From: an uncultured SAR116 cluster alpha proteobacterium
Lineage (GTDB): Bacteria > Pseudomonadota > Alphaproteobacteria > Puniceispirillales > Puniceispirillaceae
DNA: 64,000 nt
Assembly (NCBI GenBank): GCA_902547925.1
Contig: CACCQD010000004.1
Span: 1 to 64,000 of the forward strand
Direction of reading: 5' to 3'
Shown here: positions 1 to 64,000 of the stretch, piece by piece
How positions within the stretch are numbered: position 1 is the first letter of the stretch
Layout: every line of letters starts with the position of its first letter
Program-made: the position numbers and the translations under genes
Notes under the pieces: model-generated
The model's input: only the letters and a program-made list of their open reading frames with translations
Told to the model about the DNA's origin: nothing
The model's database searches: none

Positions 1-2
1 CA

Positions 3-803
3 GGGGCTTTTGATGGGCTGCATGGCAACCGCCGTGAATTATTGCAGAACATGGATATGTTGCTGGCCCACGCTGACAGACTGCGCCGGGAGGCAGAATC
101 CAGCCAGGATAATCTGTTTGGCGGCGGCAATGCGGGCAGTGACGAGATCCGGTTGCAGCCTTGTGACGACTGGGCGGCGATGGACCGGCTGAAAGAGGAG
201 TTCGAGGCGCTGGGGCTATATCTGTCGGCGCATCCGCTGGACAGCTATGCCAACCAGTTGAGCCGGCTGCGGGTGATCTCCTCGGCTGAGTTGAACAACA
301 TGATCGAGTCCCGGCGGGTGCAACCGCGGGTCAATCTGGCAGGATCGGTGACAGCGAAACAGGTGCGTGTCTCGCAGCGGGGCAACAAATTCGCCTTTGT
401 CCAGTTCACCGACCAGACGGGGGTTTTCGAGATGACCTTCTTTTCCGATATTCTGGCGGAAAGTATGGAGATGCTGGATAGTGAAAAGCCGTTGCTGGTG
501 GTGGCGAATCTGAAACTCGAGGATAATGGACCACGTCTGCAGGCAGCACGCGTGCAGCTGCTTGATGATGCGATTGCCGCCTGGCATGGCGGGGTCGGGA
601 TCTGGGTGCAGGACCAGAAACCGCTGGAGCAGATCAAGACATTGCTGGTTGGCGATGGCCCGGGCAAGGCAGAGGTCAAGCTGAATATGATGATAAAGGA
701 CCACGCGGTGTCAATAACGTTACCCGGAAATTACAAGCTGAGCGGAGATTTCCGGCGGAGTTTACGACGTGTCCCGGGTGTTCTTGACGTGCAGGAACTC
801 TGA
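3..803 (+). CDS. dnaE: DNA polymerase III subunit alpha, C-terminal part (5' truncated by window edge)
   Basis: Open in frame from base 3; protein GAFDGLHGNRRELLQNMDMLLAHADR...FEALGLYLSAHPLDSY and OB-fold region typical of the DnaE C-terminus. Confidence 0.93.
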   Translation, partial: GAFDGLHGNRRELLQNMDMLLAHADRLRREAESSQDNLFGGGNAGSDEIRLQPCDDWAAMDRLKEEFEALGLYLSAHPLDSYANQLSRLRVISSAELNNMIESRRVQPRVNLAGSVTAKQVRVSQRGNKFAFVQFTDQTGVFEMTFFSDILAESMEMLDSEKPLLVVANLKLEDNGPRLQAARVQLLDDAIAAWHGGVGIWVQDQKPLEQIKTLLVGDGPGKAEVKLNMMIKDHAVSITLPGNYKLSGDFRRSLRRVPGVLDVQEL

Positions 804-1050
804 TTGGCGGCAGGGCCATTCGGTAAAGGTAGTGACGCACGCAGGTGTGGTGGCACTTGTCGGGGTGTTTTCGGCGCGGCTTTTGTGGTTTTGGGCTTGC
901 ATTTCGCCAGACACAGGGGTAATAACCACACCAATTCACACATGAGGGGCGGCAGCTTCTGGCAAACTCCAGAAATAATGCCATCCGGTGAGGGCTGCGG
1001 CCTTTATTTCCCCCCATGGAGGTTTAACCGGAGAACAGGAGTTTTTTGAA

Positions 1051-1956
1051 ATGGCTCTCCCTACCTTTACCATGCGCCAGATGCTTGAAGCTGGTGTACA
1101 TTTTGGACATAACACCCGCCGTTGGAACCCCCGCATGGAGCCGTTTATCTTCGGCGAGCGGAACAAAATACACATCCTTGACCTGCAACAGACCATGCCG
1201 AAGTTCCATGCGGCGCTGAAAGCCATTGGCGATGTTGCCGCGCGCGGTGGACGTGTGCTGTTTGTCGGCACAAAGCGTGCCGCGTCTGAAAAGATTGCCG
1301 AGACCGCCAAGGGCTGTGGCCAGTATTACGTCAACCACCGCTGGCTTGGCGGCATGTTGACCAACTGGGCGACTGTTTCACAGTCAATCCGCCGCTTGCG
1401 TGAGCTTGAGGAGCGGATGGCCAGCGGTGAAATCAACCAGCTGACGAAGAAGGAAATCCTGCAGCTGACTCGCGAACAGGAAAAGCTGGAGCGTACCCTT
1501 GGTGGCATCAAGGAAATGGGCGGTCTTCCCGATATCTTGTTCGTGCTTGATACGAATAAGGAAGCGATTGCCGTGCAGGAAGCCAACCGGTTGAACATTC
1601 CAGTCGTTGCCATTGTGGACTCGAACGCGAACCCAGACGGCGTTGATTATCTGGTGCCCGGCAATGATGACGCGATGCGCGCCATCACGTTTTACTGTGA
1701 GCTGGCGCAGGCCGCCGTGCTTGATGGTCTGCAAACCGAATTGATCAAGAGCGGTGGTGATGCTGGTGCTGCGGTCGAGGCACCTGTTGAGGCGGTGATT
1801 GCCGAGCCGGTAGCGGCAGAGCCGGCAACTGAATTTTCGGCACCAGAGACACCTGCCGAAGATACACCTACCGAAGAGGCACAAGCGAATGCCGCTGGCG
1901 CAAGCGGGGGGGCTGACGCGGGTGAAAAGGCGAATGCGGGTGAGGCATCGGCGTAA
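1051..1956 (+). CDS. rpsB: 30S ribosomal protein S2 with Ala/Glu-rich C-terminal extension
   Basis: [29 protein letters not shown]..., followed by tsf; start placed at 1051 after RBS-like sequence. Confidence 0.97.
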
Positions 1957-2055
1957 CAAAGCCGTCGCATATTTTGGCACCGCCAGGCTCAACCCTGCGA
2001 TGGGGGTGACGCAGGCGCAACATCTTTTGAAACACATTTTGATTGGAATGGGAAA

Positions 2056-2973
2056 ATGAGTGTAACTGCTGCACTGGTGAAGGAACTGCGCGAGAAATCT
2101 GGCGCAGGCATGATGGATTGCAAGAAAGCCTTGGGCGAGACCGATGGCGATATGGACGCGGCCATTGACTGGCTGCGGACAAAGGGTCTGGCAACAGCGG
2201 CGAAGAAATCTGGCCGTGTGGCCTCAGAGGGGCTCGTGGCAATCGCCGTTGATGGCACCAAGGGCGCGGTTGTCGAGCTGAATGCTGAAACCGACTTTGT
2301 TGCCCGCAACACTGAATTTCAGGATTTTGCCCGGGCGCTTTCCGGTCTGGCGCTGAATGCCACGGACATTGACGGTCTGCGCGGTGTTGAGTTTCCAGAT
2401 ACTGGCCGCAAGGTTGAGGATGAGCTGACGCAGAAGATCGCAACCATCGGCGAGAACATGACGCTGCGGCGGATGGAATGGGTGTCTGTATCAAGCGGTG
2501 CGGTGGTGTCCTACATGCACAACGCAACAGCCGACGGGCTTGGCCGGATCGGGGTACTGGTGGCGCTGGAATCAACAGCTGATGCCGACAGTCTGATGGG
2601 GGTTGGCAAGCAGATTGCCATGCACATTGCGGCAACATCACCTGCTAGCCTGTCGATCGACGATCTGGACGCTGAGGCTGTCCAGCGTGAGCGCGAAGTA
2701 CTGATTGAACAGGCCAAGGCATCCGGCAAGCCGCAGGAAATCGCCGAGAAGATGGTTGAAGGCCGGATGAAGAAATATTACCAGGAAGTCGTGCTGCTTG
2801 AGCAGACATCGGTCATTGACGGCGAAACGCGCATTGCCGATGTTGTCGCCAACGCTGGCAACGACGCGGGCGCGGATATTGCGTTGACGGCATTTGTCCG
2901 GTTTAATCTGGGCGAAGGCATCGAGAAAGAAGAGACAGATTTTGCAGCCGAGGTGGCCGCACAACTGTCTTAG
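2056..2973 (+). CDS. tsf: elongation factor Ts
   Basis: [26 protein letters not shown]..., adjacent to rpsB. Confidence 0.97.
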
Positions 2974-2997
2974 CAGTAAGCCCCGAGGAGATAATCC

Positions 2998-3732
2998 ATG
3001 GCAGATGGCGAAACCACAGGCACGGCGCAGAAATATTCGCGTGTCCTGCTGAAGATTTCTGGTGAATCACTCATGGGCCAGCGGGCCTATGGCATCGACA
3101 CCGAAATGGTCGCCAGCGTTGCCAAGGAAGTCAAAGATGTTGTTGCTTGCGGTGTCGAGGTCTGTCTCGTCATCGGTGGCGGCAATATCTTTCGCGGTGT
3201 CTCTGGCGCGGCGGCAGGCATGGAACGTGCCACTGGCGATTACATGGGCATGCTGGCAACGGTGATGAATGCGCTGGCGATGCAGAACGCGCTGGAACAG
3301 CTGGAGGTGCCGGTGCGGGTGATGTCGGCATTGCCGATCAGCGCCGTGTGCGAGCCCTATATCCGGCGGCGGGCGACCCGGCATCTGGAAAAGGGCCGGG
3401 TTGTGATCTTTGCCGCAGGAACGGGCAACCCGTTTTTCACCACGGATACAGCCGCCGCACTGAGGGCGTCGGAAATGAATTGCACGGCGCTGCTCAAGGG
3501 AACGCGGGTGGACGGTGTTTATTCGGCTGACCCTGAGAAAGATCCGACGGCAACGCGCTATGACCGGCTGTCCTATCTTCAGGTGCTGTCTGATGATTTA
3601 CGGGTGATGGACGCATCGGCGATTTCTCTTGCGCGCGAGAACAACATTCCCATTCTGGTGTTTTCTATCGAGGACTCCGGTGGTTTTCAGCGTGTGTTGA
3701 ACGAGGAAGGCGCCTTTACCATTGTGAATTAA
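2998..3732 (+). CDS. pyrH: UMP kinase
   Basis: [13 protein letters not shown]...[10 protein letters not shown]...; conserved tsf-pyrH-frr order. Confidence 0.97.
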
Positions 3733-3814
3733 TGAAGTAACCCCGGATAGCAGATGCGGTGTGAAGATAACCCGGGCCCAATCCCGGGAAATAGATAAGA
3801 GCAGGGAGAGCAGC

Positions 3815-4372
3815 ATGTCAGATTATGACATTGATGATATCAAGCGCCGGATGGAGGGCAGCGTTGCCAGCCTTAAAACCGAATTCATGGGGCTGCGGGC
3901 CGGGCGTGCATCGACAGCGATGCTCGAGCCGATCATGGTTGATGCCTATGGGTCGAAAATGCCGATCAATCAGGTTGGCAATATCTCGGTGCCGGAGCCG
4001 CGTATGCTGACAGTGACAGTGTGGGATGCGTCAATGACGGCATCTGTTGAAAAGGCTATTCGCGAGTCAGATCTGGGGCTTAATCCTATGGCCGAGGGTA
4101 CATTGATCAGGGTGCCGATTCCCGACCTTTCCGAAGAACGCCGCAAGGATATGGTGAAGGTGGCTGGGCGTTACGCGGAGTCGGCGCGGGTTGCGGTGCG
4201 CAATGTCCGCCGCGACGGAATCGAAGCCATCCGCAAGGCCGAGAAGGACGGGTTGCTGTCCGAGGATGAACGGCATGGCGAAGAGGGTAAGGTGCAGAAG
4301 CTCACGGACAGCTATGTCAGCCTGATCGACGAGACGCTGGCGAACAAGGAAAAGGAAATCACGCAAGTGTGA
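3815..4372 (+). CDS. frr: ribosome recycling factor
   Basis: [16 protein letters not shown]...; start trimmed from the ORF at 3761. Confidence 0.96.
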
Positions 4373-4436
4373 TGCCAGACTGTAATGTAGCAGTGGCTGT
4401 GGACTTCTAATCAATCTAGCTTGGCTCGATGAATTA

Positions 4437-4459
4437 CAACCGCCGATTGACGGCGGTTG
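4437..4459. other. perfect 9-bp stem, 5-nt loop hairpin in the frr-uppS intergenic region
   Basis: CAACCGCCG attga CGGCGGTTG. Confidence 0.6.
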
Positions 4460-4521
4460 ATCGCAGTCAGCAGGTCATCAGAGCTACCAGATTACAAGCG
4501 GCGAGAAATACAGGAGCAATC

Positions 4522-5283
4522 ATGTCGGACCAACCATATCATCTTGCCATTATCATGGATGGCAACAGGCGCTGGGCCCGGGAACGTGGATTGAATGTGC
4601 TTCGTGGCCATAACCGTGGTGCCGATACCTTGAAAGACATCTGCAGCTACGCCTACGAGTACGGCGTCCGGTGGATGACGGTGTTTGCTTTTTCCGCGCA
4701 GAATTGGTCGCGGCCCAAAAGTGAGGTCGAGGGGTTGATGATGTTAATGCGGCGGTTTCTGCAGTCAGACGCTGAGGAATTGCTCAAGCAAAATGTCAAA
4801 TTTAGGGTGATTGGCCGCCGCGACAGGCTGGGTGATGATATGGTCGAACTCATCAAGGGGTTGGAAACTAAGACGAAGGGCAATACCGGGCTGAACCTGA
4901 CAATCGCAATTGATTATGGCGGGCAGCAGGAACTGGCGGCTGCGGCGCGGCTGCTTGCCGAGGAAGTGGCCACGGGCATTATTGCGGCGGCGGAGATAAA
5001 TGAGGATCTTGTTAAATCGCGGATGACATCTTCAATGCTGCCGACGATTGATCTGTTGATCCGCACAGGCGGTGAATACAGAATTTCAAATTTCATGCTC
5101 TGGGATCTATCCTATGCGGAACTGTATTTTACACCTGTTTATTGGCCGGATTTCTCGGTTGCAGACCTTGCTCGCGCCCTTAAAGAGTTCGGTAGACGCG
5201 AACGCCGCTTTGGCGGTGATACGCCGGATGATATGACGGCCGACATTGGCAGCATTGTCGAGCCACCACAGAAACTGCAATAG
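4522..5283 (+). CDS. uppS: undecaprenyl diphosphate synthase
   Basis: HLAIIMDGNRRWARERGL... cis-prenyltransferase motif; start at MSDQPYH. Confidence 0.96.
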   Translation: MSDQPYHLAIIMDGNRRWARERGLNVLRGHNRGADTLKDICSYAYEYGVRWMTVFAFSAQNWSRPKSEVEGLMMLMRRFLQSDAEELLKQNVKFRVIGRRDRLGDDMVELIKGLETKTKGNTGLNLTIAIDYGGQQELAAAARLLAEEVATGIIAAAEINEDLVKSRMTSSMLPTIDLLIRTGGEYRISNFMLWDLSYAELYFTPVYWPDFSVADLARALKEFGRRERRFGGDTPDDMTADIGSIVEPPQKLQ

Positions 5284-5296
5284 AGGATTTGTACGG

Positions 5297-6130
5297 GTGA
5301 TCCAGTTTCACACTCTTTCTGGAACCGCCCAGCGTTTTCTAGGCTTTATCCTGTTGTTGCCGCTGATCGCGGCCTTCTGGTGTTCCGCGATTCTCGCAAC
5401 GGTCATGTTTGTGGTGATTTCGGTGCTGATGTTTTGTGAGCTGGGCAACATGGCGGGAGTGCGCGGCCTGTCGCTTGGCATTCTGCTGGCGCTGGGAGGC
5501 CTGATCAATCTCTGGCCGTTCGTGGCGGCTATCTATGGCTGGTCGCTTCCGACGATGTTTGTCTTTGTTATTGGCCTTGCTTTGATTTGCCGGATTGCCT
5601 TTGTCCGGTTGACCGGCGATCACCGGGTTGCTGATTTTTGTTTGATGATGGTGATCTGCGTTGCCAGCGGTAGTTTTATTCTGGGGCTGCCGGAGGGGCG
5701 GTTTTTGTTGTTGGCGCTGGCGCTGGTGATCGCTTGCTGTGACTGTGCCGCTTATTTTGTTGGCAGGGCAGTGGGTGGGCCACGACTGGTGCCCGCCATC
5801 AGCCCGAACAAAACCATTTCGGGAGCGCTTGGCGGAATAATGGCAACGCTGTTGGCGGCGGTGCTGGTGTTCGGCCCGATGGACTTGCTTGATCTTGAAT
5901 TTTTCATCAATGGCGAGATGGTGATACTATCCTGGTCCCAAATCATCGCAGGTGGTCTGGTGATAGGTCTGTTGGCGCAGATTGGTGATCTGCTTGAGTC
6001 TGCCGTGAAACGCCGACTGGGGTTCAAGGACAGCAGCCAACTTATACCCGGCCATGGCGGTGTTCTTGATCGGTTTGACGGCTATCTGTTGACTTTGCCA
6101 GCAATGATTCTGTTCTTTATGCTTGTCTGA
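5297..6130 (+). CDS. cdsA: phosphatidate cytidylyltransferase
   Basis: Multi-TM; KRRLGFKDSSQLIPGHGGVLDRFDGYL CdsA signature; GTG start likely at 5297. Confidence 0.93.
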   Translation: MIQFHTLSGTAQRFLGFILLLPLIAAFWCSAILATVMFVVISVLMFCELGNMAGVRGLSLGILLALGGLINLWPFVAAIYGWSLPTMFVFVIGLALICRIAFVRLTGDHRVADFCLMMVICVASGSFILGLPEGRFLLLALALVIACCDCAAYFVGRAVGGPRLVPAISPNKTISGALGGIMATLLAAVLVFGPMDLLDLEFFINGEMVILSWSQIIAGGLVIGLLAQIGDLLESAVKRRLGFKDSSQLIPGHGGVLDRFDGYLLTLPAMILFFMLV

Positions 6131-6211
6131 AAAATTGTAGTTTCTGAGACAGTGTAGTTTCAAAGACAGTTTAGTGTTTTGTTTTTTATTTTTGGAAGCT
6201 CATGTCAGCCC

Positions 6212-7426
6212 ATGTCACAGCGCCGCCTTTCCATCTTTGGCTCAACTGGTTCGATTGGTACCAGCACATTGGCGCTTGTCGATGCCGCTCCTGAACGCTT
6301 CGCAATCGAGTGTCTGGTCGCTGGCGGTAATCATTCATTGTTGGCTGAACAGGCGCTAAAATACCGGCCGCGTGTTGTCGGGCTGCGTGATGAGACCGGG
6401 CTGGCGGCATTGCAGACGGCCCTTGCCGGTTCAGGAATCGAGCTTGTCAACGGACAGCGCGACTGTGACGCGTTGGCGTGTATTCCGGTTGATATCGTGA
6501 TTGCCGGGATCACCGGCCTTGCCGGTCTTGGCTCGGTGATGGCGGCGGTCGAAGCGGGCCAGACGCTGGCGCTCGCCAATAAGGAATCAATGGTATCGGC
6601 AGGCCGTATCGTGACGCAGGCTGCCCGCAAAAACGGCGCGAGGATTCTGCCACTCGACAGTGAGCACAACGCCATTTTTCAATGCTGGGCCGGATGGCAA
6701 TCGCACCATCCCGAGCTTAAAATGCCAACAAGCGACGGATTGCAGCAAATCAGCAATGTATGTCTGACCGCGTCTGGCGGACCGTTTCGCACAATGGCGC
6801 TGGCTGATTTTCCAGCAATCACCCCAGCGCAGGCTGTCAAACATCCGAATTGGAGCATGGGGCAGAAGATTTCGGTCGACAGCGCGACGATGATGAACAA
6901 GGGGCTTGAGGTGATCGAGGCGGCCTGGCTGTTCGGTCTTGAGAGTGACGCGATCGAGGTGTTGGTCCATCCGCAGGTGGCGATCCATGGGCTTGTCTAT
7001 TTCCGTGATGGGTCGGTCATCGGGCAAATGGGAACAACCGATATGAAAACGCCGATTTCTTATGCGCTTGAATGGCCGAACCGGCTGATCTGGGATCCGG
7101 AACCACTCGATCTTGTGGCGCTTAAGCGGCTTGATTTTTATGCCGTTGATGACAGCCGCTATCCCTGTTTCGCGCTGGCAAGACAGGCGCTAAAGGCTGG
7201 CGGCGTGATGCCAGTTGTCCTGAATGCCGCCAATGAGGTGGCGGTCACCGCGTTTCTTGCCGGCAGGATCAGCTTTACCGCTATTTCCGCGCTGGTTAAT
7301 GATGTTATGCAACGCGGACCACTGGGAACCGATGCCAGCCTTGACGAGGTTATGGCAGTGGATGAGGCAACACGGACGATCGCCGGCGAGATTGTTGAAA
7401 ATCTAGCTGAAAAATACGCTGAATAG
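6212..7426 (+). CDS. dxr: 1-deoxy-D-xylulose 5-phosphate reductoisomerase
   Basis: RRLSIFGSTGSIGTSTL...LPLDSEHNAIFQ... Confidence 0.97.
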   Translation: MSQRRLSIFGSTGSIGTSTLALVDAAPERFAIECLVAGGNHSLLAEQALKYRPRVVGLRDETGLAALQTALAGSGIELVNGQRDCDALACIPVDIVIAGITGLAGLGSVMAAVEAGQTLALANKESMVSAGRIVTQAARKNGARILPLDSEHNAIFQCWAGWQSHHPELKMPTSDGLQQISNVCLTASGGPFRTMALADFPAITPAQAVKHPNWSMGQKISVDSATMMNKGLEVIEAAWLFGLESDAIEVLVHPQVAIHGLVYFRDGSVIGQMGTTDMKTPISYALEWPNRLIWDPEPLDLVALKRLDFYAVDDSRYPCFALARQALKAGGVMPVVLNAANEVAVTAFLAGRISFTAISALVNDVMQRGPLGTDASLDEVMAVDEATRTIAGEIVENLAEKYAE

Positions 7427-7504
7427 AGTTAATAAAGCACAGATCAAGTAGAGATCATGCACAGACCAATCAGAGATCAAGCAAAGAGCAGCAAAGGATG
7501 ATAT

Positions 7505-8593
7505 GTGATGCCTGACCTTGGAGTAACTCAGCTCGTTATCGGGTTTTTGTTGTTGTTAACACCCGTGGTGTATTTTCATGAGCTTGGGCATTATTGGATG
7601 GCGCGCAAGGCCGGTGTCGTGGTCGAGGTCTTTTCCATCGGCTTTGGTCCGGAAATTTACGGTTGGAATTCGAAAAAGACGGGGACGCGCTGGCGCATTG
7701 CGGCGATACCGCTGGGTGGCTATGTGAAAATGCGCGGTGATGAAGACCCGGCAAGCACACCGTCCGAGGCGGCGAAACAGGCGCCCGGGTCATTTCTGGG
7801 AGCGGCGCTTGGCTGGAGGATCGGAATCGTTCTTGGCGGCCCGGTGGCCAATTTCATTCTTGGAATTTTGTTGTTCGCGGTGGTCTATATGACGGCTGGT
7901 AAACAGATCCTGCCAGCTGAGATTGGTGAGGTCATGCCGCAAACGGCGGCGGCGGAGGCCGGGTTGCAGCCAGGCGATCTGGTAACTGAGATTGATGGGT
8001 TCTCTATTCGTGATTTCAATGACATGCGCGGCCTTGTTATTGAAAGTCCGGGCAAGGAGCTGCAGTTCACTGTGGAGCGTGATGGCCGCGAGATCAGTCT
8101 GCTGGTTACACCCATATCGCGGTATAATGAGGCGCTGAAAATGAATATCGGGCTGTTGGGTGTCCGCTCACTGCCGGGAGGAGAGCGGAAGCGCATGCTG
8201 CCCGGAAGCGCGTTGGTCGCTGCCTCATCGGATGCGTTTCACATGTCACTGCTGATCCTGCGGGGATTGGCCCGGCTTGGCAGTGGACAAATGCAGAGCG
8301 GCGAGATTCAGGGACCAGTTGGAATTGCGAAGATTTCAGGTACGGCGCTGCAACAGGGGATTGTTCCCTTCATTCTGTTGACGGCGATTATCTCGATCAA
8401 CCTGGGGCTGATCAATCTGCTGCCGGTGCCAGCACTCGACGGCGGACATCTGGCCTTTTTCATCTACGAGGCAATCCTTGGTAAACCACTGCCGCTGGCA
8501 GTGCAGGCGGTGTTGATGCGCGGAGGGATTACCATCTTGATGGTGCTGATGCTGTTTCTGATTGTGTTCGACGTCAACCGGCTGTTCCAATAA
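7505..8593 (+). CDS. rseP: RseP/MmpA-family site-2 zinc metalloprotease with PDZ domain
   Basis: HELGHYWMARKAGV, PDZ region, LPVPALDGGHL. Confidence 0.95.
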   Translation: MMPDLGVTQLVIGFLLLLTPVVYFHELGHYWMARKAGVVVEVFSIGFGPEIYGWNSKKTGTRWRIAAIPLGGYVKMRGDEDPASTPSEAAKQAPGSFLGAALGWRIGIVLGGPVANFILGILLFAVVYMTAGKQILPAEIGEVMPQTAAAEAGLQPGDLVTEIDGFSIRDFNDMRGLVIESPGKELQFTVERDGREISLLVTPISRYNEALKMNIGLLGVRSLPGGERKRMLPGSALVAASSDAFHMSLLILRGLARLGSGQMQSGEIQGPVGIAKISGTALQQGIVPFILLTAIISINLGLINLLPVPALDGGHLAFFIYEAILGKPLPLAVQAVLMRGGITILMVLMLFLIVFDVNRLFQ

Positions 8594-8699
8594 TCCCCAG
8601 AAGGCCAGGGCGGCTTTATTTGCGCATTCCTGAAAAGGTTTCTTTTACAATGGGCTGCGGGTGTTTATAGTCGTCTCACGTCAATGACACGGGGACAGG

Positions 8700-10982
8700 G
8701 TGATGCGGTTTGCAGCGGTGTTTTTTATCGTAGTGATGATGGGGGCCAGCCTTTTGTCATCATCGCCGGTTACAGCACAGTCCACGACAAACAATCAACG
8801 TATTGAAGCTATTGAAATGAATGGAAATAAGCGGGTTGCCGCTGGCACTGTCCTGTCCTATCTGCCGCTTCGTGTCGGCGATCTGGTGACAGCAGGTTCG
8901 ATGAACACGGCGGTTGCGCGGCTGTTTGATACCGACCTGTTTGAGGATATCAGCCTGGAGATGGTTGACGGTGTTCTAAGGGTCACGATTACCGAGAACC
9001 CGATTGTCAACCGCGTCAACATCGAGGGCAATGATGCCATTACGGATGAAAAGCTATTAGAGTTCCTCGATATCCAGCCACGCCGGGTCTATACGCGCAA
9101 AATGGCAATCGAGGGTGCGCAGCGGTTGCTGCGGGTCTATCAGGCTGGTGGTCGCTATGCGGCGGTGGTCGAACCACAAATCATCAAACTTGATGAAAAC
9201 CGGATTGATCTGGTATTCAAAGTCGATGAGGGACCGTTGATCAAAATCAGCTCGATCACCTTTTCCGGCAACCAGCTTTTCAGCGACTCAAAATTGAAAA
9301 CGGTGATTGCCAGCCGCGAAAAACGCTGGTGGGCTATCCTGTCGGCAACCGACAAATATGATGAGGGCCGGCTTGAATATGATGCCAGGCTGCTGCGCCA
9401 GTTCTATCTGGCGCGCGGCTATGCCGATATCAATGTGACGCGGGTGCGGGGCGGCCTGTTGCCGGATCGGACAGGCTTTGCTGTGACATTTCTGCTGGAA
9501 GAGGGGCTGCGTTACAAGGTTGGCGATATCGAGATTACCAGCGAGATTGAAAACATTGATCTGGAGCTGATGAAGGCACAGTTCGATTTCGGCGATGATG
9601 GCTGGTATGACGTTCGCGCACTTGAACAGGGGCTTCTGGATATCACCAACGAGCTTGGCAATTATGGCTATGCCTTTGTCGATGTCCTGCCTGAAATTGT
9701 CACCGATGCCGAGACCGGACTAGCAAAAATTCTGTTGAAGATTGGCGAAGCGCGAAAGAACTATGTCGAGCGCATCGAGATCATCAACAACACACGGACA
9801 ACCGACACAGTGATCCGGCGTGAGCTGGACCTTGTCGAGGGCGATGGCTTCAACTCATTGACGCTGGAACGCTCGCTGCGCAATGTCCGCAATCTCGGCT
9901 ATTTTGCGGATGTTTCAGTGCGTAATATTGTTGGCAGCAGCCCCGAACAGACAGTCATCGAGATTGATGTTGAGGAACAATCGACAGGCGAACTGGCCCT
10001 CGGGCTTGGCTATTCATCGCTGGATAAGGCAAGTTTCAATATTGGCATTGTTGAGCGGAACTTCCTTGGCACGGGACGCGGACTTGAAGCGTTGATTGGC
10101 ACGTCCGGTAGCCGCACCGATATCCGCCTTGGCATTACCGAGCCTTATCTGCTTGGCCGCAATCTGCGCGGCTCCGCAACTGTGTTCAACCAACAGATTA
10201 ATCAGAACAGCACAGATATCGAGAAAACCGGTTTTGATTTCGGTATTCGCTTTACCGCGGCGAACAACATCTATCACCGGGTTGGCTATACGCTGTCGCA
10301 GTCGCAAACCACACAGAAATCAACGACCGCACAGTCAGTGACCGGAGAGAATGGCAAAACCTTGTTGCAGTCGGCGGTGAGTTATAGCGTTGGCAGGGAC
10401 ACACGCGACAGCCGGTTTGACCCGTCAACCGGCACTTTGTTGGAATTGTTTGAGGAGGTGTCAGGAATTGGTGGTGATGTGACCTATAGCAAAACCATCG
10501 TCAAGGGCGCGTTCTACAGGCCATATCTGTTCAATACACTTGTCTTTGGTTTGCAGGGCGAGCTTGGGCACGTCAACGGCCTTGGTGAAAATGTCACACA
10601 GTCACAGCGGTTCTTCCTTGGTGGCTACAAGGTGCGTGGCTTTGATGGCAACGGTATCGGCCCACGTGACATTGGCAACAATGCCGCAGTTGGCGGCAAC
10701 AATGTCGCCTCTGGCACACTGGAACTCGTGTCAACATTGGGTCTGAGCAAGGATCTTGGTTTGCGTTGGACCGTGTTCAGTGACATTGGGTCGGTGTGGG
10801 GAAATGATTACCCGACAAGCGTTAAGGGTGCGGAGAACAGCGCCCTGCGAACATCGCTTGGTTTCGGAATATTGTGGGATACCGCGATCGGGCCGCTGTC
10901 TTTCTATTGGGCGGACGCAATCTCGAAAGAGTCCTATGATGGGCTGAAGCGCTTTCAGTTCGCCATCGGCACACGGTTGTAA
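8700..10982 (+). CDS. bamA: outer membrane protein assembly factor BamA
   Basis: Signal peptide, POTRA-like repeats and C-terminal Omp85 barrel (FFLGGYKVRGFDGNGIGPRD). Confidence 0.96.
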   Translation: MMRFAAVFFIVVMMGASLLSSSPVTAQSTTNNQRIEAIEMNGNKRVAAGTVLSYLPLRVGDLVTAGSMNTAVARLFDTDLFEDISLEMVDGVLRVTITENPIVNRVNIEGNDAITDEKLLEFLDIQPRRVYTRKMAIEGAQRLLRVYQAGGRYAAVVEPQIIKLDENRIDLVFKVDEGPLIKISSITFSGNQLFSDSKLKTVIASREKRWWAILSATDKYDEGRLEYDARLLRQFYLARGYADINVTRVRGGLLPDRTGFAVTFLLEEGLRYKVGDIEITSEIENIDLELMKAQFDFGDDGWYDVRALEQGLLDITNELGNYGYAFVDVLPEIVTDAETGLAKILLKIGEARKNYVERIEIINNTRTTDTVIRRELDLVEGDGFNSLTLERSLRNVRNLGYFADVSVRNIVGSSPEQTVIEIDVEEQSTGELALGLGYSSLDKASFNIGIVERNFLGTGRGLEALIGTSGSRTDIRLGITEPYLLGRNLRGSATVFNQQINQNSTDIEKTGFDFGIRFTAANNIYHRVGYTLSQSQTTQKSTTAQSVTGENGKTLLQSAVSYSVGRDTRDSRFDPSTGTLLELFEEVSGIGGDVTYSKTIVKGAFYRPYLFNTLVFGLQGELGHVNGLGENVTQSQRFFLGGYKVRGFDGNGIGPRDIGNNAAVGGNNVASGTLELVSTLGLSKDLGLRWTVFSDIGSVWGNDYPTSVKGAENSALRTSLGFGILWDTAIGPLSFYWADAISKESYDGLKRFQFAIGTRL

Positions 10983-11659
10983 TGATGGCGGATAAGGCAT
11001 TGAAAATATGGGCTTTGCGGACAGTCGGAGCGATGATGCTGGCGGTGCCTGTGGGCGGCGGTGCGGCCTTGGCGCAAAGCGACAATGCCAGCCAGACAGA
11101 TCAGAGCCAGACAGATCAGAACCAAACAAATTTGGGCGCGGCAGCCAGCATAAATGCCGATCAGGGCTTGCAGATGCAGGTGAAACGGATTGGCCTGATT
11201 GACCTCGATGGTGTTTTGCGCAGTTCAACCGGCACGGCAAAAGTCCGGCAGTTGCTGGATGAACAGCGGCTGACCTTTCAGGAAGAATTCACCAAGCGCG
11301 AGGCGGAATTGCAGGCGGCTGAAAAAGCGCTGCAGGCAGACCGTGAATTGCTGTCAAAAGAGGCTTTTAATGGGAGGCTGAAATCATTTGAGGACGAAGT
11401 TGCCGAGGTGCAGCAGCAGATCCAATATCGCCGACAGACACTCGACCGGGCGTTTCAAGAGGCGCAGCGCAATCTGCGGGGCATTGCGCTGGAAATCGTC
11501 AAGCAGATCGCTGGCGAGCGGAAACTCGATCTCGTGCTATCACAGGAATCAGCGCTGATCTTCGTGCCGAGTTTGAATATTTCCGACGAGGTGCTGACGC
11601 GGCTTGATGAACGCACGAAGAACGCACGGATCGAGATCAAGGTTGGAGCGGATGAATAG
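10982..11659 (+). CDS. OmpH/Skp-family periplasmic chaperone
   Basis: Overlaps bamA stop; coiled-coil OmpH pattern (IGLIDLDGVLRSS...KREAELQAAEKALQ); SQTDQSQTDQNQT repeat after signal peptide. Confidence 0.9.
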   Translation: MMADKALKIWALRTVGAMMLAVPVGGGAALAQSDNASQTDQSQTDQNQTNLGAAASINADQGLQMQVKRIGLIDLDGVLRSSTGTAKVRQLLDEQRLTFQEEFTKREAELQAAEKALQADRELLSKEAFNGRLKSFEDEVAEVQQQIQYRRQTLDRAFQEAQRNLRGIALEIVKQIAGERKLDLVLSQESALIFVPSLNISDEVLTRLDERTKNARIEIKVGADE

Positions 11660-11742
11660 GTGCCAGCGCGCAGATGCGGCCAGCAATGTCACCCGGTCTA
11701 GACTCATAGGTCGGGCCGGCTGGGACTTGGCAGGGGTTTAGA

Positions 11743-12783
11743 ATGGCGATTGATCCGCGCTTTTACAGACTTGCCAGACGCGTGAGCGCCGGTGAGTTGG
11801 CGGGGGTTTTGGAAGCCGGGCTGCGCGGCAGGGCTGAGGCCGTGATTGCCGATTTCAGCCAACCGGAGCACGGCGACGAGACGATGCTGACCTATGTTAA
11901 TGATGCGGCGCAGCTTGATGGCGCAGGGCCGGCTGGCATTGTTATCACAACGGCAGAACTGGCAGAACTGGCAGAAAAGATGACGGCCGCTGCCGCCGTG
12001 TTGAGCGTTGACAACCCACGGCTTGCCTTTGCCCGTGCGGTGGGGCTGTGCCTTGCAGATGATGCCTTACCAGACTCGCATGCTCTACCCGGCGATGCGC
12101 CGCAGATCGACCAGAGTGCGGTGATTGCTCCGAGCACGGTGATTGGTGCGCGGGCGGTGATCGGGGCGAGAAGCGTTGTTGGCGCAAATTGTGTGATAGG
12201 CGGCGGCGTGCAGGTTGGCGATGATTGTAGTATTGGCGATAATTGCACACTCAGCCATTGTGAGCTTGATGATGGCTGTTGCCTGCAGGCCGGGGTCGTG
12301 CTTGGGGCGCCCGGCTTCGGCTTTGAGATCACCGGACATGCGCCGGTGACGATACCGCATATCGGCATCCTGCGGCTAGGCCGCAATGTGTGTGTTGGGG
12401 CCAATTCGGCGATTGACCGTGGCAGTCTTGGCGATACGGTGATCGGCGATTTTGTGATGATCGATAATCTGGTGCACATCGCCCATAATTGCGAGATTGG
12501 CGATCACTGCGTGATTGCCGGTCAGGTTGGTATTGCCGGCAGCACGGTGTTGGAGGCTGGGGTGATGATCGGCGGGCAGGCTGGCATCGGCGATCATTTG
12601 ACGATCGGCAAGGGCGCGGTGATTCTGGCCAGAAGCGGGGTCACCAAGGATGTTCCTGCCGGGGCAAAGATGGTAGGGTTTCCAGCGAGTGAGGCCGGTC
12701 AATATTGGCGTGATCAGGCGGCCATGCGGCAGGTGTTGAGACAGCGCAAGGCAACTGCCAAAAAGAGCCACCCAAAAGCGTAG
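11743..12783 (+). CDS. lpxD: UDP-3-O-acylglucosamine N-acyltransferase
   Basis: Left-handed beta-helix hexapeptides; between ompH and fabZ. Confidence 0.96.
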   Translation: MAIDPRFYRLARRVSAGELAGVLEAGLRGRAEAVIADFSQPEHGDETMLTYVNDAAQLDGAGPAGIVITTAELAELAEKMTAAAAVLSVDNPRLAFARAVGLCLADDALPDSHALPGDAPQIDQSAVIAPSTVIGARAVIGARSVVGANCVIGGGVQVGDDCSIGDNCTLSHCELDDGCCLQAGVVLGAPGFGFEITGHAPVTIPHIGILRLGRNVCVGANSAIDRGSLGDTVIGDFVMIDNLVHIAHNCEIGDHCVIAGQVGIAGSTVLEAGVMIGGQAGIGDHLTIGKGAVILARSGVTKDVPAGAKMVGFPASEAGQYWRDQAAMRQVLRQRKATAKKSHPKA

Positions 12784-12824
12784 ACGGGATTTAGGGTATC
12801 AGGGCCGGGAAGGGCACACACAAG

Positions 12825-13292
12825 ATGGCGGAGACCATAACCGAATTGGATATTGACTGGATCAAGGAGCGCATTCCGCACCGCGCGCCGATGTTGCTGA
12901 TCGACAAGGTCCGCGAGATCGTGGCTGACAGAAGCGCCATTGGAGTGAAGGCGGTAAGCAATGGAGAGCCTTTTTTTGAGGGCCATTTTCCCGATTATCC
13001 GATTATGCCCGGGGTGTTGATCGTTGAGGCGATGGCGCAGACAGCGGCTTGTGTTGCCTGTGTGACGCTAGGTGAGGAGACCAAGGGCAAGCTGGTGTTC
13101 TTTACAACCATTGACTCGGCCCGCTTTCGCAAGCCGGTGCGCCCGGGTGATTTGCTGGAGCTGCATGTCGAGAAGGTGGTCGCAAAGGGCCCGCTTTGGA
13201 AATTCAAGGGCATTGCCATGGTCGAGGGCAAAAAGGTCGCCGAGGCAGATTTTGGCGCAATGATTGTCGATCCGGGTAATTTAGGAAGTTAG
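12825..13292 (+). CDS. fabZ: 3-hydroxyacyl-ACP dehydratase FabZ
   Basis: IPHRAPMLLIDKV...GHFPDYPIMPGVLIVEAMAQ. Confidence 0.97.
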   Translation: MAETITELDIDWIKERIPHRAPMLLIDKVREIVADRSAIGVKAVSNGEPFFEGHFPDYPIMPGVLIVEAMAQTAACVACVTLGEETKGKLVFFTTIDSARFRKPVRPGDLLELHVEKVVAKGPLWKFKGIAMVEGKKVAEADFGAMIVDPGNLGS

Positions 13293-13295
13293 GCG

Positions 13296-14099
13296 ATGAG
13301 TGTCAGCATCCACCCGACAGCGATTGTCGACCCCAAGGCGGCACTTGGCAGCGATGTCGAGATTGGCCCGTTCAGCATCGTTGGGGGCGATGTGCAGCTC
13401 GGCGATGGTGTGCGGCTGCACAGCCATGTGGTGATCGAGGGGCGGACCAGCATCGGGGCGGGGAGCGAGGTTTTTCCCTTTGCCGCGCTGGGGTGTCACC
13501 CACAGCATACGCGCTATGCCGGTGAGCCAAGCACGCTGGAGATCGGCGCGAAAAATGTCATCCGCGAACATGTGACGATGCATCCGGGTACAGCCATTGA
13601 TGCGATGAAAACAACTGTCGGTGACAATGGGTTGTTCCTTGCGGCAACGCATGTTGCGCATGATTGCGTGGTCGGTGACAACGCGATCTTTGCCAATAAT
13701 GCCGCGCTTGGGGGGCATGTGAAGATTGGCAATAATGTTATACTTGGGGGCTTTGCCTCGGTGCAACAATGGTGCCGGGTTGGCGATCATGCAATGGTGG
13801 GCTCGCAAACCGCGGTTGATGCCGATGTGATCCCCTTTGCCATTGCCGTTGGTAACCGTGCAAGTCTGACAGGGATCAATGTCATCGGGCTGGAGCGGCG
13901 TGGTTATGATGCCATTGATGTCGATCTGTTGCGCCAGGCGTTTCGCGATCTGTTCCATCGTGATGGCTTGTTCAGCGAGCGGCTGGGCCGGTTGCGTGAT
14001 ATCTATGAGAAGAACCCGCTGGTTGGCCAGATTATCAGCTTCATTGACGGTGCCGGCAAGAACGGCATCTGCAAGACAGCCAGCAAAGTGACGAAATGA
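13296..14099 (+). CDS. lpxA: UDP-N-acetylglucosamine O-acyltransferase
   Basis: IHPTAIVDPKAALGSDVEIGPF...IREHVTMHPGT. Confidence 0.97.
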   Translation: MSVSIHPTAIVDPKAALGSDVEIGPFSIVGGDVQLGDGVRLHSHVVIEGRTSIGAGSEVFPFAALGCHPQHTRYAGEPSTLEIGAKNVIREHVTMHPGTAIDAMKTTVGDNGLFLAATHVAHDCVVGDNAIFANNAALGGHVKIGNNVILGGFASVQQWCRVGDHAMVGSQTAVDADVIPFAIAVGNRASLTGINVIGLERRGYDAIDVDLLRQAFRDLFHRDGLFSERLGRLRDIYEKNPLVGQIISFIDGAGKNGICKTASKVTK

Positions 14100-14113
14100 G
14101 GGTGACCAAGTAA

Positions 14114-14183
14114 GCGCATGAAGTTTGGCGCATGAAGTTTGGCGCATGAAGGTAGACTCATGAAGATAAATTCATGACAAGGC
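14114..14183 (+). repeat. five degenerate 14-bp tandem repeats running into the lpxI start codon
   Basis: GCGCATGAAGTTTG | GCGCATGAAGTTTG | GCGCATGAAGGTAG | ACTCATGAAGATAA | ATTCATGACAAGGC. Confidence 0.9.
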
Positions 14184-14983
14184 TGGCGGTGATAGCCGGG
14201 CAGGGCAAGATACCGTTGCAGATTGCCGAGACGGCCGTCAGCATGGGGTATGATGTTGTCGTAATGCCCATTCGGGGACAGGCGGATGCTGATTTTTCCG
14301 CTTTTGCCAGCCAGCCGATCGCGCTTGGGGCCATTGACGGGACACTGGCGCTGATGCAGGAACAGGGCTGCACACATCTGGTCATGGCGGGCAAGGTCGT
14401 GCGGCCATCGCTGGCGGCGCTAAAGCCTGATGCACGTGCGTTGAAGCTGCTTGGCAAGGCGATGATGCGGGGCGATGACAGCCTGCTCCGGGTAATCAGT
14501 GTTTTTTTTGCCACCAACGGGATTGAGACCTTGGCACCGGAGGGTTTCATGCCTGACCGGCTGGCGCCGGTGGGATTGCTCGCCGGGACAACAACGGATA
14601 CCACACAGGATAAGGATATTGCGCTGGCCGGCCGGGTGCTGGCGGCGCTGGGTGGGCTGGATGTCGGGCAAGCGGTTGTTGTGCAGGCGGGCCGGGTATT
14701 GGCGATCGAGGCGGCAGAGGGAACGAGTGAGATGCTGCGCCGCGTGACCGGGCTGGTTGATGCTGGCGAAAGCCCGGCGGTGATGGTCAAAATGCCAAAG
14801 AGCGGACAGGACATGAAGCTGGATATGCCGGTGATTGGCGTGGCAACGATTGAGAGCGCGGCAGATGCCGGTATCGGCGTCATTGCCGTGCAGGCGGGGG
14901 GCGTGCTGTTTGCGGAGGCGGTGTCTGTGGTGGCCGAGGCGGCAGAGGCCCTGGGTGTGACGCTGCTCGGGCTTCGGGGGTAG
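14174..14983 (+). CDS. lpxI: UDP-2,3-diacylglucosamine pyrophosphatase LpxI family
   Basis: LAVIAGQGKIPLQIAETA...; located between lpxA and lpxB as in other Alphaproteobacteria. Confidence 0.93.
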   Translation: MTRLAVIAGQGKIPLQIAETAVSMGYDVVVMPIRGQADADFSAFASQPIALGAIDGTLALMQEQGCTHLVMAGKVVRPSLAALKPDARALKLLGKAMMRGDDSLLRVISVFFATNGIETLAPEGFMPDRLAPVGLLAGTTTDTTQDKDIALAGRVLAALGGLDVGQAVVVQAGRVLAIEAAEGTSEMLRRVTGLVDAGESPAVMVKMPKSGQDMKLDMPVIGVATIESAADAGIGVIAVQAGGVLFAEAVSVVAEAAEALGVTLLGLRG

Positions 14984-14984
14984 T

Positions 14985-16214
14985 GTGATGATGGCGCCGG
15001 TGTTTATTCTGGCGGGCGAGCCTTCGGGAGACCAGCTTGCGGCGAGCATCATGGATGCGGTTGAGGTGCGTTTCGGCAAACAGAGCTGGTTTGGCATCGG
15101 TGGTCCGTTGATGCAGGAGCGCGGTCTTGCCAGCGAGGCGGAGATGGCGCAGCTCTCGATGATGGGCTTTGGGGCCGCGCTCAGCGCCTATCCAAGGTTA
15201 TCCTCGCTGTCAAACAGGCTGGTTCAGAGAATAATTGAAGTCCGGCCGCGCGCGGTGATCACCGTCGATGCCAAGGGATTTTCGCTGCGGCTGACGGCCC
15301 GGTTGAAACAGCGGATGGCAGCCGAGGGCTGGTCAGCGCCGGTGATCCATGTGGTGGCGCCGACAGTCTGGGCCTGGGGAGCATGGCGGGCCAAATCGGT
15401 GGCGCGAGCAGTGGACCGGCTGTTGTGTCTGTTCCCCTTTGAGGTTGATTACTTCACGCCGCATGGGCTGGCAGCGCATTTCATTGGGCATCCCGAAGCG
15501 TTCAATGCGGCGCTGATGCCGCGTGTGGGGGGCAACAGAGATGACGGGAACGATAGCAGCGCGGCAAAGCGGCTGCTGCTGTTGCCCGGAAGCCGTCGTT
15601 CGGAGATCAGACGGTTGGTGCCGGTGATGCGCGATGCGCATGCGCTGCTTGCGGCAGATGACGGGGCAGATGGCACGCAAGATAGCGGGGTGGTGTCGAC
15701 ACTGGTGACGGTGCCACATCTAAGGGATGAGGTGGCGGCAGCGCTTGGCGCGGGCAGCGGGACTGAGATCGTTACCGGACGTGATGCGTTTTATCAGCAT
15801 CTGTATCAGGCCGATGCGATGATGGCAGCGTCAGGGACGGTGACATTGCAGACAGCACTGGCCGGGGTGCCGGGCGTGACCTGCTATCGGACGTCAGGGC
15901 TGTCGGCGATGATTGGCCGGCGGCTGGTCAGGATGGACCGGGTGATCCTGCCCAATGCGCTGTTGCGGCGCGAGGTCTATCCCTTCTTGTTTCAGGAGGA
16001 GGCAACGCCAGCGAGGCTGGCGGCGCATGTCAGGGCGATTTTTGCCGCAGACCAGATGCCAGGTGAGATGCCAGACAAGATTGGCACTGGAACGGGTTCC
16101 AGGGCGGCACGCACGACCGCTAATGAATTGCGGGCGCTTTTGCGGGGTGGCAGTGATGATTTCGAGACGCTGGTCGCCAACGCGCTGGCACCAGATTTTG
16201 GGCCACAAGATTGA
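14985..16214 (+). CDS. lpxB: lipid-A-disaccharide synthase
   Basis: VFILAGEPSGDQLAASIM...FGIGGPLM...; operon context. Confidence 0.95.
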   Translation: MMMAPVFILAGEPSGDQLAASIMDAVEVRFGKQSWFGIGGPLMQERGLASEAEMAQLSMMGFGAALSAYPRLSSLSNRLVQRIIEVRPRAVITVDAKGFSLRLTARLKQRMAAEGWSAPVIHVVAPTVWAWGAWRAKSVARAVDRLLCLFPFEVDYFTPHGLAAHFIGHPEAFNAALMPRVGGNRDDGNDSSAAKRLLLLPGSRRSEIRRLVPVMRDAHALLAADDGADGTQDSGVVSTLVTVPHLRDEVAAALGAGSGTEIVTGRDAFYQHLYQADAMMAASGTVTLQTALAGVPGVTCYRTSGLSAMIGRRLVRMDRVILPNALLRREVYPFLFQEEATPARLAAHVRAIFAADQMPGEMPDKIGTGTGSRAARTTANELRALLRGGSDDFETLVANALAPDFGPQD

Positions 16215-16254
16215 GGCGGTGTGGCTGGTTGGTGATGGTGATGGGCGGGTTTTA

Positions 16255-17562
16255 TCAGCGCTTGTCCATGGCCATGTAGCCGCGAAGCGTCGGTCCGGTA
16301 TAGAGCTGACGCGGGCGGCCAATGCGCTGCGCCGGGTCCTTGATCATCTCGTTCCACTGCGCCACCCAGCCAACGGTGCGGGCAACGGCAAACAGAACGG
16401 TGAACATCGAGGTCGGGAAGCCCATCGCCTTGAGGATGATGCCAGAATAGAAATCAACATTCGGATAGAGCTTTTTATCTATAAAATACTGATCCCTGAG
16501 GGCTATTTTTTCAAGTTCCATCGCAATGTCGAGAAGCGGGTCGGAGACGCCGAGGCTGGCAAGCACATCATGACAGGACTCGCGCATCACCTTGGCGCGG
16601 GGATCGAAATTCTTGTAGACACGGTGGCCAAAACCAAACAGCCGGAACGGATCATCCTTGTTACGCGCCTTGGCAACATATTCGGCGATATTGTCCTTAT
16701 GTCCAATCTCGGTGAGCATGTTCAGCACCGCCTCATTCGCGCCGCCATGCGCCGGTCCCCACAGCGAGGCAATGCCAGCCGCGATACAGGCAAAGGGGTT
16801 GGCCCCGGATGACCCGGCAAGACGCACGGTCGAGGTCGAGGCATTTTGCTCATGATCGGCATGTAGAATGAAGATCTTGTCCATGGCGTCAGCAAGGGTC
16901 GGGTTGATCTGGTAATCCTCAGACGGGACGGCAAAACACATATGCAGGAAATTTTCCGCATAGGTCAGGCTGTTGCGCGGATGGTTGAAGGGCTGGCCAA
17001 GTGAATATTTATAGGCCATCGCCGCCAATGTAGGGATTTTTGCAATCAGCCGCCGCGAGGCAATCATCCGTTGTTGCGGGTCATGAATGTCGGTCGAATC
17101 ATGGTAGAACGCCGAGAGAGCGCCAACAACACCGCACATGATCGCCATCGGGTGCGCATCGCGCCGAAACCCACGGAAGAAGATGGAAAGCTGTTCATTG
17201 ACCATGGTGTGGCGGGTGATCGCCGTGTCGAATTCTTCTTTCTGGCTAGCGTCTGGCAGCTCGCCCTGCAACAGCAGATATGCTACCTCCAGAAAGTCGG
17301 ATTTTTCCGCGAGTTCCTCAATCGCGTATCCGCGATGCAGAAGCACGCCCTTGTCACCGTCAATATAGGTCAGGCCTGACAGGCATGAACCGGTAGCACC
17401 ATAGCCCGGATCAAAGGTGAACATCCCACTTTTACCGTACAGGTCGCGAATGTCGATTACGTCAGGACCAATGCTGCCTTTCATGGTGGACAGGGCAAAG
17501 CTGTCACCGGTTTCATCATCGGTAATGGTGATCGTTTTTTTCGAGTTCGTATCGGTTGCCAT
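16255..17562 (-). CDS. gltA: citrate synthase
   Basis: [19 protein letters not shown]...[32 protein letters not shown]; longer ORF to 17613. Confidence 0.96.
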
Positions 17563-17661
17563 AATCGACCTCTCAGGACTGCAGTTCTCAAGTTTGCGGT
17601 ATTTTGATAACATAGCATGCTTGTTAATCGCTCTGCTCTGCGCCGGTATGGGAGGCGATTG

Positions 17662-19092
17662 TCATATCTCAAAACCCTGTTTTTTGCAAGTTTCCTCGAC
17701 CCGGCGGATGGTCTCTTCGCGGCCAAGCGCAACAATCACATCGACAATTGACGGTGATTGTCTTGTGCCGGTGACAGCAGCGCGAAGCGGCAGGCCGATA
17801 TCCTTCATCTTGACGTCATTGGCGGTGAGCCATTCGCCAAGGAAGGTCTGAAACATCTCGACATTCCAGTCGGTTTCCGGCGCGGCTTGCATCAGGGCAA
17901 CAAGGCGGGCGCAGGCGGCCTGATCAAGCAGGGTGCGGGCGCTCTCATCAAGTTCGGGCGCACCGTCATGCAGCAGAAACCCTGCCGCATCGACAATATC
18001 GAGATGGGATTTGGCTCGGTCACGCAGAAGCGGCATCAGGGTTGTGATCCGTGCCTTGGCGGCGAGGCTCACTGGGGTGATTTTTGGTAGGATAAGGGCA
18101 TAGAGGCTGTCATCATCCATTGCCCGCAGATAATGCGCGTTGAGATCGGCCAGCTTTTCCGGATCAAAGCGCGCCGGCGCTCGCCCAACGGCATCCAGTG
18201 AAAACCAGTCAATCGCCTGGGCACGGCTGATCATTTCATCATCACCATGGCTCCAGCCAAGGCGGAGCAGATAATTGAGCATAGCATCGGCAAGATAGCC
18301 CTGATCGCGGTAGGCACCGACACCAAGCGCGCCATGGCGTTTCGAGAGTTTGGCCCCATCAACGCCATGAATAAGCGGAAGATGGGCAAATTCGGGAACA
18401 TCCCAGCCCATGCTGCGATACACCATCGTCTGGCGAAAGGCGTTGTTGAGATGATCATCACCCCGGATCACATGGGTGATGCCCATGTCATGATCATCGA
18501 CAACGACGGCCAGCATATAGGTGGGGGTGCCATCGGCGCGCAGGATGACCATGTCATCAAGGATCCTGTTCTGCACGGTAACCTCGCCCTGAACCAGATC
18601 GGTAATTGTCGTGCTGCCCTCGTCCGGCATTTTCATGCGCACAACGAAAGAGTGGTATTGCGAGGGCTGGTTTTGCGAGGGCTGTTGGTGGGTGGGCTGA
18701 GTGGGCGCATCAGTGCGGTCACGCCAGGGGGAGCGAAAAGGCAGGCCCGCAGATTTTGCCGCAGCGCGCACATCCTTCAACTCATCCGTGCTCAGATAAC
18801 AGCGATAGGCAGCACCAGCGGCAATCAGGCTGTTGGCAATCTCAACATGCCGGTCCGCACGCGCCGATTGGCTGATCGCCGGCTCATCACTGGCAAGGCC
18901 AAGCCAGTCAAGACCGTCATAGATAGCGGCTACCGCCTCATCAGTTGAGCGTTGACGGTCCGTATCTTCGATGCGGAGCAGATAGCGGCCACCATAGTGA
19001 CGGGCAATCAGCCAGTTGAACAGAGCCGTGCGCGCCCCGCCAATATGCAGGAAACCGGTTGGAGATGGCGCAAAGCGAGTAACCACATTCAT
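17662..19092 (-). CDS. gltX: glutamyl-tRNA synthetase
   Basis: VVTRFAPSPTGFLHIGGARTALFNWL...KLSKRHGA; Gln/Pro-rich insertion QPTHQQPSQNQPSQ. Confidence 0.96.
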   Translation of the reverse strand: MNVVTRFAPSPTGFLHIGGARTALFNWLIARHYGGRYLLRIEDTDRQRSTDEAVAAIYDGLDWLGLASDEPAISQSARADRHVEIANSLIAAGAAYRCYLSTDELKDVRAAAKSAGLPFRSPWRDRTDAPTQPTHQQPSQNQPSQYHSFVVRMKMPDEGSTTITDLVQGEVTVQNRILDDMVILRADGTPTYMLAVVVDDHDMGITHVIRGDDHLNNAFRQTMVYRSMGWDVPEFAHLPLIHGVDGAKLSKRHGALGVGAYRDQGYLADAMLNYLLRLGWSHGDDEMISRAQAIDWFSLDAVGRAPARFDPEKLADLNAHYLRAMDDDSLYALILPKITPVSLAAKARITTLMPLLRDRAKSHLDIVDAAGFLLHDGAPELDESARTLLDQAACARLVALMQAAPETDWNVEMFQTFLGEWLTANDVKMKDIGLPLRAAVTGTRQSPSIVDVIVALGREETIRRVEETCKKQGFEI

Positions 19093-19253
19093 TATTTTTT
19101 AACGCCTCTCATGCTGGTGGTTCATGTCACTTGTCCCCACGGACACGGTTCATCCGGTTAGGGAGTCTTTTCAGACGGGCTTTCCAGACAGGGCTACCTG
19201 CGCGGCGCATCCTACATCACGCGCCCTGCCAAAAGCGAGGGAAAAGCTGAGCG

Positions 19254-20752
19254 ATGCTGACGATATTACCTGAACGCCGAATTCTGATCCTGCTTGCTGG
19301 AATGATTGGCGGGATTGCGCTTGTTCGTGGCGGATATGGGGGCCGGGATCTGCGGCTGGCTGGTGTGTTGGAGGCTGCGCCGGTCTGGCTTGGTATTGTG
19401 ATTCGCATGCGGCGCGCCGGGCTGGTGGCTTGGGTGGAGATGGCGCCGATTGAGCAGGCGGCATCACGGGTCGATCACGGACCGAATCAGGGACCGAATG
19501 AGGGACATCAGAGACATCTCAGGCCGGATCGCCTAATGAGTCACGGGCTGAATTGCAGGACGGTCTTACAACCATCATCAGCGGTGAGGTCTATGAGATG
19601 TTTCAGCGGTCCGTGCTGGTGCATCTGCTGGCGATCTTGGGGCCGCATATGGGGCTGTTGTGCTTTTGGGGTGATCCAGCTGGTACGCTTTGCCGGGGCG
19701 ATGTTTCCGGGCTGGGCAGTCGGCGTGGCCCAGCACAAATATGCCTTGTTGGTGGGGCTGATGGAGTGAGTGAGCCAGCTTGCCGGAAAGGGCGAGGTGC
19801 CCGCGTCGGGATTGATCGGGGTGGGATTGGAGGGCGCGCGCTGGGTGATGGAAACGGGGATTCTGGCGTTGGTGGCGGTGGCCGAATTTTTTGCCGGTCT
19901 GCCCTATGCCGGTTGGCGCGCGCTGCCGCCCGGCTTTGCGCTGTTGTGTCTGGGGCTTGGCGGCTGGTGGTTGGCGCTGCCTGGTGCAGGGCGTGGTGAA
20001 GAAGGGGCAGGTCATGGGCTGCAAAATGAGGCAGGACACAAGGCGGCACAAGGGTCGCAAAATAGGCCGCTTAGCACTATCTGTTTATCGCGTAAATCGC
20101 ACATATTACTCAAGTCGCACATATCACGCATATCGCACATAGCGAAGAGTACGGGGGTGATGCTGATGGTCGCCGCTCTGATGATGTGGGCACTGACACC
20201 AGCGCCAGACGGGGCTCTGCTCGCTCGTGGCAGAACGTCCATTCTGGTGCTGGTGGGACCAAATTGTCAGGCAATCCAAATTGCCCCAAGCACCACTCGC
20301 ACTAGACGCACAGGCGCAGGCCGGGGATGCTGTCAGATTTTACAAAAAGCACTGCGTCCCAGCTGCTAGCGCAGGAGATCATCGACCATGTCACAGCGAT
20401 GGATGCTGGGACGGATGCTGTGAAAAAACCAACAATGTAAAACAGCGTTGACGACAGGCGTAGCCCAATTATGCTGTTGGGTAGTCACGGCCAGAAACTG
20501 GCGGTTGCCCGGCACCGGGGAGCGCTCACACGTGCCTTTCGCAGCGGCGCTGACCTGGTGCTGGGCTTTACGGCGCCCCGCTATGCCTGCCATGTGCGGG
20601 TTTTCACCGTCACCCGGTTATGGGACGCGAATTTTCTGCTGCTGTTCAACGCATATGGATCAATTGCTACTCAGCCATCACCCGCAGACAGCCGAAGGAC
20701 TGGGGTCATAGATTATAGAGTGTGGCCCACGCGTGAGGGCAGCAGAAAATGA
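19254..20752 (+). pseudogene. decayed comEC/rec2-like competence gene
   Basis: ComEC-like pieces in several frames: FQRSVLVHLLAILGPHMGLL; LEGARWVMETGILALVAVAEFFAGLPYAGWRALPPGFALLCLGLGGWWLAL; C-terminal CHSDGCWDG / MLLGSHGQKLAVARH...YRVWPTREGSRK; between gltX and lexA where comEC commonly lies in Alphaproteobacteria. Confidence 0.75.
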
Positions 20753-20963
20753 ACAAGAAAAATAAAGATATAACGGGTAACGCGATAATATATGCCGATA
20801 CAACGTAATGCGATAACGGTCAGGAGTTGTTACGCTCCGCCCGTGAACTGGTCGGGATCTGGCCAGACCAAAGGGCCGGCCAGAGTAAAATATTACGCAA
20901 AGAAAAATATGATTCTGCGCGGTGGCAGCTCCGGCTTAATGAGCCCGGATTGATAGGCCTAGG

Positions 20964-21596
20964 TTAATAATTGCGGATCAGGCCGGCAAGTTTGCCCTGC
21001 ACCTCGACCGCGTCGGTCTCAAAATACCGAGTTTCGTAGCGCGGATTGGCAGCTTCAAGCCCGATCCGGCCCGGTTCCTTGAGCAGGGTTTTCAGCGTTG
21101 CCTCCTGCTTGTTGATCAAGGCAACGACAATTTCCCCGTGATTGGCGCTGCTGGCGCGTTCGATAACCACGGTATCACCATCGAGAATGCCCGCCTCAAT
21201 CATCGAATCACCGACAATCTCAAGGGCGAAATGTTCGCCACTGCCAATCATGCTGGCCGGAACCTCAAGATGGTTGCTGGGGTCGCTCAACGCCTCAATC
21301 GGGGTGCCGGCGGCAATCCGCCCGAGAAGAGGAAGGGTCACCGCCTCGGCAGCGGCGGCCACAGCCTGGGTGAGAGAGGGGGCGCCAGCCGGGCGCAGAA
21401 TTTCAATGGCGCGGGCGCGGTTGGCGAGGCGGCGGATATGGCCGCGTTCCTCCAGCCCTGACACTAGACGGTGAACCCCCGATTTCGAGGCAAGGCCGAG
21501 CGCATCGCGCATCTCATCAAAAGAGGGCGGCACATTATTTTCAGCGGCATGGCTGACGAGAAATTCGAGAAGTTCGCTTTGCTTGCGGGTTAGCAT
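20964..21596 (-). CDS. lexA: LexA repressor
   Basis: [45 protein letters not shown]...; Ser/Lys peptidase region. Confidence 0.96.
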
Positions 21597-21671
21597 CTGG
21601 CTCTCCAGTTCGACATGAGATATTTATAAGTCATTCGTGATTTTTTCATGAATATTCTCTGTTTATGTTAT

Positions 21672-21686
21672 GTTCTATCTTTGTTC
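21672..21686. promoter_or_regulatory. LexA (SOS) box upstream of lexA
   Basis: GTTC-TATCTTT-GTTC, exact alphaproteobacterial GTTC-N7-GTTC pattern, about 75 bp upstream of the lexA start. Confidence 0.8.
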
Positions 21687-21804
21687 GCGCTCAGGGTCAA
21701 GCAAAAGAACAAATTAATGAACAAATCAGGATCAGATGGAGGTTTGGGAGAATTTCGGCTGAGGCGTAGTGAGAGCCTTAGGGCATCAAAGCTTTGGGGC
21801 GGAG

Positions 21805-23169
21805 CTAGAGAAGGGGGGGAATTGGCAGGGCGGTGACAAGATCGCCGATGGCGCGCTCAGGATCAAAGGGCTGGCGGACAAGCAACGCATCCGAGCGCGA
21901 GAGAACCGAGATCATCGAGCTGTCCTGCCGGTCAAAGGGGGTGATCAGCGGCAGATCATCGCAGCTATGGCTGAGGCGGGCGCGCAGATAATCCTCACGC
22001 TGGTCATTGGCAGGAAGCGGCGTTGCCAGCCGCGCCGTCAGCAGCGTCTCATCCGGTGCCCCGCCCGCCATATGAAGAATCGAGGGACGAAGGAAAATCA
22101 GCGCGCAGACAGCGCTGGAGACAGGATTGCCTGGCAGGCCAAGCAGCGGAATACCATCAACCCGACCATAGATCAGTGGCTTTCCCGGGCGCATCGCGAT
22201 CTTCCAGAAATCAAGCGCGCTTTTGGGGGAAGTGGCGGTGTCGGTGGTGGTGGCTTCGAGGTCGGAGACGATGTGGTCATGCACACCAACTGAGGCACCG
22301 CCGGTGGTGACAATCAGATCAAGCGGGCCATCGCCCACACACTGCGCTTCTCTTGCATCTCCTATATCTCTTAGACTTTTTACGTTTCTTACACTTCTTA
22401 CGCGGGCAAGCATCGCGCCCGGCTGGTCCCGTGCAATGCCAAGCGGCACGGCAATGGCACCGCAGGCAGCGACAAAGGCAGCAAGATAGGCGGCGTTCGA
22501 GGAAATGATCTGGCCGGGGCCGGGGGTTTCACCCGGGCTGACCAGCTCATCCCCGGTGGACAGGATGCCAACACGGGGGCGCGCATGAAAAGCGGCCTCA
22601 GCATGGCCGGTTGATAGCGCCAGTGCCAGGGCGCGCGCCGAGAGCGGCGTGCCGGCGGGCAATATCTGCGTGCCGGCTTTGACATCAAGCCCGGCAGTCC
22701 GGATGAAGCGGCCGGTGATCGGGGCCTCGGTAAGGGTGATGCTTGCGCCATTCTGTTCGGCGCTGGCGATGACATCTTCCTGCGGGATGATCGCATCGCC
22801 CCCATCGGGCACCACCGCACCGGTGAAAATGCGCACCGCCTCGCCGCTGTCAAGCCTGCCCGTCCAGGGATGGCCGGCGGCAGATTCGCCAATGCGGGTG
22901 AGGGTGATTTGCCCCTGGTTGTTGTTGTTGGCAAATATTAGGTCATGGCAATCGGCAGCATTGACCGCATAGCCATCCATCGCCGAGACATCCCGTTCGG
23001 GGAGGGTCAGGCGTGAGGCCAGGGGCGCGGCCAGTATGCGGCCATGCGCGCGCTCCAGCGGCAGTTGTTCACTGTCGGTGCGCGGCAAGCCCTCAAGAAT
23101 GCGGGCCAGCGCTTGATTAACCGGAAGCAAAGGCGGCATTGATTTTTTGGACGGGGAGTCAGTTGGCAT
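21805..23169 (-). CDS. moeA: molybdopterin molybdenumtransferase
   Basis: MDGYAVNAADCHD...GILSTGDELVSPGETPGPGQIISSN...GLPGNPVSS; contains RVRSVRNVKSLRDIGDAREAQ insertion. Confidence 0.93.
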   Translation of the reverse strand: MPTDSPSKKSMPPLLPVNQALARILEGLPRTDSEQLPLERAHGRILAAPLASRLTLPERDVSAMDGYAVNAADCHDLIFANNNNQGQITLTRIGESAAGHPWTGRLDSGEAVRIFTGAVVPDGGDAIIPQEDVIASAEQNGASITLTEAPITGRFIRTAGLDVKAGTQILPAGTPLSARALALALSTGHAEAAFHARPRVGILSTGDELVSPGETPGPGQIISSNAAYLAAFVAACGAIAVPLGIARDQPGAMLARVRSVRNVKSLRDIGDAREAQCVGDGPLDLIVTTGGASVGVHDHIVSDLEATTTDTATSPKSALDFWKIAMRPGKPLIYGRVDGIPLLGLPGNPVSSAVCALIFLRPSILHMAGGAPDETLLTARLATPLPANDQREDYLRARLSHSCDDLPLITPFDRQDSSMISVLSRSDALLVRQPFDPERAIGDLVTALPIPPLL

Positions 23170-23635
23170 TGAATTCACCGGATTTGCCACCCGATTTATG
23201 CGTAAGGTGGATGTTGGTGATGACCATCGAACGGTCAACCGCTTTGCACATGTCATAGATGGTCAGCGCGGCGATTGAGGCGGCAGTCATTGCCTCCATC
23301 TCGATGCCGGTGCGCCCGGTAACAGCACAGATGGCGGTGATGCGGATGCCCGGAAGGCTGACATCGGGGGTGAGGTCAAGCGTGACATGATCAAGGCCAA
23401 GCGGATGACAGAGCGGGATCAGCGCAGCTGTCTGTTTGGCCCCCATGATGCCGCCAAGACGCGCCACCTGAAGGACATCGCCCTTTTTCGCGCTGCCATC
23501 AATGATCATGGCGAGGGTTTCGGGCTGCATGGTGATCTCGCCACAGGCAATGGCGCGGCGGTCGGTCACTGGCTTTTCGCCGACATTGACCATACGCGCG
23601 GCACCGTCGCTGTCAAAATGGGTAAAATCGGCCAT
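23159..23635 (-). CDS. moaC: cyclic pyranopterin monophosphate synthase
   Basis: HFDSDGAARMVNVGEKPVTDRRA...LIPLCHPL...EMEAMTAAS. Confidence 0.96.
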   Translation of the reverse strand: MADFTHFDSDGAARMVNVGEKPVTDRRAIACGEITMQPETLAMIIDGSAKKGDVLQVARLGGIMGAKQTAALIPLCHPLGLDHVTLDLTPDVSLPGIRITAICAVTGRTGIEMEAMTAASIAALTIYDMCKAVDRSMVITNIHLTHKSGGKSGEFNAN

Positions 23636-23793
23636 CGGCAGGTATCTCCCTCAGTTTTCCTCGTTTTGTCCTGGTCGTAATGTCCTAGTTGGCAAATAGC
23701 ATGTATCTCGCAAAGATAGCATGCCACGGCGATAAGGTAATGATCATTCAGCAGCAATGATGATCATTTTTCAGAGAGGATCAGTGTAGTCGA

Positions 23794-24606
23794 TCATTTC
23801 AGTTTGGCGGCAACCGGGTTGGCGAGGATCGCTCTTGTGGCGGCGGCAACATCATCGGCGCGCATCAGCGACTCACCAATCAGGAAACAGCGTGCGCCAG
23901 ATTGCGCCATGCGGGCAAGATCGGCCGGGGCGAAGAGCCCGCTCTCGGCGATGGCAATGCGGTCATCGGGAAGGTGCGGGAGCATCGCCGCGCCCACATC
24001 AAGCGAGATGTCCATGGTTTTGAGGTTGCGGTTATTGATTCCCATCAAGGGTGATTTCAGGCGGTAGGCACGCTCCAACTCGGCCGCGTCATGCACCTCG
24101 ATCAGAACATCCATGCCGTAATCATGGGCGCAGGCCTCTAGCTCGGCAGCGCGCGCATCATCAAGCGCGGCCATGATCAGGAGGATGCAGTCAGCGCCAA
24201 GGGCTCTGGACTCGGCGATCTGTGCCACATCGATGATGAAATCCTTGCGCAGAACTGGCAGTCGGACAGCGGCGCGAGCGGCCACCAGAAATTCCGTTGC
24301 CCCCTGAAACCACGGGCCATCGGTCAACACCGACAGGCAGGTGGCCCCACCCGCCTCATAGGCGGCGGCCAGATTCTCAGGCTTGAAATCAGCCCGGATC
24401 AGTCCTTTTGAGGGGGAGGCCTTTTTCAGCTCGGCTATCAGGCCGTAACCGCTGGCCGAAGCGGCGGCAAGGGCGACGGTAAAACCACGGACGGGCGAGG
24501 CCGCCTTTGCCGCGCGGTCAAGATCGGCCATGCTACTTGTCCGGGTGAGGGATGCAACCTCATCACGCTTGCCAGCGATGATCTTTGCCAGAATGTCAGT
24601 CATCAA
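23794..24606 (-). CDS. trpC: indole-3-glycerol phosphate synthase
   Basis: [19 protein letters not shown]...[11 protein letters not shown]...GINNRNL. Confidence 0.96.
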
Positions 24607-25690
24607 ACGGCCTTTCTGTCTGTGTCACGCCGCCTGTATAAGGCGGCGTGTTGGTGATGCGCACAAGCGCGGCAAGCGCGCCGCTGGCGCGGCCATCGTC
24701 AAGCGAGGTTTTTGCCATCGACGCACCATCGGCAAGCGAGGCGGCATGCCCACCGGCAACAAGCGCGGCGGCAGCGTTGAAGATGACAATATCACGATAG
24801 GGGCCGGTGGCTCCATCAAGAAGGGCGCGCAGATGCACCGCATTTTCGGCTGGTGTGCCGCCCAGCAGAGCATCTAGGTTGACTTCCTCAAGGCCGATAT
24901 CGGACGGCTGGATGGTGAATTCGGTGATCTGGCCATCGGCAAGGGCGGCGACATGGGTGGGGCCAGTGGTGGTGACCTCATCAAGGCCGTCTGCGCCATG
25001 CACAACCCAGGCATGGGTGGTGCCAAGCTGAGCCAACGCCTCGGCAAAGGGGCGGCACCATTTGCGGTCAAAGACGCCGACCATGATGCGCTGAACCAGC
25101 GCCGGATTGGCAAGCGGCCCCAACAGATTGAAGATGGTGCGAACACCGAGATCGGCACGCACCGGCCCGACATGGCGCATCGCCGCATGATGACGCGGCG
25201 CCATCAGGAAGCAGACCCCGGCCTCGGCAAGAGCGCGCTCAACCAGCGGCATCTCGCAGTCAAGATTGACCTCAAGACAAGACAGCACATCGGCAGCCCC
25301 GCTTTTGGAGGAGATCGCCCGATTGCCATGTTTGGCGACAGGAACGTCGCAGCCAGCCACGACGAAGGCGGTGGCGGTGGAAATATTATAGGTGCCGATG
25401 CAATCACCACCGGTGCCGACGATATCCATCGCTCCGGTGGGTGCTTCAATGGTGGTGGCCTTGACGCGCATTACGCTGGCGGCGGCGGCGATATCCTCGA
25501 CACGCTCCCCGCGCATTTTCAGGGCAACAAGAAAGGCCGACATCTGAATTTGGCTGACCTTGCCCTCCATGATCGCATCAAAACAGCCCCTGATGACGTC
25601 AGGAGCAGGCATCTCGCTTTCAATTTTTTGGCCGTCAATCTTCTGGCCGTCAATAAGGGCCAGCAGCGCGGTTTTCATTATGTCAGTCAT
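24596..25690 (-). CDS. trpD: anthranilate phosphoribosyltransferase
   Basis: [25 protein letters not shown]...[36 protein letters not shown]. Confidence 0.95.
24626..24650. other. perfect 10-bp hairpin at the 3' end of trpD, just before trpC
   Basis: CACGCCGCCT gtata AGGCGGCGTG. Confidence 0.55.
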
Positions 25691-26099
25691 GACGCAATCC
25701 AGAGCAAAGGAAACAATCGCGCATATAAGCAGGTTTGAGGGCATGTGAAAAGATGCAGATGGACGGCTTTTGTCGCAGACCAGCTGAAAGATGGCGTGGC
25801 GTGGGGGTGGCGTGGGGGGAGAGGTGCGCGGGGGATGTTTGTGAGGGCGATGGTGCTTTGGGTAATAAGGTCGTGGATAAAGTTTGCGGCAAAAGAGGCG
25901 GCAGGGGGATGGCTTTTGCGGAAAATAGAGGGCGGGGGGCTGTGGTAGTTTTGCCCCATCGCTGATTTAACAATCAACTTGCGGGCGATTAACAAATTCG
26001 GCTAAAGCGCGCCCATTTCTGGATGCCCGTTTTCGGATGCCCATTATGGTTTCCGATTTCGGGATACCCATTCAAGGACGTCCGGGTTCGGGATGATGT

Positions 26100-27096
<997 letters not shown>

Positions 27097-27208
27097 ACGA
27101 GAAAGCCCGCCGGGAGCTGATGATAAGCAAAGGGGGCTGTTGCCAAATGGTGATGGCCCCTTTTGGTATGTCTGGTCTTTTCTTGACTTTGGTTAGGCGG
27201 GCATCTTT

Positions 27209-27880
27209 TCAGGCGTGCATCTGGTCGGGAAAGCGCTGGTCAAGGCGCAGGATCTGCGTCTCCAGCTGGGCCAGCGCCTCGCCATCAGGAACAGAGGCAC
27301 CGCAGAGCCGCAGAAAATTTGCCAGAATGCGGTAGCCAGCGACCGAGGCAATCGATTCCGGATGAAACTGCACGCCATGCAAATCCGCATCGACATGCGA
27401 GAGGCCCATGATCGCCCCCGCCGCGGTGCGGGCGGTGACTGTGAGTTCGGGGGGCAGGCTGTCCTCTTCAACATCAAGCGAGTGATAGCGGGTGACTGGA
27501 AATTCCTCTGGACAGCCGGACAGGATCTCGGTGCGGACAGCGTTTGAATGGCTGAGCGCGACAAGCGATAATTTGCCATGCACCGGCGGATCAAAGGGTT
27601 TGACACGCCCGCCAAAGGCAACGGCCAGCGCCTGATGGCCAAGACAGACGCCAAGCACCGGAACCCGGCCCTTGGCCGCGCGGATGAGATCAATCGTGAT
27701 GCCGGCATTTTCAGGCGTTCCTGGACCGGGCGAGATGATGATCCCCTGCGGCGCTGCATCCAAAATATCAGCAACCGTTGCGGCGTCATTGCGGATGATT
27801 TCTACCTCAGCACCAAGGTCGGAGAGAAAATGCCAAAGATTCCACGTAAAGCTGTCATAGTTATCAATCAGCGTGAACAT
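27209..27880 (-). CDS. trpG: anthranilate synthase component II (glutamine amidotransferase)
   Basis: MFTLIDNYDSFTWNLWHFLSDLG...GVCLGHQALAVAFGG...GVQFHPESI. Confidence 0.94.
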   Translation of the reverse strand: MFTLIDNYDSFTWNLWHFLSDLGAEVEIIRNDAATVADILDAAPQGIIISPGPGTPENAGITIDLIRAAKGRVPVLGVCLGHQALAVAFGGRVKPFDPPVHGKLSLVALSHSNAVRTEILSGCPEEFPVTRYHSLDVEEDSLPPELTVTARTAAGAIMGLSHVDADLHGVQFHPESIASVAGYRILANFLRLCGASVPDGEALAQLETQILRLDQRFPDQMHA

Positions 27881-28113
27881 GGGGTTAATCCTCGAAAGCG
27901 GGTGGTGGCTGGCAGGACAGACGTTGCAGGACGGCAGCATAGCAGGGTTCTACCGACAGATAAAAGCCAATATGTGTGAGGTGCGGTGGTAATTTTGGGC
28001 TGAGTGGGTTGGATATAGGGTGGAATGGGTGTATTTATATACGGTAAAATAATACCTTGTTTTTGACCCATTGAAAAATAACAATAATTTTAAATTATCT
28101 GAATTTTTTCTGT

Positions 28114-28142
28114 TTGACGGCGGGTGATGATGCGCCTATAAC
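28114..28142 (+). promoter_or_regulatory. candidate sigma70-type promoter for rplM-rpsI
   Basis: TTGACG - 17 bp - TATAAC, upstream of rplM. Confidence 0.5.
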
Positions 28143-28263
28143 CCAACCCAGCTCTCCGGCGCGCGCCTGCTGGCCGCCCGTTTTTAACGACCGTATTCTG
28201 ACTGAATTCTGATTGAATTCCTACTGGACTCTGGCTGGATCAGAGATTTTTGGAGACACCATT

Positions 28264-28731
28264 ATGCCTTTGCCAAGGACCTATGTCGCAACGCCGAAAG
28301 ACATCGAAAAGAAATGGTTCGTTGTCGATGCGGAAGATCTGGTACTGGGCCGCATGGCCTCGCTGATCGCTCTGCGGGTGCGCGGCAAACACAAGCCAAC
28401 CTATACACCGAACATGGATTGCGGTGATCACGTGATTGTCGTCAATGCCGAAAAGGTGAGGCTGACCGGCAACAAGCGCGCGAACAAAACCTATTACTGG
28501 CACACCGGCTATCCAGGCGGCATCAAGGAACGCACAGCCGAGAAAATTCTTGACGGTAAGTTCCCGACCCGCGTTGTCGAAAAAGCCGTTGAGCGGATGA
28601 TCCCGCGTGGCCCGCTTGGCCGCAACGCAATGCGCAATCTGCATGTCTATGCCGGGCCAACACACCCGCATGAGGCGCAGCAACCCGAAACGCTGGACAT
28701 CGCCAGTATGAACGTCAAGAACAAGAGGTAG
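28264..28731 (+). CDS. rplM: 50S ribosomal protein L13
   Basis: [18 protein letters not shown]...; start at [12 protein letters not shown]. Confidence 0.97.
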
Positions 28732-28733
28732 TT

Positions 28734-29252
28734 ATGGCTGAAAAGACACAAACAGACGCCGCTGAAGCCACTGGCATGGCCGCGCTTGGCGCGCTGACAG
28801 AGGATGCTGCTGCGCCCACAATTGCTGAGGCACCTGTTGCTCCGGCAGAACCGAAGATCGACAATCTTGGCCGTTCCTACGCAACCGGCCGGCGGAAAGT
28901 CTCAGCAGCGCGTGTATGGGTGAAGCGGGGCACAGGCCAGATGAAAATCAATGGCCGGGACGTGAGTGAATATTTTGCCCGTCCGGTGTTGCAGATGATC
29001 CTTGCACAACCGTTCGAGACAACCGAGCGTGTTGGCGAGTTCGACGTGATCGCCACCGTCAAGGGTGGGGGCCTGTCCGGACAGGCTGGCGCTGTACGCC
29101 ATGGCATCAGCCGGGCGCTGACGCTGTTTGAGCCGGGCCTGCGGCCGGCGCTGAAGGCTGGGGGCTTCCTGACACGGGATTCACGCGCTGTCGAGCGGAA
29201 GAAATATGGTAAGGCGAAAGCCCGCAAGAGCTTCCAGTTTTCGAAGCGTTAG
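28734..29252 (+). CDS. rpsI: 30S ribosomal protein S9 with N-terminal acidic/Ala-rich extension
   Basis: [28 protein letters not shown]...[16 protein letters not shown]. Confidence 0.97.
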
Positions 29253-29282
29253 CGTTCGCCAAGACTTTTCACAAGTGCGAGA

Positions 29283-29308
29283 GCCCGGCCCTTTGGCCGG
29301 GTTTTTTG
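29283..29308 (+). terminator. Rho-independent terminator after rpsI
   Basis: CCCGGCC-cttt-GGCCGGG followed by a T-run. Confidence 0.85.
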
Positions 29309-29405
29309 TTGGAGGCGAATGCTGGCGGGTGCATGTTTAGAACTCATGCTTGGTGGCTATTTTTTGGGGCTCGTCAAATCGCAATTCAAGGAGGCAACGA
29401 CGATC

Positions 29406-30120
29406 ATGTATCTGCCAACGCATTTTGCCAAAACCGATGCCCGGAGCATCACCGGGTTGATCGCTGAATTCGCCTTGTCCACGCTAGTGGCAGGGATTGG
29501 TGATGGCGCGGAGGACAATCATCTTCCGGTATTGTTGCTGGGCGAGGACAGGCTGGTCGGGCATGTCGCGCTGGCGAGCATCGCCAGCTTGAGGATGGTG
29601 CGCCGATGATGGCAATTTTTCGGGGCGAGAGCAGCTATGTCTCGTCGAATTGGTATCCGACAAAAAAAGCGCATCACCGGCATGTGCCAACCTGGAACTA
29701 TGAGTTCTTCGTGTCCATGGCCGGATCAGCTTTCAACATGACAGCCGGACAAAACGCGCCGTCGTCGTCCGCTTGAGGAAAACCATGGAGACGCGAATCA
29801 ATGGCGGCGAGGCTGGCGCATGGCTGATGCGCCGGAAAATTTATCGAGGCCAATTTGGCCAATGTCGTGGTGTTCAGCATCCCGATCGAGCGGATTGTCG
29901 GCAAATCAAAGCTGAACCAGAACAGGGGGTCGGTCGACCATGAGGCAGTCAAACAGGTGATGGACGAGAGGGGCCACAAACGCCTTGTCAGCTGGATGAA
30001 AATGCATAAGGTGCATGCGGTGCCAGTATCACCCGCGCCTGACGGGGCAAACATGTCGGATATTTCAGACGGGGCGAAACCGGCTGACATATCAAAGCCA
30101 CCCGATCAGGACAAAAAATA
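29406..30120 (+). pseudogene. PaiB-like FMN-binding negative transcriptional regulator, decayed
   Basis: MYLPTHFAKTDARSITGLIAEFALSTLVAGIGDGAEDNHLPVLL / IFRGESSYVSSNWYPTKKAHHRHVPTWNYE / FIEANLANVVVFSIPIERIVGKSKLNQNRG spread over shifted frames. Confidence 0.85.
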
Positions 30121-30522
30121 ATCAACAATGCTTTAGAGATAGAGCACGGTGAAAATCATGTTGATCCATTTTAGTTGTTTTTTGGTGTGCAGCCTCGCGC
30201 AATAAACCCTTCTCAGGCAAAAAGGCAGACCAATGAACATGGTCCATGGGTGCCAGTCATTGATGATGGCAATCGTGCTGGCAAGGCCGAGGACCGGCGC
30301 CAGTCATCTGAGTTGTTGTTCATATTTTGCAAATGCCATGAGGCGCACACTTTACCTCCAAATGAAAAACATGCGATCAAAACAATGGCAGGCGCGTTAA
30401 TGATTTGCCGGTATCAGGAAGCGCCTCAGTGAAGAGCGGCTGGCAAAAGCGGCTGGCAGAAATGGTTGGCGCAGTTAGCTGATCGAACTGGCACACAGAG
30501 AGGATAAAAAGAGGATGCAGAA

Positions 30523-31074
30523 ATGGCTGATGGGGTAAGTTATCTGTTGGTGGCATTGGAAATGGAGATGCCTGAAACAAGTGTGATACCGGCGGGCTTT
30601 GAGGTGTGTTTCACCGGTGTTGGCAAAATCAATGCCAGCCTTGCCGCTTCAAAAATCTGCGGCAGGCCTGATTGCCGGCGGGTGATCAATTATGGCACGG
30701 CGGGGACGCTGGATGCGGGGCTGGCAGGCCAGCTTGTGCGCGTGGCACGACTGGCGCAGCGCGATATGGATGCGCGGCCATTGGCACCTCTTGGCACAAC
30801 TCCGTTCGAGGAGGATGGCGGCATGATCGAGCTTGGCGGCGAGGGAGTCCTGCTCAGCACCGGTGATAATTTCGTCACTAGCCCACCCGCCCTCGTCAGC
30901 GACATTGTGGATATGGAGGGCTATGCCATCGCCAAAGCCTGTGCGCGCGCAACTGTGCCGTTTGAATGTTTCAAGTTTGTTACCGATCTGGCCGATAAAG
31001 AGGCGACAGCGAACTGGCGGGCGAATGTGGCCAAAGGGGGGTGGATGATGCTGGCAAAGCTGGCGACATTATAG
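30523..31074 (+). CDS. MTAN/nucleoside phosphorylase superfamily nucleosidase
   Basis: LLVALEMEMPE...FTGVGKINASLAAS...VDMEGYAIAKACA...FKFVTDLAD. Confidence 0.8.
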   Translation: MADGVSYLLVALEMEMPETSVIPAGFEVCFTGVGKINASLAASKICGRPDCRRVINYGTAGTLDAGLAGQLVRVARLAQRDMDARPLAPLGTTPFEEDGGMIELGGEGVLLSTGDNFVTSPPALVSDIVDMEGYAIAKACARATVPFECFKFVTDLADKEATANWRANVAKGGWMMLAKLATL

Positions 31075-31116
31075 GCGCGGCGGAGATGCCTTGCTGAAAT
31101 GGGTGCTGGCTGGCGG

Positions 31117-31749
31117 TCAGGTGGCCTGAAGCCCCGCTGTCACAACAACAAGCAGGAGCAGGACAACGCGGCTGCCGCTTTTCAGCATGGCCAGGTGCCG
31201 TGGTTTGCTCGGGCGGGCGCGCAGATGGCTGGCAAGAAGCGCATAGGCAAGCGCATTGGCCGCGCCAAACAGAACGAAGGTCGGGATCATGATAGAGAAT
31301 TGCGGCAATAGCGGGTGGTCAGGCGTGATGAAATGCGGCACAAAGGCGATGAAAAAACCGATCGATTTGGGATTGAACAGGATGACGATGGCGGCATCAC
31401 GAAAGGCCTAGGACGCAGACAGAGTGAGCGTGCCCGCAATCATTGGTGACGCCTGGCTGCCGCGCAGAATCATCCGCAGCCCAAGCTAGCAAAGATAGAG
31501 CGCGCCAAACCATTTCAACGTTGTGAACAGCGTCGAGGACACCAGAATCAGCGCTCCAAGACTAAGCAGTGAGGAGGTCATCGCAAGCAGTTCACCAAGC
31601 ACAACCCTCGCCAAGATGGCGAGCGCGGTGCGCCACCCATGGGCCAGCGCCTGCGAGACGACAAGCAGAATTGTCGGGCCGGGGATGATCAGGACAAAAA
31701 TAGTGGTGGCTTTAAAGGCGACCCAGTGATCAAATGACAAACAGGACAC
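31117..31749 (-). pseudogene. LysE/RhtB-family exporter interrupted by two in-frame TAG codons
   Basis: FDHWVAFKATTIFVLIIPGPTILLVVSQALAHGWRTALA...GALYLC*LGLRMIL...*AFRDAAIVILFNPKSIGFFIAFVPHFI; one frame, stops at 31486-31488 and 31408-31410. Confidence 0.85.
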
Positions 31750-32281
31750 CGTGCTGTGAAATGATCCGTCTAAATGTGACCAGTCTGAATGTGATCAGTC
31801 TGGAGGCGGGAAAATTTTTCTCCTATCTTGAATGACATTGACAATTTGTCGATAAAATATAAACGTAAGAGCATGGTTTTTTTGGAGACATGATCTTTTT
31901 GGGGCTAGTTTTTTTGGGGTGCGCGCCCAGTGGGAAAATCACCCCGTCTGGAAAGGCGTTGTCAAAACACCAAACAGGAACACCAAACCAAAACGTCAAA
32001 CATGAACGTCACTTGTTAACGCCACATAGAAACGCCAAGCAGCAGGCGTTGAGAGGGTGTCAGCCAGACAAGGGGTGGGCGCGTAAGCGAGCAGGGAGTG
32101 AGCGAAAGCAAGAACTGACAGAACCATCAGGAGCGGCGGCGCGCGGAAGTCAATTTGTTTGATCAATGGCAGAGGCTGAGAGCGGGAACCGAGAGCGGGA
32201 ACCTAGAGCAGGGCCAATAATTTTAGCCATGGGTAGACGCCGAGAACGCGGGCTGGGAGCCATGTACTGGGGATAGTCACG

Positions 32282-35200
32282 TTGAATGGAATAAACGGAA
32301 TGAACGGAATGAATGGGATGATGGCGCAAAAAGAGGGTGGCTGGCAATTCTGGGTGGACCGGGGCGGCACTTTTACCGATGTGGTGGCGCGGGCACCGGA
32401 TGGCACGCTGAAAACGCACAAGCTGCTGTCGGAAAATCCCGAAGCCTATGAGGATGCGGCGTTGCAGGGAATCCGGGACATGCTAGCGCTAGGCGATGAC
32501 GCGCCGATCCCCGAGGCCGCGATCGAGGCGGTGAAGATGGGAACAACGGTGGCGACCAACGCGTTGTTGGAGCGCAAGGGCGAACGGACGCTGCTGGTGG
32601 TGACAAAAGGGTTCCGTGACCAATTGCGGATTGCCTATCAGGCACGGCCCCGGCTGTTTGACATGAATATCGTGCTGCCGGAAATGCTGTATGAGCGGAT
32701 CGAGGAAGCCGATGAGCGTGTCGATGCGCGCGATCAGGTGTTGGTGCCGCTGGATGCCGAGGGGCTGCAAGGCCAGTTGCAGGCCGCCTATGATGATGGC
32801 ATCCGGTCAATTGCGATTGTGCTGATGCATGGCTACCGCGTGCATGACCATGAAAAACAGATTGCAGCAATGGCGCGCAAGATCGGCTTTGGGCAAATCT
32901 CGACAAGCCACGAGACAAGCTCGATGATCAAATTTGTCGGACGCGGCGATACCACCGTTGCCGATGCTTATCTCTCGCCAATCCTGCGCCGCTATATCGA
33001 CCGGATCGCCAAGGCGCTTGGCACTGTTAATCTACAGATGATGCAGTCGAATGGCGGCCTGACCGGGGCCAATCTGTTTCAGGGCAAGGATGCCATCCTG
33101 TCCGGCCCGGCAGGCGGTATTGTCGGCGCGGTGAAAACGGCGGAGCAGGCCGGTTTTGACAAGGTGATCACTTTTGATATGGGCGGCACCTCAACCGACG
33201 TGGCGCATTATAACAATGCCTATGAGCGGGTTTTCGAGACATTGGTTGCCGGGGTGCGGATCCATGCGCCGATGCTGTTGATCCATACGGTGGCGGCGGG
33301 TGGTGGTTCGCTTTGCCAGTTTGACGGGGCGCGGTTTCGCGTTGGCCCGGAGAGTGCGGGCGCCAATCCGGGGCCAGCCTGTTACCGGCGCGGCGGCCCG
33401 CTGGCGGTGACCGATTGCAATGTGATGCTTGGCAAGTTGCAGACAGATTTCTTTCCCTCGGTATTTGGCCCAGACCAGAATGAAAAGCTGGATGCCGAGG
33501 TGGTGCGCCAGAAATTCGCCAGCCTTGCCGCCGAGTTCTCGGTAGCGACCGGTGCTGACCGCAGCGCCGAGCAGATTGCTGACGGGTTTTTGCGGATCGC
33601 CGTCGAAAATATGGCAAACGCGATCAAGAAAATCTCGGTTCAACGCGGCTATGATTTGACCGATTATGCGCTGCAATGTTTTGGCGGTGCGGGGGGACAG
33701 CATGCCTGTCTGATTGCTGATGTTCTGGGAATGAATGTCGTTCTGGTGCATCCCTTTGCCGGAGTGCTGTCCGCCTATGGCATGGGGCTGGCTGATGTGC
33801 GGGCGCTGCGCGAGCGGACGGTCGAGGCACGGCTTGACGAGGAGGTGGTGCCGCGCCTGGTGGGGGAGCTTGATGAGCTGGCAGCGGTGGCAGAAAACGA
33901 GGTGTTGGAACAAAAGATCGCGCCAGAAAAAATTGAAATAAAACGATTTGTTCATCTGCGTTATGATGGATCAGACACCTCGCTTGAGGTGCAGTTTGGC
34001 CCGGTGCCGGAGATGGTCAGCGCCTATGAGGCAGCCTATCGCGCACGTTTTGGCTTTGTAATGCCGGGCAAGGGCGTGATTGCCGCAACGATCTCGGTGG
34101 AGGCGATTGGCCACACATTTGATCTGGAAAGCGAAACGCTGGCGGTGAGTGGTGAGGCCGCACCGATCAGCAGTGCCGAAGCCTATATGGGTGGCGATTT
34201 TGTCAATGCGCCCATCTATGACCGCGACACGGTGCCGGCGGGAAGTCGGATTGACGGGCCAGCGCTGATCATTGAGGCAACGGGAACAACGATTGTCGAG
34301 CCCGGCTGGCAGGCGGAAATGACGGCGCTCGGCAATCTGGTGCTGCGCCGCGTGGTGGCCCGGGTGGCCCAGGTGGCGATCGGCACGACAAGTGATCCGG
34401 TGATGCTCGAGGTGTTCAATAATCTGTTCATGTCGATTGCCGAACAGATGGGCTTTACGCTGCAGAACACGGCGCTGTCGGTCAATGTCAAGGAACGGCT
34501 GGATTTTTCCTGTGCGATTTTCGATGCGACAGGATCGTTGATCGCCAATGCACCGCACATGCCGGTGCATCTTGGCTCTATGGGCGAGTCGGTGCGGGCA
34601 GTGATCCGGGACAATGAGGGGGCGATCAATGAGGGTGACGGATTTGTTCTGAACAATCCCTATAATGGCGGCACGCATCTGCCCGATATCACCGTGGTCA
34701 CGCCGGTGTTCGATCAGGGCGAGATTCTGTTTTTTGTCGCGTGCCGGGGTCATCATCCCGATGTTGGCGGCAAAACACCCGGATCGGCACCACCAGACTC
34801 TGCGCATATTGATGAGGAAGGTGTGCTGATCAACAATTTCAAGTTGGTCGATGGCGGTGAATACCGTGAAGCGGAAATGGTGGAGGTTCTGAACGACGCG
34901 CTGTATCCGGCGCGCAATCCAAAGCAGAATATCGCCGATCTAAGGGCGCAGCTGGCAGCGAATGAGAAGGGCGTTCAGGAGCTGCACAAGATGGTTGCGC
35001 ATTATGGGATGGAGACGGTGCTGGCCTATATGGGGCATGTGCAGGACAATGCTGAGGAATCGGTGCGCAGGGTGATTGATGTGCTGCGGGATGGCAGCTT
35101 CACGTATCCCATGGATAATGGCCAGCAGGTGAGCGTGGCGATCTCTATTGACCGGGAAAACCGCTCAGCCAAGGTTGATTTTACCGGAACCAGCAAGCAG

Positions 35201-35989
35201 GGCGCGAATAATTTCAACGCACCGGCGGCGGTGTGCCGGGCGGCGGTGCTCTATGTGTTCCGCACGCTGGTCAATGATGATATCCCGATGAATGAGGGCT
35301 GTCTGAAGCCAGTCGAGATCATCCTCCCCGATGATTGCATGCTGCGCGCGCAATATCCAGCGGCGGTGATTGCCGGTAATGTTGAAACCTCGCAGATTGT
35401 CACGGATACGCTGTATGGCGCGCTGGGGGTGATGGCGGCGGCGCAAGGAACGATGAATAATTTCATCTATGGCAACGAAGATTATCAATATTATGAAACG
35501 CTGTGTGGTGGCTCCGGGGCCGGTCCCGATTTCGATGGGGCAGACGCTGTTCACACGCATATGACGAACAGCCGTCTGACAGACCCGGAGGTGCTGGAAT
35601 GGCGTTATCCGGTGCTGTTGGAGAGTTTTGAGGTGCGCACCGGGTCCGGCGGGCGTGGCCGGCATCATGGCGGTGATGGGGTGCGGCGGCGAATACGTTT
35701 TCTGGAGGAGATGGACGCGGTGATCCTGGCCAACCACCGGATCGTGCCGCCCTATGGCATGGCTGGCGGCGGCGCGGCAGCGGTCGGGCGCAACTGGGTT
35801 GAGCGTGTCGATGGCAGTGTTGAGGAATTGACGGCAACCGATCTCCGATTGATGCAGCCGGGCGATGTGTTCGTTATCGAAACGCCGGGCGGTGGCGGGT
35901 TTGGTCCAGAAGAAGCGGGTCCGACAGGGGCGGATCAAGCGGAAGGCGAACAGGGTAAAGACCGACAGGGGAAAGGAGAGCCAAAATGA
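32282..35989 (+). CDS. 5-oxoprolinase / fused HyuA-HyuB hydantoinase-type protein
   Basis: WVDRGGTFTDVVARAPDGT...TFDMGGTSTDVA (HyuA) and AEQMGFTLQNTALSVNVKERLDFSCAIFDATG...NDPYNGGTHLPD-like (HyuB). Confidence 0.93.
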   Translation: MNGINGMNGMNGMMAQKEGGWQFWVDRGGTFTDVVARAPDGTLKTHKLLSENPEAYEDAALQGIRDMLALGDDAPIPEAAIEAVKMGTTVATNALLERKGERTLLVVTKGFRDQLRIAYQARPRLFDMNIVLPEMLYERIEEADERVDARDQVLVPLDAEGLQGQLQAAYDDGIRSIAIVLMHGYRVHDHEKQIAAMARKIGFGQISTSHETSSMIKFVGRGDTTVADAYLSPILRRYIDRIAKALGTVNLQMMQSNGGLTGANLFQGKDAILSGPAGGIVGAVKTAEQAGFDKVITFDMGGTSTDVAHYNNAYERVFETLVAGVRIHAPMLLIHTVAAGGGSLCQFDGARFRVGPESAGANPGPACYRRGGPLAVTDCNVMLGKLQTDFFPSVFGPDQNEKLDAEVVRQKFASLAAEFSVATGADRSAEQIADGFLRIAVENMANAIKKISVQRGYDLTDYALQCFGGAGGQHACLIADVLGMNVVLVHPFAGVLSAYGMGLADVRALRERTVEARLDEEVVPRLVGELDELAAVAENEVLEQKIAPEKIEIKRFVHLRYDGSDTSLEVQFGPVPEMVSAYEAAYRARFGFVMPGKGVIAATISVEAIGHTFDLESETLAVSGEAAPISSAEAYMGGDFVNAPIYDRDTVPAGSRIDGPALIIEATGTTIVEPGWQAEMTALGNLVLRRVVARVAQVAIGTTSDPVMLEVFNNLFMSIAEQMGFTLQNTALSVNVKERLDFSCAIFDATGSLIANAPHMPVHLGSMGESVRAVIRDNEGAINEGDGFVLNNPYNGGTHLPDITVVTPVFDQGEILFFVACRGHHPDVGGKTPGSAPPDSAHIDEEGVLINNFKLVDGGEYREAEMVEVLNDALYPARNPKQNIADLRAQLAANEKGVQELHKMVAHYGMETVLAYMGHVQDNAEESVRRVIDVLRDGSFTYPMDNGQQVSVAISIDRENRSAKVDFTGTSKQGANNFNAPAAVCRAAVLYVFRTLVNDDIPMNEGCLKPVEIILPDDCMLRAQYPAAVIAGNVETSQIVTDTLYGALGVMAAAQGTMNNFIYGNEDYQYYETLCGGSGAGPDFDGADAVHTHMTNSRLTDPEVLEWRYPVLLESFEVRTGSGGRGRHHGGDGVRRRIRFLEEMDAVILANHRIVPPYGMAGGGAAAVGRNWVERVDGSVEELTATDLRLMQPGDVFVIETPGGGGFGPEEAGPTGADQAEGEQGKDRQGKGEPK

Positions 35990-36516
35990 GCCCGGAGCGT
36001 TCCAGAATTGTCTCGTCAGCGCATCTTGTCTCGGACAGCGCGGCAGAGCTGAGCGAGGTCGAATATGGCCTGATCGTCGCCAGTAACGCCTTTGGGCTGT
36101 GGTGCGTGCGGGGGACCGCAGCGGCGATTGCCGAATTTCCGGTGGCCGCTGATTTGGGGGTGTTGGATGTGTTGTGCCTGCACTCGGTCAATCATCGGGG
36201 GCGCGAGAAAAAGCTGGCCGATATCTGTTTCAAACTGAATATTGAGGAAACGCATCTGGTCAATTATGCGCTGAAGAAGCTGGTCAAGGCGGGGCTTGTC
36301 GGGGGCCGCAAACAGGGCAAGGAAGTGCTTTATGCAACAAGCGACATGGGCAAGGCGTTGTGTCTGCGCTATCGCGAGATACGCGAGGCCTGTCTTGTCG
36401 ATGCGTTTTCTGCGCTTGGCGAAATTGATGCCGAGAGTCTGGCCGATCTGGCGCGGCAATTGCGCGTACTGTCCGGGCTATATGGGCAGGCCGCCCGCAG
36501 CGCAACCAATCTATAG
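35986..36516 (+). CDS. winged-helix DNA-binding regulator (MarR-like)
   Basis: VLDVLCLHSVNHRGREKKLADICFKLNIEETHLVNYALKKLVKAGLV; ATGA overlap with the oxoprolinase gene. Confidence 0.75.
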   Translation: MSPERSRIVSSAHLVSDSAAELSEVEYGLIVASNAFGLWCVRGTAAAIAEFPVAADLGVLDVLCLHSVNHRGREKKLADICFKLNIEETHLVNYALKKLVKAGLVGGRKQGKEVLYATSDMGKALCLRYREIREACLVDAFSALGEIDAESLADLARQLRVLSGLYGQAARSATNL

Positions 36517-36566
36517 CCGGAACAAATGCGGGAGCAAATACGGGAATGGACTCGGGAACAGATGTT

Positions 36567-37544
36567 ATGAGGGCTGTCTGGTATGAGAGCAATGGGCCGG
36601 CAGGAGAGGTGCTGGTCACTGGCGAGATGGCGCGGCCAGAACCAAAGGAAGACGAGGTGTTGGTGCGGCTTCATGCAAGCGGGATAAACCCGTCTGACGT
36701 GAAAGCGCGTGCTGGCGCGCGGCCGATGGCGTTTGACAGGGTGATCCCACATAGTGACGGGGCCGGTGTGGTTGAGGCTGTTGGCGAGGCGATTGGTGAC
36801 TTTGATGTTGGTGCCCGGGTGTTTATCCGCAATGGCCAATGGCGGCGGGCTCTGGGAAGCGCGGCGGCGTACATCGCGCTTGATGCCGGGCTGGTGCATC
36901 CGCTGCCGGATGCGGTGTCTTTTGAGGTGGGGGCAAGCCTTGGCATTCCAGGCATGACCGCAGCGCATGCGGTGCTAAAGGACGGGCCGGTTGATGGTGC
37001 CAGCCTGTTGGTGCAGGGCGGCGGCGGGACGGTGGCGCGTCTGGCGGTGCAGATTGCGCGGGCCAGCGGGGCACGGGTAATCACGACAAGCAGCCGCGCC
37101 GACCAGCGCCGGCGGCTGATCGGGCTTGGTGCAAGCGCGGCGCTTGATTACCGTGACCCGGAGTTGGCGCACCAGATCATCGCGGCAAATGGCGGGCGAC
37201 CAATTGACCGGGTGATTGACGCCGAGGTCGGTGCCAATCTTGACACCAGTCTGGAGGTACTGCGTGAGGGTGGGATGATTGCCGGTTATGGCTCAGTCAA
37301 ACACCCAAACCCGGAACTTCCATTTATTAAAATGATGTTTAAAAACATAACCTTGTCATCTATTCTTGTGTATCTGCTTGAAGATGATGACGCGGCACGC
37401 TATGCGGCTATTCTGGGGAAGATGCTGAGCGCGGAGACAGTCCAGCTGTCGGTGGCGGCGGCGCTGGGTCTGGAGGAGGCGGTGCAGGCGCATGAGATGG
37501 TCGAGGCCGGCAACCGCGATGGGGCTGTGGTGCTGATGGTCTAG
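36567..37544 (+). CDS. zinc-free MDR family NADPH:quinone oxidoreductase
   Basis: MRAVWYESNGPAGEVL...HASGINPSDVKARAG...LLVQGGGGTVARLAVQIARASGARVI. Confidence 0.88.
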   Translation: MRAVWYESNGPAGEVLVTGEMARPEPKEDEVLVRLHASGINPSDVKARAGARPMAFDRVIPHSDGAGVVEAVGEAIGDFDVGARVFIRNGQWRRALGSAAAYIALDAGLVHPLPDAVSFEVGASLGIPGMTAAHAVLKDGPVDGASLLVQGGGGTVARLAVQIARASGARVITTSSRADQRRRLIGLGASAALDYRDPELAHQIIAANGGRPIDRVIDAEVGANLDTSLEVLREGGMIAGYGSVKHPNPELPFIKMMFKNITLSSILVYLLEDDDAARYAAILGKMLSAETVQLSVAAALGLEEAVQAHEMVEAGNRDGAVVLMV

Positions 37545-37698
37545 GCGCGCCCGGGACGCCCAGCTTCGGGCAGACGCGGGAGAGGCGCGGGAAATGGCTT
37601 TGGCTTGTAAAGCCGGTGTCATTTGGGTACATCATAGGCAAGAGTTTATGATTAACTCAACCGCTACCCCGGTTGCTAACCCTTGCTGGAAAATCCCT

Positions 37699-39006
37699 AT
37701 GAATGAGCAGAAATCTGTGTTGAAAATCGGCATTGCCGGTCTTGGTGTTGTTGGCGGTGAAGTGGCACGGCAATTGACGGCGCGCAGTGCAGCGCTTGGC
37801 GCGGCGGCGGGGTGCGCATTGCAGCTCATCGCGGTTGCCGCCCGGGACCGCACGGCAGATCGCGGGTTTGATGCCTCGGCGATGATCTGGGTGGAAAATG
37901 CCGCTGATATGGCGGCGATTGACGAGCTGGATATTATTGTCGAGATGATTGGCGGCAGCAAGGGTGTGGCGCTTGATCTGGTACGCTCTGCGCTCCGCGC
38001 TGGCAAGCATGTGGTGACAGCGAACAAGGCGTTGCTGGCGCATCATGGAGCCGAGCTGGCTGGGCTTGCCGAGGAGAATGATGTCGGGCTGTTGTTTGAA
38101 GCGTCGGTGGCGGGCGGCATTCCGGCAATCAAGACGCTGCGCGAGGGGTTGGGGGGCAATGAGTTCAGCCGTGTGTCAGGGATTTTGAATGGTACCTGCA
38201 ATTACATTTTGACCCGGATGGAGAAAACCGGCGAGGCGTTTGATGACGTGCTGGCCGATGCGCAGAAACTGGGTTATGCTGAAGCTGAGCCGTCTCTCGA
38301 CGTTGATGGCATTGATGCGGCGCATAAGCTGACGCTGCTAGGGGCGATCGCCTTTGGTCAGAAGCCACGCTTTGAGGCGGTGTCGATACAGGGGATACGC
38401 GATGTTGCGGCGGTTGATTTCACCTATGCCAACAAGCTGGGCTTTCGGATCAAGCTGGTTGGGGTTGCCGAACCTGGGATTGCGCCGCGCATGCAGACCT
38501 GTCTGTTGCCGCTGAATTGCCAGCTGGCGAAGGTGAATGGTGTGTTGAATGCGGTCGAGTTTCACGGCACGCCGATTGGCGGCACCCTGTCGATCGGGCC
38601 GGGGGCCGGGGCCGGGGCGACCGCATCTGCGGTGCTGGCCGATCTGATTGATATTGGCCGGGGGCGGATCACGCTGCCATTTGGCCGGCCGGTGGCCGAG
38701 CTGGTGGAAATTGATGAGGCCACACAGCGCGATGGCGATGACACGCCGTTCTATGTGCGCCTGATGGTGGTCGATCAGCCGGGGGTTCTGGCCGATGTAA
38801 CGAAAATGTTGCAGACGCACCAGATTTCGGTGGAGAGTTTGTTACAGCAGGGCCGCGCCCCCGATGATGTGGTGCCACTGGTGATGACAACACATGAGAC
38901 AAGCGGAGCGGTGCTGGCGTCCGCTCTAACGGCGATCGAGGGGCTGGCCGTGGTGCGCGCCAAGCCGGTGGCGATGCCGATACTGCCGGATGAGGTGGAG
39001 GGCTAG
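37699..39006 (+). CDS. hom: homoserine dehydrogenase
   Basis: KIGIAGLGVVGGEVARQL...GILNGTCNYILTRME...LGYAEAEPSLDVDGIDAAHKL; C-terminal ACT region. Confidence 0.95.
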   Translation: MNEQKSVLKIGIAGLGVVGGEVARQLTARSAALGAAAGCALQLIAVAARDRTADRGFDASAMIWVENAADMAAIDELDIIVEMIGGSKGVALDLVRSALRAGKHVVTANKALLAHHGAELAGLAEENDVGLLFEASVAGGIPAIKTLREGLGGNEFSRVSGILNGTCNYILTRMEKTGEAFDDVLADAQKLGYAEAEPSLDVDGIDAAHKLTLLGAIAFGQKPRFEAVSIQGIRDVAAVDFTYANKLGFRIKLVGVAEPGIAPRMQTCLLPLNCQLAKVNGVLNAVEFHGTPIGGTLSIGPGAGAGATASAVLADLIDIGRGRITLPFGRPVAELVEIDEATQRDGDDTPFYVRLMVVDQPGVLADVTKMLQTHQISVESLLQQGRAPDDVVPLVMTTHETSGAVLASALTAIEGLAVVRAKPVAMPILPDEVEG

Positions 39007-40935
39007 GTGGCCACAAGCAGCCCGCGTGATCCTGCGCTCAGTGACGCATTTATGGGGGTTGCCATTTCGGCGAGTGGCGCGCGCTGGCAGGAAAGCCCGA
39101 AAGCCGTAACCGACATTGATCTTGACCGGTTTGCCGCCGGTCTTGCCCAGAATTTTGCCAATTTGCCACTGCCGATTGCCCGAATATTGGCGGCACGCGG
39201 CATCAGCGCCGAGGCATTGCCGACACATATCAACCCGAAATTGCGTGATCTGCTGCCTGACCCATCGCGGTTTCGCGATATGGACAGGGCGGCAGCGCGG
39301 CTGGCCGACTGCGTTGAGGCGGGTGAGCCGATTGGCGTTTTTGGCGATTATGATGTCGATGGGGCGGCGGCGGCGGCGCTGTTGGTGACGGTGATGCGCG
39401 AGCTTGGTGTTGCCGTTGATGTGCATATCCCGGATCGGTTTTTCGAAGGCTATGGCCCGAATGAGGCGGCGTTGATGGCGCTCCGGGAGCGTGGCGCCAA
39501 GCTGTTGGTGACGGTGGATTGCGGGATTACCGCGCATGCGCCGCTGGCCGCGGTGGCCGATACCGGCATGGATGTGATCGTCATCGACCATCATATCGCC
39601 GAGCCCGCATTGCCGCCGGCGCATAGCGTGATCAACCCGAACCGGCTGGATGAGACGGGAGAATATGGATCGCTCTGTGCCGCAGGGGTGTGTTTTATCA
39701 CGCTTGTCGGGCTGGTGCGGGAGCTGCGCACGCGGCAATTCTTTAACGATAAGCGCCCCGTGCCCGATCTGATGATGCGCCTTGATCTGGTGGCGCTGGC
39801 GACTGTGTGCGATGTGGTGCCGCTTGTCGGGCTGAACCGGGCGTTTGTGGCGCAGGGCCTGAAAATCATGGCGAAACGGCAGAATCCCGGTCTTGCCAGC
39901 CTTGCCGATGTGGCCGGAATGAAAACCGTGCCGAATGCCCATGCGCTCGGGTTTTTGCTGGGGCCGCGAATCAACGCAGGGGGACGCATTGGCGTGCCCG
40001 AGACTGGGGTGCGGCTGCTGGCAACGGACCGCGCGGATGAGGCGGTGGGGCTAGCCGCGCGGCTTGATCTCTATAATCAGGAACGACGCCAGATCGAGGA
40101 AGGCATCCGCCAACAGGCGATTGACCGCGCCGAAGCGATGATCGGTGATGGCGATATCGGCACGTCAGGGACGGATAAGTCAGGAAGGGGTAGGGCGGGC
40201 GCGGGTAGAGGGACAGATGTTCTGGTACTGGCCGACAGGAAGTGGCATGAGGGGGTGATTGGCATTGTTGCTGGCCGCCTGCGTGAGCGGTTTGGCAGGC
40301 CGGCCTGTGTGATTTCGCTTGCCAGTGATGGTGTTGGCAAGGGGTCTGGGCGGTCAATAGCCGGGTTTCGGCTTGGCAGCGCGATCATCGCGGCGCGTCA
40401 GGCGGGGATTTTGCTGGGGGGCGGCGGGCATGACATGGCCGCTGGCTTTTCGGTGGAGGAGAGCAAGATTGAGGCGTTGCAGGCGTTTCTGGCCGAACGG
40501 CTGGCGCAGGATCTGGCCGGAGAGGCCCCGCAGCTTGTGCGTGAAGTGAGCGCGGCGCTGAGCTGCGCCGGGGTACAACCGGAGATCGCGGATTGGCTGG
40601 AGACGCTGGGGCCATTTGGCAATGGCAACCCGGAGCCGCGCTTTGTTCTGCCCGATTGCCGGGTCACATTTGCCAAGCCGGTTGGCAGCGATGGCGCGCA
40701 TATTTCCTGTCGGATTGATGATGGTGGTGGGATGGCGCTGAACGCGATTGCCTTTCAGGCGGGCGGCGCACCGCTTGGCAAACTGTTGCTGGCGGCGGCT
40801 GATGATGGGCGCTATGTGCATGTTCTGGGGAAGCTCAGGCGCGATGGGTTTCGTGGTGGCAGGGCGATGCAGATCGAAATCGAGGACGCCGCGACACCGC
40901 CGCAGAGCGTTTTTGGCGCAGGCGGTGGCAGATAG
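39007..40935 (+). CDS. recJ: single-stranded-DNA-specific exonuclease RecJ
   Basis: GVFGDYDVDGAAAAALL...VIDHHIAEPALPPAHSVINPN...GGHDMAAGFSV; GTG start. Confidence 0.95.
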   Translation: MATSSPRDPALSDAFMGVAISASGARWQESPKAVTDIDLDRFAAGLAQNFANLPLPIARILAARGISAEALPTHINPKLRDLLPDPSRFRDMDRAAARLADCVEAGEPIGVFGDYDVDGAAAAALLVTVMRELGVAVDVHIPDRFFEGYGPNEAALMALRERGAKLLVTVDCGITAHAPLAAVADTGMDVIVIDHHIAEPALPPAHSVINPNRLDETGEYGSLCAAGVCFITLVGLVRELRTRQFFNDKRPVPDLMMRLDLVALATVCDVVPLVGLNRAFVAQGLKIMAKRQNPGLASLADVAGMKTVPNAHALGFLLGPRINAGGRIGVPETGVRLLATDRADEAVGLAARLDLYNQERRQIEEGIRQQAIDRAEAMIGDGDIGTSGTDKSGRGRAGAGRGTDVLVLADRKWHEGVIGIVAGRLRERFGRPACVISLASDGVGKGSGRSIAGFRLGSAIIAARQAGILLGGGGHDMAAGFSVEESKIEALQAFLAERLAQDLAGEAPQLVREVSAALSCAGVQPEIADWLETLGPFGNGNPEPRFVLPDCRVTFAKPVGSDGAHISCRIDDGGGMALNAIAFQAGGAPLGKLLLAAADDGRYVHVLGKLRRDGFRGGRAMQIEIEDAATPPQSVFGAGGGR

Positions 40936-41015
40936 GTGAAAATTGCGTGAAAAGCGGCTTGATTTGCCCCACAGAATTGACTAAACACACGGTCACTATG
41001 TTCACTGGCCTTTAC

Positions 41016-41091
<76 letters not shown>

Positions 41092-41121
41092 GCCTACAAC
41101 CCAAGCACAGCCTCAAAAACA

Positions 41122-41160
41122 CGCCCTCGGCCCTCACGGACCGGGGCTGTTTTTTTGTTT
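41122..41160 (+). terminator. terminator downstream of tRNA-Glu (left-end module of island)
   Basis: GCCCTCGGCCCTCACGGACCGGGGCTG followed by TTTTTTT. Confidence 0.65.
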
Positions 41161-41342
41161 ATGTTATAGTTTTTCTTTTTTTAATGGTGTGTATGTTGAT
41201 TTATAGAAAATTATACTTTGAAACACCTAATTAGAATACTGAATGTAAATAAAATTCTTGAACTATTTTCTGCTACTGTGGTCACAGAAACCTTCGACGA
41301 AACTCTATTTTGTCACCACGTTGGAGGGGAAGACATTTTGGG

Positions 41343-42191
41343 TTACTTAGTTGCTTTGACGTAGTGAAGTGCCGCGTTATATTTGATTTCGTGATTAACT
41401 CGTCTTTTTTTGCATAATTCTAACACTTTACTCTTTATAGCCGACATCTCTTTATCACTTAAGTTTGATCCGGAGTATAGTTTCGCTCTAGGACCGATAC
41501 TTAAAAGTATTTCAACGTCTTTTTCAGGGGTGTCCCGGGTAGAAATAGAAGACGAGACTGTGTCGATTTTGATTTCCCGAAATCCAGATAAATCCAAAAT
41601 TTCCCAAATATATTTTTTGTCACTAAAAGCAAATGCACCTGGCTCCCTTGTTGTTGGAGGCAAATTTTTATTCGTGTAACTTGTCACAATCTCAGAGCCC
41701 TCAATAAAAAACTCATTGCAATTCATATCTGCCCAACAAACAAAGTTCAGTGATCCTCCTGTTTTCATTGATAAATGTATATTCTTAAAAGCTTCTATCG
41801 GGTTCTCAAAAAACATCATGCCAAATCTAGAGATCACTTTGTCAAAACTTCCTACTTTGAATTTGTAGTTTTGTGCATCGCAGGTGTTGAATTCTAAATT
41901 TTCAATGTTTGAAAATTTATTTCTCGCAAAAGTTAATAATGTTTCCGATATGTCTGCGCCTTGAACATAACCGCTGCTTCCAACATACTGCGAAGCTCTA
42001 AAAGATGTTTCGCCGCCACCACATCCCACATCCAAAACGCAATCGTTTTGAACAATTTTTGACCTAAAAAAAAGTTCATCAGTTAAAACAGAGAAACGCT
42101 CATTCATTGCGTCATCAATTTTAACCCACTTGGGACCAGATTTCTCATTCCAGTACTCTGACTGTTCTATATTTTTTATTGTTTTTGACAT
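41343..42191 (-). CDS. class I SAM-dependent methyltransferase (island segment 1 cargo)
   Basis: NDCVLDVGCGGGETSFRAS...GADISETLLTFAR...FDKVISRFGMMFFENPIEAFKNI. Confidence 0.85.
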   Translation of the reverse strand: MSKTIKNIEQSEYWNEKSGPKWVKIDDAMNERFSVLTDELFFRSKIVQNDCVLDVGCGGGETSFRASQYVGSSGYVQGADISETLLTFARNKFSNIENLEFNTCDAQNYKFKVGSFDKVISRFGMMFFENPIEAFKNIHLSMKTGGSLNFVCWADMNCNEFFIEGSEIVTSYTNKNLPPTTREPGAFAFSDKKYIWEILDLSGFREIKIDTVSSSISTRDTPEKDVEILLSIGPRAKLYSGSNLSDKEMSAIKSKVLELCKKRRVNHEIKYNAALHYVKATK

Positions 42192-42445
42192 AGGGTGAAG
42201 AATATTCCGCTGACACTTTTTTAGTAAGTTCCAAATATAAAATTATTTCCTCGGAGGGCGCCACAACATTAATGAAGGCGGTTTGCTGCAAAAAATGCAC
42301 GTGAAGTGATTTTTAAACCCGATTTTTAAACGATTTGTTTAGTGAGTTTAATTAATATTCTAAGGCGAATTTTAATGGATTAATGTTGCTTAAGTTTACG
42401 TGGCCCTCCACAGGGGGCTCCAACTTGTTATAGTTTGTTATAGGT

Positions 42446-42527
42446 TTCTAGCTTCCAACGCCCACCAACAGTAACAAAAACACCCCGTAAACGCTGAGTT
42501 TTTACCTCCAGAAACCGCCAAATATCC
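42446..42527. repeat. right-end module copy RE1 (divergent)
   Basis: AGGTTTCTAGCTTCCAACG...TTTTTACCTCCAGAAACCGCCAAATATC, shared with RE2/RE4. Confidence 0.7.
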
Positions 42528-42573
42528 CTCTTTCACGGCGCCAATAGGGGTTAGAATCCCCTACGTGATGCTA
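42528..42573 (+). repeat. degenerate att copy R1 of tRNA-Glu 3' end
   Basis: CTCTTTCACGGCGCCAATAGGGGTTAGAATCCCCTACGTGATGCTA; downstream left-end module also retained (GCCTACAA...CCCTCACGGACCGGAGGTTTTTTTT). Confidence 0.85.
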
Positions 42574-42831
42574 GCCTACAAAGCAGGCACAGTCTTAAAA
42601 ACAAGCCCTCCACCCTCACGGACCGGAGGTTTTTTTTATTTTCTGAACTTTGCCCCGCTTCCAATTGGCCAAACAAACTTGATTAATAACAGTTTTTAGT
42701 ATTCCGTTATTGCATGCAGGAAGAGCCTCTTAAGCACTTGGTTTAAAAGTTGTTGTGCTAATTTTTGAATATCAAATTTGGGTTTACTTTTCCTAACGGC
42801 TAAGCGCTAACAAAACTAGGCAGAACATTAA

Positions 42832-44703
42832 GTGAAGCTACAAAACTCGACCGAAACATTGCACGTCTTATCTACAGCAGCAGGGATAATTTTATTCTGC
42901 TATATGGCTTTTGCGACTGTTTTTGGTCCTTATAAAACTACGTTTGTCCATCTGGCTTTGTTCGCATTACTTTCTTTCATTATCCTGTTTTTGGATAGTA
43001 TGGCTTTGCGCCAAAATAGCAGGAAAAAGGTCTCTTATGACCTTGTCCTTTTATTAGCTTCGGCAATTCCTTTGATCTACTTCATATTAGATTTTGAAAG
43101 GTTGATTAATCTATGGGGCTCAACATACCTATCATACTTAGATTTGTTTTTAGGGAGTGTTTTTGTGCTCGTCTGTATTGAGGCCTCAAGGCGTCAATCA
43201 TATATGCTCGGCGGTTTAGCTGTTTTGGCTTGCCTTTACATGCTCTTTGGCAATTTTTTGCCGGGTGTTTTTAGTCATGCCGGCATGGATTTTGGCCGTT
43301 TCATTTACACAGTTGTTTACACTAGTGAGGGTCTTTTTGGCACTGGCCTTAAAGTGGCAGCAACATACCTATTCATGTTCATGGTTCTTGGGAGTGTCCT
43401 CAGGGTAAGTAAAACAGGCGATTTCATGATTGATTTAGCTAATAGCGTTTTGGGAGCACGGACTGGTGGCGCGGCCAAGGGAGCGATGGCAGCGAGTGCG
43501 GGCCTTGGAACCATAGTTGGAAGTTCGATTGGTAATGTGGTTGCGACCGGCACATTTACAATACCGCTTATGAAAAGCACGGGATTCCAACCCCACGTGG
43601 CAGCCGCAGTGGAAACGAATACCTCAGAGGGTGCCCAACTTGTACCACCAATATTAGGCGCATCCGCGTTTATCATGGCTCAGGTAACGGGTATTTCTTA
43701 TGAAATTATTGTGTTGGCAGCAATCATTCCAGCCGCGTTGTACTACATATCTCTTTATTCTGTTGTTCATATTGAAGCTCTGCGTCACGGGATAAAAGGG
43801 CTGCCAGAGGATAAAATTCCCTCTTTTAAGGAAAAATTTGCTGCCGGTTGGCATCTCCTGATCGCTCCGATTGCGCTTTTTTGCCTTTTGCTGATTGGGT
43901 CTTACACTGTGACCTTTGCGAGCTTAGCAGCTATTTTTATTGCCGTAGCCTGTGGATTGGCGAGAAAGAGCACCAAATTTGGTTTTAAAAAATTGATTAA
44001 ATTTGCCAGCGAAGGCCTGAGTCAGTCGGCCCAAATCACAGCATTAGTAATTTCAATTGGGCTGATTCAAGCCTCTATAGTCGCCACCGGACTTGGGCCA
44101 AGGTTGACAGACATAATTCTTGGATTAAGCGACGGTTCATTATTGATGACAGCGGGTCTGACGGTCGTTGCGGCTACAGTCCTTGGAATGGGGATGCCTA
44201 CTCCCATAACATATTTGCTTCTTGCAATGTTTGCCGCACCCGCTCTGGTTGAATGTGGAGCGAGTGTTTTAGCCGCCCATCTTTTCTTGTTCTATTTTGC
44301 GATCAAGTCAGGCTCTACACCTCCTGTTGCACTGGTTGCAGTCGTAGCTGCCAGCATTGCAGAGGCTCATTGGTTTCGCACAGCTATCACAGCGTTCACA
44401 CATTCATTGCCCGGCTTTGCAGTTGCTTTCATGTTTCTTTATGAACCGGGGCTTCTTTTTGAGGGCGATTACTCTGTCATATTTTTCGTGTTCGTGAAGG
44501 CCGTTATCGCAGTGATTGCGATAACCTATGCTATCCAAGGTTGGTGTGGTGGATGGGTTTCATGGTTTTCTCGAGCAGTGCTCGCTTCAGCGGGATTGGC
44601 TATTTTTAACGAAAATTTGTACGCAAACTCATTTGGTATAGCCGCCATCGTAAGTATTTTTTTATTCCAATATTTGCAAAACTCGGCAAACATTAAGCGT
44701 TAG
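42832..44703 (+). CDS. TRAP transporter permease, fused 4TM/12TM (DctQM) type
   Basis: Multi-TM 623 aa; ARTGGAAKGAMAASAGLGTIVGSSIGNVVATGTFTIPLM, GMGMPTPITYLLLAMFAAPAL; adjacent TAXI binding protein. Confidence 0.9.
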   Translation: MKLQNSTETLHVLSTAAGIILFCYMAFATVFGPYKTTFVHLALFALLSFIILFLDSMALRQNSRKKVSYDLVLLLASAIPLIYFILDFERLINLWGSTYLSYLDLFLGSVFVLVCIEASRRQSYMLGGLAVLACLYMLFGNFLPGVFSHAGMDFGRFIYTVVYTSEGLFGTGLKVAATYLFMFMVLGSVLRVSKTGDFMIDLANSVLGARTGGAAKGAMAASAGLGTIVGSSIGNVVATGTFTIPLMKSTGFQPHVAAAVETNTSEGAQLVPPILGASAFIMAQVTGISYEIIVLAAIIPAALYYISLYSVVHIEALRHGIKGLPEDKIPSFKEKFAAGWHLLIAPIALFCLLLIGSYTVTFASLAAIFIAVACGLARKSTKFGFKKLIKFASEGLSQSAQITALVISIGLIQASIVATGLGPRLTDIILGLSDGSLLMTAGLTVVAATVLGMGMPTPITYLLLAMFAAPALVECGASVLAAHLFLFYFAIKSGSTPPVALVAVVAASIAEAHWFRTAITAFTHSLPGFAVAFMFLYEPGLLFEGDYSVIFFVFVKAVIAVIAITYAIQGWCGGWVSWFSRAVLASAGLAIFNENLYANSFGIAAIVSIFLFQYLQNSANIKR

Positions 44704-44724
44704 GAACACAAAGTGGAGGAGATA

Positions 44725-45684
44725 ATGAGAAAGATAAATGCATTTATCACGGTGGCAGCTTTCCTGTTCGGAGCTAGTCATGCGCTTGCGGCAGACCAAG
44801 TGTCTATAGGAGCCAGTGGATCAGGCTCTGGTCCCTACTTAAATGCTGGTTTGATGGCAGAGGCAGCCAACAAGGCGCAAAAAGATTATAAATTTTCAGT
44901 TCAAACGACTGGTGGATATAAAGATAATCTTGGTTTGGTGCTCACAGATAAGGTTGATATTGCTCTTAACACGCTAATTGGCATTTATGATGCCTACAAT
45001 CAAAACGGTAGTTATGGCACTTCACCTATGAAGGATGATTTTAAGCGTTTGCGCTACCTCTTCACGTTTGGTGCAGTGCCTCAAAATATCTTTGTTCGCG
45101 CAGATAGCGGAATTGGCTCTTTACAGGAAATAAAGGGACAGTCTTTCAATATAAACAAGCCTTCAAGTTTTACTCACGGTATGAATTTGAAAATGCTTGA
45201 AGCGGCAAATATATCTACGGATTCTTTCAAAGTTGGCACCGTGAGCACGGGTCAAGTATTCGAACAAGTGCAAAACAAGGTTTTTGTCGGTGGAGCTCAC
45301 GTTTATCAGTTAGGGCTTGGAAATGCTCAAAAATTATCTAGTACGGTTGAGATAAAATATCTTGATGTTCCTCAAGATGTGATTGATCGAATGAATGTGG
45401 GTTACAATGGACTTTTGGTTCCATATGTGATTCCAGCCAATACCTACAAGGGGCAGAAAAACTCTGTGAATACCTTTGGGCTTGCTCAGGTAATGTTCAC
45501 CGATGACAGCGCTGATGAGGATCTAATTTACGAATTTACCAAGTCATTTTGGTCGAATATCGAAAATTTGCAGTCTAAGAATACCAGCTTTGCTGGTATG
45601 AGTGCTAAGCTTGGTGCCAAAAATTATGAAATTCCTATGCACCCAGGCGCATTACGATATTTCAAAGAAATTGGTGCCATGTAA
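44725..45684 (+). CDS. TAXI-family TRAP transporter solute-binding protein
   Basis: Signal peptide; VSIGASGSGSGPYLNAGLMAEAANKAQKDYKFSVQTTGGYKDNLGLVLTDKVDIALN. Confidence 0.88.
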   Translation: MRKINAFITVAAFLFGASHALAADQVSIGASGSGSGPYLNAGLMAEAANKAQKDYKFSVQTTGGYKDNLGLVLTDKVDIALNTLIGIYDAYNQNGSYGTSPMKDDFKRLRYLFTFGAVPQNIFVRADSGIGSLQEIKGQSFNINKPSSFTHGMNLKMLEAANISTDSFKVGTVSTGQVFEQVQNKVFVGGAHVYQLGLGNAQKLSSTVEIKYLDVPQDVIDRMNVGYNGLLVPYVIPANTYKGQKNSVNTFGLAQVMFTDDSADEDLIYEFTKSFWSNIENLQSKNTSFAGMSAKLGAKNYEIPMHPGALRYFKEIGAM

Positions 45685-45732
45685 AAACAGTAACGTTGTT
45701 CGGAGTTTTGTTACGTTTTCAGCGACAAAAAA

Positions 45733-45762
45733 GTGACCACAGGAAATGAAGTCTTCTGTGGT
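45733..45762 (+). terminator. candidate hairpin terminator after TAXI gene
   Basis: GACCACAG...CTGTGGTC inverted repeat, AT-rich downstream. Confidence 0.4.
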
Positions 45763-45814
45763 CAATAATATTAATAAAAATCAATAATTGACGTATTTGG
45801 CATGCTAAACAATG

Positions 45815-45945
45815 TGGCGACGTTTGCAAAAAAGCGCAAAGCAAGGGCCTGAATCTAGTCCAGTTTAGTCCAGGTTTCTGGATACCAACGACTGCCAAAA
45901 TGTCCCAGAACACGGTAGTTTTCACCTCCAGAAACCGCCAAATAT
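45815..45945. repeat. right-end module copy RE2
   Basis: GGCGACGTTTGCAAAAAAGCGCAAAGCAAGGGC...GGTTTCTGGATACCAACGACTGCCAAAATGTCCCAGAA...ACCTCCAGAAACCGCCAAATAT. Confidence 0.88.
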
Positions 45946-45996
<51 letters not shown>

Positions 45997-46237
45997 TTTA
46001 TCAATAAAAATAATAGGTTAAGGACAAGTGTCCACGTTTTGTCCACACTTAGGCGGGAACACCCAAAACCGCAAGTCGATTGGACAATCTTTGCGCCCGA
46101 TTCGGGGTCTGTTTTGCCCAACGCGAACGCAAGATTTCCTTGCTACGGACCAACGAAATAGATGAATTAAAATGCGCTGAGTCAGTTCTTGTAGCCCATC
46201 GCTTCCCAACTCTCATCAGCATTGCTACACTTCAGCC

Positions 46238-48175
46238 ATGTACAGTGCCGCACTAGCATCACTGGTTGGACTGATGCTGTCGATTACTCTGCAATCGGCA
46301 AACGCATTAAATCTGAGTTGTAAGCGAACTTCAGGGATGCATGACGGCTTTTCAACTAGAAGTGTTTTTGAGTCCTGGTTTCCAAAACGGGTGAACCCGA
46401 CCGCAGACGAGCAAATTCCAACCAGCAAAGATACTCAAGTTAGTTTTCAGATTAATGGTGCAAAATATACTCTAACGCCATCCAAAGTGATGACTGGCTC
46501 CTTGCCAGAAAAAGCAGGTTACAAGTCAGTCACTGGCGTTAGGTACAAATGTAATGCCACGTCTAATGAGGTCAAGATTGCATTCGGCCAACCTGGTAAA
46601 AAGGCTAATACCAAGAGCTTGACCACCACTGCCTCCACAAGCGCAAAGACACCTCAATCGAAGAGTTTGGTGAGGTGGCAGAGAAAAACGGATAGCTATG
46701 TGTGCAAATTTGCTCCGAAGTTTAATAATGCTTTGAGAGAAGCCAAACGTCGTGGCCTGAACTGTGCTGTTGACGAGAGTGGCTCAACCCAAGCAACGGT
46801 CGCCGGCTTGACACTTACCCAGGTGCCTGTTTCTCAACACAGTAATCCTTCGATATGTAATTTTGCTACCTATCGTGCCGGCTTAAAAACAGTATGGACA
46901 ACATCCAAAGACAAGCAAGTATATGTCCAAGAGGCAAAACGACGTTCCCTGAAGTGTGGTGTTGACAGCAGTGGCTCAACCCAAGTTGCCACGGCCACCT
47001 CCAAACCAGCTATATCCTCCGCCGAACTTGACGCCGAACGTCGAAAGCGGCTCCAAGCTGAAGCTGAGTTAGCCGCCCTAAAAGCCCAAAAGCAGGAGCA
47101 GCAAAAAACAATCTCCAGCGACACTAAAGCTCCACTGCTAACAATTGACAGTGCTGTCACGGAGGGTAAGCAAGGCATCATTCTGGGCAGGGCCACAGAC
47201 AATATTGGAATTGCAGAAGTAACCATCGATGGACAGCTGGTTGCGTTCGATGTCTCAGGCAACTTCCAATTCAACACCTTCGTTCCTGCAACAGGTAAAG
47301 AAGTGTTGGTTGAAATTAGCGACTTGGCTGGCTTATCCAATTCAAAGGTAGTTTCTCTGTCTCGTTCTGATGGAGTGCAACCTGCAACCTTGTCATTTGC
47401 CAGCTTGAATCCAATGGGACGTAAAGTGGCTAGCAACGATACCGCAGTGGCTTTGATTGTTGGTGTTGATGCGTACGAAAACACTCCGGCCAGAGCCATT
47501 TATGCGGATAGTGATGCTAGGGTATTTGCTGATTACGCATCAGAGAAACTGGGCGTCCCTGAAAATCGCATTAACATTCTGGTAAATGATGGTGCTGGCG
47601 AGAGGGAAATGCTTTTGTCGGTGAAATCGTGGTTATCCCGTGCCGTCAAACAGAACCAGTCCGACGTCTACGTGTTCTTCGCCGGTCACGGTCTGGCCAG
47701 TGATGATGGTGAACAGATGTACCTGCTACCCTATGACGGTGCCCCTGAGTTGTTAGATGATACCGCAATTGCCAGGGAACGCCTTTTCACTGACATCGCT
47801 TCCGCCAACCCCCGTAGTGTAACGGTATTCCTCGACACCTGCTATTCCGGCATAACCAGAGGCACTGATATGCTAATAGCTAGTCGTCCTATCGCTATCA
47901 AAGCACTCAAGCAATCAGTACCTGACAATTTCACAGTTATGACAGCAGCAGCTGGTGACCAGACAGCTAAACCACTGGAAGAAGCCAAGCATGGAATGTT
48001 CAGCTATTTCCTGATGAAGGGGATGGAAGGGGAAGCAGACGCTAATCAGGACAGCAAGATTACCGCTGGTGAATTGCACAGTTATGTTCAGACAAACGTA
48101 ATCCAGCAGTCCAGTGGCAACCAGACTCCGGAGTTACAAGGTGATGCCAATAGAGTGCTGGTGAGGTTCCAGTAA
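46238..48175 (+). CDS. exported caspase-like (peptidase C14/metacaspase) protein
   Basis: Signal-peptide-like N-terminus; VALIVGVDAYEN, VFFAGHG (His), VFLDTCYSG (Cys); two N-terminal EAKRR-L-C-VD-SGSTQ repeats. Confidence 0.87.
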   Translation: MYSAALASLVGLMLSITLQSANALNLSCKRTSGMHDGFSTRSVFESWFPKRVNPTADEQIPTSKDTQVSFQINGAKYTLTPSKVMTGSLPEKAGYKSVTGVRYKCNATSNEVKIAFGQPGKKANTKSLTTTASTSAKTPQSKSLVRWQRKTDSYVCKFAPKFNNALREAKRRGLNCAVDESGSTQATVAGLTLTQVPVSQHSNPSICNFATYRAGLKTVWTTSKDKQVYVQEAKRRSLKCGVDSSGSTQVATATSKPAISSAELDAERRKRLQAEAELAALKAQKQEQQKTISSDTKAPLLTIDSAVTEGKQGIILGRATDNIGIAEVTIDGQLVAFDVSGNFQFNTFVPATGKEVLVEISDLAGLSNSKVVSLSRSDGVQPATLSFASLNPMGRKVASNDTAVALIVGVDAYENTPARAIYADSDARVFADYASEKLGVPENRINILVNDGAGEREMLLSVKSWLSRAVKQNQSDVYVFFAGHGLASDDGEQMYLLPYDGAPELLDDTAIARERLFTDIASANPRSVTVFLDTCYSGITRGTDMLIASRPIAIKALKQSVPDNFTVMTAAAGDQTAKPLEEAKHGMFSYFLMKGMEGEADANQDSKITAGELHSYVQTNVIQQSSGNQTPELQGDANRVLVRFQ

Positions 48176-48234
48176 GCCCGACGGATGTCAAAAAGAAAAA
48201 CGTGATTGATTAAGCGCGTACAGTTCGGGTCGTT

Positions 48235-48266
48235 CTGAGACAGACTGAGACAAACTGAGACAAAAA
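48235..48266 (+). repeat. short tandem repeat near the end of island segment 3
   Basis: GAGACAGACTGAGACAAACTGAGACA. Confidence 0.75.
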
Positions 48267-48313
48267 AGTAGACATCTTCATAATAAACTATTGATTTAAA
48301 TATATAATATGGT

Positions 48314-48413
48314 CCTACGGGATGCCAGTCTACAACATAAAGCTAGCCTCAGAAACAAGCCTTCGGCCTTCACGGACTTGGGGCTGTTTTTTTGTGTATG
48401 TTATAGCTTTCTT
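48314..48413 (+). repeat. partial att copy R3 plus left-end module
   Basis: CCTACGGGATGCCAGTCTACAAC...CCTTCACGGACTTGGGGCTGTTTTTTTGTGTATGTTATAG, homologous to 41078-41171. Confidence 0.85.
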
Positions 48414-48695
48414 ATGGTTTTTCAGATGTTACGTTTCAAATTACTTTAGTCGTTTGTTTTAGTAAGGCGAGTTTACAATGTAGTTTTTGTTGAAAACTAT
48501 CGGTTTAGACAAATTCCCAGAAATGCTCGTTTTTGCAACTCTGTTTGGTATTTTTGTTTGAAGCGGTGGCTCTAACATCTACGCATTTTTCAGACAGCAT
48601 TGCGTCGTTCAGGCTCTAAAACGCTCTCTACTCATGTCGCATGTACTCTTAATTCGAATGAGATCATCCTCTGATAAAAATAATTAACACATTTT

Positions 48696-48738
48696 TATAT
48701 TGCAAATGATAATTAGTATCATTATCATTTGCAATATA
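48696..48738. promoter_or_regulatory. Fur-box-like operator within a perfect 18-bp inverted repeat
   Basis: TATATTGCAAATGATAAT-TAGTATC-ATTATCATTTGCAATATA; centre GATAATTAGTATCATTATC matches GATAATGATAATCATTATC at 16 of 19. Confidence 0.7.
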
Positions 48739-48983
48739 GGTTTTAGTTAAGTTGTGAAACCAAACACTCTTGGACCGCCCTTGGGTATTTTAGCTTTCGT
48801 AACTCTTTGAAAGTTAGATTTTTGAATCGTGCCAATGGGTGGTGTTGGGCGGGGTCAGTATTTGCGTTCCCTTGTTAGCTGACCCCGTTCAAAAATAGCA
48901 GTTTTATTAAAGAAGAAGGAAAATCTTAAATTTTATTTTTTGGTGCTGAGACGGTTGCATCACCAAAATTCGACCAGATCAAT

Positions 48984-49211
48984 TTGGGGGAGCTTATGTA
49001 TATTGAGATGAGTCGTTCTGAAGTTGTTAAAGGCGAAGAGCGGCAATTTGAACAGTCATCTATAGAGAGACATTACAAATTAAAAGATATCCCAGGATAT
49101 CTTAGTGCTCACTTTGTTCGCGGTGGGACCAATGGCGTTGTCACTTTTTACTCGTTGCACACGAGATGGACCAGCAAAGACGAATTTTTAAACTGGTGCA
49201 CAGGCGAATGA
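48984..49211 (+). CDS. small ABM-type protein, possible heme-degrading monooxygenase
   Basis: MYIEMSRSEVVKGEERQFEQSSIERHYKLKDIPGYLSAHFVRGGTNG...HTRWTSKDEFLNW. Confidence 0.5.
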   Translation: MGELMYIEMSRSEVVKGEERQFEQSSIERHYKLKDIPGYLSAHFVRGGTNGVVTFYSLHTRWTSKDEFLNWCTGE

Positions 49212-49453
49212 TTTTAATACCTTGATGTACTAAGTCGTGAGAAATTCACATAGGTTCAACCATGCTGATTTAGTGCCGACAAATTCACCCAGCAAATCTC
49301 GCGAAAGCTTGGTTTAAAGCATCCATAATTAGTAATTAGTGACAAAAAGAGGAATTAAACCTTCAGATGGTAATCATTCCACGAGTTGGGCAAAGGCAAA
49401 CAGGACCTTAAATTTTTTAGGCCGGGGATTTGTTATGTGGTTTGTATTGAAAG

Positions 49454-49511
49454 TCAGTTGGAAAGCTGACGCGCCTACGGAGAAATGGGCGTGACAAAGT
49501 CACCCATTTCT
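49454..49511 (+). other. paired hairpins upstream of DUF1289 gene (candidate structured leader)
   Basis: GTCAG-ttggaaag-CTGAC and AGAAATGGGcgTGAC-aaa-GTCACCCATTTCT. Confidence 0.45.
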
Positions 49512-49525
49512 AGAAACGTCAAAAA

Positions 49526-49849
49526 TTGGGAAAACTAGAATCTAAAATTTTGAGGACAACCACATTGTCGAAAATAATTAGTCCCTGTGTTGGGGTTTGC
49601 AAATACAAGCTAAAGGGACGCTGCTCCGGATGTGGGATGAAAAAAGCTCACAAAAGGGCTTTTAAAAAATTGGACTCAACAAAGAAGCGACAGGATTTCC
49701 TTGCAACGTTAATTTTATACCAAAAAGAGCTTCACCTTTACCAAGACTGGGTCCGCTTGTATCGCAAAAAATGCAGGAAGAAGGGAAAGGAATTCCCCCT
49801 TCAACTAGAAATCTCCGAGCAGCCCCAACTGCAAAAGCTGCGCGACTAA
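49526..49849 (+). CDS. DUF1289-type Cys-rich protein
   Basis: SPCVGVCKYKLKGRCSGCGMKKAHKRAFKKLD. Confidence 0.75.
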   Translation: MGKLESKILRTTTLSKIISPCVGVCKYKLKGRCSGCGMKKAHKRAFKKLDSTKKRQDFLATLILYQKELHLYQDWVRLYRKKCRKKGKEFPLQLEISEQPQLQKLRD

Positions 49850-50328
49850 GCTAAATGACTTTTAAGCATCCAAGCAAATTTTTCATGCTCGCGCGCTCTG
49901 CCGATACACAAGTCTTCGGTAAGTTTGTCATTTTTCTCGGAGGCAATGTCACACGCCCCGATCAGGGTTTCCGCTAATGTTTCCTGTGCTATTGCCATTG
50001 CCGCAATCATTTCGCGGTCAGTGGCCTCTCCTTCGTGCTCTTCCACCTTGGACCGCGCAACCATGCCAGATAAAGTGCCCTGAGCATGGCCGCCAATTGC
50101 CTTTATACGCTCCGCTAAATCATCCTGACCCTCGAAATGATCCTCGTAAATTCTTTGAAATAAATCGTGGAGGGGCCCGAAAGCCATACCAGTAACATTC
50201 CAATGGAAGTTCTGTGCAAGCATAGTAGTCACTGTCGTTTCCGCTACCGCTTGATTAAGCGCGTCAACGATTGCAAGTGACGCTTGCGGGATTTCATGGC
50301 CTTTTATCAGTTCCATAATTATCTCCAT
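49846..50328 (-). CDS. Dps-family ferritin-like protein
   Basis: AQNFHWNVTGMAFGPLHDLFQRIYEDHFEGQDDLAERIKAIGGHAQGTL. Confidence 0.9.
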   Translation of the reverse strand: MEIIMELIKGHEIPQASLAIVDALNQAVAETTVTTMLAQNFHWNVTGMAFGPLHDLFQRIYEDHFEGQDDLAERIKAIGGHAQGTLSGMVARSKVEEHEGEATDREMIAAMAIAQETLAETLIGACDIASEKNDKLTEDLCIGRAREHEKFAWMLKSHLA

Positions 50329-50407
50329 CGAATTGGGCTATACAGACTGACATATAGCTATTTGCCATTTAAATACAAGATTTTCTATTTGGCATTGAGA
50401 AAATTAA

Positions 50408-50830
50408 TTATCGTAATGACATGCATATTTTCTCAACAAGATAGAGAAAATGAGGGTGGACTCTCCGGCTGAGCCTCGACGATAACAAGAACTTTGTGCT
50501 TGCCTCGTCCGCTGAAATATAGCTCTCAAATATCCGGATGAGCCAAGCCTCATCAAAAGTCAGTTCATCGCACCCGGGGTCACTAAACTTTGCAGAGCAC
50601 CCCAACAAAGATGGTAACCCACGGATTAACGTTTCAATGTGCGCTGATAGTGCGGCCTCATCCTGCGACTTCAATAAGTCACACGCTCTTATTAAGTCTA
50701 TTTTGGGTTTTGCTCTGCTCAACTGGTATGTAACTCTAAAAAAATCCAGTAACCCCGAACTTTTTCCGGGCATTTGAGAAAAACTTGGTCCAGATAAATC
50801 ATATTTGAGTTTTGAGAGGTTAGCGGACAT
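50408..50830 (-). CDS. hypothetical protein
   Basis: 140-aa ORF without long overlapping alternatives, palindrome in its upstream region; family not recognised. Confidence 0.6.
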   Translation of the reverse strand: MSANLSKLKYDLSGPSFSQMPGKSSGLLDFFRVTYQLSRAKPKIDLIRACDLLKSQDEAALSAHIETLIRGLPSLLGCSAKFSDPGCDELTFDEAWLIRIFESYISADEASTKFLLSSRLSRRVHPHFLYLVEKICMSLR

Positions 50831-50849
50831 TGTGATTCACTTTTTGCGA

Positions 50850-50866
50850 ATGAGAACTGTTCTCAT
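50850..50866. promoter_or_regulatory. perfect palindrome (Fur-family-like architecture) between divergent genes
   Basis: ATGAGAAC-T-GTTCTCAT. Confidence 0.5.
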
Positions 50867-50924
50867 AAACTAACTAAAAATGGAGAACTTTCAAGTGTTC
50901 TTTTTATTTAAACACATAAAAATA

Positions 50925-51593
50925 ATGCAGACATATCGTGTGTTGCAAATATCTATAGTCATTGTTTGCGCGGTACTTTCGTCCAACTCTCAGGCCGGTG
51001 ATTATGAGCGTGGGTTTGAAGCCCTCGCATCAAAAGATTATCGAAAGGCTGCCTATTACTTGAGCCTATTTGCCAGTAACGGCGATGCGCGCGCGCAATA
51101 CAACATGGGTATAATGTATCGTGACGGACTTGGTGTTGTGCGTGATCCAAGAGTTGCTCTGTCTTGGCTTCTGTACGCCTCGGCGCAGGGTCACATGCTC
51201 GCTAACTATGCATCAGGCCTTTTAATGCGCGACGGGCCTGTAGATGTGCAAGATTCTGAGCGTGCGCTGCATTATCTTAGCGAGGCAGCATTTCTTGGGC
51301 ATGCGCTTGCACCACTTGAAATTGGCAATATGTATTTTGTAGGCAAGCATGTTTTCAAAGATCGCACGCTTGCATTTGTCTGGTGGAGTCTCAGCGCTGA
51401 TCGAAATGGGCCTGGTGCACAGGCCAACATTGAGAGCCTTACTGACAGTCTTACCACAGAGGAAGTGGCCAAAATCCACGGTATTCTTGCAAAATGTGAT
51501 ATATTGCCTCTACGAGAATGCTTGGCAGAATCTTTGCTGTATTTGGAGCCAGCAGAAGTGGAAAGTGGTGTCGTCTCGCAGCCAAAGCTCTAG
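50925..51593 (+). CDS. Sel1-like repeat protein, probably exported
   Basis: MQTYRVLQISIVIVCAVLSSNSQAGDYERGFEALASKDYRKAAYYLSLFASNGDARAQYNMGIMYRDGLGV; ORF opens at 50880. Confidence 0.8.
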   Translation: MQTYRVLQISIVIVCAVLSSNSQAGDYERGFEALASKDYRKAAYYLSLFASNGDARAQYNMGIMYRDGLGVVRDPRVALSWLLYASAQGHMLANYASGLLMRDGPVDVQDSERALHYLSEAAFLGHALAPLEIGNMYFVGKHVFKDRTLAFVWWSLSADRNGPGAQANIESLTDSLTTEEVAKIHGILAKCDILPLRECLAESLLYLEPAEVESGVVSQPKL

Positions 51594-51739
51594 GTACTGG
51601 TTTAAGTTTCTAAGATGCGCCAGTTTTTGCGAAGAAGTTGAACAGTAGGGCGGGTGTTATGGGTGTGTTGTGACTACCTCCAACCACCATCGGCTATCAT
51701 GGAGATTCGGAATTTAGTATTATTCGCCCCAAACGCCGC

Positions 51740-51960
51740 CTACTCGCAATCTTGACAAAGGTCCCCAGTAGAGAACAAATCACTGAAAGCGCTCATGAGA
51801 ACAGCGCAAAGGTCACGCTTACATCATTGAAATAGGCGATAATTTGTTCCTGAATTTGATTGTTTGTCAAAACCACGCGGAGGAAAGTGGGGGCTACAAA
51901 AAGTGTGGCGGCACATCCCCAGAGCGTGGTAAGCGTGACGGCCCTAAGTGCGTGCCAGCC
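51740..51960 (-). pseudogene. dctM (TRAP large permease) fragment
   Basis: HALRAVTLTTLWGCATLFVAPTFLRVVLTNNQIQEQIIAYFNDVSVTFALFS*ALSVICSLLGTFVKIAS, one frame, aligns with LALRETATITAIIFAIIATATFLSVVLTYSQIPQQIVSYFTDMGATFALFWVALAIICLLLGTFVEIV of the intact dctM at 52675-53946. Confidence 0.85.
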
Positions 51961-52053
51961 ACGAGTGCGGGGCGTATGAGCAAGTCACAAGCGCGTTTAG
52001 ATGTGTCTCGCAAGCGGTCTAAAAGCAGGACGTGGGTGGCAAGCCAACTGATT

Positions 52054-52193
52054 TGGCGACCTTTGCAAAAAAGCGCTAGGCAAGGGCATAAATCTGTCCC
52101 AGTTTATCCTAGGTTTCTGGCTCCCAACGACTGCCAACAACTGCCAAAATATCCCAGAATTTAGTACTTTTTACCCCCAGAAACCGCTAATTA
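52054..52193. repeat. right-end module copy RE4
   Basis: TGGCGACCTTTGCAAAAAAGCGCTAGGCAAGGGC...GGTTTCTGGCTCCCAACGACTGCCAACAACTGCCAAAATATCCCAGAAT...CCCAGAAACCGC, parallel to RE2. Confidence 0.88.
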
Positions 52194-52240
52194 TGCCCTT
52201 TCACGGTGGCAACAGGGGTTCGAATCCCCTATGGGATGCC
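52194..52240 (+). repeat. att copy R4 (island right boundary)
   Basis: TGCCCTTTCACGGTGGCAACAGGGGTTCGAATCCCCTATGGGATGCC; a few substitutions versus the tRNA 3' end. Confidence 0.93.
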
Positions 52241-52262
52241 GGCGTTTTTAGACGTATACGCA

Positions 52263-52578
52263 TAGTCGACAGACACGAAAACGGGGGTGATGTATGAAAG
52301 GGGTGAGGGCGTTGTTCAGGATTACGGGCAGGCGGCGCGATGTTACCGCCGGGCCGCCGAACAGGGATATGCCATAGGTCAGAATAATTTGGGTGTGATG
52401 AATGGATTAGGAGAAGGCGTTGGTGCAGAATTATGTCACCGCCCATATGTGGGGCAATATCGCGCGGGCCAACGGATATAACAGTGCAAAGTTGGTTGAT
52501 GCTTTTGAGCAACTGATGAGTAAAGACCAGATTGCCGAAGCGCAGCAGCGCGCCAGTGACTGTATGGCAAATCAATAA
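52263..52578 (+). pseudogene. Sel1-repeat protein remnant outside the island
   Basis: MYERGEGVVQDYGQAARCYRRAAEQGYAIGQNNLGVM then, frame-shifted, YVTAHMWGNIARANGYNSAKLVDAFEQLMSKDQIAEAQQRASDCMANQ. Confidence 0.8.
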
Positions 52579-52674
52579 AAAAATTTTCGGGGAGGGGGCA
52601 GAGCAGGCCGGGTGGTTCGAGATGGGCGTAGCCGGTTGCGGCGTTGGCGATTTATCGGGTGATTTATGTGGTCA

Positions 52675-53946
52675 TCATTTGGTCAGCAGAGACGGGAGCC
52701 AGGTGGAGGCTTCGGGGATCAGGATCATCAAAATCCCGTACAGAATGCCGACACCGACAAACAGCGGCACCTCGCGAAATGCCTTGGCTGGGTTTTCCTG
52801 AATGACGCTGGCGCTAGTGTAAATGCCGACACAGACCGGCGGGGTGATCATGCCGATCCCGGCAAAGGCAACAAACACCACATAGAGATGCAGCAGGCTC
52901 TGGTTGAAGGACAAGGTGATCGCGGCAAAGATCGGCACGGTGAGATAGAAAACTGGAACGATCTCGACAAAGGTGCCGAGCAGGAGGCAGATGATCGCCA
53001 GCGCCACCCAGAACAGCGCAAATGTTGCGCCCATATCGGTGAAATAGCTGACGATCTGTTGCGGGATCTGGCTGTAGGTCAGGACCACGCTGAGGAAGGT
53101 GGCGGTCGCAATGATGGCGAAAATGATCGCGGTGATCGTCGCTGTTTCCCTTAGCGCAAGGCACAGCGAGGCGAAGGTCAGCTCCCGGTAGATGAAAAAT
53201 CCCATTATGATTGCCCAGACGCCAGCAACGGCGGCTGATTCAGACGGGGTCAACAGGCCGGCATAAATGCCGCCAAGAATGATGATCGGGGTGAATAATC
53301 CGGGCAGTGCGCCAAGAAAGCTGCGCCAGCGTTCCACCGCCGAGGCCGGTTCCGGGTTGCGTATGTTGCGGCATTTGATCAGCACAACAATGACCATGAA
53401 GGCAAGCAGGATCAGCCCCGGGACCACCCCGGCGGCAAAGGTCTGGGAGACCGGAACATTGGTCAGCGCGCTGAACAATATCGCGGCGTTTGAGGGTGGG
53501 ATCAGCGCCTCGAGAAGCGCCGCCGAGGCCGCCAGAACGATGACAAAGGGGCGGGGATATCCCTGTTCGATCATCTTTGGCATCATGATCGTGCCGACAG
53601 CGGTGATGGCGGCCAGAATGGAGCCACAAAAGGCGGCAAAAAACCCCATGGCGATCACCATTGCAATGCCAAGGCCGCCCGGCCAATGGCCGACAAGTGC
53701 CGTGGCGAAACCCACCAGACGTTTGGCAGCTCCGCCCCGGAGCATCACCATCCCGGCGAAAATGAACAAAGGCACGGCAACCAGAATATGCTTTGTCATC
53801 GCGCCGAAGGAGACCTGAATCAAGGTTGACCAGGGAAGCCCAAGGCCAAGAATGGCGGCGGCCGAGCTGCCGATGCCGAATACCAGAAAAATCGGCACCG
53901 ACATGAGCAGCAGCAGGAGCGAGGCGACGATTGCAAGCGCGTACAT
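52675..53946 (-). CDS. dctM: TRAP transporter large permease DctM
   Basis: FIFAGMVMLRGGAAKRLVGFATALVGHWPGGLGIAMVIAMGFFAAFCGS...; operon with DctQ and DctP. Confidence 0.93.
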   Translation of the reverse strand: MYALAIVASLLLLLMSVPIFLVFGIGSSAAAILGLGLPWSTLIQVSFGAMTKHILVAVPLFIFAGMVMLRGGAAKRLVGFATALVGHWPGGLGIAMVIAMGFFAAFCGSILAAITAVGTIMMPKMIEQGYPRPFVIVLAASAALLEALIPPSNAAILFSALTNVPVSQTFAAGVVPGLILLAFMVIVVLIKCRNIRNPEPASAVERWRSFLGALPGLFTPIIILGGIYAGLLTPSESAAVAGVWAIIMGFFIYRELTFASLCLALRETATITAIIFAIIATATFLSVVLTYSQIPQQIVSYFTDMGATFALFWVALAIICLLLGTFVEIVPVFYLTVPIFAAITLSFNQSLLHLYVVFVAFAGIGMITPPVCVGIYTSASVIQENPAKAFREVPLFVGVGILYGILMILIPEASTWLPSLLTK

Positions 53947-53949
53947 GGG

Positions 53950-54507
53950 TTAGATCTTCTCCGGGCTTTCGGTCGGGCTTTTGGGGGAGCTTTTGGGGGA
54001 GGGTGGGCCACCCAGCGCCACGAGTTCAGCCAAGATCAGCTCCAGCGCGAATAAAATCATGATCCCGAAGCCGCAGGGAAAGGCCAGATACACCCACCAG
54101 ACCGGGATTTCGATTTCCAGCTCCATCACCTGTCCCAGCATGAAATAGAGGCTGGTGGCCTCAATCCCAGCGACAAGAAAGACGATGGATGACAGCAGGG
54201 TGATCACCGCGATGATCAATCTGGTGATTGATAATTGCCTGTGGGCGAGAAGGTTGTTCAGAATGTCGACCTTGATATGGGCACCCGATTTTAGCAACGG
54301 CCCTAGAAGTGGAAAGACAAGCCAGCTGGTGAGGATTGGTGGCAGTTCGATGAACCAGTCATAGCCAGTGCCGGAGGCGTATCTGATCAGCGCGCTCAGG
54401 AACAGCGCAAGCACCATGTTGGCGACAATGAAAATCGCCAGCAGGTAAATCGCTTTCTCAAGCCATTCATTCAGTGTGGACACAGACGCAAGCGCTGCTT
54501 TCAACAC
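53950..54507 (-). CDS. dctQ: TRAP transporter small permease DctQ
   Basis: 4-TM protein between dctM and dctP. Confidence 0.85.
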   Translation of the reverse strand: MLKAALASVSTLNEWLEKAIYLLAIFIVANMVLALFLSALIRYASGTGYDWFIELPPILTSWLVFPLLGPLLKSGAHIKVDILNNLLAHRQLSITRLIIAVITLLSSIVFLVAGIEATSLYFMLGQVMELEIEIPVWWVYLAFPCGFGIMILFALELILAELVALGGPPSPKSSPKSPTESPEKI

Positions 54508-54543
54508 AGCGCCTGCCTCATGGTTTTGGGTGCGGGATGCACG

Positions 54544-55572
54544 CTAGTTGGACGCATATTGCTGGGCCTTGGCCAGCGTATCCTCATCGAACATGTCTGC
54601 CATGGCCGGCATCACCTCATCCTGCATCAATTTATCGAATTTTGCTTTCTCGACACCGCTGAGTTCGGTGACAATTCCGCCCCGCTCGACAAATTTCTTC
54701 AAGGTGTCCTCACCCGCGCCCAGAATGGTGTCGGTTGCAATCTGGCCGACCTCGGCGCCAACAGTCAGAACCAGCTCCTGCAGATCGTCAGGAAGGCTGT
54801 TCATCCAGTCTCGGTTGGCCATGATGTAGGCATCGGCAAAATACTGATATGGCTTTTGGCCATAGGCCAGATATTCCCACCAGCTGTAGGCCTCAATTGA
54901 TCCCGGAGGGCTGTTGATCGTATCAATCATGCCGGTCTGCAGAGAGGTGTAGACCTCGCCGGTGGGCAGTGAGACAGCGTTGGCACCAAGCGCCTTCCAC
55001 ATCGGAAGCTCACTTTTCAGCAGGCGGCGGGCTTTCAGCCCCTCCATCACCTCAATGCCAGTCAATTCGCGGGCGCTGCTGAAGGTCATCACCGGACCGA
55101 CAGGATTATACATGATCAACTGCGAGTTGCTCTTTCTGGTGATGTCACCCCAGATTTCACGGCCTTTGTCCGAATTCAGGAAAAATCCACGCTGCTGTTC
55201 ATAGGAGGCAAACAGACCGGGATAGGAGGCAACATTGAAATTCTTGTTGATCGGCGGAAAGCTGACAACGCCGACAACGCCTCCCAACTCAACAGCGCCG
55301 GAGGTGATGGCGCCAAGAACCTCTCTGATGCCGAACAGCTGTTTGGAGGGATAATATTCGATCTTCAGCCGCCCATCAGACCTTTTTGTCACCTCATCGG
55401 CAAACATCTGTGAATGGATCGAGCTTTGGTGGGTCGGACTCCAATGTCCGGACATCCGCGCGACAATCTGGTCGGCAACCGCCTGAAATGAAGTGAGCGA
55501 CATTGTCAGGGCGATGCCCAATGCAGCCGGTTTGTTGGCGCCACGAAAGGTGGCCGAAAGAAGCCTTCTCAT
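54544..55572 (-). CDS. dctP: TRAP transporter solute-binding protein DctP
   Basis: Signal peptide; SIHSQMFADEVTKRSDGRLKIEYYPSKQLFGIREVLGAITSGAVELG. Confidence 0.92.
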   Translation of the reverse strand: MRRLLSATFRGANKPAALGIALTMSLTSFQAVADQIVARMSGHWSPTHQSSIHSQMFADEVTKRSDGRLKIEYYPSKQLFGIREVLGAITSGAVELGGVVGVVSFPPINKNFNVASYPGLFASYEQQRGFFLNSDKGREIWGDITRKSNSQLIMYNPVGPVMTFSSARELTGIEVMEGLKARRLLKSELPMWKALGANAVSLPTGEVYTSLQTGMIDTINSPPGSIEAYSWWEYLAYGQKPYQYFADAYIMANRDWMNSLPDDLQELVLTVGAEVGQIATDTILGAGEDTLKKFVERGGIVTELSGVEKAKFDKLMQDEVMPAMADMFDEDTLAKAQQYASN

Positions 55573-55860
55573 CTATTCCTCCATTATTTATTTTTAATTC
55601 ATTTAGACAAAACGTTCGCAGTGCGCGGATGGTCTGTCAATCATGTCTGGCCGAATTTTTGGTGTAAATTTTTTGGTGTGAATTTTGGGGACGTGTTGGT
55701 GAAATGGTGTTGGAATTGCTGGAGCCCAGTAATAGGTCAATAAGCAACGTGCCAATGCTTGCGTGATAACGCAATTTAAGGAATGCTTGCACCGTGACCG
55801 TTGAAAATTGGTTCACGATCAGTGTTAGTTCAGGGTTAGGTTTGGGGTGAGGGTATAAAG

Positions 55861-56871
55861 ATGGCACAGCCAGAGCCGCGAAAAGAGTGGAACTACGCGC
55901 CGGAGCTACCGGTTGGCAATAATCCGCTGTTTGACTGGCCGATGAATACTCGGGCGATTTTAATCTATTACCGGGACAGCTGGCTGACCCTGTCGGAGGT
56001 CAGCCTGTTTGCCATTTTGGCGGTCGGTGGCTGGTGGGTGCATCAGGCCGGGCTTGGTGGTGTTGGATATCTGGTTGGTGTTGGAAATGTTGGCGGGCTC
56101 GAATGGGGGTGGGCCATCCAGGTGTGGCTGCGCAATCTGTTTTTGCTGGTGCTGTTCGCCGGTGGCTTTCACTGGTTGCTGCATCACCGCCAGATCCAGG
56201 GAACAGAGCGCAAATATGTTAGCCGGTTCGGGCATCGCGGCGGCGCGCGCTTTTCCTTTGGCACCCAGCTTTACGACAATATGTTCTGGTCTCTGGCGAG
56301 TGGTCTGTCGTTCTGGACAGCCTATGAGGTTGGCTTGTTCTGGGCGCAGGCGCGCGGCTTTGCGCTGGTGATCAGTTTTGCCGAAAACCCTGTCTGGTTT
56401 GTCTCGCTGTTCGGGCTGACCGGATTCTGGGTAGCGTTTCATTTTTACTGGGGGCATCGGTTGCTCCATTTCGGGCCGCTTTATCGGTATGTGCATGCGC
56501 TGCATCATCGCAATGTTAATGTCGGACCGTGGTCGGGCATTTCGATGCATCCGCTTGAACATGCGATCTATTTCAGCTCTATGCTAATCCATCTGGTGGT
56601 GCCAACGCACCCGATGCATGTGATGTTTCATGGCTATATGCTGGCGCTCTCTGCGGTGTTTGGGCATACCGGATTTCATGCGCTGCTGATCCGGAACCGG
56701 GAGCGACTGATGCTGGGACATTTTCATCACCAGCTGCATCACCGCTACTTCGAGTGCAATTACGGCAGTGTCGATTTTCCGCTCGACAAGGTGTTTGGCA
56801 CATTTCACGATGGCAGTGAGGCCGCGCGCAAACAGCTTCGCACACGCGTTGATACCCGCATTGACGAATAA
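55861..56871 (+). CDS. sterol desaturase / fatty acid hydroxylase superfamily protein
   Basis: FYWGHRLLHFGPLYRYVHALHHRNVN...GHFHHQLHHRYFECNYG His-box pattern. Confidence 0.88.
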   Translation: MAQPEPRKEWNYAPELPVGNNPLFDWPMNTRAILIYYRDSWLTLSEVSLFAILAVGGWWVHQAGLGGVGYLVGVGNVGGLEWGWAIQVWLRNLFLLVLFAGGFHWLLHHRQIQGTERKYVSRFGHRGGARFSFGTQLYDNMFWSLASGLSFWTAYEVGLFWAQARGFALVISFAENPVWFVSLFGLTGFWVAFHFYWGHRLLHFGPLYRYVHALHHRNVNVGPWSGISMHPLEHAIYFSSMLIHLVVPTHPMHVMFHGYMLALSAVFGHTGFHALLIRNRERLMLGHFHHQLHHRYFECNYGSVDFPLDKVFGTFHDGSEAARKQLRTRVDTRIDE

Positions 56872-56890
56872 GCGAATAGGCGAATAAGGA

Positions 56891-57136
56891 ATGGCCAAGA
56901 GATTTACGGTGAGTTCAAACCCGCAGCACGACCAAAGCCATAAGGAATATAGCCATGAGGACCGGACTCATGAGGGCCGCATCAAGGCGCGGGGCGCATT
57001 CGCGTCGCTGGCCCGCTGTCCCGCATGCGGCCAACCTGAACAGCTTGTCTGGGTGCATGGGCATGGACAATGCGCGCATTGCCGGATGAATGTCATGCCC
57101 TGCTGCGATGGCGCGGTTTGTGAGAACGGGGTGTGA
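56891..57136 (+). CDS. small putative zinc-ribbon protein
   Basis: RCPACGQPEQLVWVHGHGQCAHCRMNVMPCCDG; Cys pairs; downstream of the desaturase-like gene. Confidence 0.55.
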   Translation: MAKRFTVSSNPQHDQSHKEYSHEDRTHEGRIKARGAFASLARCPACGQPEQLVWVHGHGQCAHCRMNVMPCCDGAVCENGV

Positions 57137-57355
57137 CCGTCCCATTTTTGGTGCTGTGTCTGAAGGGATGGGTAAAGTTTTGGGTATGGATTGGATGGCG
57201 AAGAACGGGGGTTGCGGCGAAACGCCCCGGTTGGACCATCGCTGCGCGGTTAGGGGCTTGCCAGACAGGTTACAGGCTTTATATACGGAGCATATCATTA
57301 TCGAAAGACAGCATAGGCATATTTTATAGACGCCATCTTGGTGGGGGAGTTCATC

Positions 57356-57454
57356 ATGGACGGAACAATCGGTCTTATTCTTGTCATCGGGTTTCCGCTT
57401 GCCCTTTGTATTGCCCTGTGGGCCTTTGGCAAAGTGTCAGTCCGCCCCGACTGA
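57356..57454 (+). CDS. 32-aa single-TM microprotein
   Basis: GTGGGGGAG RBS-like sequence then MDGTIGLILVIGFPLALCIALWAFGKVSVRPD*. Confidence 0.45.
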   Translation: MDGTIGLILVIGFPLALCIALWAFGKVSVRPD

Positions 57455-57916
57455 GCCTGATATCTCTTCGTCAGGGGTGAGGGCGGTGGTGCCGGCCTCA
57501 AAGGCGAGCAGTACACATTTGTGACGGTTTCTGATCGCCCGGACAGGTGTGAAATCCCGCATTGCCGGCTCGATCTGTACGCTGTTATTGCCGTCGTTAT
57601 CTGGGTCATTATTGGGGCCATTATCATTGGCAAGCCAGGCGGTAAAACCGGTTTGCAGGTCAGCAAGCGCGGTGGCCGTCATGCCCGGGGCAAGGCTGCT
57701 GAACAGGCCGGCACCTGCCTCGCACAACGCACAGCCGCGCACCGATGCTGAGGCATCAGAGATGATATGATCTGCATCAAGATATAGGCGCACCTCGACA
57801 CGGTCACCGCAGGTTGGGTTGGAGATGGTGGCGGCGACAAAATCACCGGAAAGTGGCGCCTGCGCGCGGCTTGCCTTAGCCCAGTTGAGGATTTTTTCCT
57901 GATAAAGTTCGTCCAT
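57437..57916 (-). CDS. IscU/NifU-like iron-sulfur scaffold protein
   Basis: MDELYQEKILNWAKASRAQAPL...ISNPTCGDRVEVRLYLD...SVRGCALCEAGAGL. Confidence 0.85.
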   Translation of the reverse strand: MDELYQEKILNWAKASRAQAPLSGDFVAATISNPTCGDRVEVRLYLDADHIISDASASVRGCALCEAGAGLFSSLAPGMTATALADLQTGFTAWLANDNGPNNDPDNDGNNSVQIEPAMRDFTPVRAIRNRHKCVLLAFEAGTTALTPDEEISGSVGAD

Positions 57917-58053
57917 GAGCGGTATTTCGGCCTCTTTTAAAAAAACAGATGGAACGCACTTCAAGGCATCGCCTGACACTTAAATATGGCCAGTTGTCTG
58001 GCCGGTTGTCTGGTTTACCGGTGACTTGCCAGACTGGTGATTTGGTGCTGGTA

Positions 58054-58209
58054 TTAGCCAGCACCAATCATCAGCATGGCCATAGCGCCAATCGCAGCGA
58101 CATAGGTCACGATGACCATCCAGTGCATCCGTGAATATACATTTTCTTCCGGCACATTGGCCGGGCGTTGCTTGTTAGACCCTTTGGCAGACACCATAAC
58201 AGACCCCAT
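58054..58209 (-). CDS. small single-TM membrane protein
   Basis: MGSVMVSAKGSNKQRPANVPEENVYSRMHWMVIVTYVAAIGAMAMLMIGAG; internal starts possible. Confidence 0.4.
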   Translation of the reverse strand: MGSVMVSAKGSNKQRPANVPEENVYSRMHWMVIVTYVAAIGAMAMLMIGAG

Positions 58210-58470
58210 TCCATCCCCCGTGATCGCAGCCAGCACATGGTAGGGCAGGGCTGCGGATAATCTAATGATGATGTGGTGGTGGCCATCACCTCGTATTGCA
58301 TTACCGTTTTTTCTAACGTCTTGGCAGGGTGAAAACAAGCTGAAAAAGCGAGGGTTTTTGCCGAATTTTCGTTGCGCAGAGAGTCGCGTCTCTCTACATT
58401 CACGTTAATGACTCTTGAGGCATTGTCTTTTTTCAAGACAAAGTTTGCGGTGGGGGAGGTGCGACGCGCA

Positions 58471-58977
58471 ATGCGAATTTTAGTTCGACCGATGTTGTTA
58501 TTTGTCATTTTGCTGGGCATGTGGCTGTTGATGTCGGGCCATTATACCCCTCTGATCACCAGTCTTGGGATCATCAGCTGCGCGCTGGCCGCCGGGATGG
58601 CTCATCTGATGGGTGGGACCGACCGGGAGGGGTTGCCGACACATCTGTTTGCGCGGCTGCCCGGCTATCTTGTCTGGCTGTGCCGGGAAATCATCTCATC
58701 AAACATCGCCACGGGGCGGATTATTCTCAACGGCAAATTTGACGAGGAATGGTTCGAGGTGCCGGCAACGCAGGCAAGTGATGCCGGTATTGTCACCTAT
58801 GCCAATTCCATTACCCTGACGCCGGGGACGGTGACAGTCGATGTGATCAACGAGACGAAGGACGGGGATGGCAAGACGCGCTTTTTGGTGCATGCACTGC
58901 ATCCTGATTTCAGCGATGATGTGCGCAGCGGTGAGATGGACTGCAGGGTCAGCGCGGTTGAAGGCGGTGCCGGATGA
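58471..58977 (+). CDS. mnhE: Na+/H+ antiporter subunit E
   Basis: MRILVRPMLLFVILLGMWLLMSGHYTPL...ANSITLTPGTVTVDV. Confidence 0.93.
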   Translation: MRILVRPMLLFVILLGMWLLMSGHYTPLITSLGIISCALAAGMAHLMGGTDREGLPTHLFARLPGYLVWLCREIISSNIATGRIILNGKFDEEWFEVPATQASDAGIVTYANSITLTPGTVTVDVINETKDGDGKTRFLVHALHPDFSDDVRSGEMDCRVSAVEGGAG

Positions 58978-59276
58978 TGATGGTTGTGGCATTCGCCGGA
59001 TGCGGAGTGGCGTTGGTTTTGGCGCTGGTGCGCGCCGCCAAAGGTCCGACACCCTTTGACCGGCTGCTGGCGGTCAATGCCATCGGCACGCTGGTCATTC
59101 TCGGGATCGCGCTGCATGGCTTTATCATGGGGCGGCCCGAATTTGTAGATATTTCAATCCTTTATGCAGTGATAAATTTCATTGGCACCTTCGCCATTCT
59201 CAAACTTTTCAGTACCGGCGGGCTGGGTGATCGTGGCGGCAAGGCCCGGGTCACGCGCGAAACGGATGAGGGGTGA
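58974..59276 (+). CDS. mnhF: Na+/H+ antiporter subunit F
   Basis: LVRAAKGPTPFDRLLAVNAIGTLVILGIALHGFIMGRPEFVDISILYAVINFIGTFAI. Confidence 0.92.
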   Translation: MMMVVAFAGCGVALVLALVRAAKGPTPFDRLLAVNAIGTLVILGIALHGFIMGRPEFVDISILYAVINFIGTFAILKLFSTGGLGDRGGKARVTRETDEG

Positions 59277-59280
59277 GGGG

Positions 59281-59787
59281 ATGGAGATGCTGCTGAGCTG
59301 GCTGTCTGGAATTTCACTGCTGCTGGGAACGGCGGCGTTGATTGTCGGTGCTTTGGGGCTGGTACGACTGCCGAATCTGTTCAGCCGGATCCATGCGGTC
59401 GGCATGATGGACACGGCCGGTGTAGCCTTCATCACGCTTGGCATGTTGATCCATGAAGGGTTCTCGCTGATCAGTGTGAGGCTGGCTGTCGTCGGGGTGT
59501 TCCTGTTCTTTACTAGCCCGATTGCCACACATGCGGTGGCGCAGGTTGCGCATCGAAGCGGCTTTTCACCGGTGACGCCGGTAAAAGAGCCGAGGCGCGC
59601 GCAAAAAGCGGCGAAAAATGCGACGGCGAAAAAAAGCGCGAAGAAAGCTGCCAATAAAGCGGCATCGGGGGCGCCGGTTGAAAAAGCTGTCACCAAAAAA
59701 GCTGTGGCGAAAAAAGCTCTGACGGACACAGCGGCTGGCAAAAAGACCGTGGGTAAAAAGACGGCTGGAAAGATGAGGGCGACATGA
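59281..59787 (+). CDS. mnhG: Na+/H+ antiporter subunit G with Lys/Ala-rich C-terminal tail
   Basis: LIVGALGLVRLPNLFSRIHAVGMMDTAGVAFITLGMLIHEG plus KKSAKKAANKAASGAPVEKAVTKKAVAKKA tail. Confidence 0.9.
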   Translation: MEMLLSWLSGISLLLGTAALIVGALGLVRLPNLFSRIHAVGMMDTAGVAFITLGMLIHEGFSLISVRLAVVGVFLFFTSPIATHAVAQVAHRSGFSPVTPVKEPRRAQKAAKNATAKKSAKKAANKAASGAPVEKAVTKKAVAKKALTDTAAGKKTVGKKTAGKMRAT

Positions 59788-60386
59788 CAGGGTTGATGGT
59801 GAATATCTGCCTGCTGGCGCTTTTGGTTGTCATCGTTGTAATGGTGATGCGCACGCACAGGCTGTTTGCCGTGGTCGTGCTGTCAGGTGCCTATTCACTG
59901 ATATGTGCGGTGATTTTCGTTAATCTGGACGCGGTCGATGTTGCATTTACCGAGGCGGCGGTTGGCGCTGGCATTTCGACCGTGCTGTTTCTGGCGGCAA
60001 TGGCGGTGTTGCCCGGAACCGAAAAACAGCCGCCCCGCGCGCACACGCTGACAAGCAATCTGGCGGGGCTGGTGATTGTGGTGATCGTTGGGGGGGTGCT
60101 GATGCTGGCGGCGTTTGACCTGCCAGCGGTGGGTGATCCGAACGCACCGGCGCAGGTTCATGTCGCGCCGCGCTATCTGGTTGAGAGTGACGAGGTGCTG
60201 CACATCCCGAATGTGGTGACAACGGTGCTGGCGAGTTATCGCGGTTTCGATACGCTTGGCGAGACGATTGTGGTGTTTACCGCCGGGCTTGGGGTGTTTT
60301 TGCTGCTGTGCGGGGCTACGCGGACAGCGCGCCGCCGTATGGCCAGGCCGGAGCAGGACCAGGGGAGCGGGCCTTATGAAGGATAA
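59784..60386 (+). CDS. DUF4040/MnhA C-terminal-like antiporter subunit
   Basis: LLVVIVVMVMRTHRLFAVVVLSGAYSLICAVIFVNLDAVDVAFTEAAVGAGISTVLFLAAM. Confidence 0.82.
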   Translation: MTGLMVNICLLALLVVIVVMVMRTHRLFAVVVLSGAYSLICAVIFVNLDAVDVAFTEAAVGAGISTVLFLAAMAVLPGTEKQPPRAHTLTSNLAGLVIVVIVGGVLMLAAFDLPAVGDPNAPAQVHVAPRYLVESDEVLHIPNVVTTVLASYRGFDTLGETIVVFTAGLGVFLLLCGATRTARRRMARPEQDQGSGPYEG

Positions 60387-60888
60387 TGTGATCTTGCGCG
60401 TTGCCGCAAAAATTCTGTTCGCGCCGATCATCGTATTTGGCCTTTATGTGCAGTTTCATGGCGATTACGGCCCGGGTGGCGGCTTTCAGGCTGGGGTGAT
60501 CATCGCCGCCGCGTTCATCCTGCATGCGCTGGTTTTCGGGCTGGAGGCTGGACGGCGGCTGTTTCCGCTGTGGCTGAATATCTGGTTGCTGGCAGCCGGG
60601 GTTCTGATCTATGGCGCGGTTGGTGTCGCCTCGATGGGGCTGAACGGGTTGTTTCTTGACTATAACGTTTTGGCGGCATCACCAGCGGCAGGCCAGCATG
60701 TCGGCATTATTCTGGTGGAATTTGGCGTCGGGCTGACGGTGACGACAGTGATGCTGTTGCTGTTCCACGCCTTTGCCGGTTTCTCGCCAAATGCCTTTGC
60801 AGAAGATGACATCGTGGAAGGTGCCCTGGCGCAAGATGACATCGGAAAAGGTGCGCCGGATGCAGCAGATGGGGAGGCGCGGCAATGA
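60376..60888 (+). CDS. mnhB: Na+/H+ antiporter subunit B
   Basis: LFAPIIVFGLYVQFHGDYGPGGGFQAGVIIAAAFILHAL. Confidence 0.93.
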   Translation: MKDNVILRVAAKILFAPIIVFGLYVQFHGDYGPGGGFQAGVIIAAAFILHALVFGLEAGRRLFPLWLNIWLLAAGVLIYGAVGVASMGLNGLFLDYNVLAASPAAGQHVGIILVEFGVGLTVTTVMLLLFHAFAGFSPNAFAEDDIVEGALAQDDIGKGAPDAADGEARQ

Positions 60889-61358
60889 TGAATGAAGTGC
60901 CCCTTGCCGTGATTCTGGCGGAAAACTGGAATTATCTGGTGGTGATCACGCTGATGATGTCGGGTCTGTTCATCGTCATATCGAGGTTCAATCTGGTGAA
61001 AAAGCTGGTGGGTCTGTCGATTTTCCAGACCTCGGTTTTCCTGTTCTATATTTCGGTTGGCAAGGTTGCCGGTGGCACGGCGCCGATCATCACCGGTGAC
61101 CCGGACACTTTATATTCAAACCCATTGCCGCATGTGCTGATCCTGACGGCGATTGTCGTTGGCGTGGCGACGACGGCGCTCGGGCTGGCGCTGGTGCTGC
61201 GGATTCACGCCGCCTTTGGCTCTATCGAGGAGGATGAGGTGTTGGCGATGAAGGCCGAGGATGGCTTGCCACGGGTGCGCCGGATTTTAGAGCAACAGGG
61301 TGATCGGCTTGGTGACCGGCAGGGACAGGCGGTCGTTGAAGGGGAGGCAGAGAAATGA
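60885..61358 (+). CDS. mnhC: Na+/H+ antiporter subunit C
   Basis: NuoK-like; DPLPHVLILTAIVVGVATTALGLALVLRI-type signature. Confidence 0.92.
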   Translation: MMNEVPLAVILAENWNYLVVITLMMSGLFIVISRFNLVKKLVGLSIFQTSVFLFYISVGKVAGGTAPIITGDPDTLYSNPLPHVLILTAIVVGVATTALGLALVLRIHAAFGSIEEDEVLAMKAEDGLPRVRRILEQQGDRLGDRQGQAVVEGEAEK

Positions 61359-62854
61359 GCATCTATGCCATCTTCAACAATCTGCCAGCCCTGTTGGTGG
61401 TGGTGCCGCTGTTGCTGTCACCGATTACCGCGCTGATCCCGATTGGCCGGCTGGCATGGGTGGTGGCCCTGTTTGGCTCCGGTGTTTCGGTGATTGTCGC
61501 GATCCTGCTGTGCAGCCTGACTGCCAGCGGTATCCGCATCACCTATTTCATGGGCAACTGGCCGCCGCCATGGGGGATCGAGTTTGTTGTTGATAGCGCG
61601 ACAAGCCTGACGGTGATGGCGATGACAACGCTGGCCTTTCTGGCGACTTTGTTTGCCGATCGGGCGCTATCGGCGGAAATTGCGGCAAAGGATGTCGGCA
61701 AGGCCTATTCGGCGTGGTTGCTGGCATGCGGCGGCCTTTACGGGCTGGTGATGACGGCGGATGCGTTCAATCTGTTTGTCTTTCTGGAAATCTCGGCGCT
61801 TGCGTCAGTGATCCTGATCGCGCTTGGTGCGGGGCGCGACAGGCGGGCTTTGATTGCCGCCTATAATTATCTGGTGATTGGCGCGGTTGGCGCGACTTTC
61901 TATGTGATCGGCGTTGGCTTTATCTATGCGGTGACGGGATCGCTGAACATGGCTGATCTGGCGGACCGGATTCCAGATGTGGAGGCACGCTCGATCGTCT
62001 TTATCGGGTTTGGCTTCATGGTGGTCGGGATGCTGGTCAAGGCGGCGGTGTTCCCGGTGCATATCTGGTTGCCGGCGGCGTATAGCTATGCGCCCTCGGC
62101 GGTCTCTACATTGTTGGCGGCGATCGCGACAAAGGCGGCGATCTATGTGCTGGCACGGATTGTCTTTACAATTTTTGGTGGGGTTCCCGAGGTCACGGCG
62201 CTGGCGCTTGAATGGGTGGTCGTGCCGCTGTCGATCGCCGGTATTTTTGTTGGAACGATCATGGCGATCTATGAGCGTGACCTGAAAAAGATGCTGGCCT
62301 TCTCGTCAATTGCGCAGATCGGCTATATCACGCTTGGCATCGGCATTGCGACAAGTGCCGGTATCGCCGCCGGTTTTATCCATATCGGCAATCACGCGCT
62401 GATCAAGGGTGGCCTGTTCATGGCGGTTGGCGGGATTTTTCTGGCGACAGGATCACGGGTGAGTGTGATGTCGATGACAGGCATTGGCCGGAAGATGCCG
62501 CTGACGGCAACAGCGTTTCTGATCTGCGGATTTAGCCTGATTGGCCTGCCGCTGACGGCCGGGTTTATTTCCAAGCTGTATCTGGTGCGCGCGCTTCTGG
62601 ATAATGACAATCTGGTGATTGTCGGGTTGGTGCTGGCTAGCAGCGCTTTGTCGGTAATGTATCTGTGGAAGATTGTTGAAGTGATGTGGGTGCGCCCGGC
62701 ACCGGTTGACGCGCTGGAGATCAACGAGCGGCCGGCGCTCTATATCCCGCTCTGGATCATTGCGATCGCCAATATCTGGCTGGGGCTTGATGCTAGCTGG
62801 CTAGTCGGGGCTGCCGAGGCGGCGGCGGCGTCATTGCTGGGAGCAGGAGGATGA
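61355..62854 (+). CDS. mnhD: proton-conducting antiporter subunit (MnhD-like)
   Basis: NuoM/N-like; GMLVKAAVFPVHIWLPAAYSYAPSAVSTLLAAIATKAAIYVLAR. Confidence 0.9.
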   Translation: MSIYAIFNNLPALLVVVPLLLSPITALIPIGRLAWVVALFGSGVSVIVAILLCSLTASGIRITYFMGNWPPPWGIEFVVDSATSLTVMAMTTLAFLATLFADRALSAEIAAKDVGKAYSAWLLACGGLYGLVMTADAFNLFVFLEISALASVILIALGAGRDRRALIAAYNYLVIGAVGATFYVIGVGFIYAVTGSLNMADLADRIPDVEARSIVFIGFGFMVVGMLVKAAVFPVHIWLPAAYSYAPSAVSTLLAAIATKAAIYVLARIVFTIFGGVPEVTALALEWVVVPLSIAGIFVGTIMAIYERDLKKMLAFSSIAQIGYITLGIGIATSAGIAAGFIHIGNHALIKGGLFMAVGGIFLATGSRVSVMSMTGIGRKMPLTATAFLICGFSLIGLPLTAGFISKLYLVRALLDNDNLVIVGLVLASSALSVMYLWKIVEVMWVRPAPVDALEINERPALYIPLWIIAIANIWLGLDASWLVGAAEAAAASLLGAGG

Positions 62855-64000
62855 CCGAAATGACGCCTCTGATGTCTGGTGAGACAGGGATTGTGATCGG
62901 CCTTCTGGTGCCTTTACTGGTTGGGCTTTTGACGCCGTTTCTGGCGGTGCGCAGCCTGTGGCGCGATGCCGCCGGACCGCTGGGCGCGGTCGTAACCTTT
63001 GTTGCGGCGCTGCAAGTGGCGGGTGCGGTGCTGGCTGGTGAGACGCCGCGTTTGCATCTGCTGGAATTTGCCGAGGGGCTGAGCTTTGAGTTTGCGGTAA
63101 CGCCGCTTGGCGCGCTGTTCGGGCTGGTGGCATCAGGGTTGTGGATTGCTGCCGGATTGTTCTCGGTCGGCTATATGCGGGGCAATCACGAAAAGCACCA
63201 GACACGCTTTGCCGCGTTCTATGCGGTGGCCGTGCATGCCGCACTGGCGATCGCGTGGTCGGGCAATCTGTTGGTGCTGTTTGTGTTCTATGAAATTCTG
63301 ACCTTTTCAACCTTTCCGCTAGTCACGCACAAGGAAAGCAAGGCGGCGCGCGATGCGGGCCGACTGTATATGAGCATTCTGGTCGGTACCTCAGTGGTAC
63401 TGTTGCTGCCAGCAGTGATCTATTTGTGGGTGAAAACGGGAACGCTGGATTTTGTTCCAGGCGGCATTCTGGCAGGCCATGTGACACCAGCGGCACTGCC
63501 ATGGTTGCTGGCCTGTTTTGCCTTTGGCATCGGCAAGGCGGCGTTGATGCCGTTTCACCGGTGGCTGCCGGCGGCGATGGTCGCGCCAACGCCTGTATCG
63601 GCATTGCTGCATGCGGTGGCGGTGGTAAAAGCAGGTGTCTTTACCATGCTGACTGTTGTTGTTTATGTGTTCGGCATTGATTTTCTGGCAGATAACGGGG
63701 GGTCTGACTGGCTTGTCTGGCTGGCGAGCTTTACCATTCTGGCGTCGAGTTTTGTGGCGATAAGCAAGGATGATCTGAAAGCGAGGCTGGCCTATTCAAC
63801 GATCAGCCAGCTGTCCTATATCGTGCTGGGGGCGGCGATCGCTACCTCGGTTGCGGCGCAGGGCGCGGCGCTGCATATCGTGATGCATGCGGCGGGCAAG
63901 ATCACGCTGTTTTTCTGTGCCGGCGCGATTTATGTGCGCGCGCATCTGACGAAAATCTCGGAGCTGGATGGGCAGGGGCGCGAGATGCCGCTTGTCTTTA
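62851..64000 (+). CDS. second proton-conducting antiporter subunit (NuoL/M or MnhD-like), truncated by window end
   Basis: ATG at 62851 overlaps previous stop; open to window end: GKAALMPFHRWLPAAMVAPTPVSALLHAVAVVKAGVF; absent from ORF track because it has no stop. Confidence 0.88.
   Translation, partial: MTEMTPLMSGETGIVIGLLVPLLVGLLTPFLAVRSLWRDAAGPLGAVVTFVAALQVAGAVLAGETPRLHLLEFAEGLSFEFAVTPLGALFGLVASGLWIAAGLFSVGYMRGNHEKHQTRFAAFYAVAVHAALAIAWSGNLLVLFVFYEILTFSTFPLVTHKESKAARDAGRLYMSILVGTSVVLLLPAVIYLWVKTGTLDFVPGGILAGHVTPAALPWLLACFAFGIGKAALMPFHRWLPAAMVAPTPVSALLHAVAVVKAGVFTMLTVVVYVFGIDFLADNGGSDWLVWLASFTILASSFVAISKDDLKARLAYSTISQLSYIVLGAAIATSVAAQGAALHIVMHAAGKITLFFCAGAIYVRAHLTKISELDGQGREMPLVF

Follow-up and report, generated by a model that had tools for sequence, protein, structure and literature searches.

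Putative attachment arm of integrase-less cassettes arrayed behind tRNA-Glu in an uncultured SAR116 cluster bacterium

Introduction

Tandem islands behind a single RNA gene, with members that lack an integrase, have been described in Dehalococcoides, where the ssrA islands are discussed as cis-mobilizable elements (CIMEs) and are proposed to move by a neighbour's enzyme (PMC3146451). Additive flexible genomic islands are represented, in the portions of the published accounts available here, by the tRNA-Lys arrays of Methylopumilus with their 20-nt repeat (PMC10872708) and by islands of Alteromonas (PMC5217437); the same portions present tycheposons and VEIMEs as marine integrative elements and satellites (PMC11389934, PMC10872708). 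Here we describe a tandem cassette array at 41092–52240 of a 64,000-nt stretch of DNA (the window) from an uncultured SAR116 cluster alphaproteobacterium, together with the conserved module that closes its cassettes. Relatives used for comparison are denoted by genome (G) and locus (L) numbers.

Results

Layout of the array

The array lies behind an intact tRNA-Glu(TTC) gene, the integration target (41016–41091; ARAGORN). The 3′ half of this gene (41044–41090) is the core repeated across the array, with 41044–41089 matching the core at 100%, and its 47-nt copies divide the array into four segments whose cargo is unrelated according to Pfam. Four att-like copies were found behind tRNA-Glu, three at 42526–42572, 45946–45992 and 52194–52240 and one as a 3′-only remnant at about 48313–48326; GC content falls from about 0.62 to 0.35–0.51 from tRNA-Glu through 52240. 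Each copy of the right-end module ends in a 47-nt tRNA-Glu 3′-half copy, closing one cassette. The cassette features listed in the next two paragraphs, as well as the tRNA, lie on the + strand, except the methyltransferase gene of cassette 1 (− strand) and the cargo of cassette 4, to which no strand is assigned.

Cassette 1 opens at 41092–41169 with AGCCTACAACCCAAGCACAGC, a terminator (GCCCTCGGCC..GGGGCTGTTTTTTT) and the word GTTATAG (41163–41169). Its cargo is a SAM-dependent methyltransferase (41343–42191; Pfam Methyltransf_25, 1e-16) with a 91% identical homologue within the array of G001, and it closes with module copy 1 (42415–42524; CM E = 9e-22, pattern match), in which the word of the left end, GTTATAG, is doubled (42427–42433 and 42437–42443), and with att copy 1, a degenerate tRNA-Glu 3′ half (42526–42572; 40/47 identical). 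Cassette 2 carries a TRAP DctM-type permease (42832–44703) and a TAXI/NMT1-type receptor (44713–45684; Pfam DctM and NMT1_3), which together span 42832–45684. At its right end follow the decayed 3′ end of a phage-type small gene (45815–45854; frame NNVATFAKKRKARA*), module copy 2 (45845–45944; CM E = 3e-22, alignment), with a doubled AGTCCAG (45857–45863 and 45867–45873) and without one 10-bp unit, and att copy 2 (45946–45992), which is identical to the tRNA-Glu 3′ half (47/47).

Cassette 3 begins with a doubled word, GTCCAC, of period 11 (46030–46046), encodes a caspase-domain (Peptidase_C14) protein (46238–48175; Pfam PF00656, 3e-15), and has a different type of right end, in which CTGAGACA is read three times at period 10 (48235–48262); att remnant 3 comprises the last ~13 nt of the tRNA (48313–48326). 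Cassette 4 starts with a terminator and a GTTATAG word (48326–48406, word at 48400–48406) and carries DUF1289, ferritin-like/Dps, a 140-aa protein and Sel1 repeats (49526–51593; Pfam). Its right end consists of a frameshifted, decayed phage-type small gene (51886–52089; profile matches at 51886–52029, E = 2e-5, and 52020–52088, E = 7.5e-6), module copy 3 (52084–52193; CM E = 3e-25), in which the pair GTCCCAG/ATCCTAG precedes the 10-bp-phased CCAACGACTG/CCAACAACTG/CCAAAATATC, and att copy 4 (52194–52240; 44/47), the distal end of the array. No integrase was found among the ORFs of the array; the integrases of this assembly, which is only 58% complete, sit on contigs other than the array's.

Some further observations concern the cargo. 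A homologue of the caspase-domain protein, which is the sole cargo of cassette 3, lies just before a tRNA-Glu 3′ copy in G071, a member of another family (L102, contig 66; 37% identical), where TTGTCTC, the reverse-complement form of the thrice-read CTGAGACA of the window, is doubled. Upstream of the Dps/Sel1 cargo, a perfect 18-bp inverted repeat, TATATTGCAAATGATAAT-N7-ATTATCATTTGCAATATA (48687–48738), is similar to a Fur-type (iron-regulator) box. A gene for a PurF-like amidotransferase/phosphoribosyltransferase, which is ordinarily a core gene, is found inside a tRNA-Glu cassette in G048 (L051, 2130–3608) and G054 (L048).

Anatomy of the right-end module and of the left end

Motifs shared by 45815–45945 and 52054–52193 had been noted in a preliminary description and were borne out by a whole-assembly search: 45815–45991 and 52054–52239 are 81% identical (E = 1.5e-45; ungapped part 121 nt, 78% identity), the motifs of that description, AACGACTGCCA/AACAACTGCCA and AGTCCAGTTTAGTCCAGG among them, are present, and 45815–45945 differs from 52054–52193 by a clean 10-bp deletion corresponding to one repeat unit. 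The copy taken for a shorter version, at 42446–42527, is in fact complete, because a module profile matches it over its full length (42415–42524; model positions 1–110 of 111, E = 9e-22); here a doubled GTTATAG replaces the GTCCAG-type word. Three full-length copies were recovered from the window with this profile (42415–42524, 45845–45944 and 52084–52193; E = 9e-22 to 3e-25), which was built without tRNA sequence and included the window copies in its training set.

The module comprises, in order, about 45 bp of decayed gene 3′ end, a 10-bp-phased doubled word, conserved 10-bp-phased repeats and the core. The doubled word is formed by two copies of a ~7-nt word at a spacing of 10–11 bp and varies between elements (GTCCAG, GTTATAG, GGTCACG, GGATAC), and units such as CCAACGACTG-CCAACAACTG-CCAAAATATC continue at 10-bp phase up to the core. 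Self-match at lag 10 reaches 0.57 for the 52084 copy; across 13 copies it is 0.42, versus 0.26 for shuffled sequences (z = 13.8, which is indicative only because the copies are related). Short repeated sites phased at ~10 bp outside the core, one of the traits of a tyrosine-integrase attP arm, are thus present, and between species and genera the module is 72–83% alike. Arm-type recombinase sites, as originally suggested, are probably the best explanation of these repeats, given the lag-10 self-match, the enriched doubled words, the matching ends and the integrase islands of like layout. This holds for the remainder of the module; its 5′ part (TGGCGACNTTTGCAAAAAAGCGC..GGCAAGGGC, ~45 bp) is a decayed phage-type gene 3′ end, not a site.

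The module does end otherwise unrelated att-bounded segments, as had been proposed, but it is not the one terminus they share: the opposite, left terminus is conserved too. A terminator-bearing segment is common to 41092–41163, 42573–42645 and 48326–48406 (repeat families D2, D4 and D10), always in the order AGCCTACAACCCAAGCACAGC, terminator, arm word, and similar left ends occur in G054, G057, G056 and others.

Occurrence in relatives and a second tRNA target

Using the profile without tRNA sequence, we searched 136 genomes of the order and found 17 copies of the module (E < 1e-5); the 9 genomes that carry them belong to one family, whereas a sample of 387 genomes across the class yielded none outside the order beyond the window itself. 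Nearly all 17 copies directly precede a tRNA 3′-half copy, nearly always that of tRNA-Glu. To the question raised earlier, whether the module always abuts tRNA-Glu in related genomes, the answer is that it does not: one good copy abuts tRNA-Asp instead. On contig 8 of G048 (L107, ~9950–10210), the module is located between an intact tRNA-Asp and a tRNA-Asp 3′-half copy, and hence the arm is not tied to tRNA-Glu. This cargo-less element of ~190 bp contains a terminator, a GTTATAG pair, the module and the tRNA-Asp core. Such a make-up is as expected if the two arm repeats recombined and the cargo was lost; it is, to judge from its sequence, an element reduced to its two ends, apparently fused at the GTTATAG repeat.

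Insertion point and cassette order

Empty sites in relatives define the insertion point. The DNA past the distal att of G059 aligns from the first base with the DNA directly after tRNA-Glu in G007 (801 bp, 76%), and that of G042 and G046 aligns likewise with G034 (83–84%). These alignments extend over ~800 bp and start at base 1–3, indicating that these arrays were inserted precisely where the tRNA ends on its 3′ side. Congeners differ in cassette order, with MT-TAXI-caspase-Dps-TRAP in the window versus TRAP-MT-TAXI-Dps in G001. For the TRAP cassette, whose DctM protein is 91–93% identical, we considered recent horizontal transfer and rejected it, as the DNA is only ~74% identical between genera.

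Matching words at both ends

The words at the left and right ends of one element frequently agree: GTTATAG/GTTATAG in cassette 1 of the window, GGTCACG/GGTCACG and TTGGATAC/TTGGATAC in G057, TTGGCGAC..TTGGCAAC/TTGGCAAC in G001, and AGTCCAG/AGTCCAG in G054. The observed left/right similarity was reached by 29 of 20000 random re-pairings for broad zones; for arm zones, which were fixed after examples had been seen and come from elements that are not fully independent, it was reached by 0 of 100000 (45 of 100000 once both integrase islands are excluded). Doubled 7-mers of period 9–12 occur in 42% of right zones and 25% of left zones, compared with 3.9% of background windows, a ten-fold enrichment at right ends, and in 61 genomes hardly any GTTATAG or GTCCAG pairs lie outside the cassette sites. 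About half of the elements have no matching words, including 42573–45945 and 48326–52193 of the window (cassettes 2 and 4), so that part of the array has surely decayed or recombined. The same TAXI cargo ends in GTCCAG in the window and in GTTATAG in G001 and G002; ends have therefore been exchanged or converted.

At one att copy of G001 (L046, 9162, reverse-complemented locus), GTCCAG-type words are alike on both sides, as in an unintegrated attP, and the outer words around that copy are GTTATAG; the arrangement looks nested or recombined.

Integrase-bearing islands at the same tRNA

Islands at tRNA-Glu in G017 and G019 carry GGTACC pairs and TAGGTAAAA pairs, respectively, at both ends, and a gene for an Arm-DNA-bind_3 + Phage_integrase protein beside the right end. 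They share the layout of the cassettes, with matching ends, and show where such matching ends come from. The DUF1800/DUF1501 cargo of the G017 island has look-alikes in an integrase-less cassette of G054, as judged from sequence starts and lengths. An integrase-bearing element with this exact module was sought and none was found. A resident helper integrase with the same words was also considered and set aside, there being no further GTTATAG or GTCCAG pairs in the 58% complete assembly.

Behind the integrase island of G019 (L071, ~9700), a 13-nt att remnant is followed by a further left end with doubled GTTACC, and in G029 the same left end immediately adjoins the tRNA.

A phage-gene remnant before the arm

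The remnant frame, shifted in the window, still reads ..RMTKAQRASAVRRKRSKPQGVGGKPTNVATFAKKRQARA*, or nearly so, in G001, G002 and G048; these relatives with an intact frame match phrog_23735 (G048 copy, E = 9e-6). Its peptide aligns with HTVC027P gp50, a small protein encoded in a structural region of a marine phage and weakly similar to DUF5872, and the family occurs in marine phage structural operons (HTVC027P gp50, phage 023Pt_psg01). The G054 remnant belongs to a second phage family, phrog_16028 (E = 2e-10), which is found in CRP-5 and HTVC168P. A decayed C-terminal piece of a phage small gene is the only candidate trace of packaging or capsid genes in the cassettes. Since such a remnant adjoins the arm, it suggests that the cassette ends may descend from a phage or phage satellite.

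Discussion

We propose, with a probability of roughly 0.7, that the module is the attP-type right arm of small, non-autonomous, trans-mobilised integrative cassettes whose docking site is the tRNA-Glu 3′ end or, in one case, that of tRNA-Asp; the words matched between the ends would be bound by an integrase supplied in trans, and recombination would take place at the core. This proposal joins the anatomy and recurrence of the module, the matching ends, the empty sites, the reordered cassettes and an array with no detectable integrase.

Each cassette reads, from left to right, its own tRNA terminator with an arm word, 1–6 kb of cargo, the right arm (the doubled arm word, then the conserved 10-bp-phased repeats) and the tRNA 3′-half copy. 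We infer that an element already resident or newly arriving would provide, in trans, a tyrosine integrase of the Arm-DNA-bind type. This enzyme would bind the words that the two ends have in common and carry out recombination within the anticodon-loop core of the tRNA, so that cassettes could enter beside the tRNA, be excised or change order. An accessory factor, either an excisionase or an additional integrase subunit, may bind the conserved phased repeats that lie between arm and core. The element's own 3′ half would rebuild the tRNA for the next cassette, and its own terminator would end the transcript. Current mobility is presumed for the system as a whole; the array itself may be largely immobile today, as many copies are decayed. 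In a wider and more speculative form, which we hold only tentatively, the SAR116 family would possess a system of cassettes whose cargo units, themselves without an integrase, all have the same conserved arm, while an exchangeable, end-matched word serves as an address code. A given unit would then be recognised solely by integrases with the corresponding arm specificity, acting at a single shared tRNA core, and the arm could also be joined to another core, as at tRNA-Asp.

The strongest competing account, which we consider a serious though minority possibility, is that the segments are decayed integrase-bearing phages or islands at tRNA-Glu that have lost their integrase; the modules would then be fossil attR sites that serve no function today. 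Such decay would fit the phage-gene remnants seen at cassette ends, the degenerate att copies, the integrase-bearing islands at the same site and the mismatched words of about half of the elements. Against it stand the conservation of the module between species and genera, the letter-perfect core at 45946–45992 and the intact cargo genes, and one end type is common to many cargos with no integrase remnant in any of them. The cargo common to the G017 integrase island and the integrase-less G054 cassette likewise argues against it.

It is possible, but somewhat doubtful, that the cassettes are phage satellites of the VEIME/tycheposon kind, or remnants of these, with the conserved end combining the arm with a role in packaging or one related to the capsid. 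The gene fragment before the arm does come from a small-protein family of marine phage structural operons (in G054, from a second family, phrog_16028), and the sizes, mostly 1.5–6 kb and ~12 kb for the integrase-bearing form, are consistent with satellites. Against this, no other phage or satellite genes were seen in the cassettes, the phage-type gene had no intact host copy in 61 genomes, every host copy found being decayed, and the module gave no match in 50,697 phage records.

Spread of the shared ends by homologous recombination between array repeats, rather than by an integrase, appears improbable. It would account for the differing end words of orthologous TAXI cassettes and for the G001 words that resemble a fused attP around one att copy; against it stand empty-site junctions placed exactly at the tRNA 3′ end, the swapped core with the same module at tRNA-Asp and arm words that match across elements. 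That the module is a regulatory or RNA element, such as a promoter or structured RNA, standing before att by chance is very improbable. The inverted pair GGTTTCTGG/CCAGAAACC of the window copies would speak for it; this pair is lost in the g4 copies, 13 module copies yield neither a consensus fold nor a covarying pair, and the module keeps its place relative to the att core rather than to genes.

In the open ocean, bacteria acquire and shed genes for transport and catabolism through tRNA-linked arrays, and a shared docking end helps to explain how nutrient-uptake genes could be swapped without an integrase in each cassette. The docking end is directly readable: units are found with the profile, their arm specificity can be told from the ends, and the point of insertion is confirmed by empty sites. 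Trans-mobilisation therefore becomes testable, either in sequencing reads or by means of a P4-type integrase in a laboratory strain.

Comparison with known systems

Like the Dehalococcoides ssrA islands and CIMEs, the cassettes are each bounded by an RNA-gene 3′-end copy, and many of those islands also have no integrase of their own (PMC3146451). Two CIME traits were found here: attL/attR-type sites bound the cassettes (42526, 45946 and 52194, and the junctions of relatives), and no integrase was found among the array ORFs. For a third, sites that still work and are mobilised in trans, the matching end words give indirect support. The Dehalococcoides islands, however, involve a serine recombinase and an 84-bp conserved region at the direct repeat (PMC3146451), whereas the cassettes have a ~110-bp arm with exchangeable doubled words and a tyrosine-integrase precedent, with no integrase gene found in the array. 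With additive islands, as far as the available portions of those accounts go, the cassettes share a variable number of units and variable cargo between tRNA 3′-end repeats in aquatic bacteria; the same portions describe only a short tRNA repeat, with neither a conserved attachment arm nor a left terminator module (PMC10872708, PMC5217437).

P4-type islands, with their Arm-DNA-bind_3 integrase at tRNA 3′ ends, have the same target and, as G017 and G019 illustrate, a doubled arm word at each end; the cassettes differ from them in having no integrase and in an arm-to-core segment that forms a separate conserved family. Tycheposons and VEIMEs are the nearest marine relatives, being cargo-bearing elements at tRNA genes of open-ocean bacteria with a possible phage-satellite link. 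The cassettes share the tycheposons' integration at the tRNA 3′ end, as seen from empty sites in relatives, but tycheposons carry a tyrosine recombinase, which the window cassettes do not and which is present only in the G017 and G019 islands, and the cassettes have no intact packaging gene. Relative to the literature compared, in the portions available, the new features are a docking arm that can be read directly and whose word is exchangeable and matched between ends, a left end that bears a terminator, and a core swapped for that of tRNA-Asp; the cassettes are best read as a variant of the CIME, additive-island or tycheposon-like kind.
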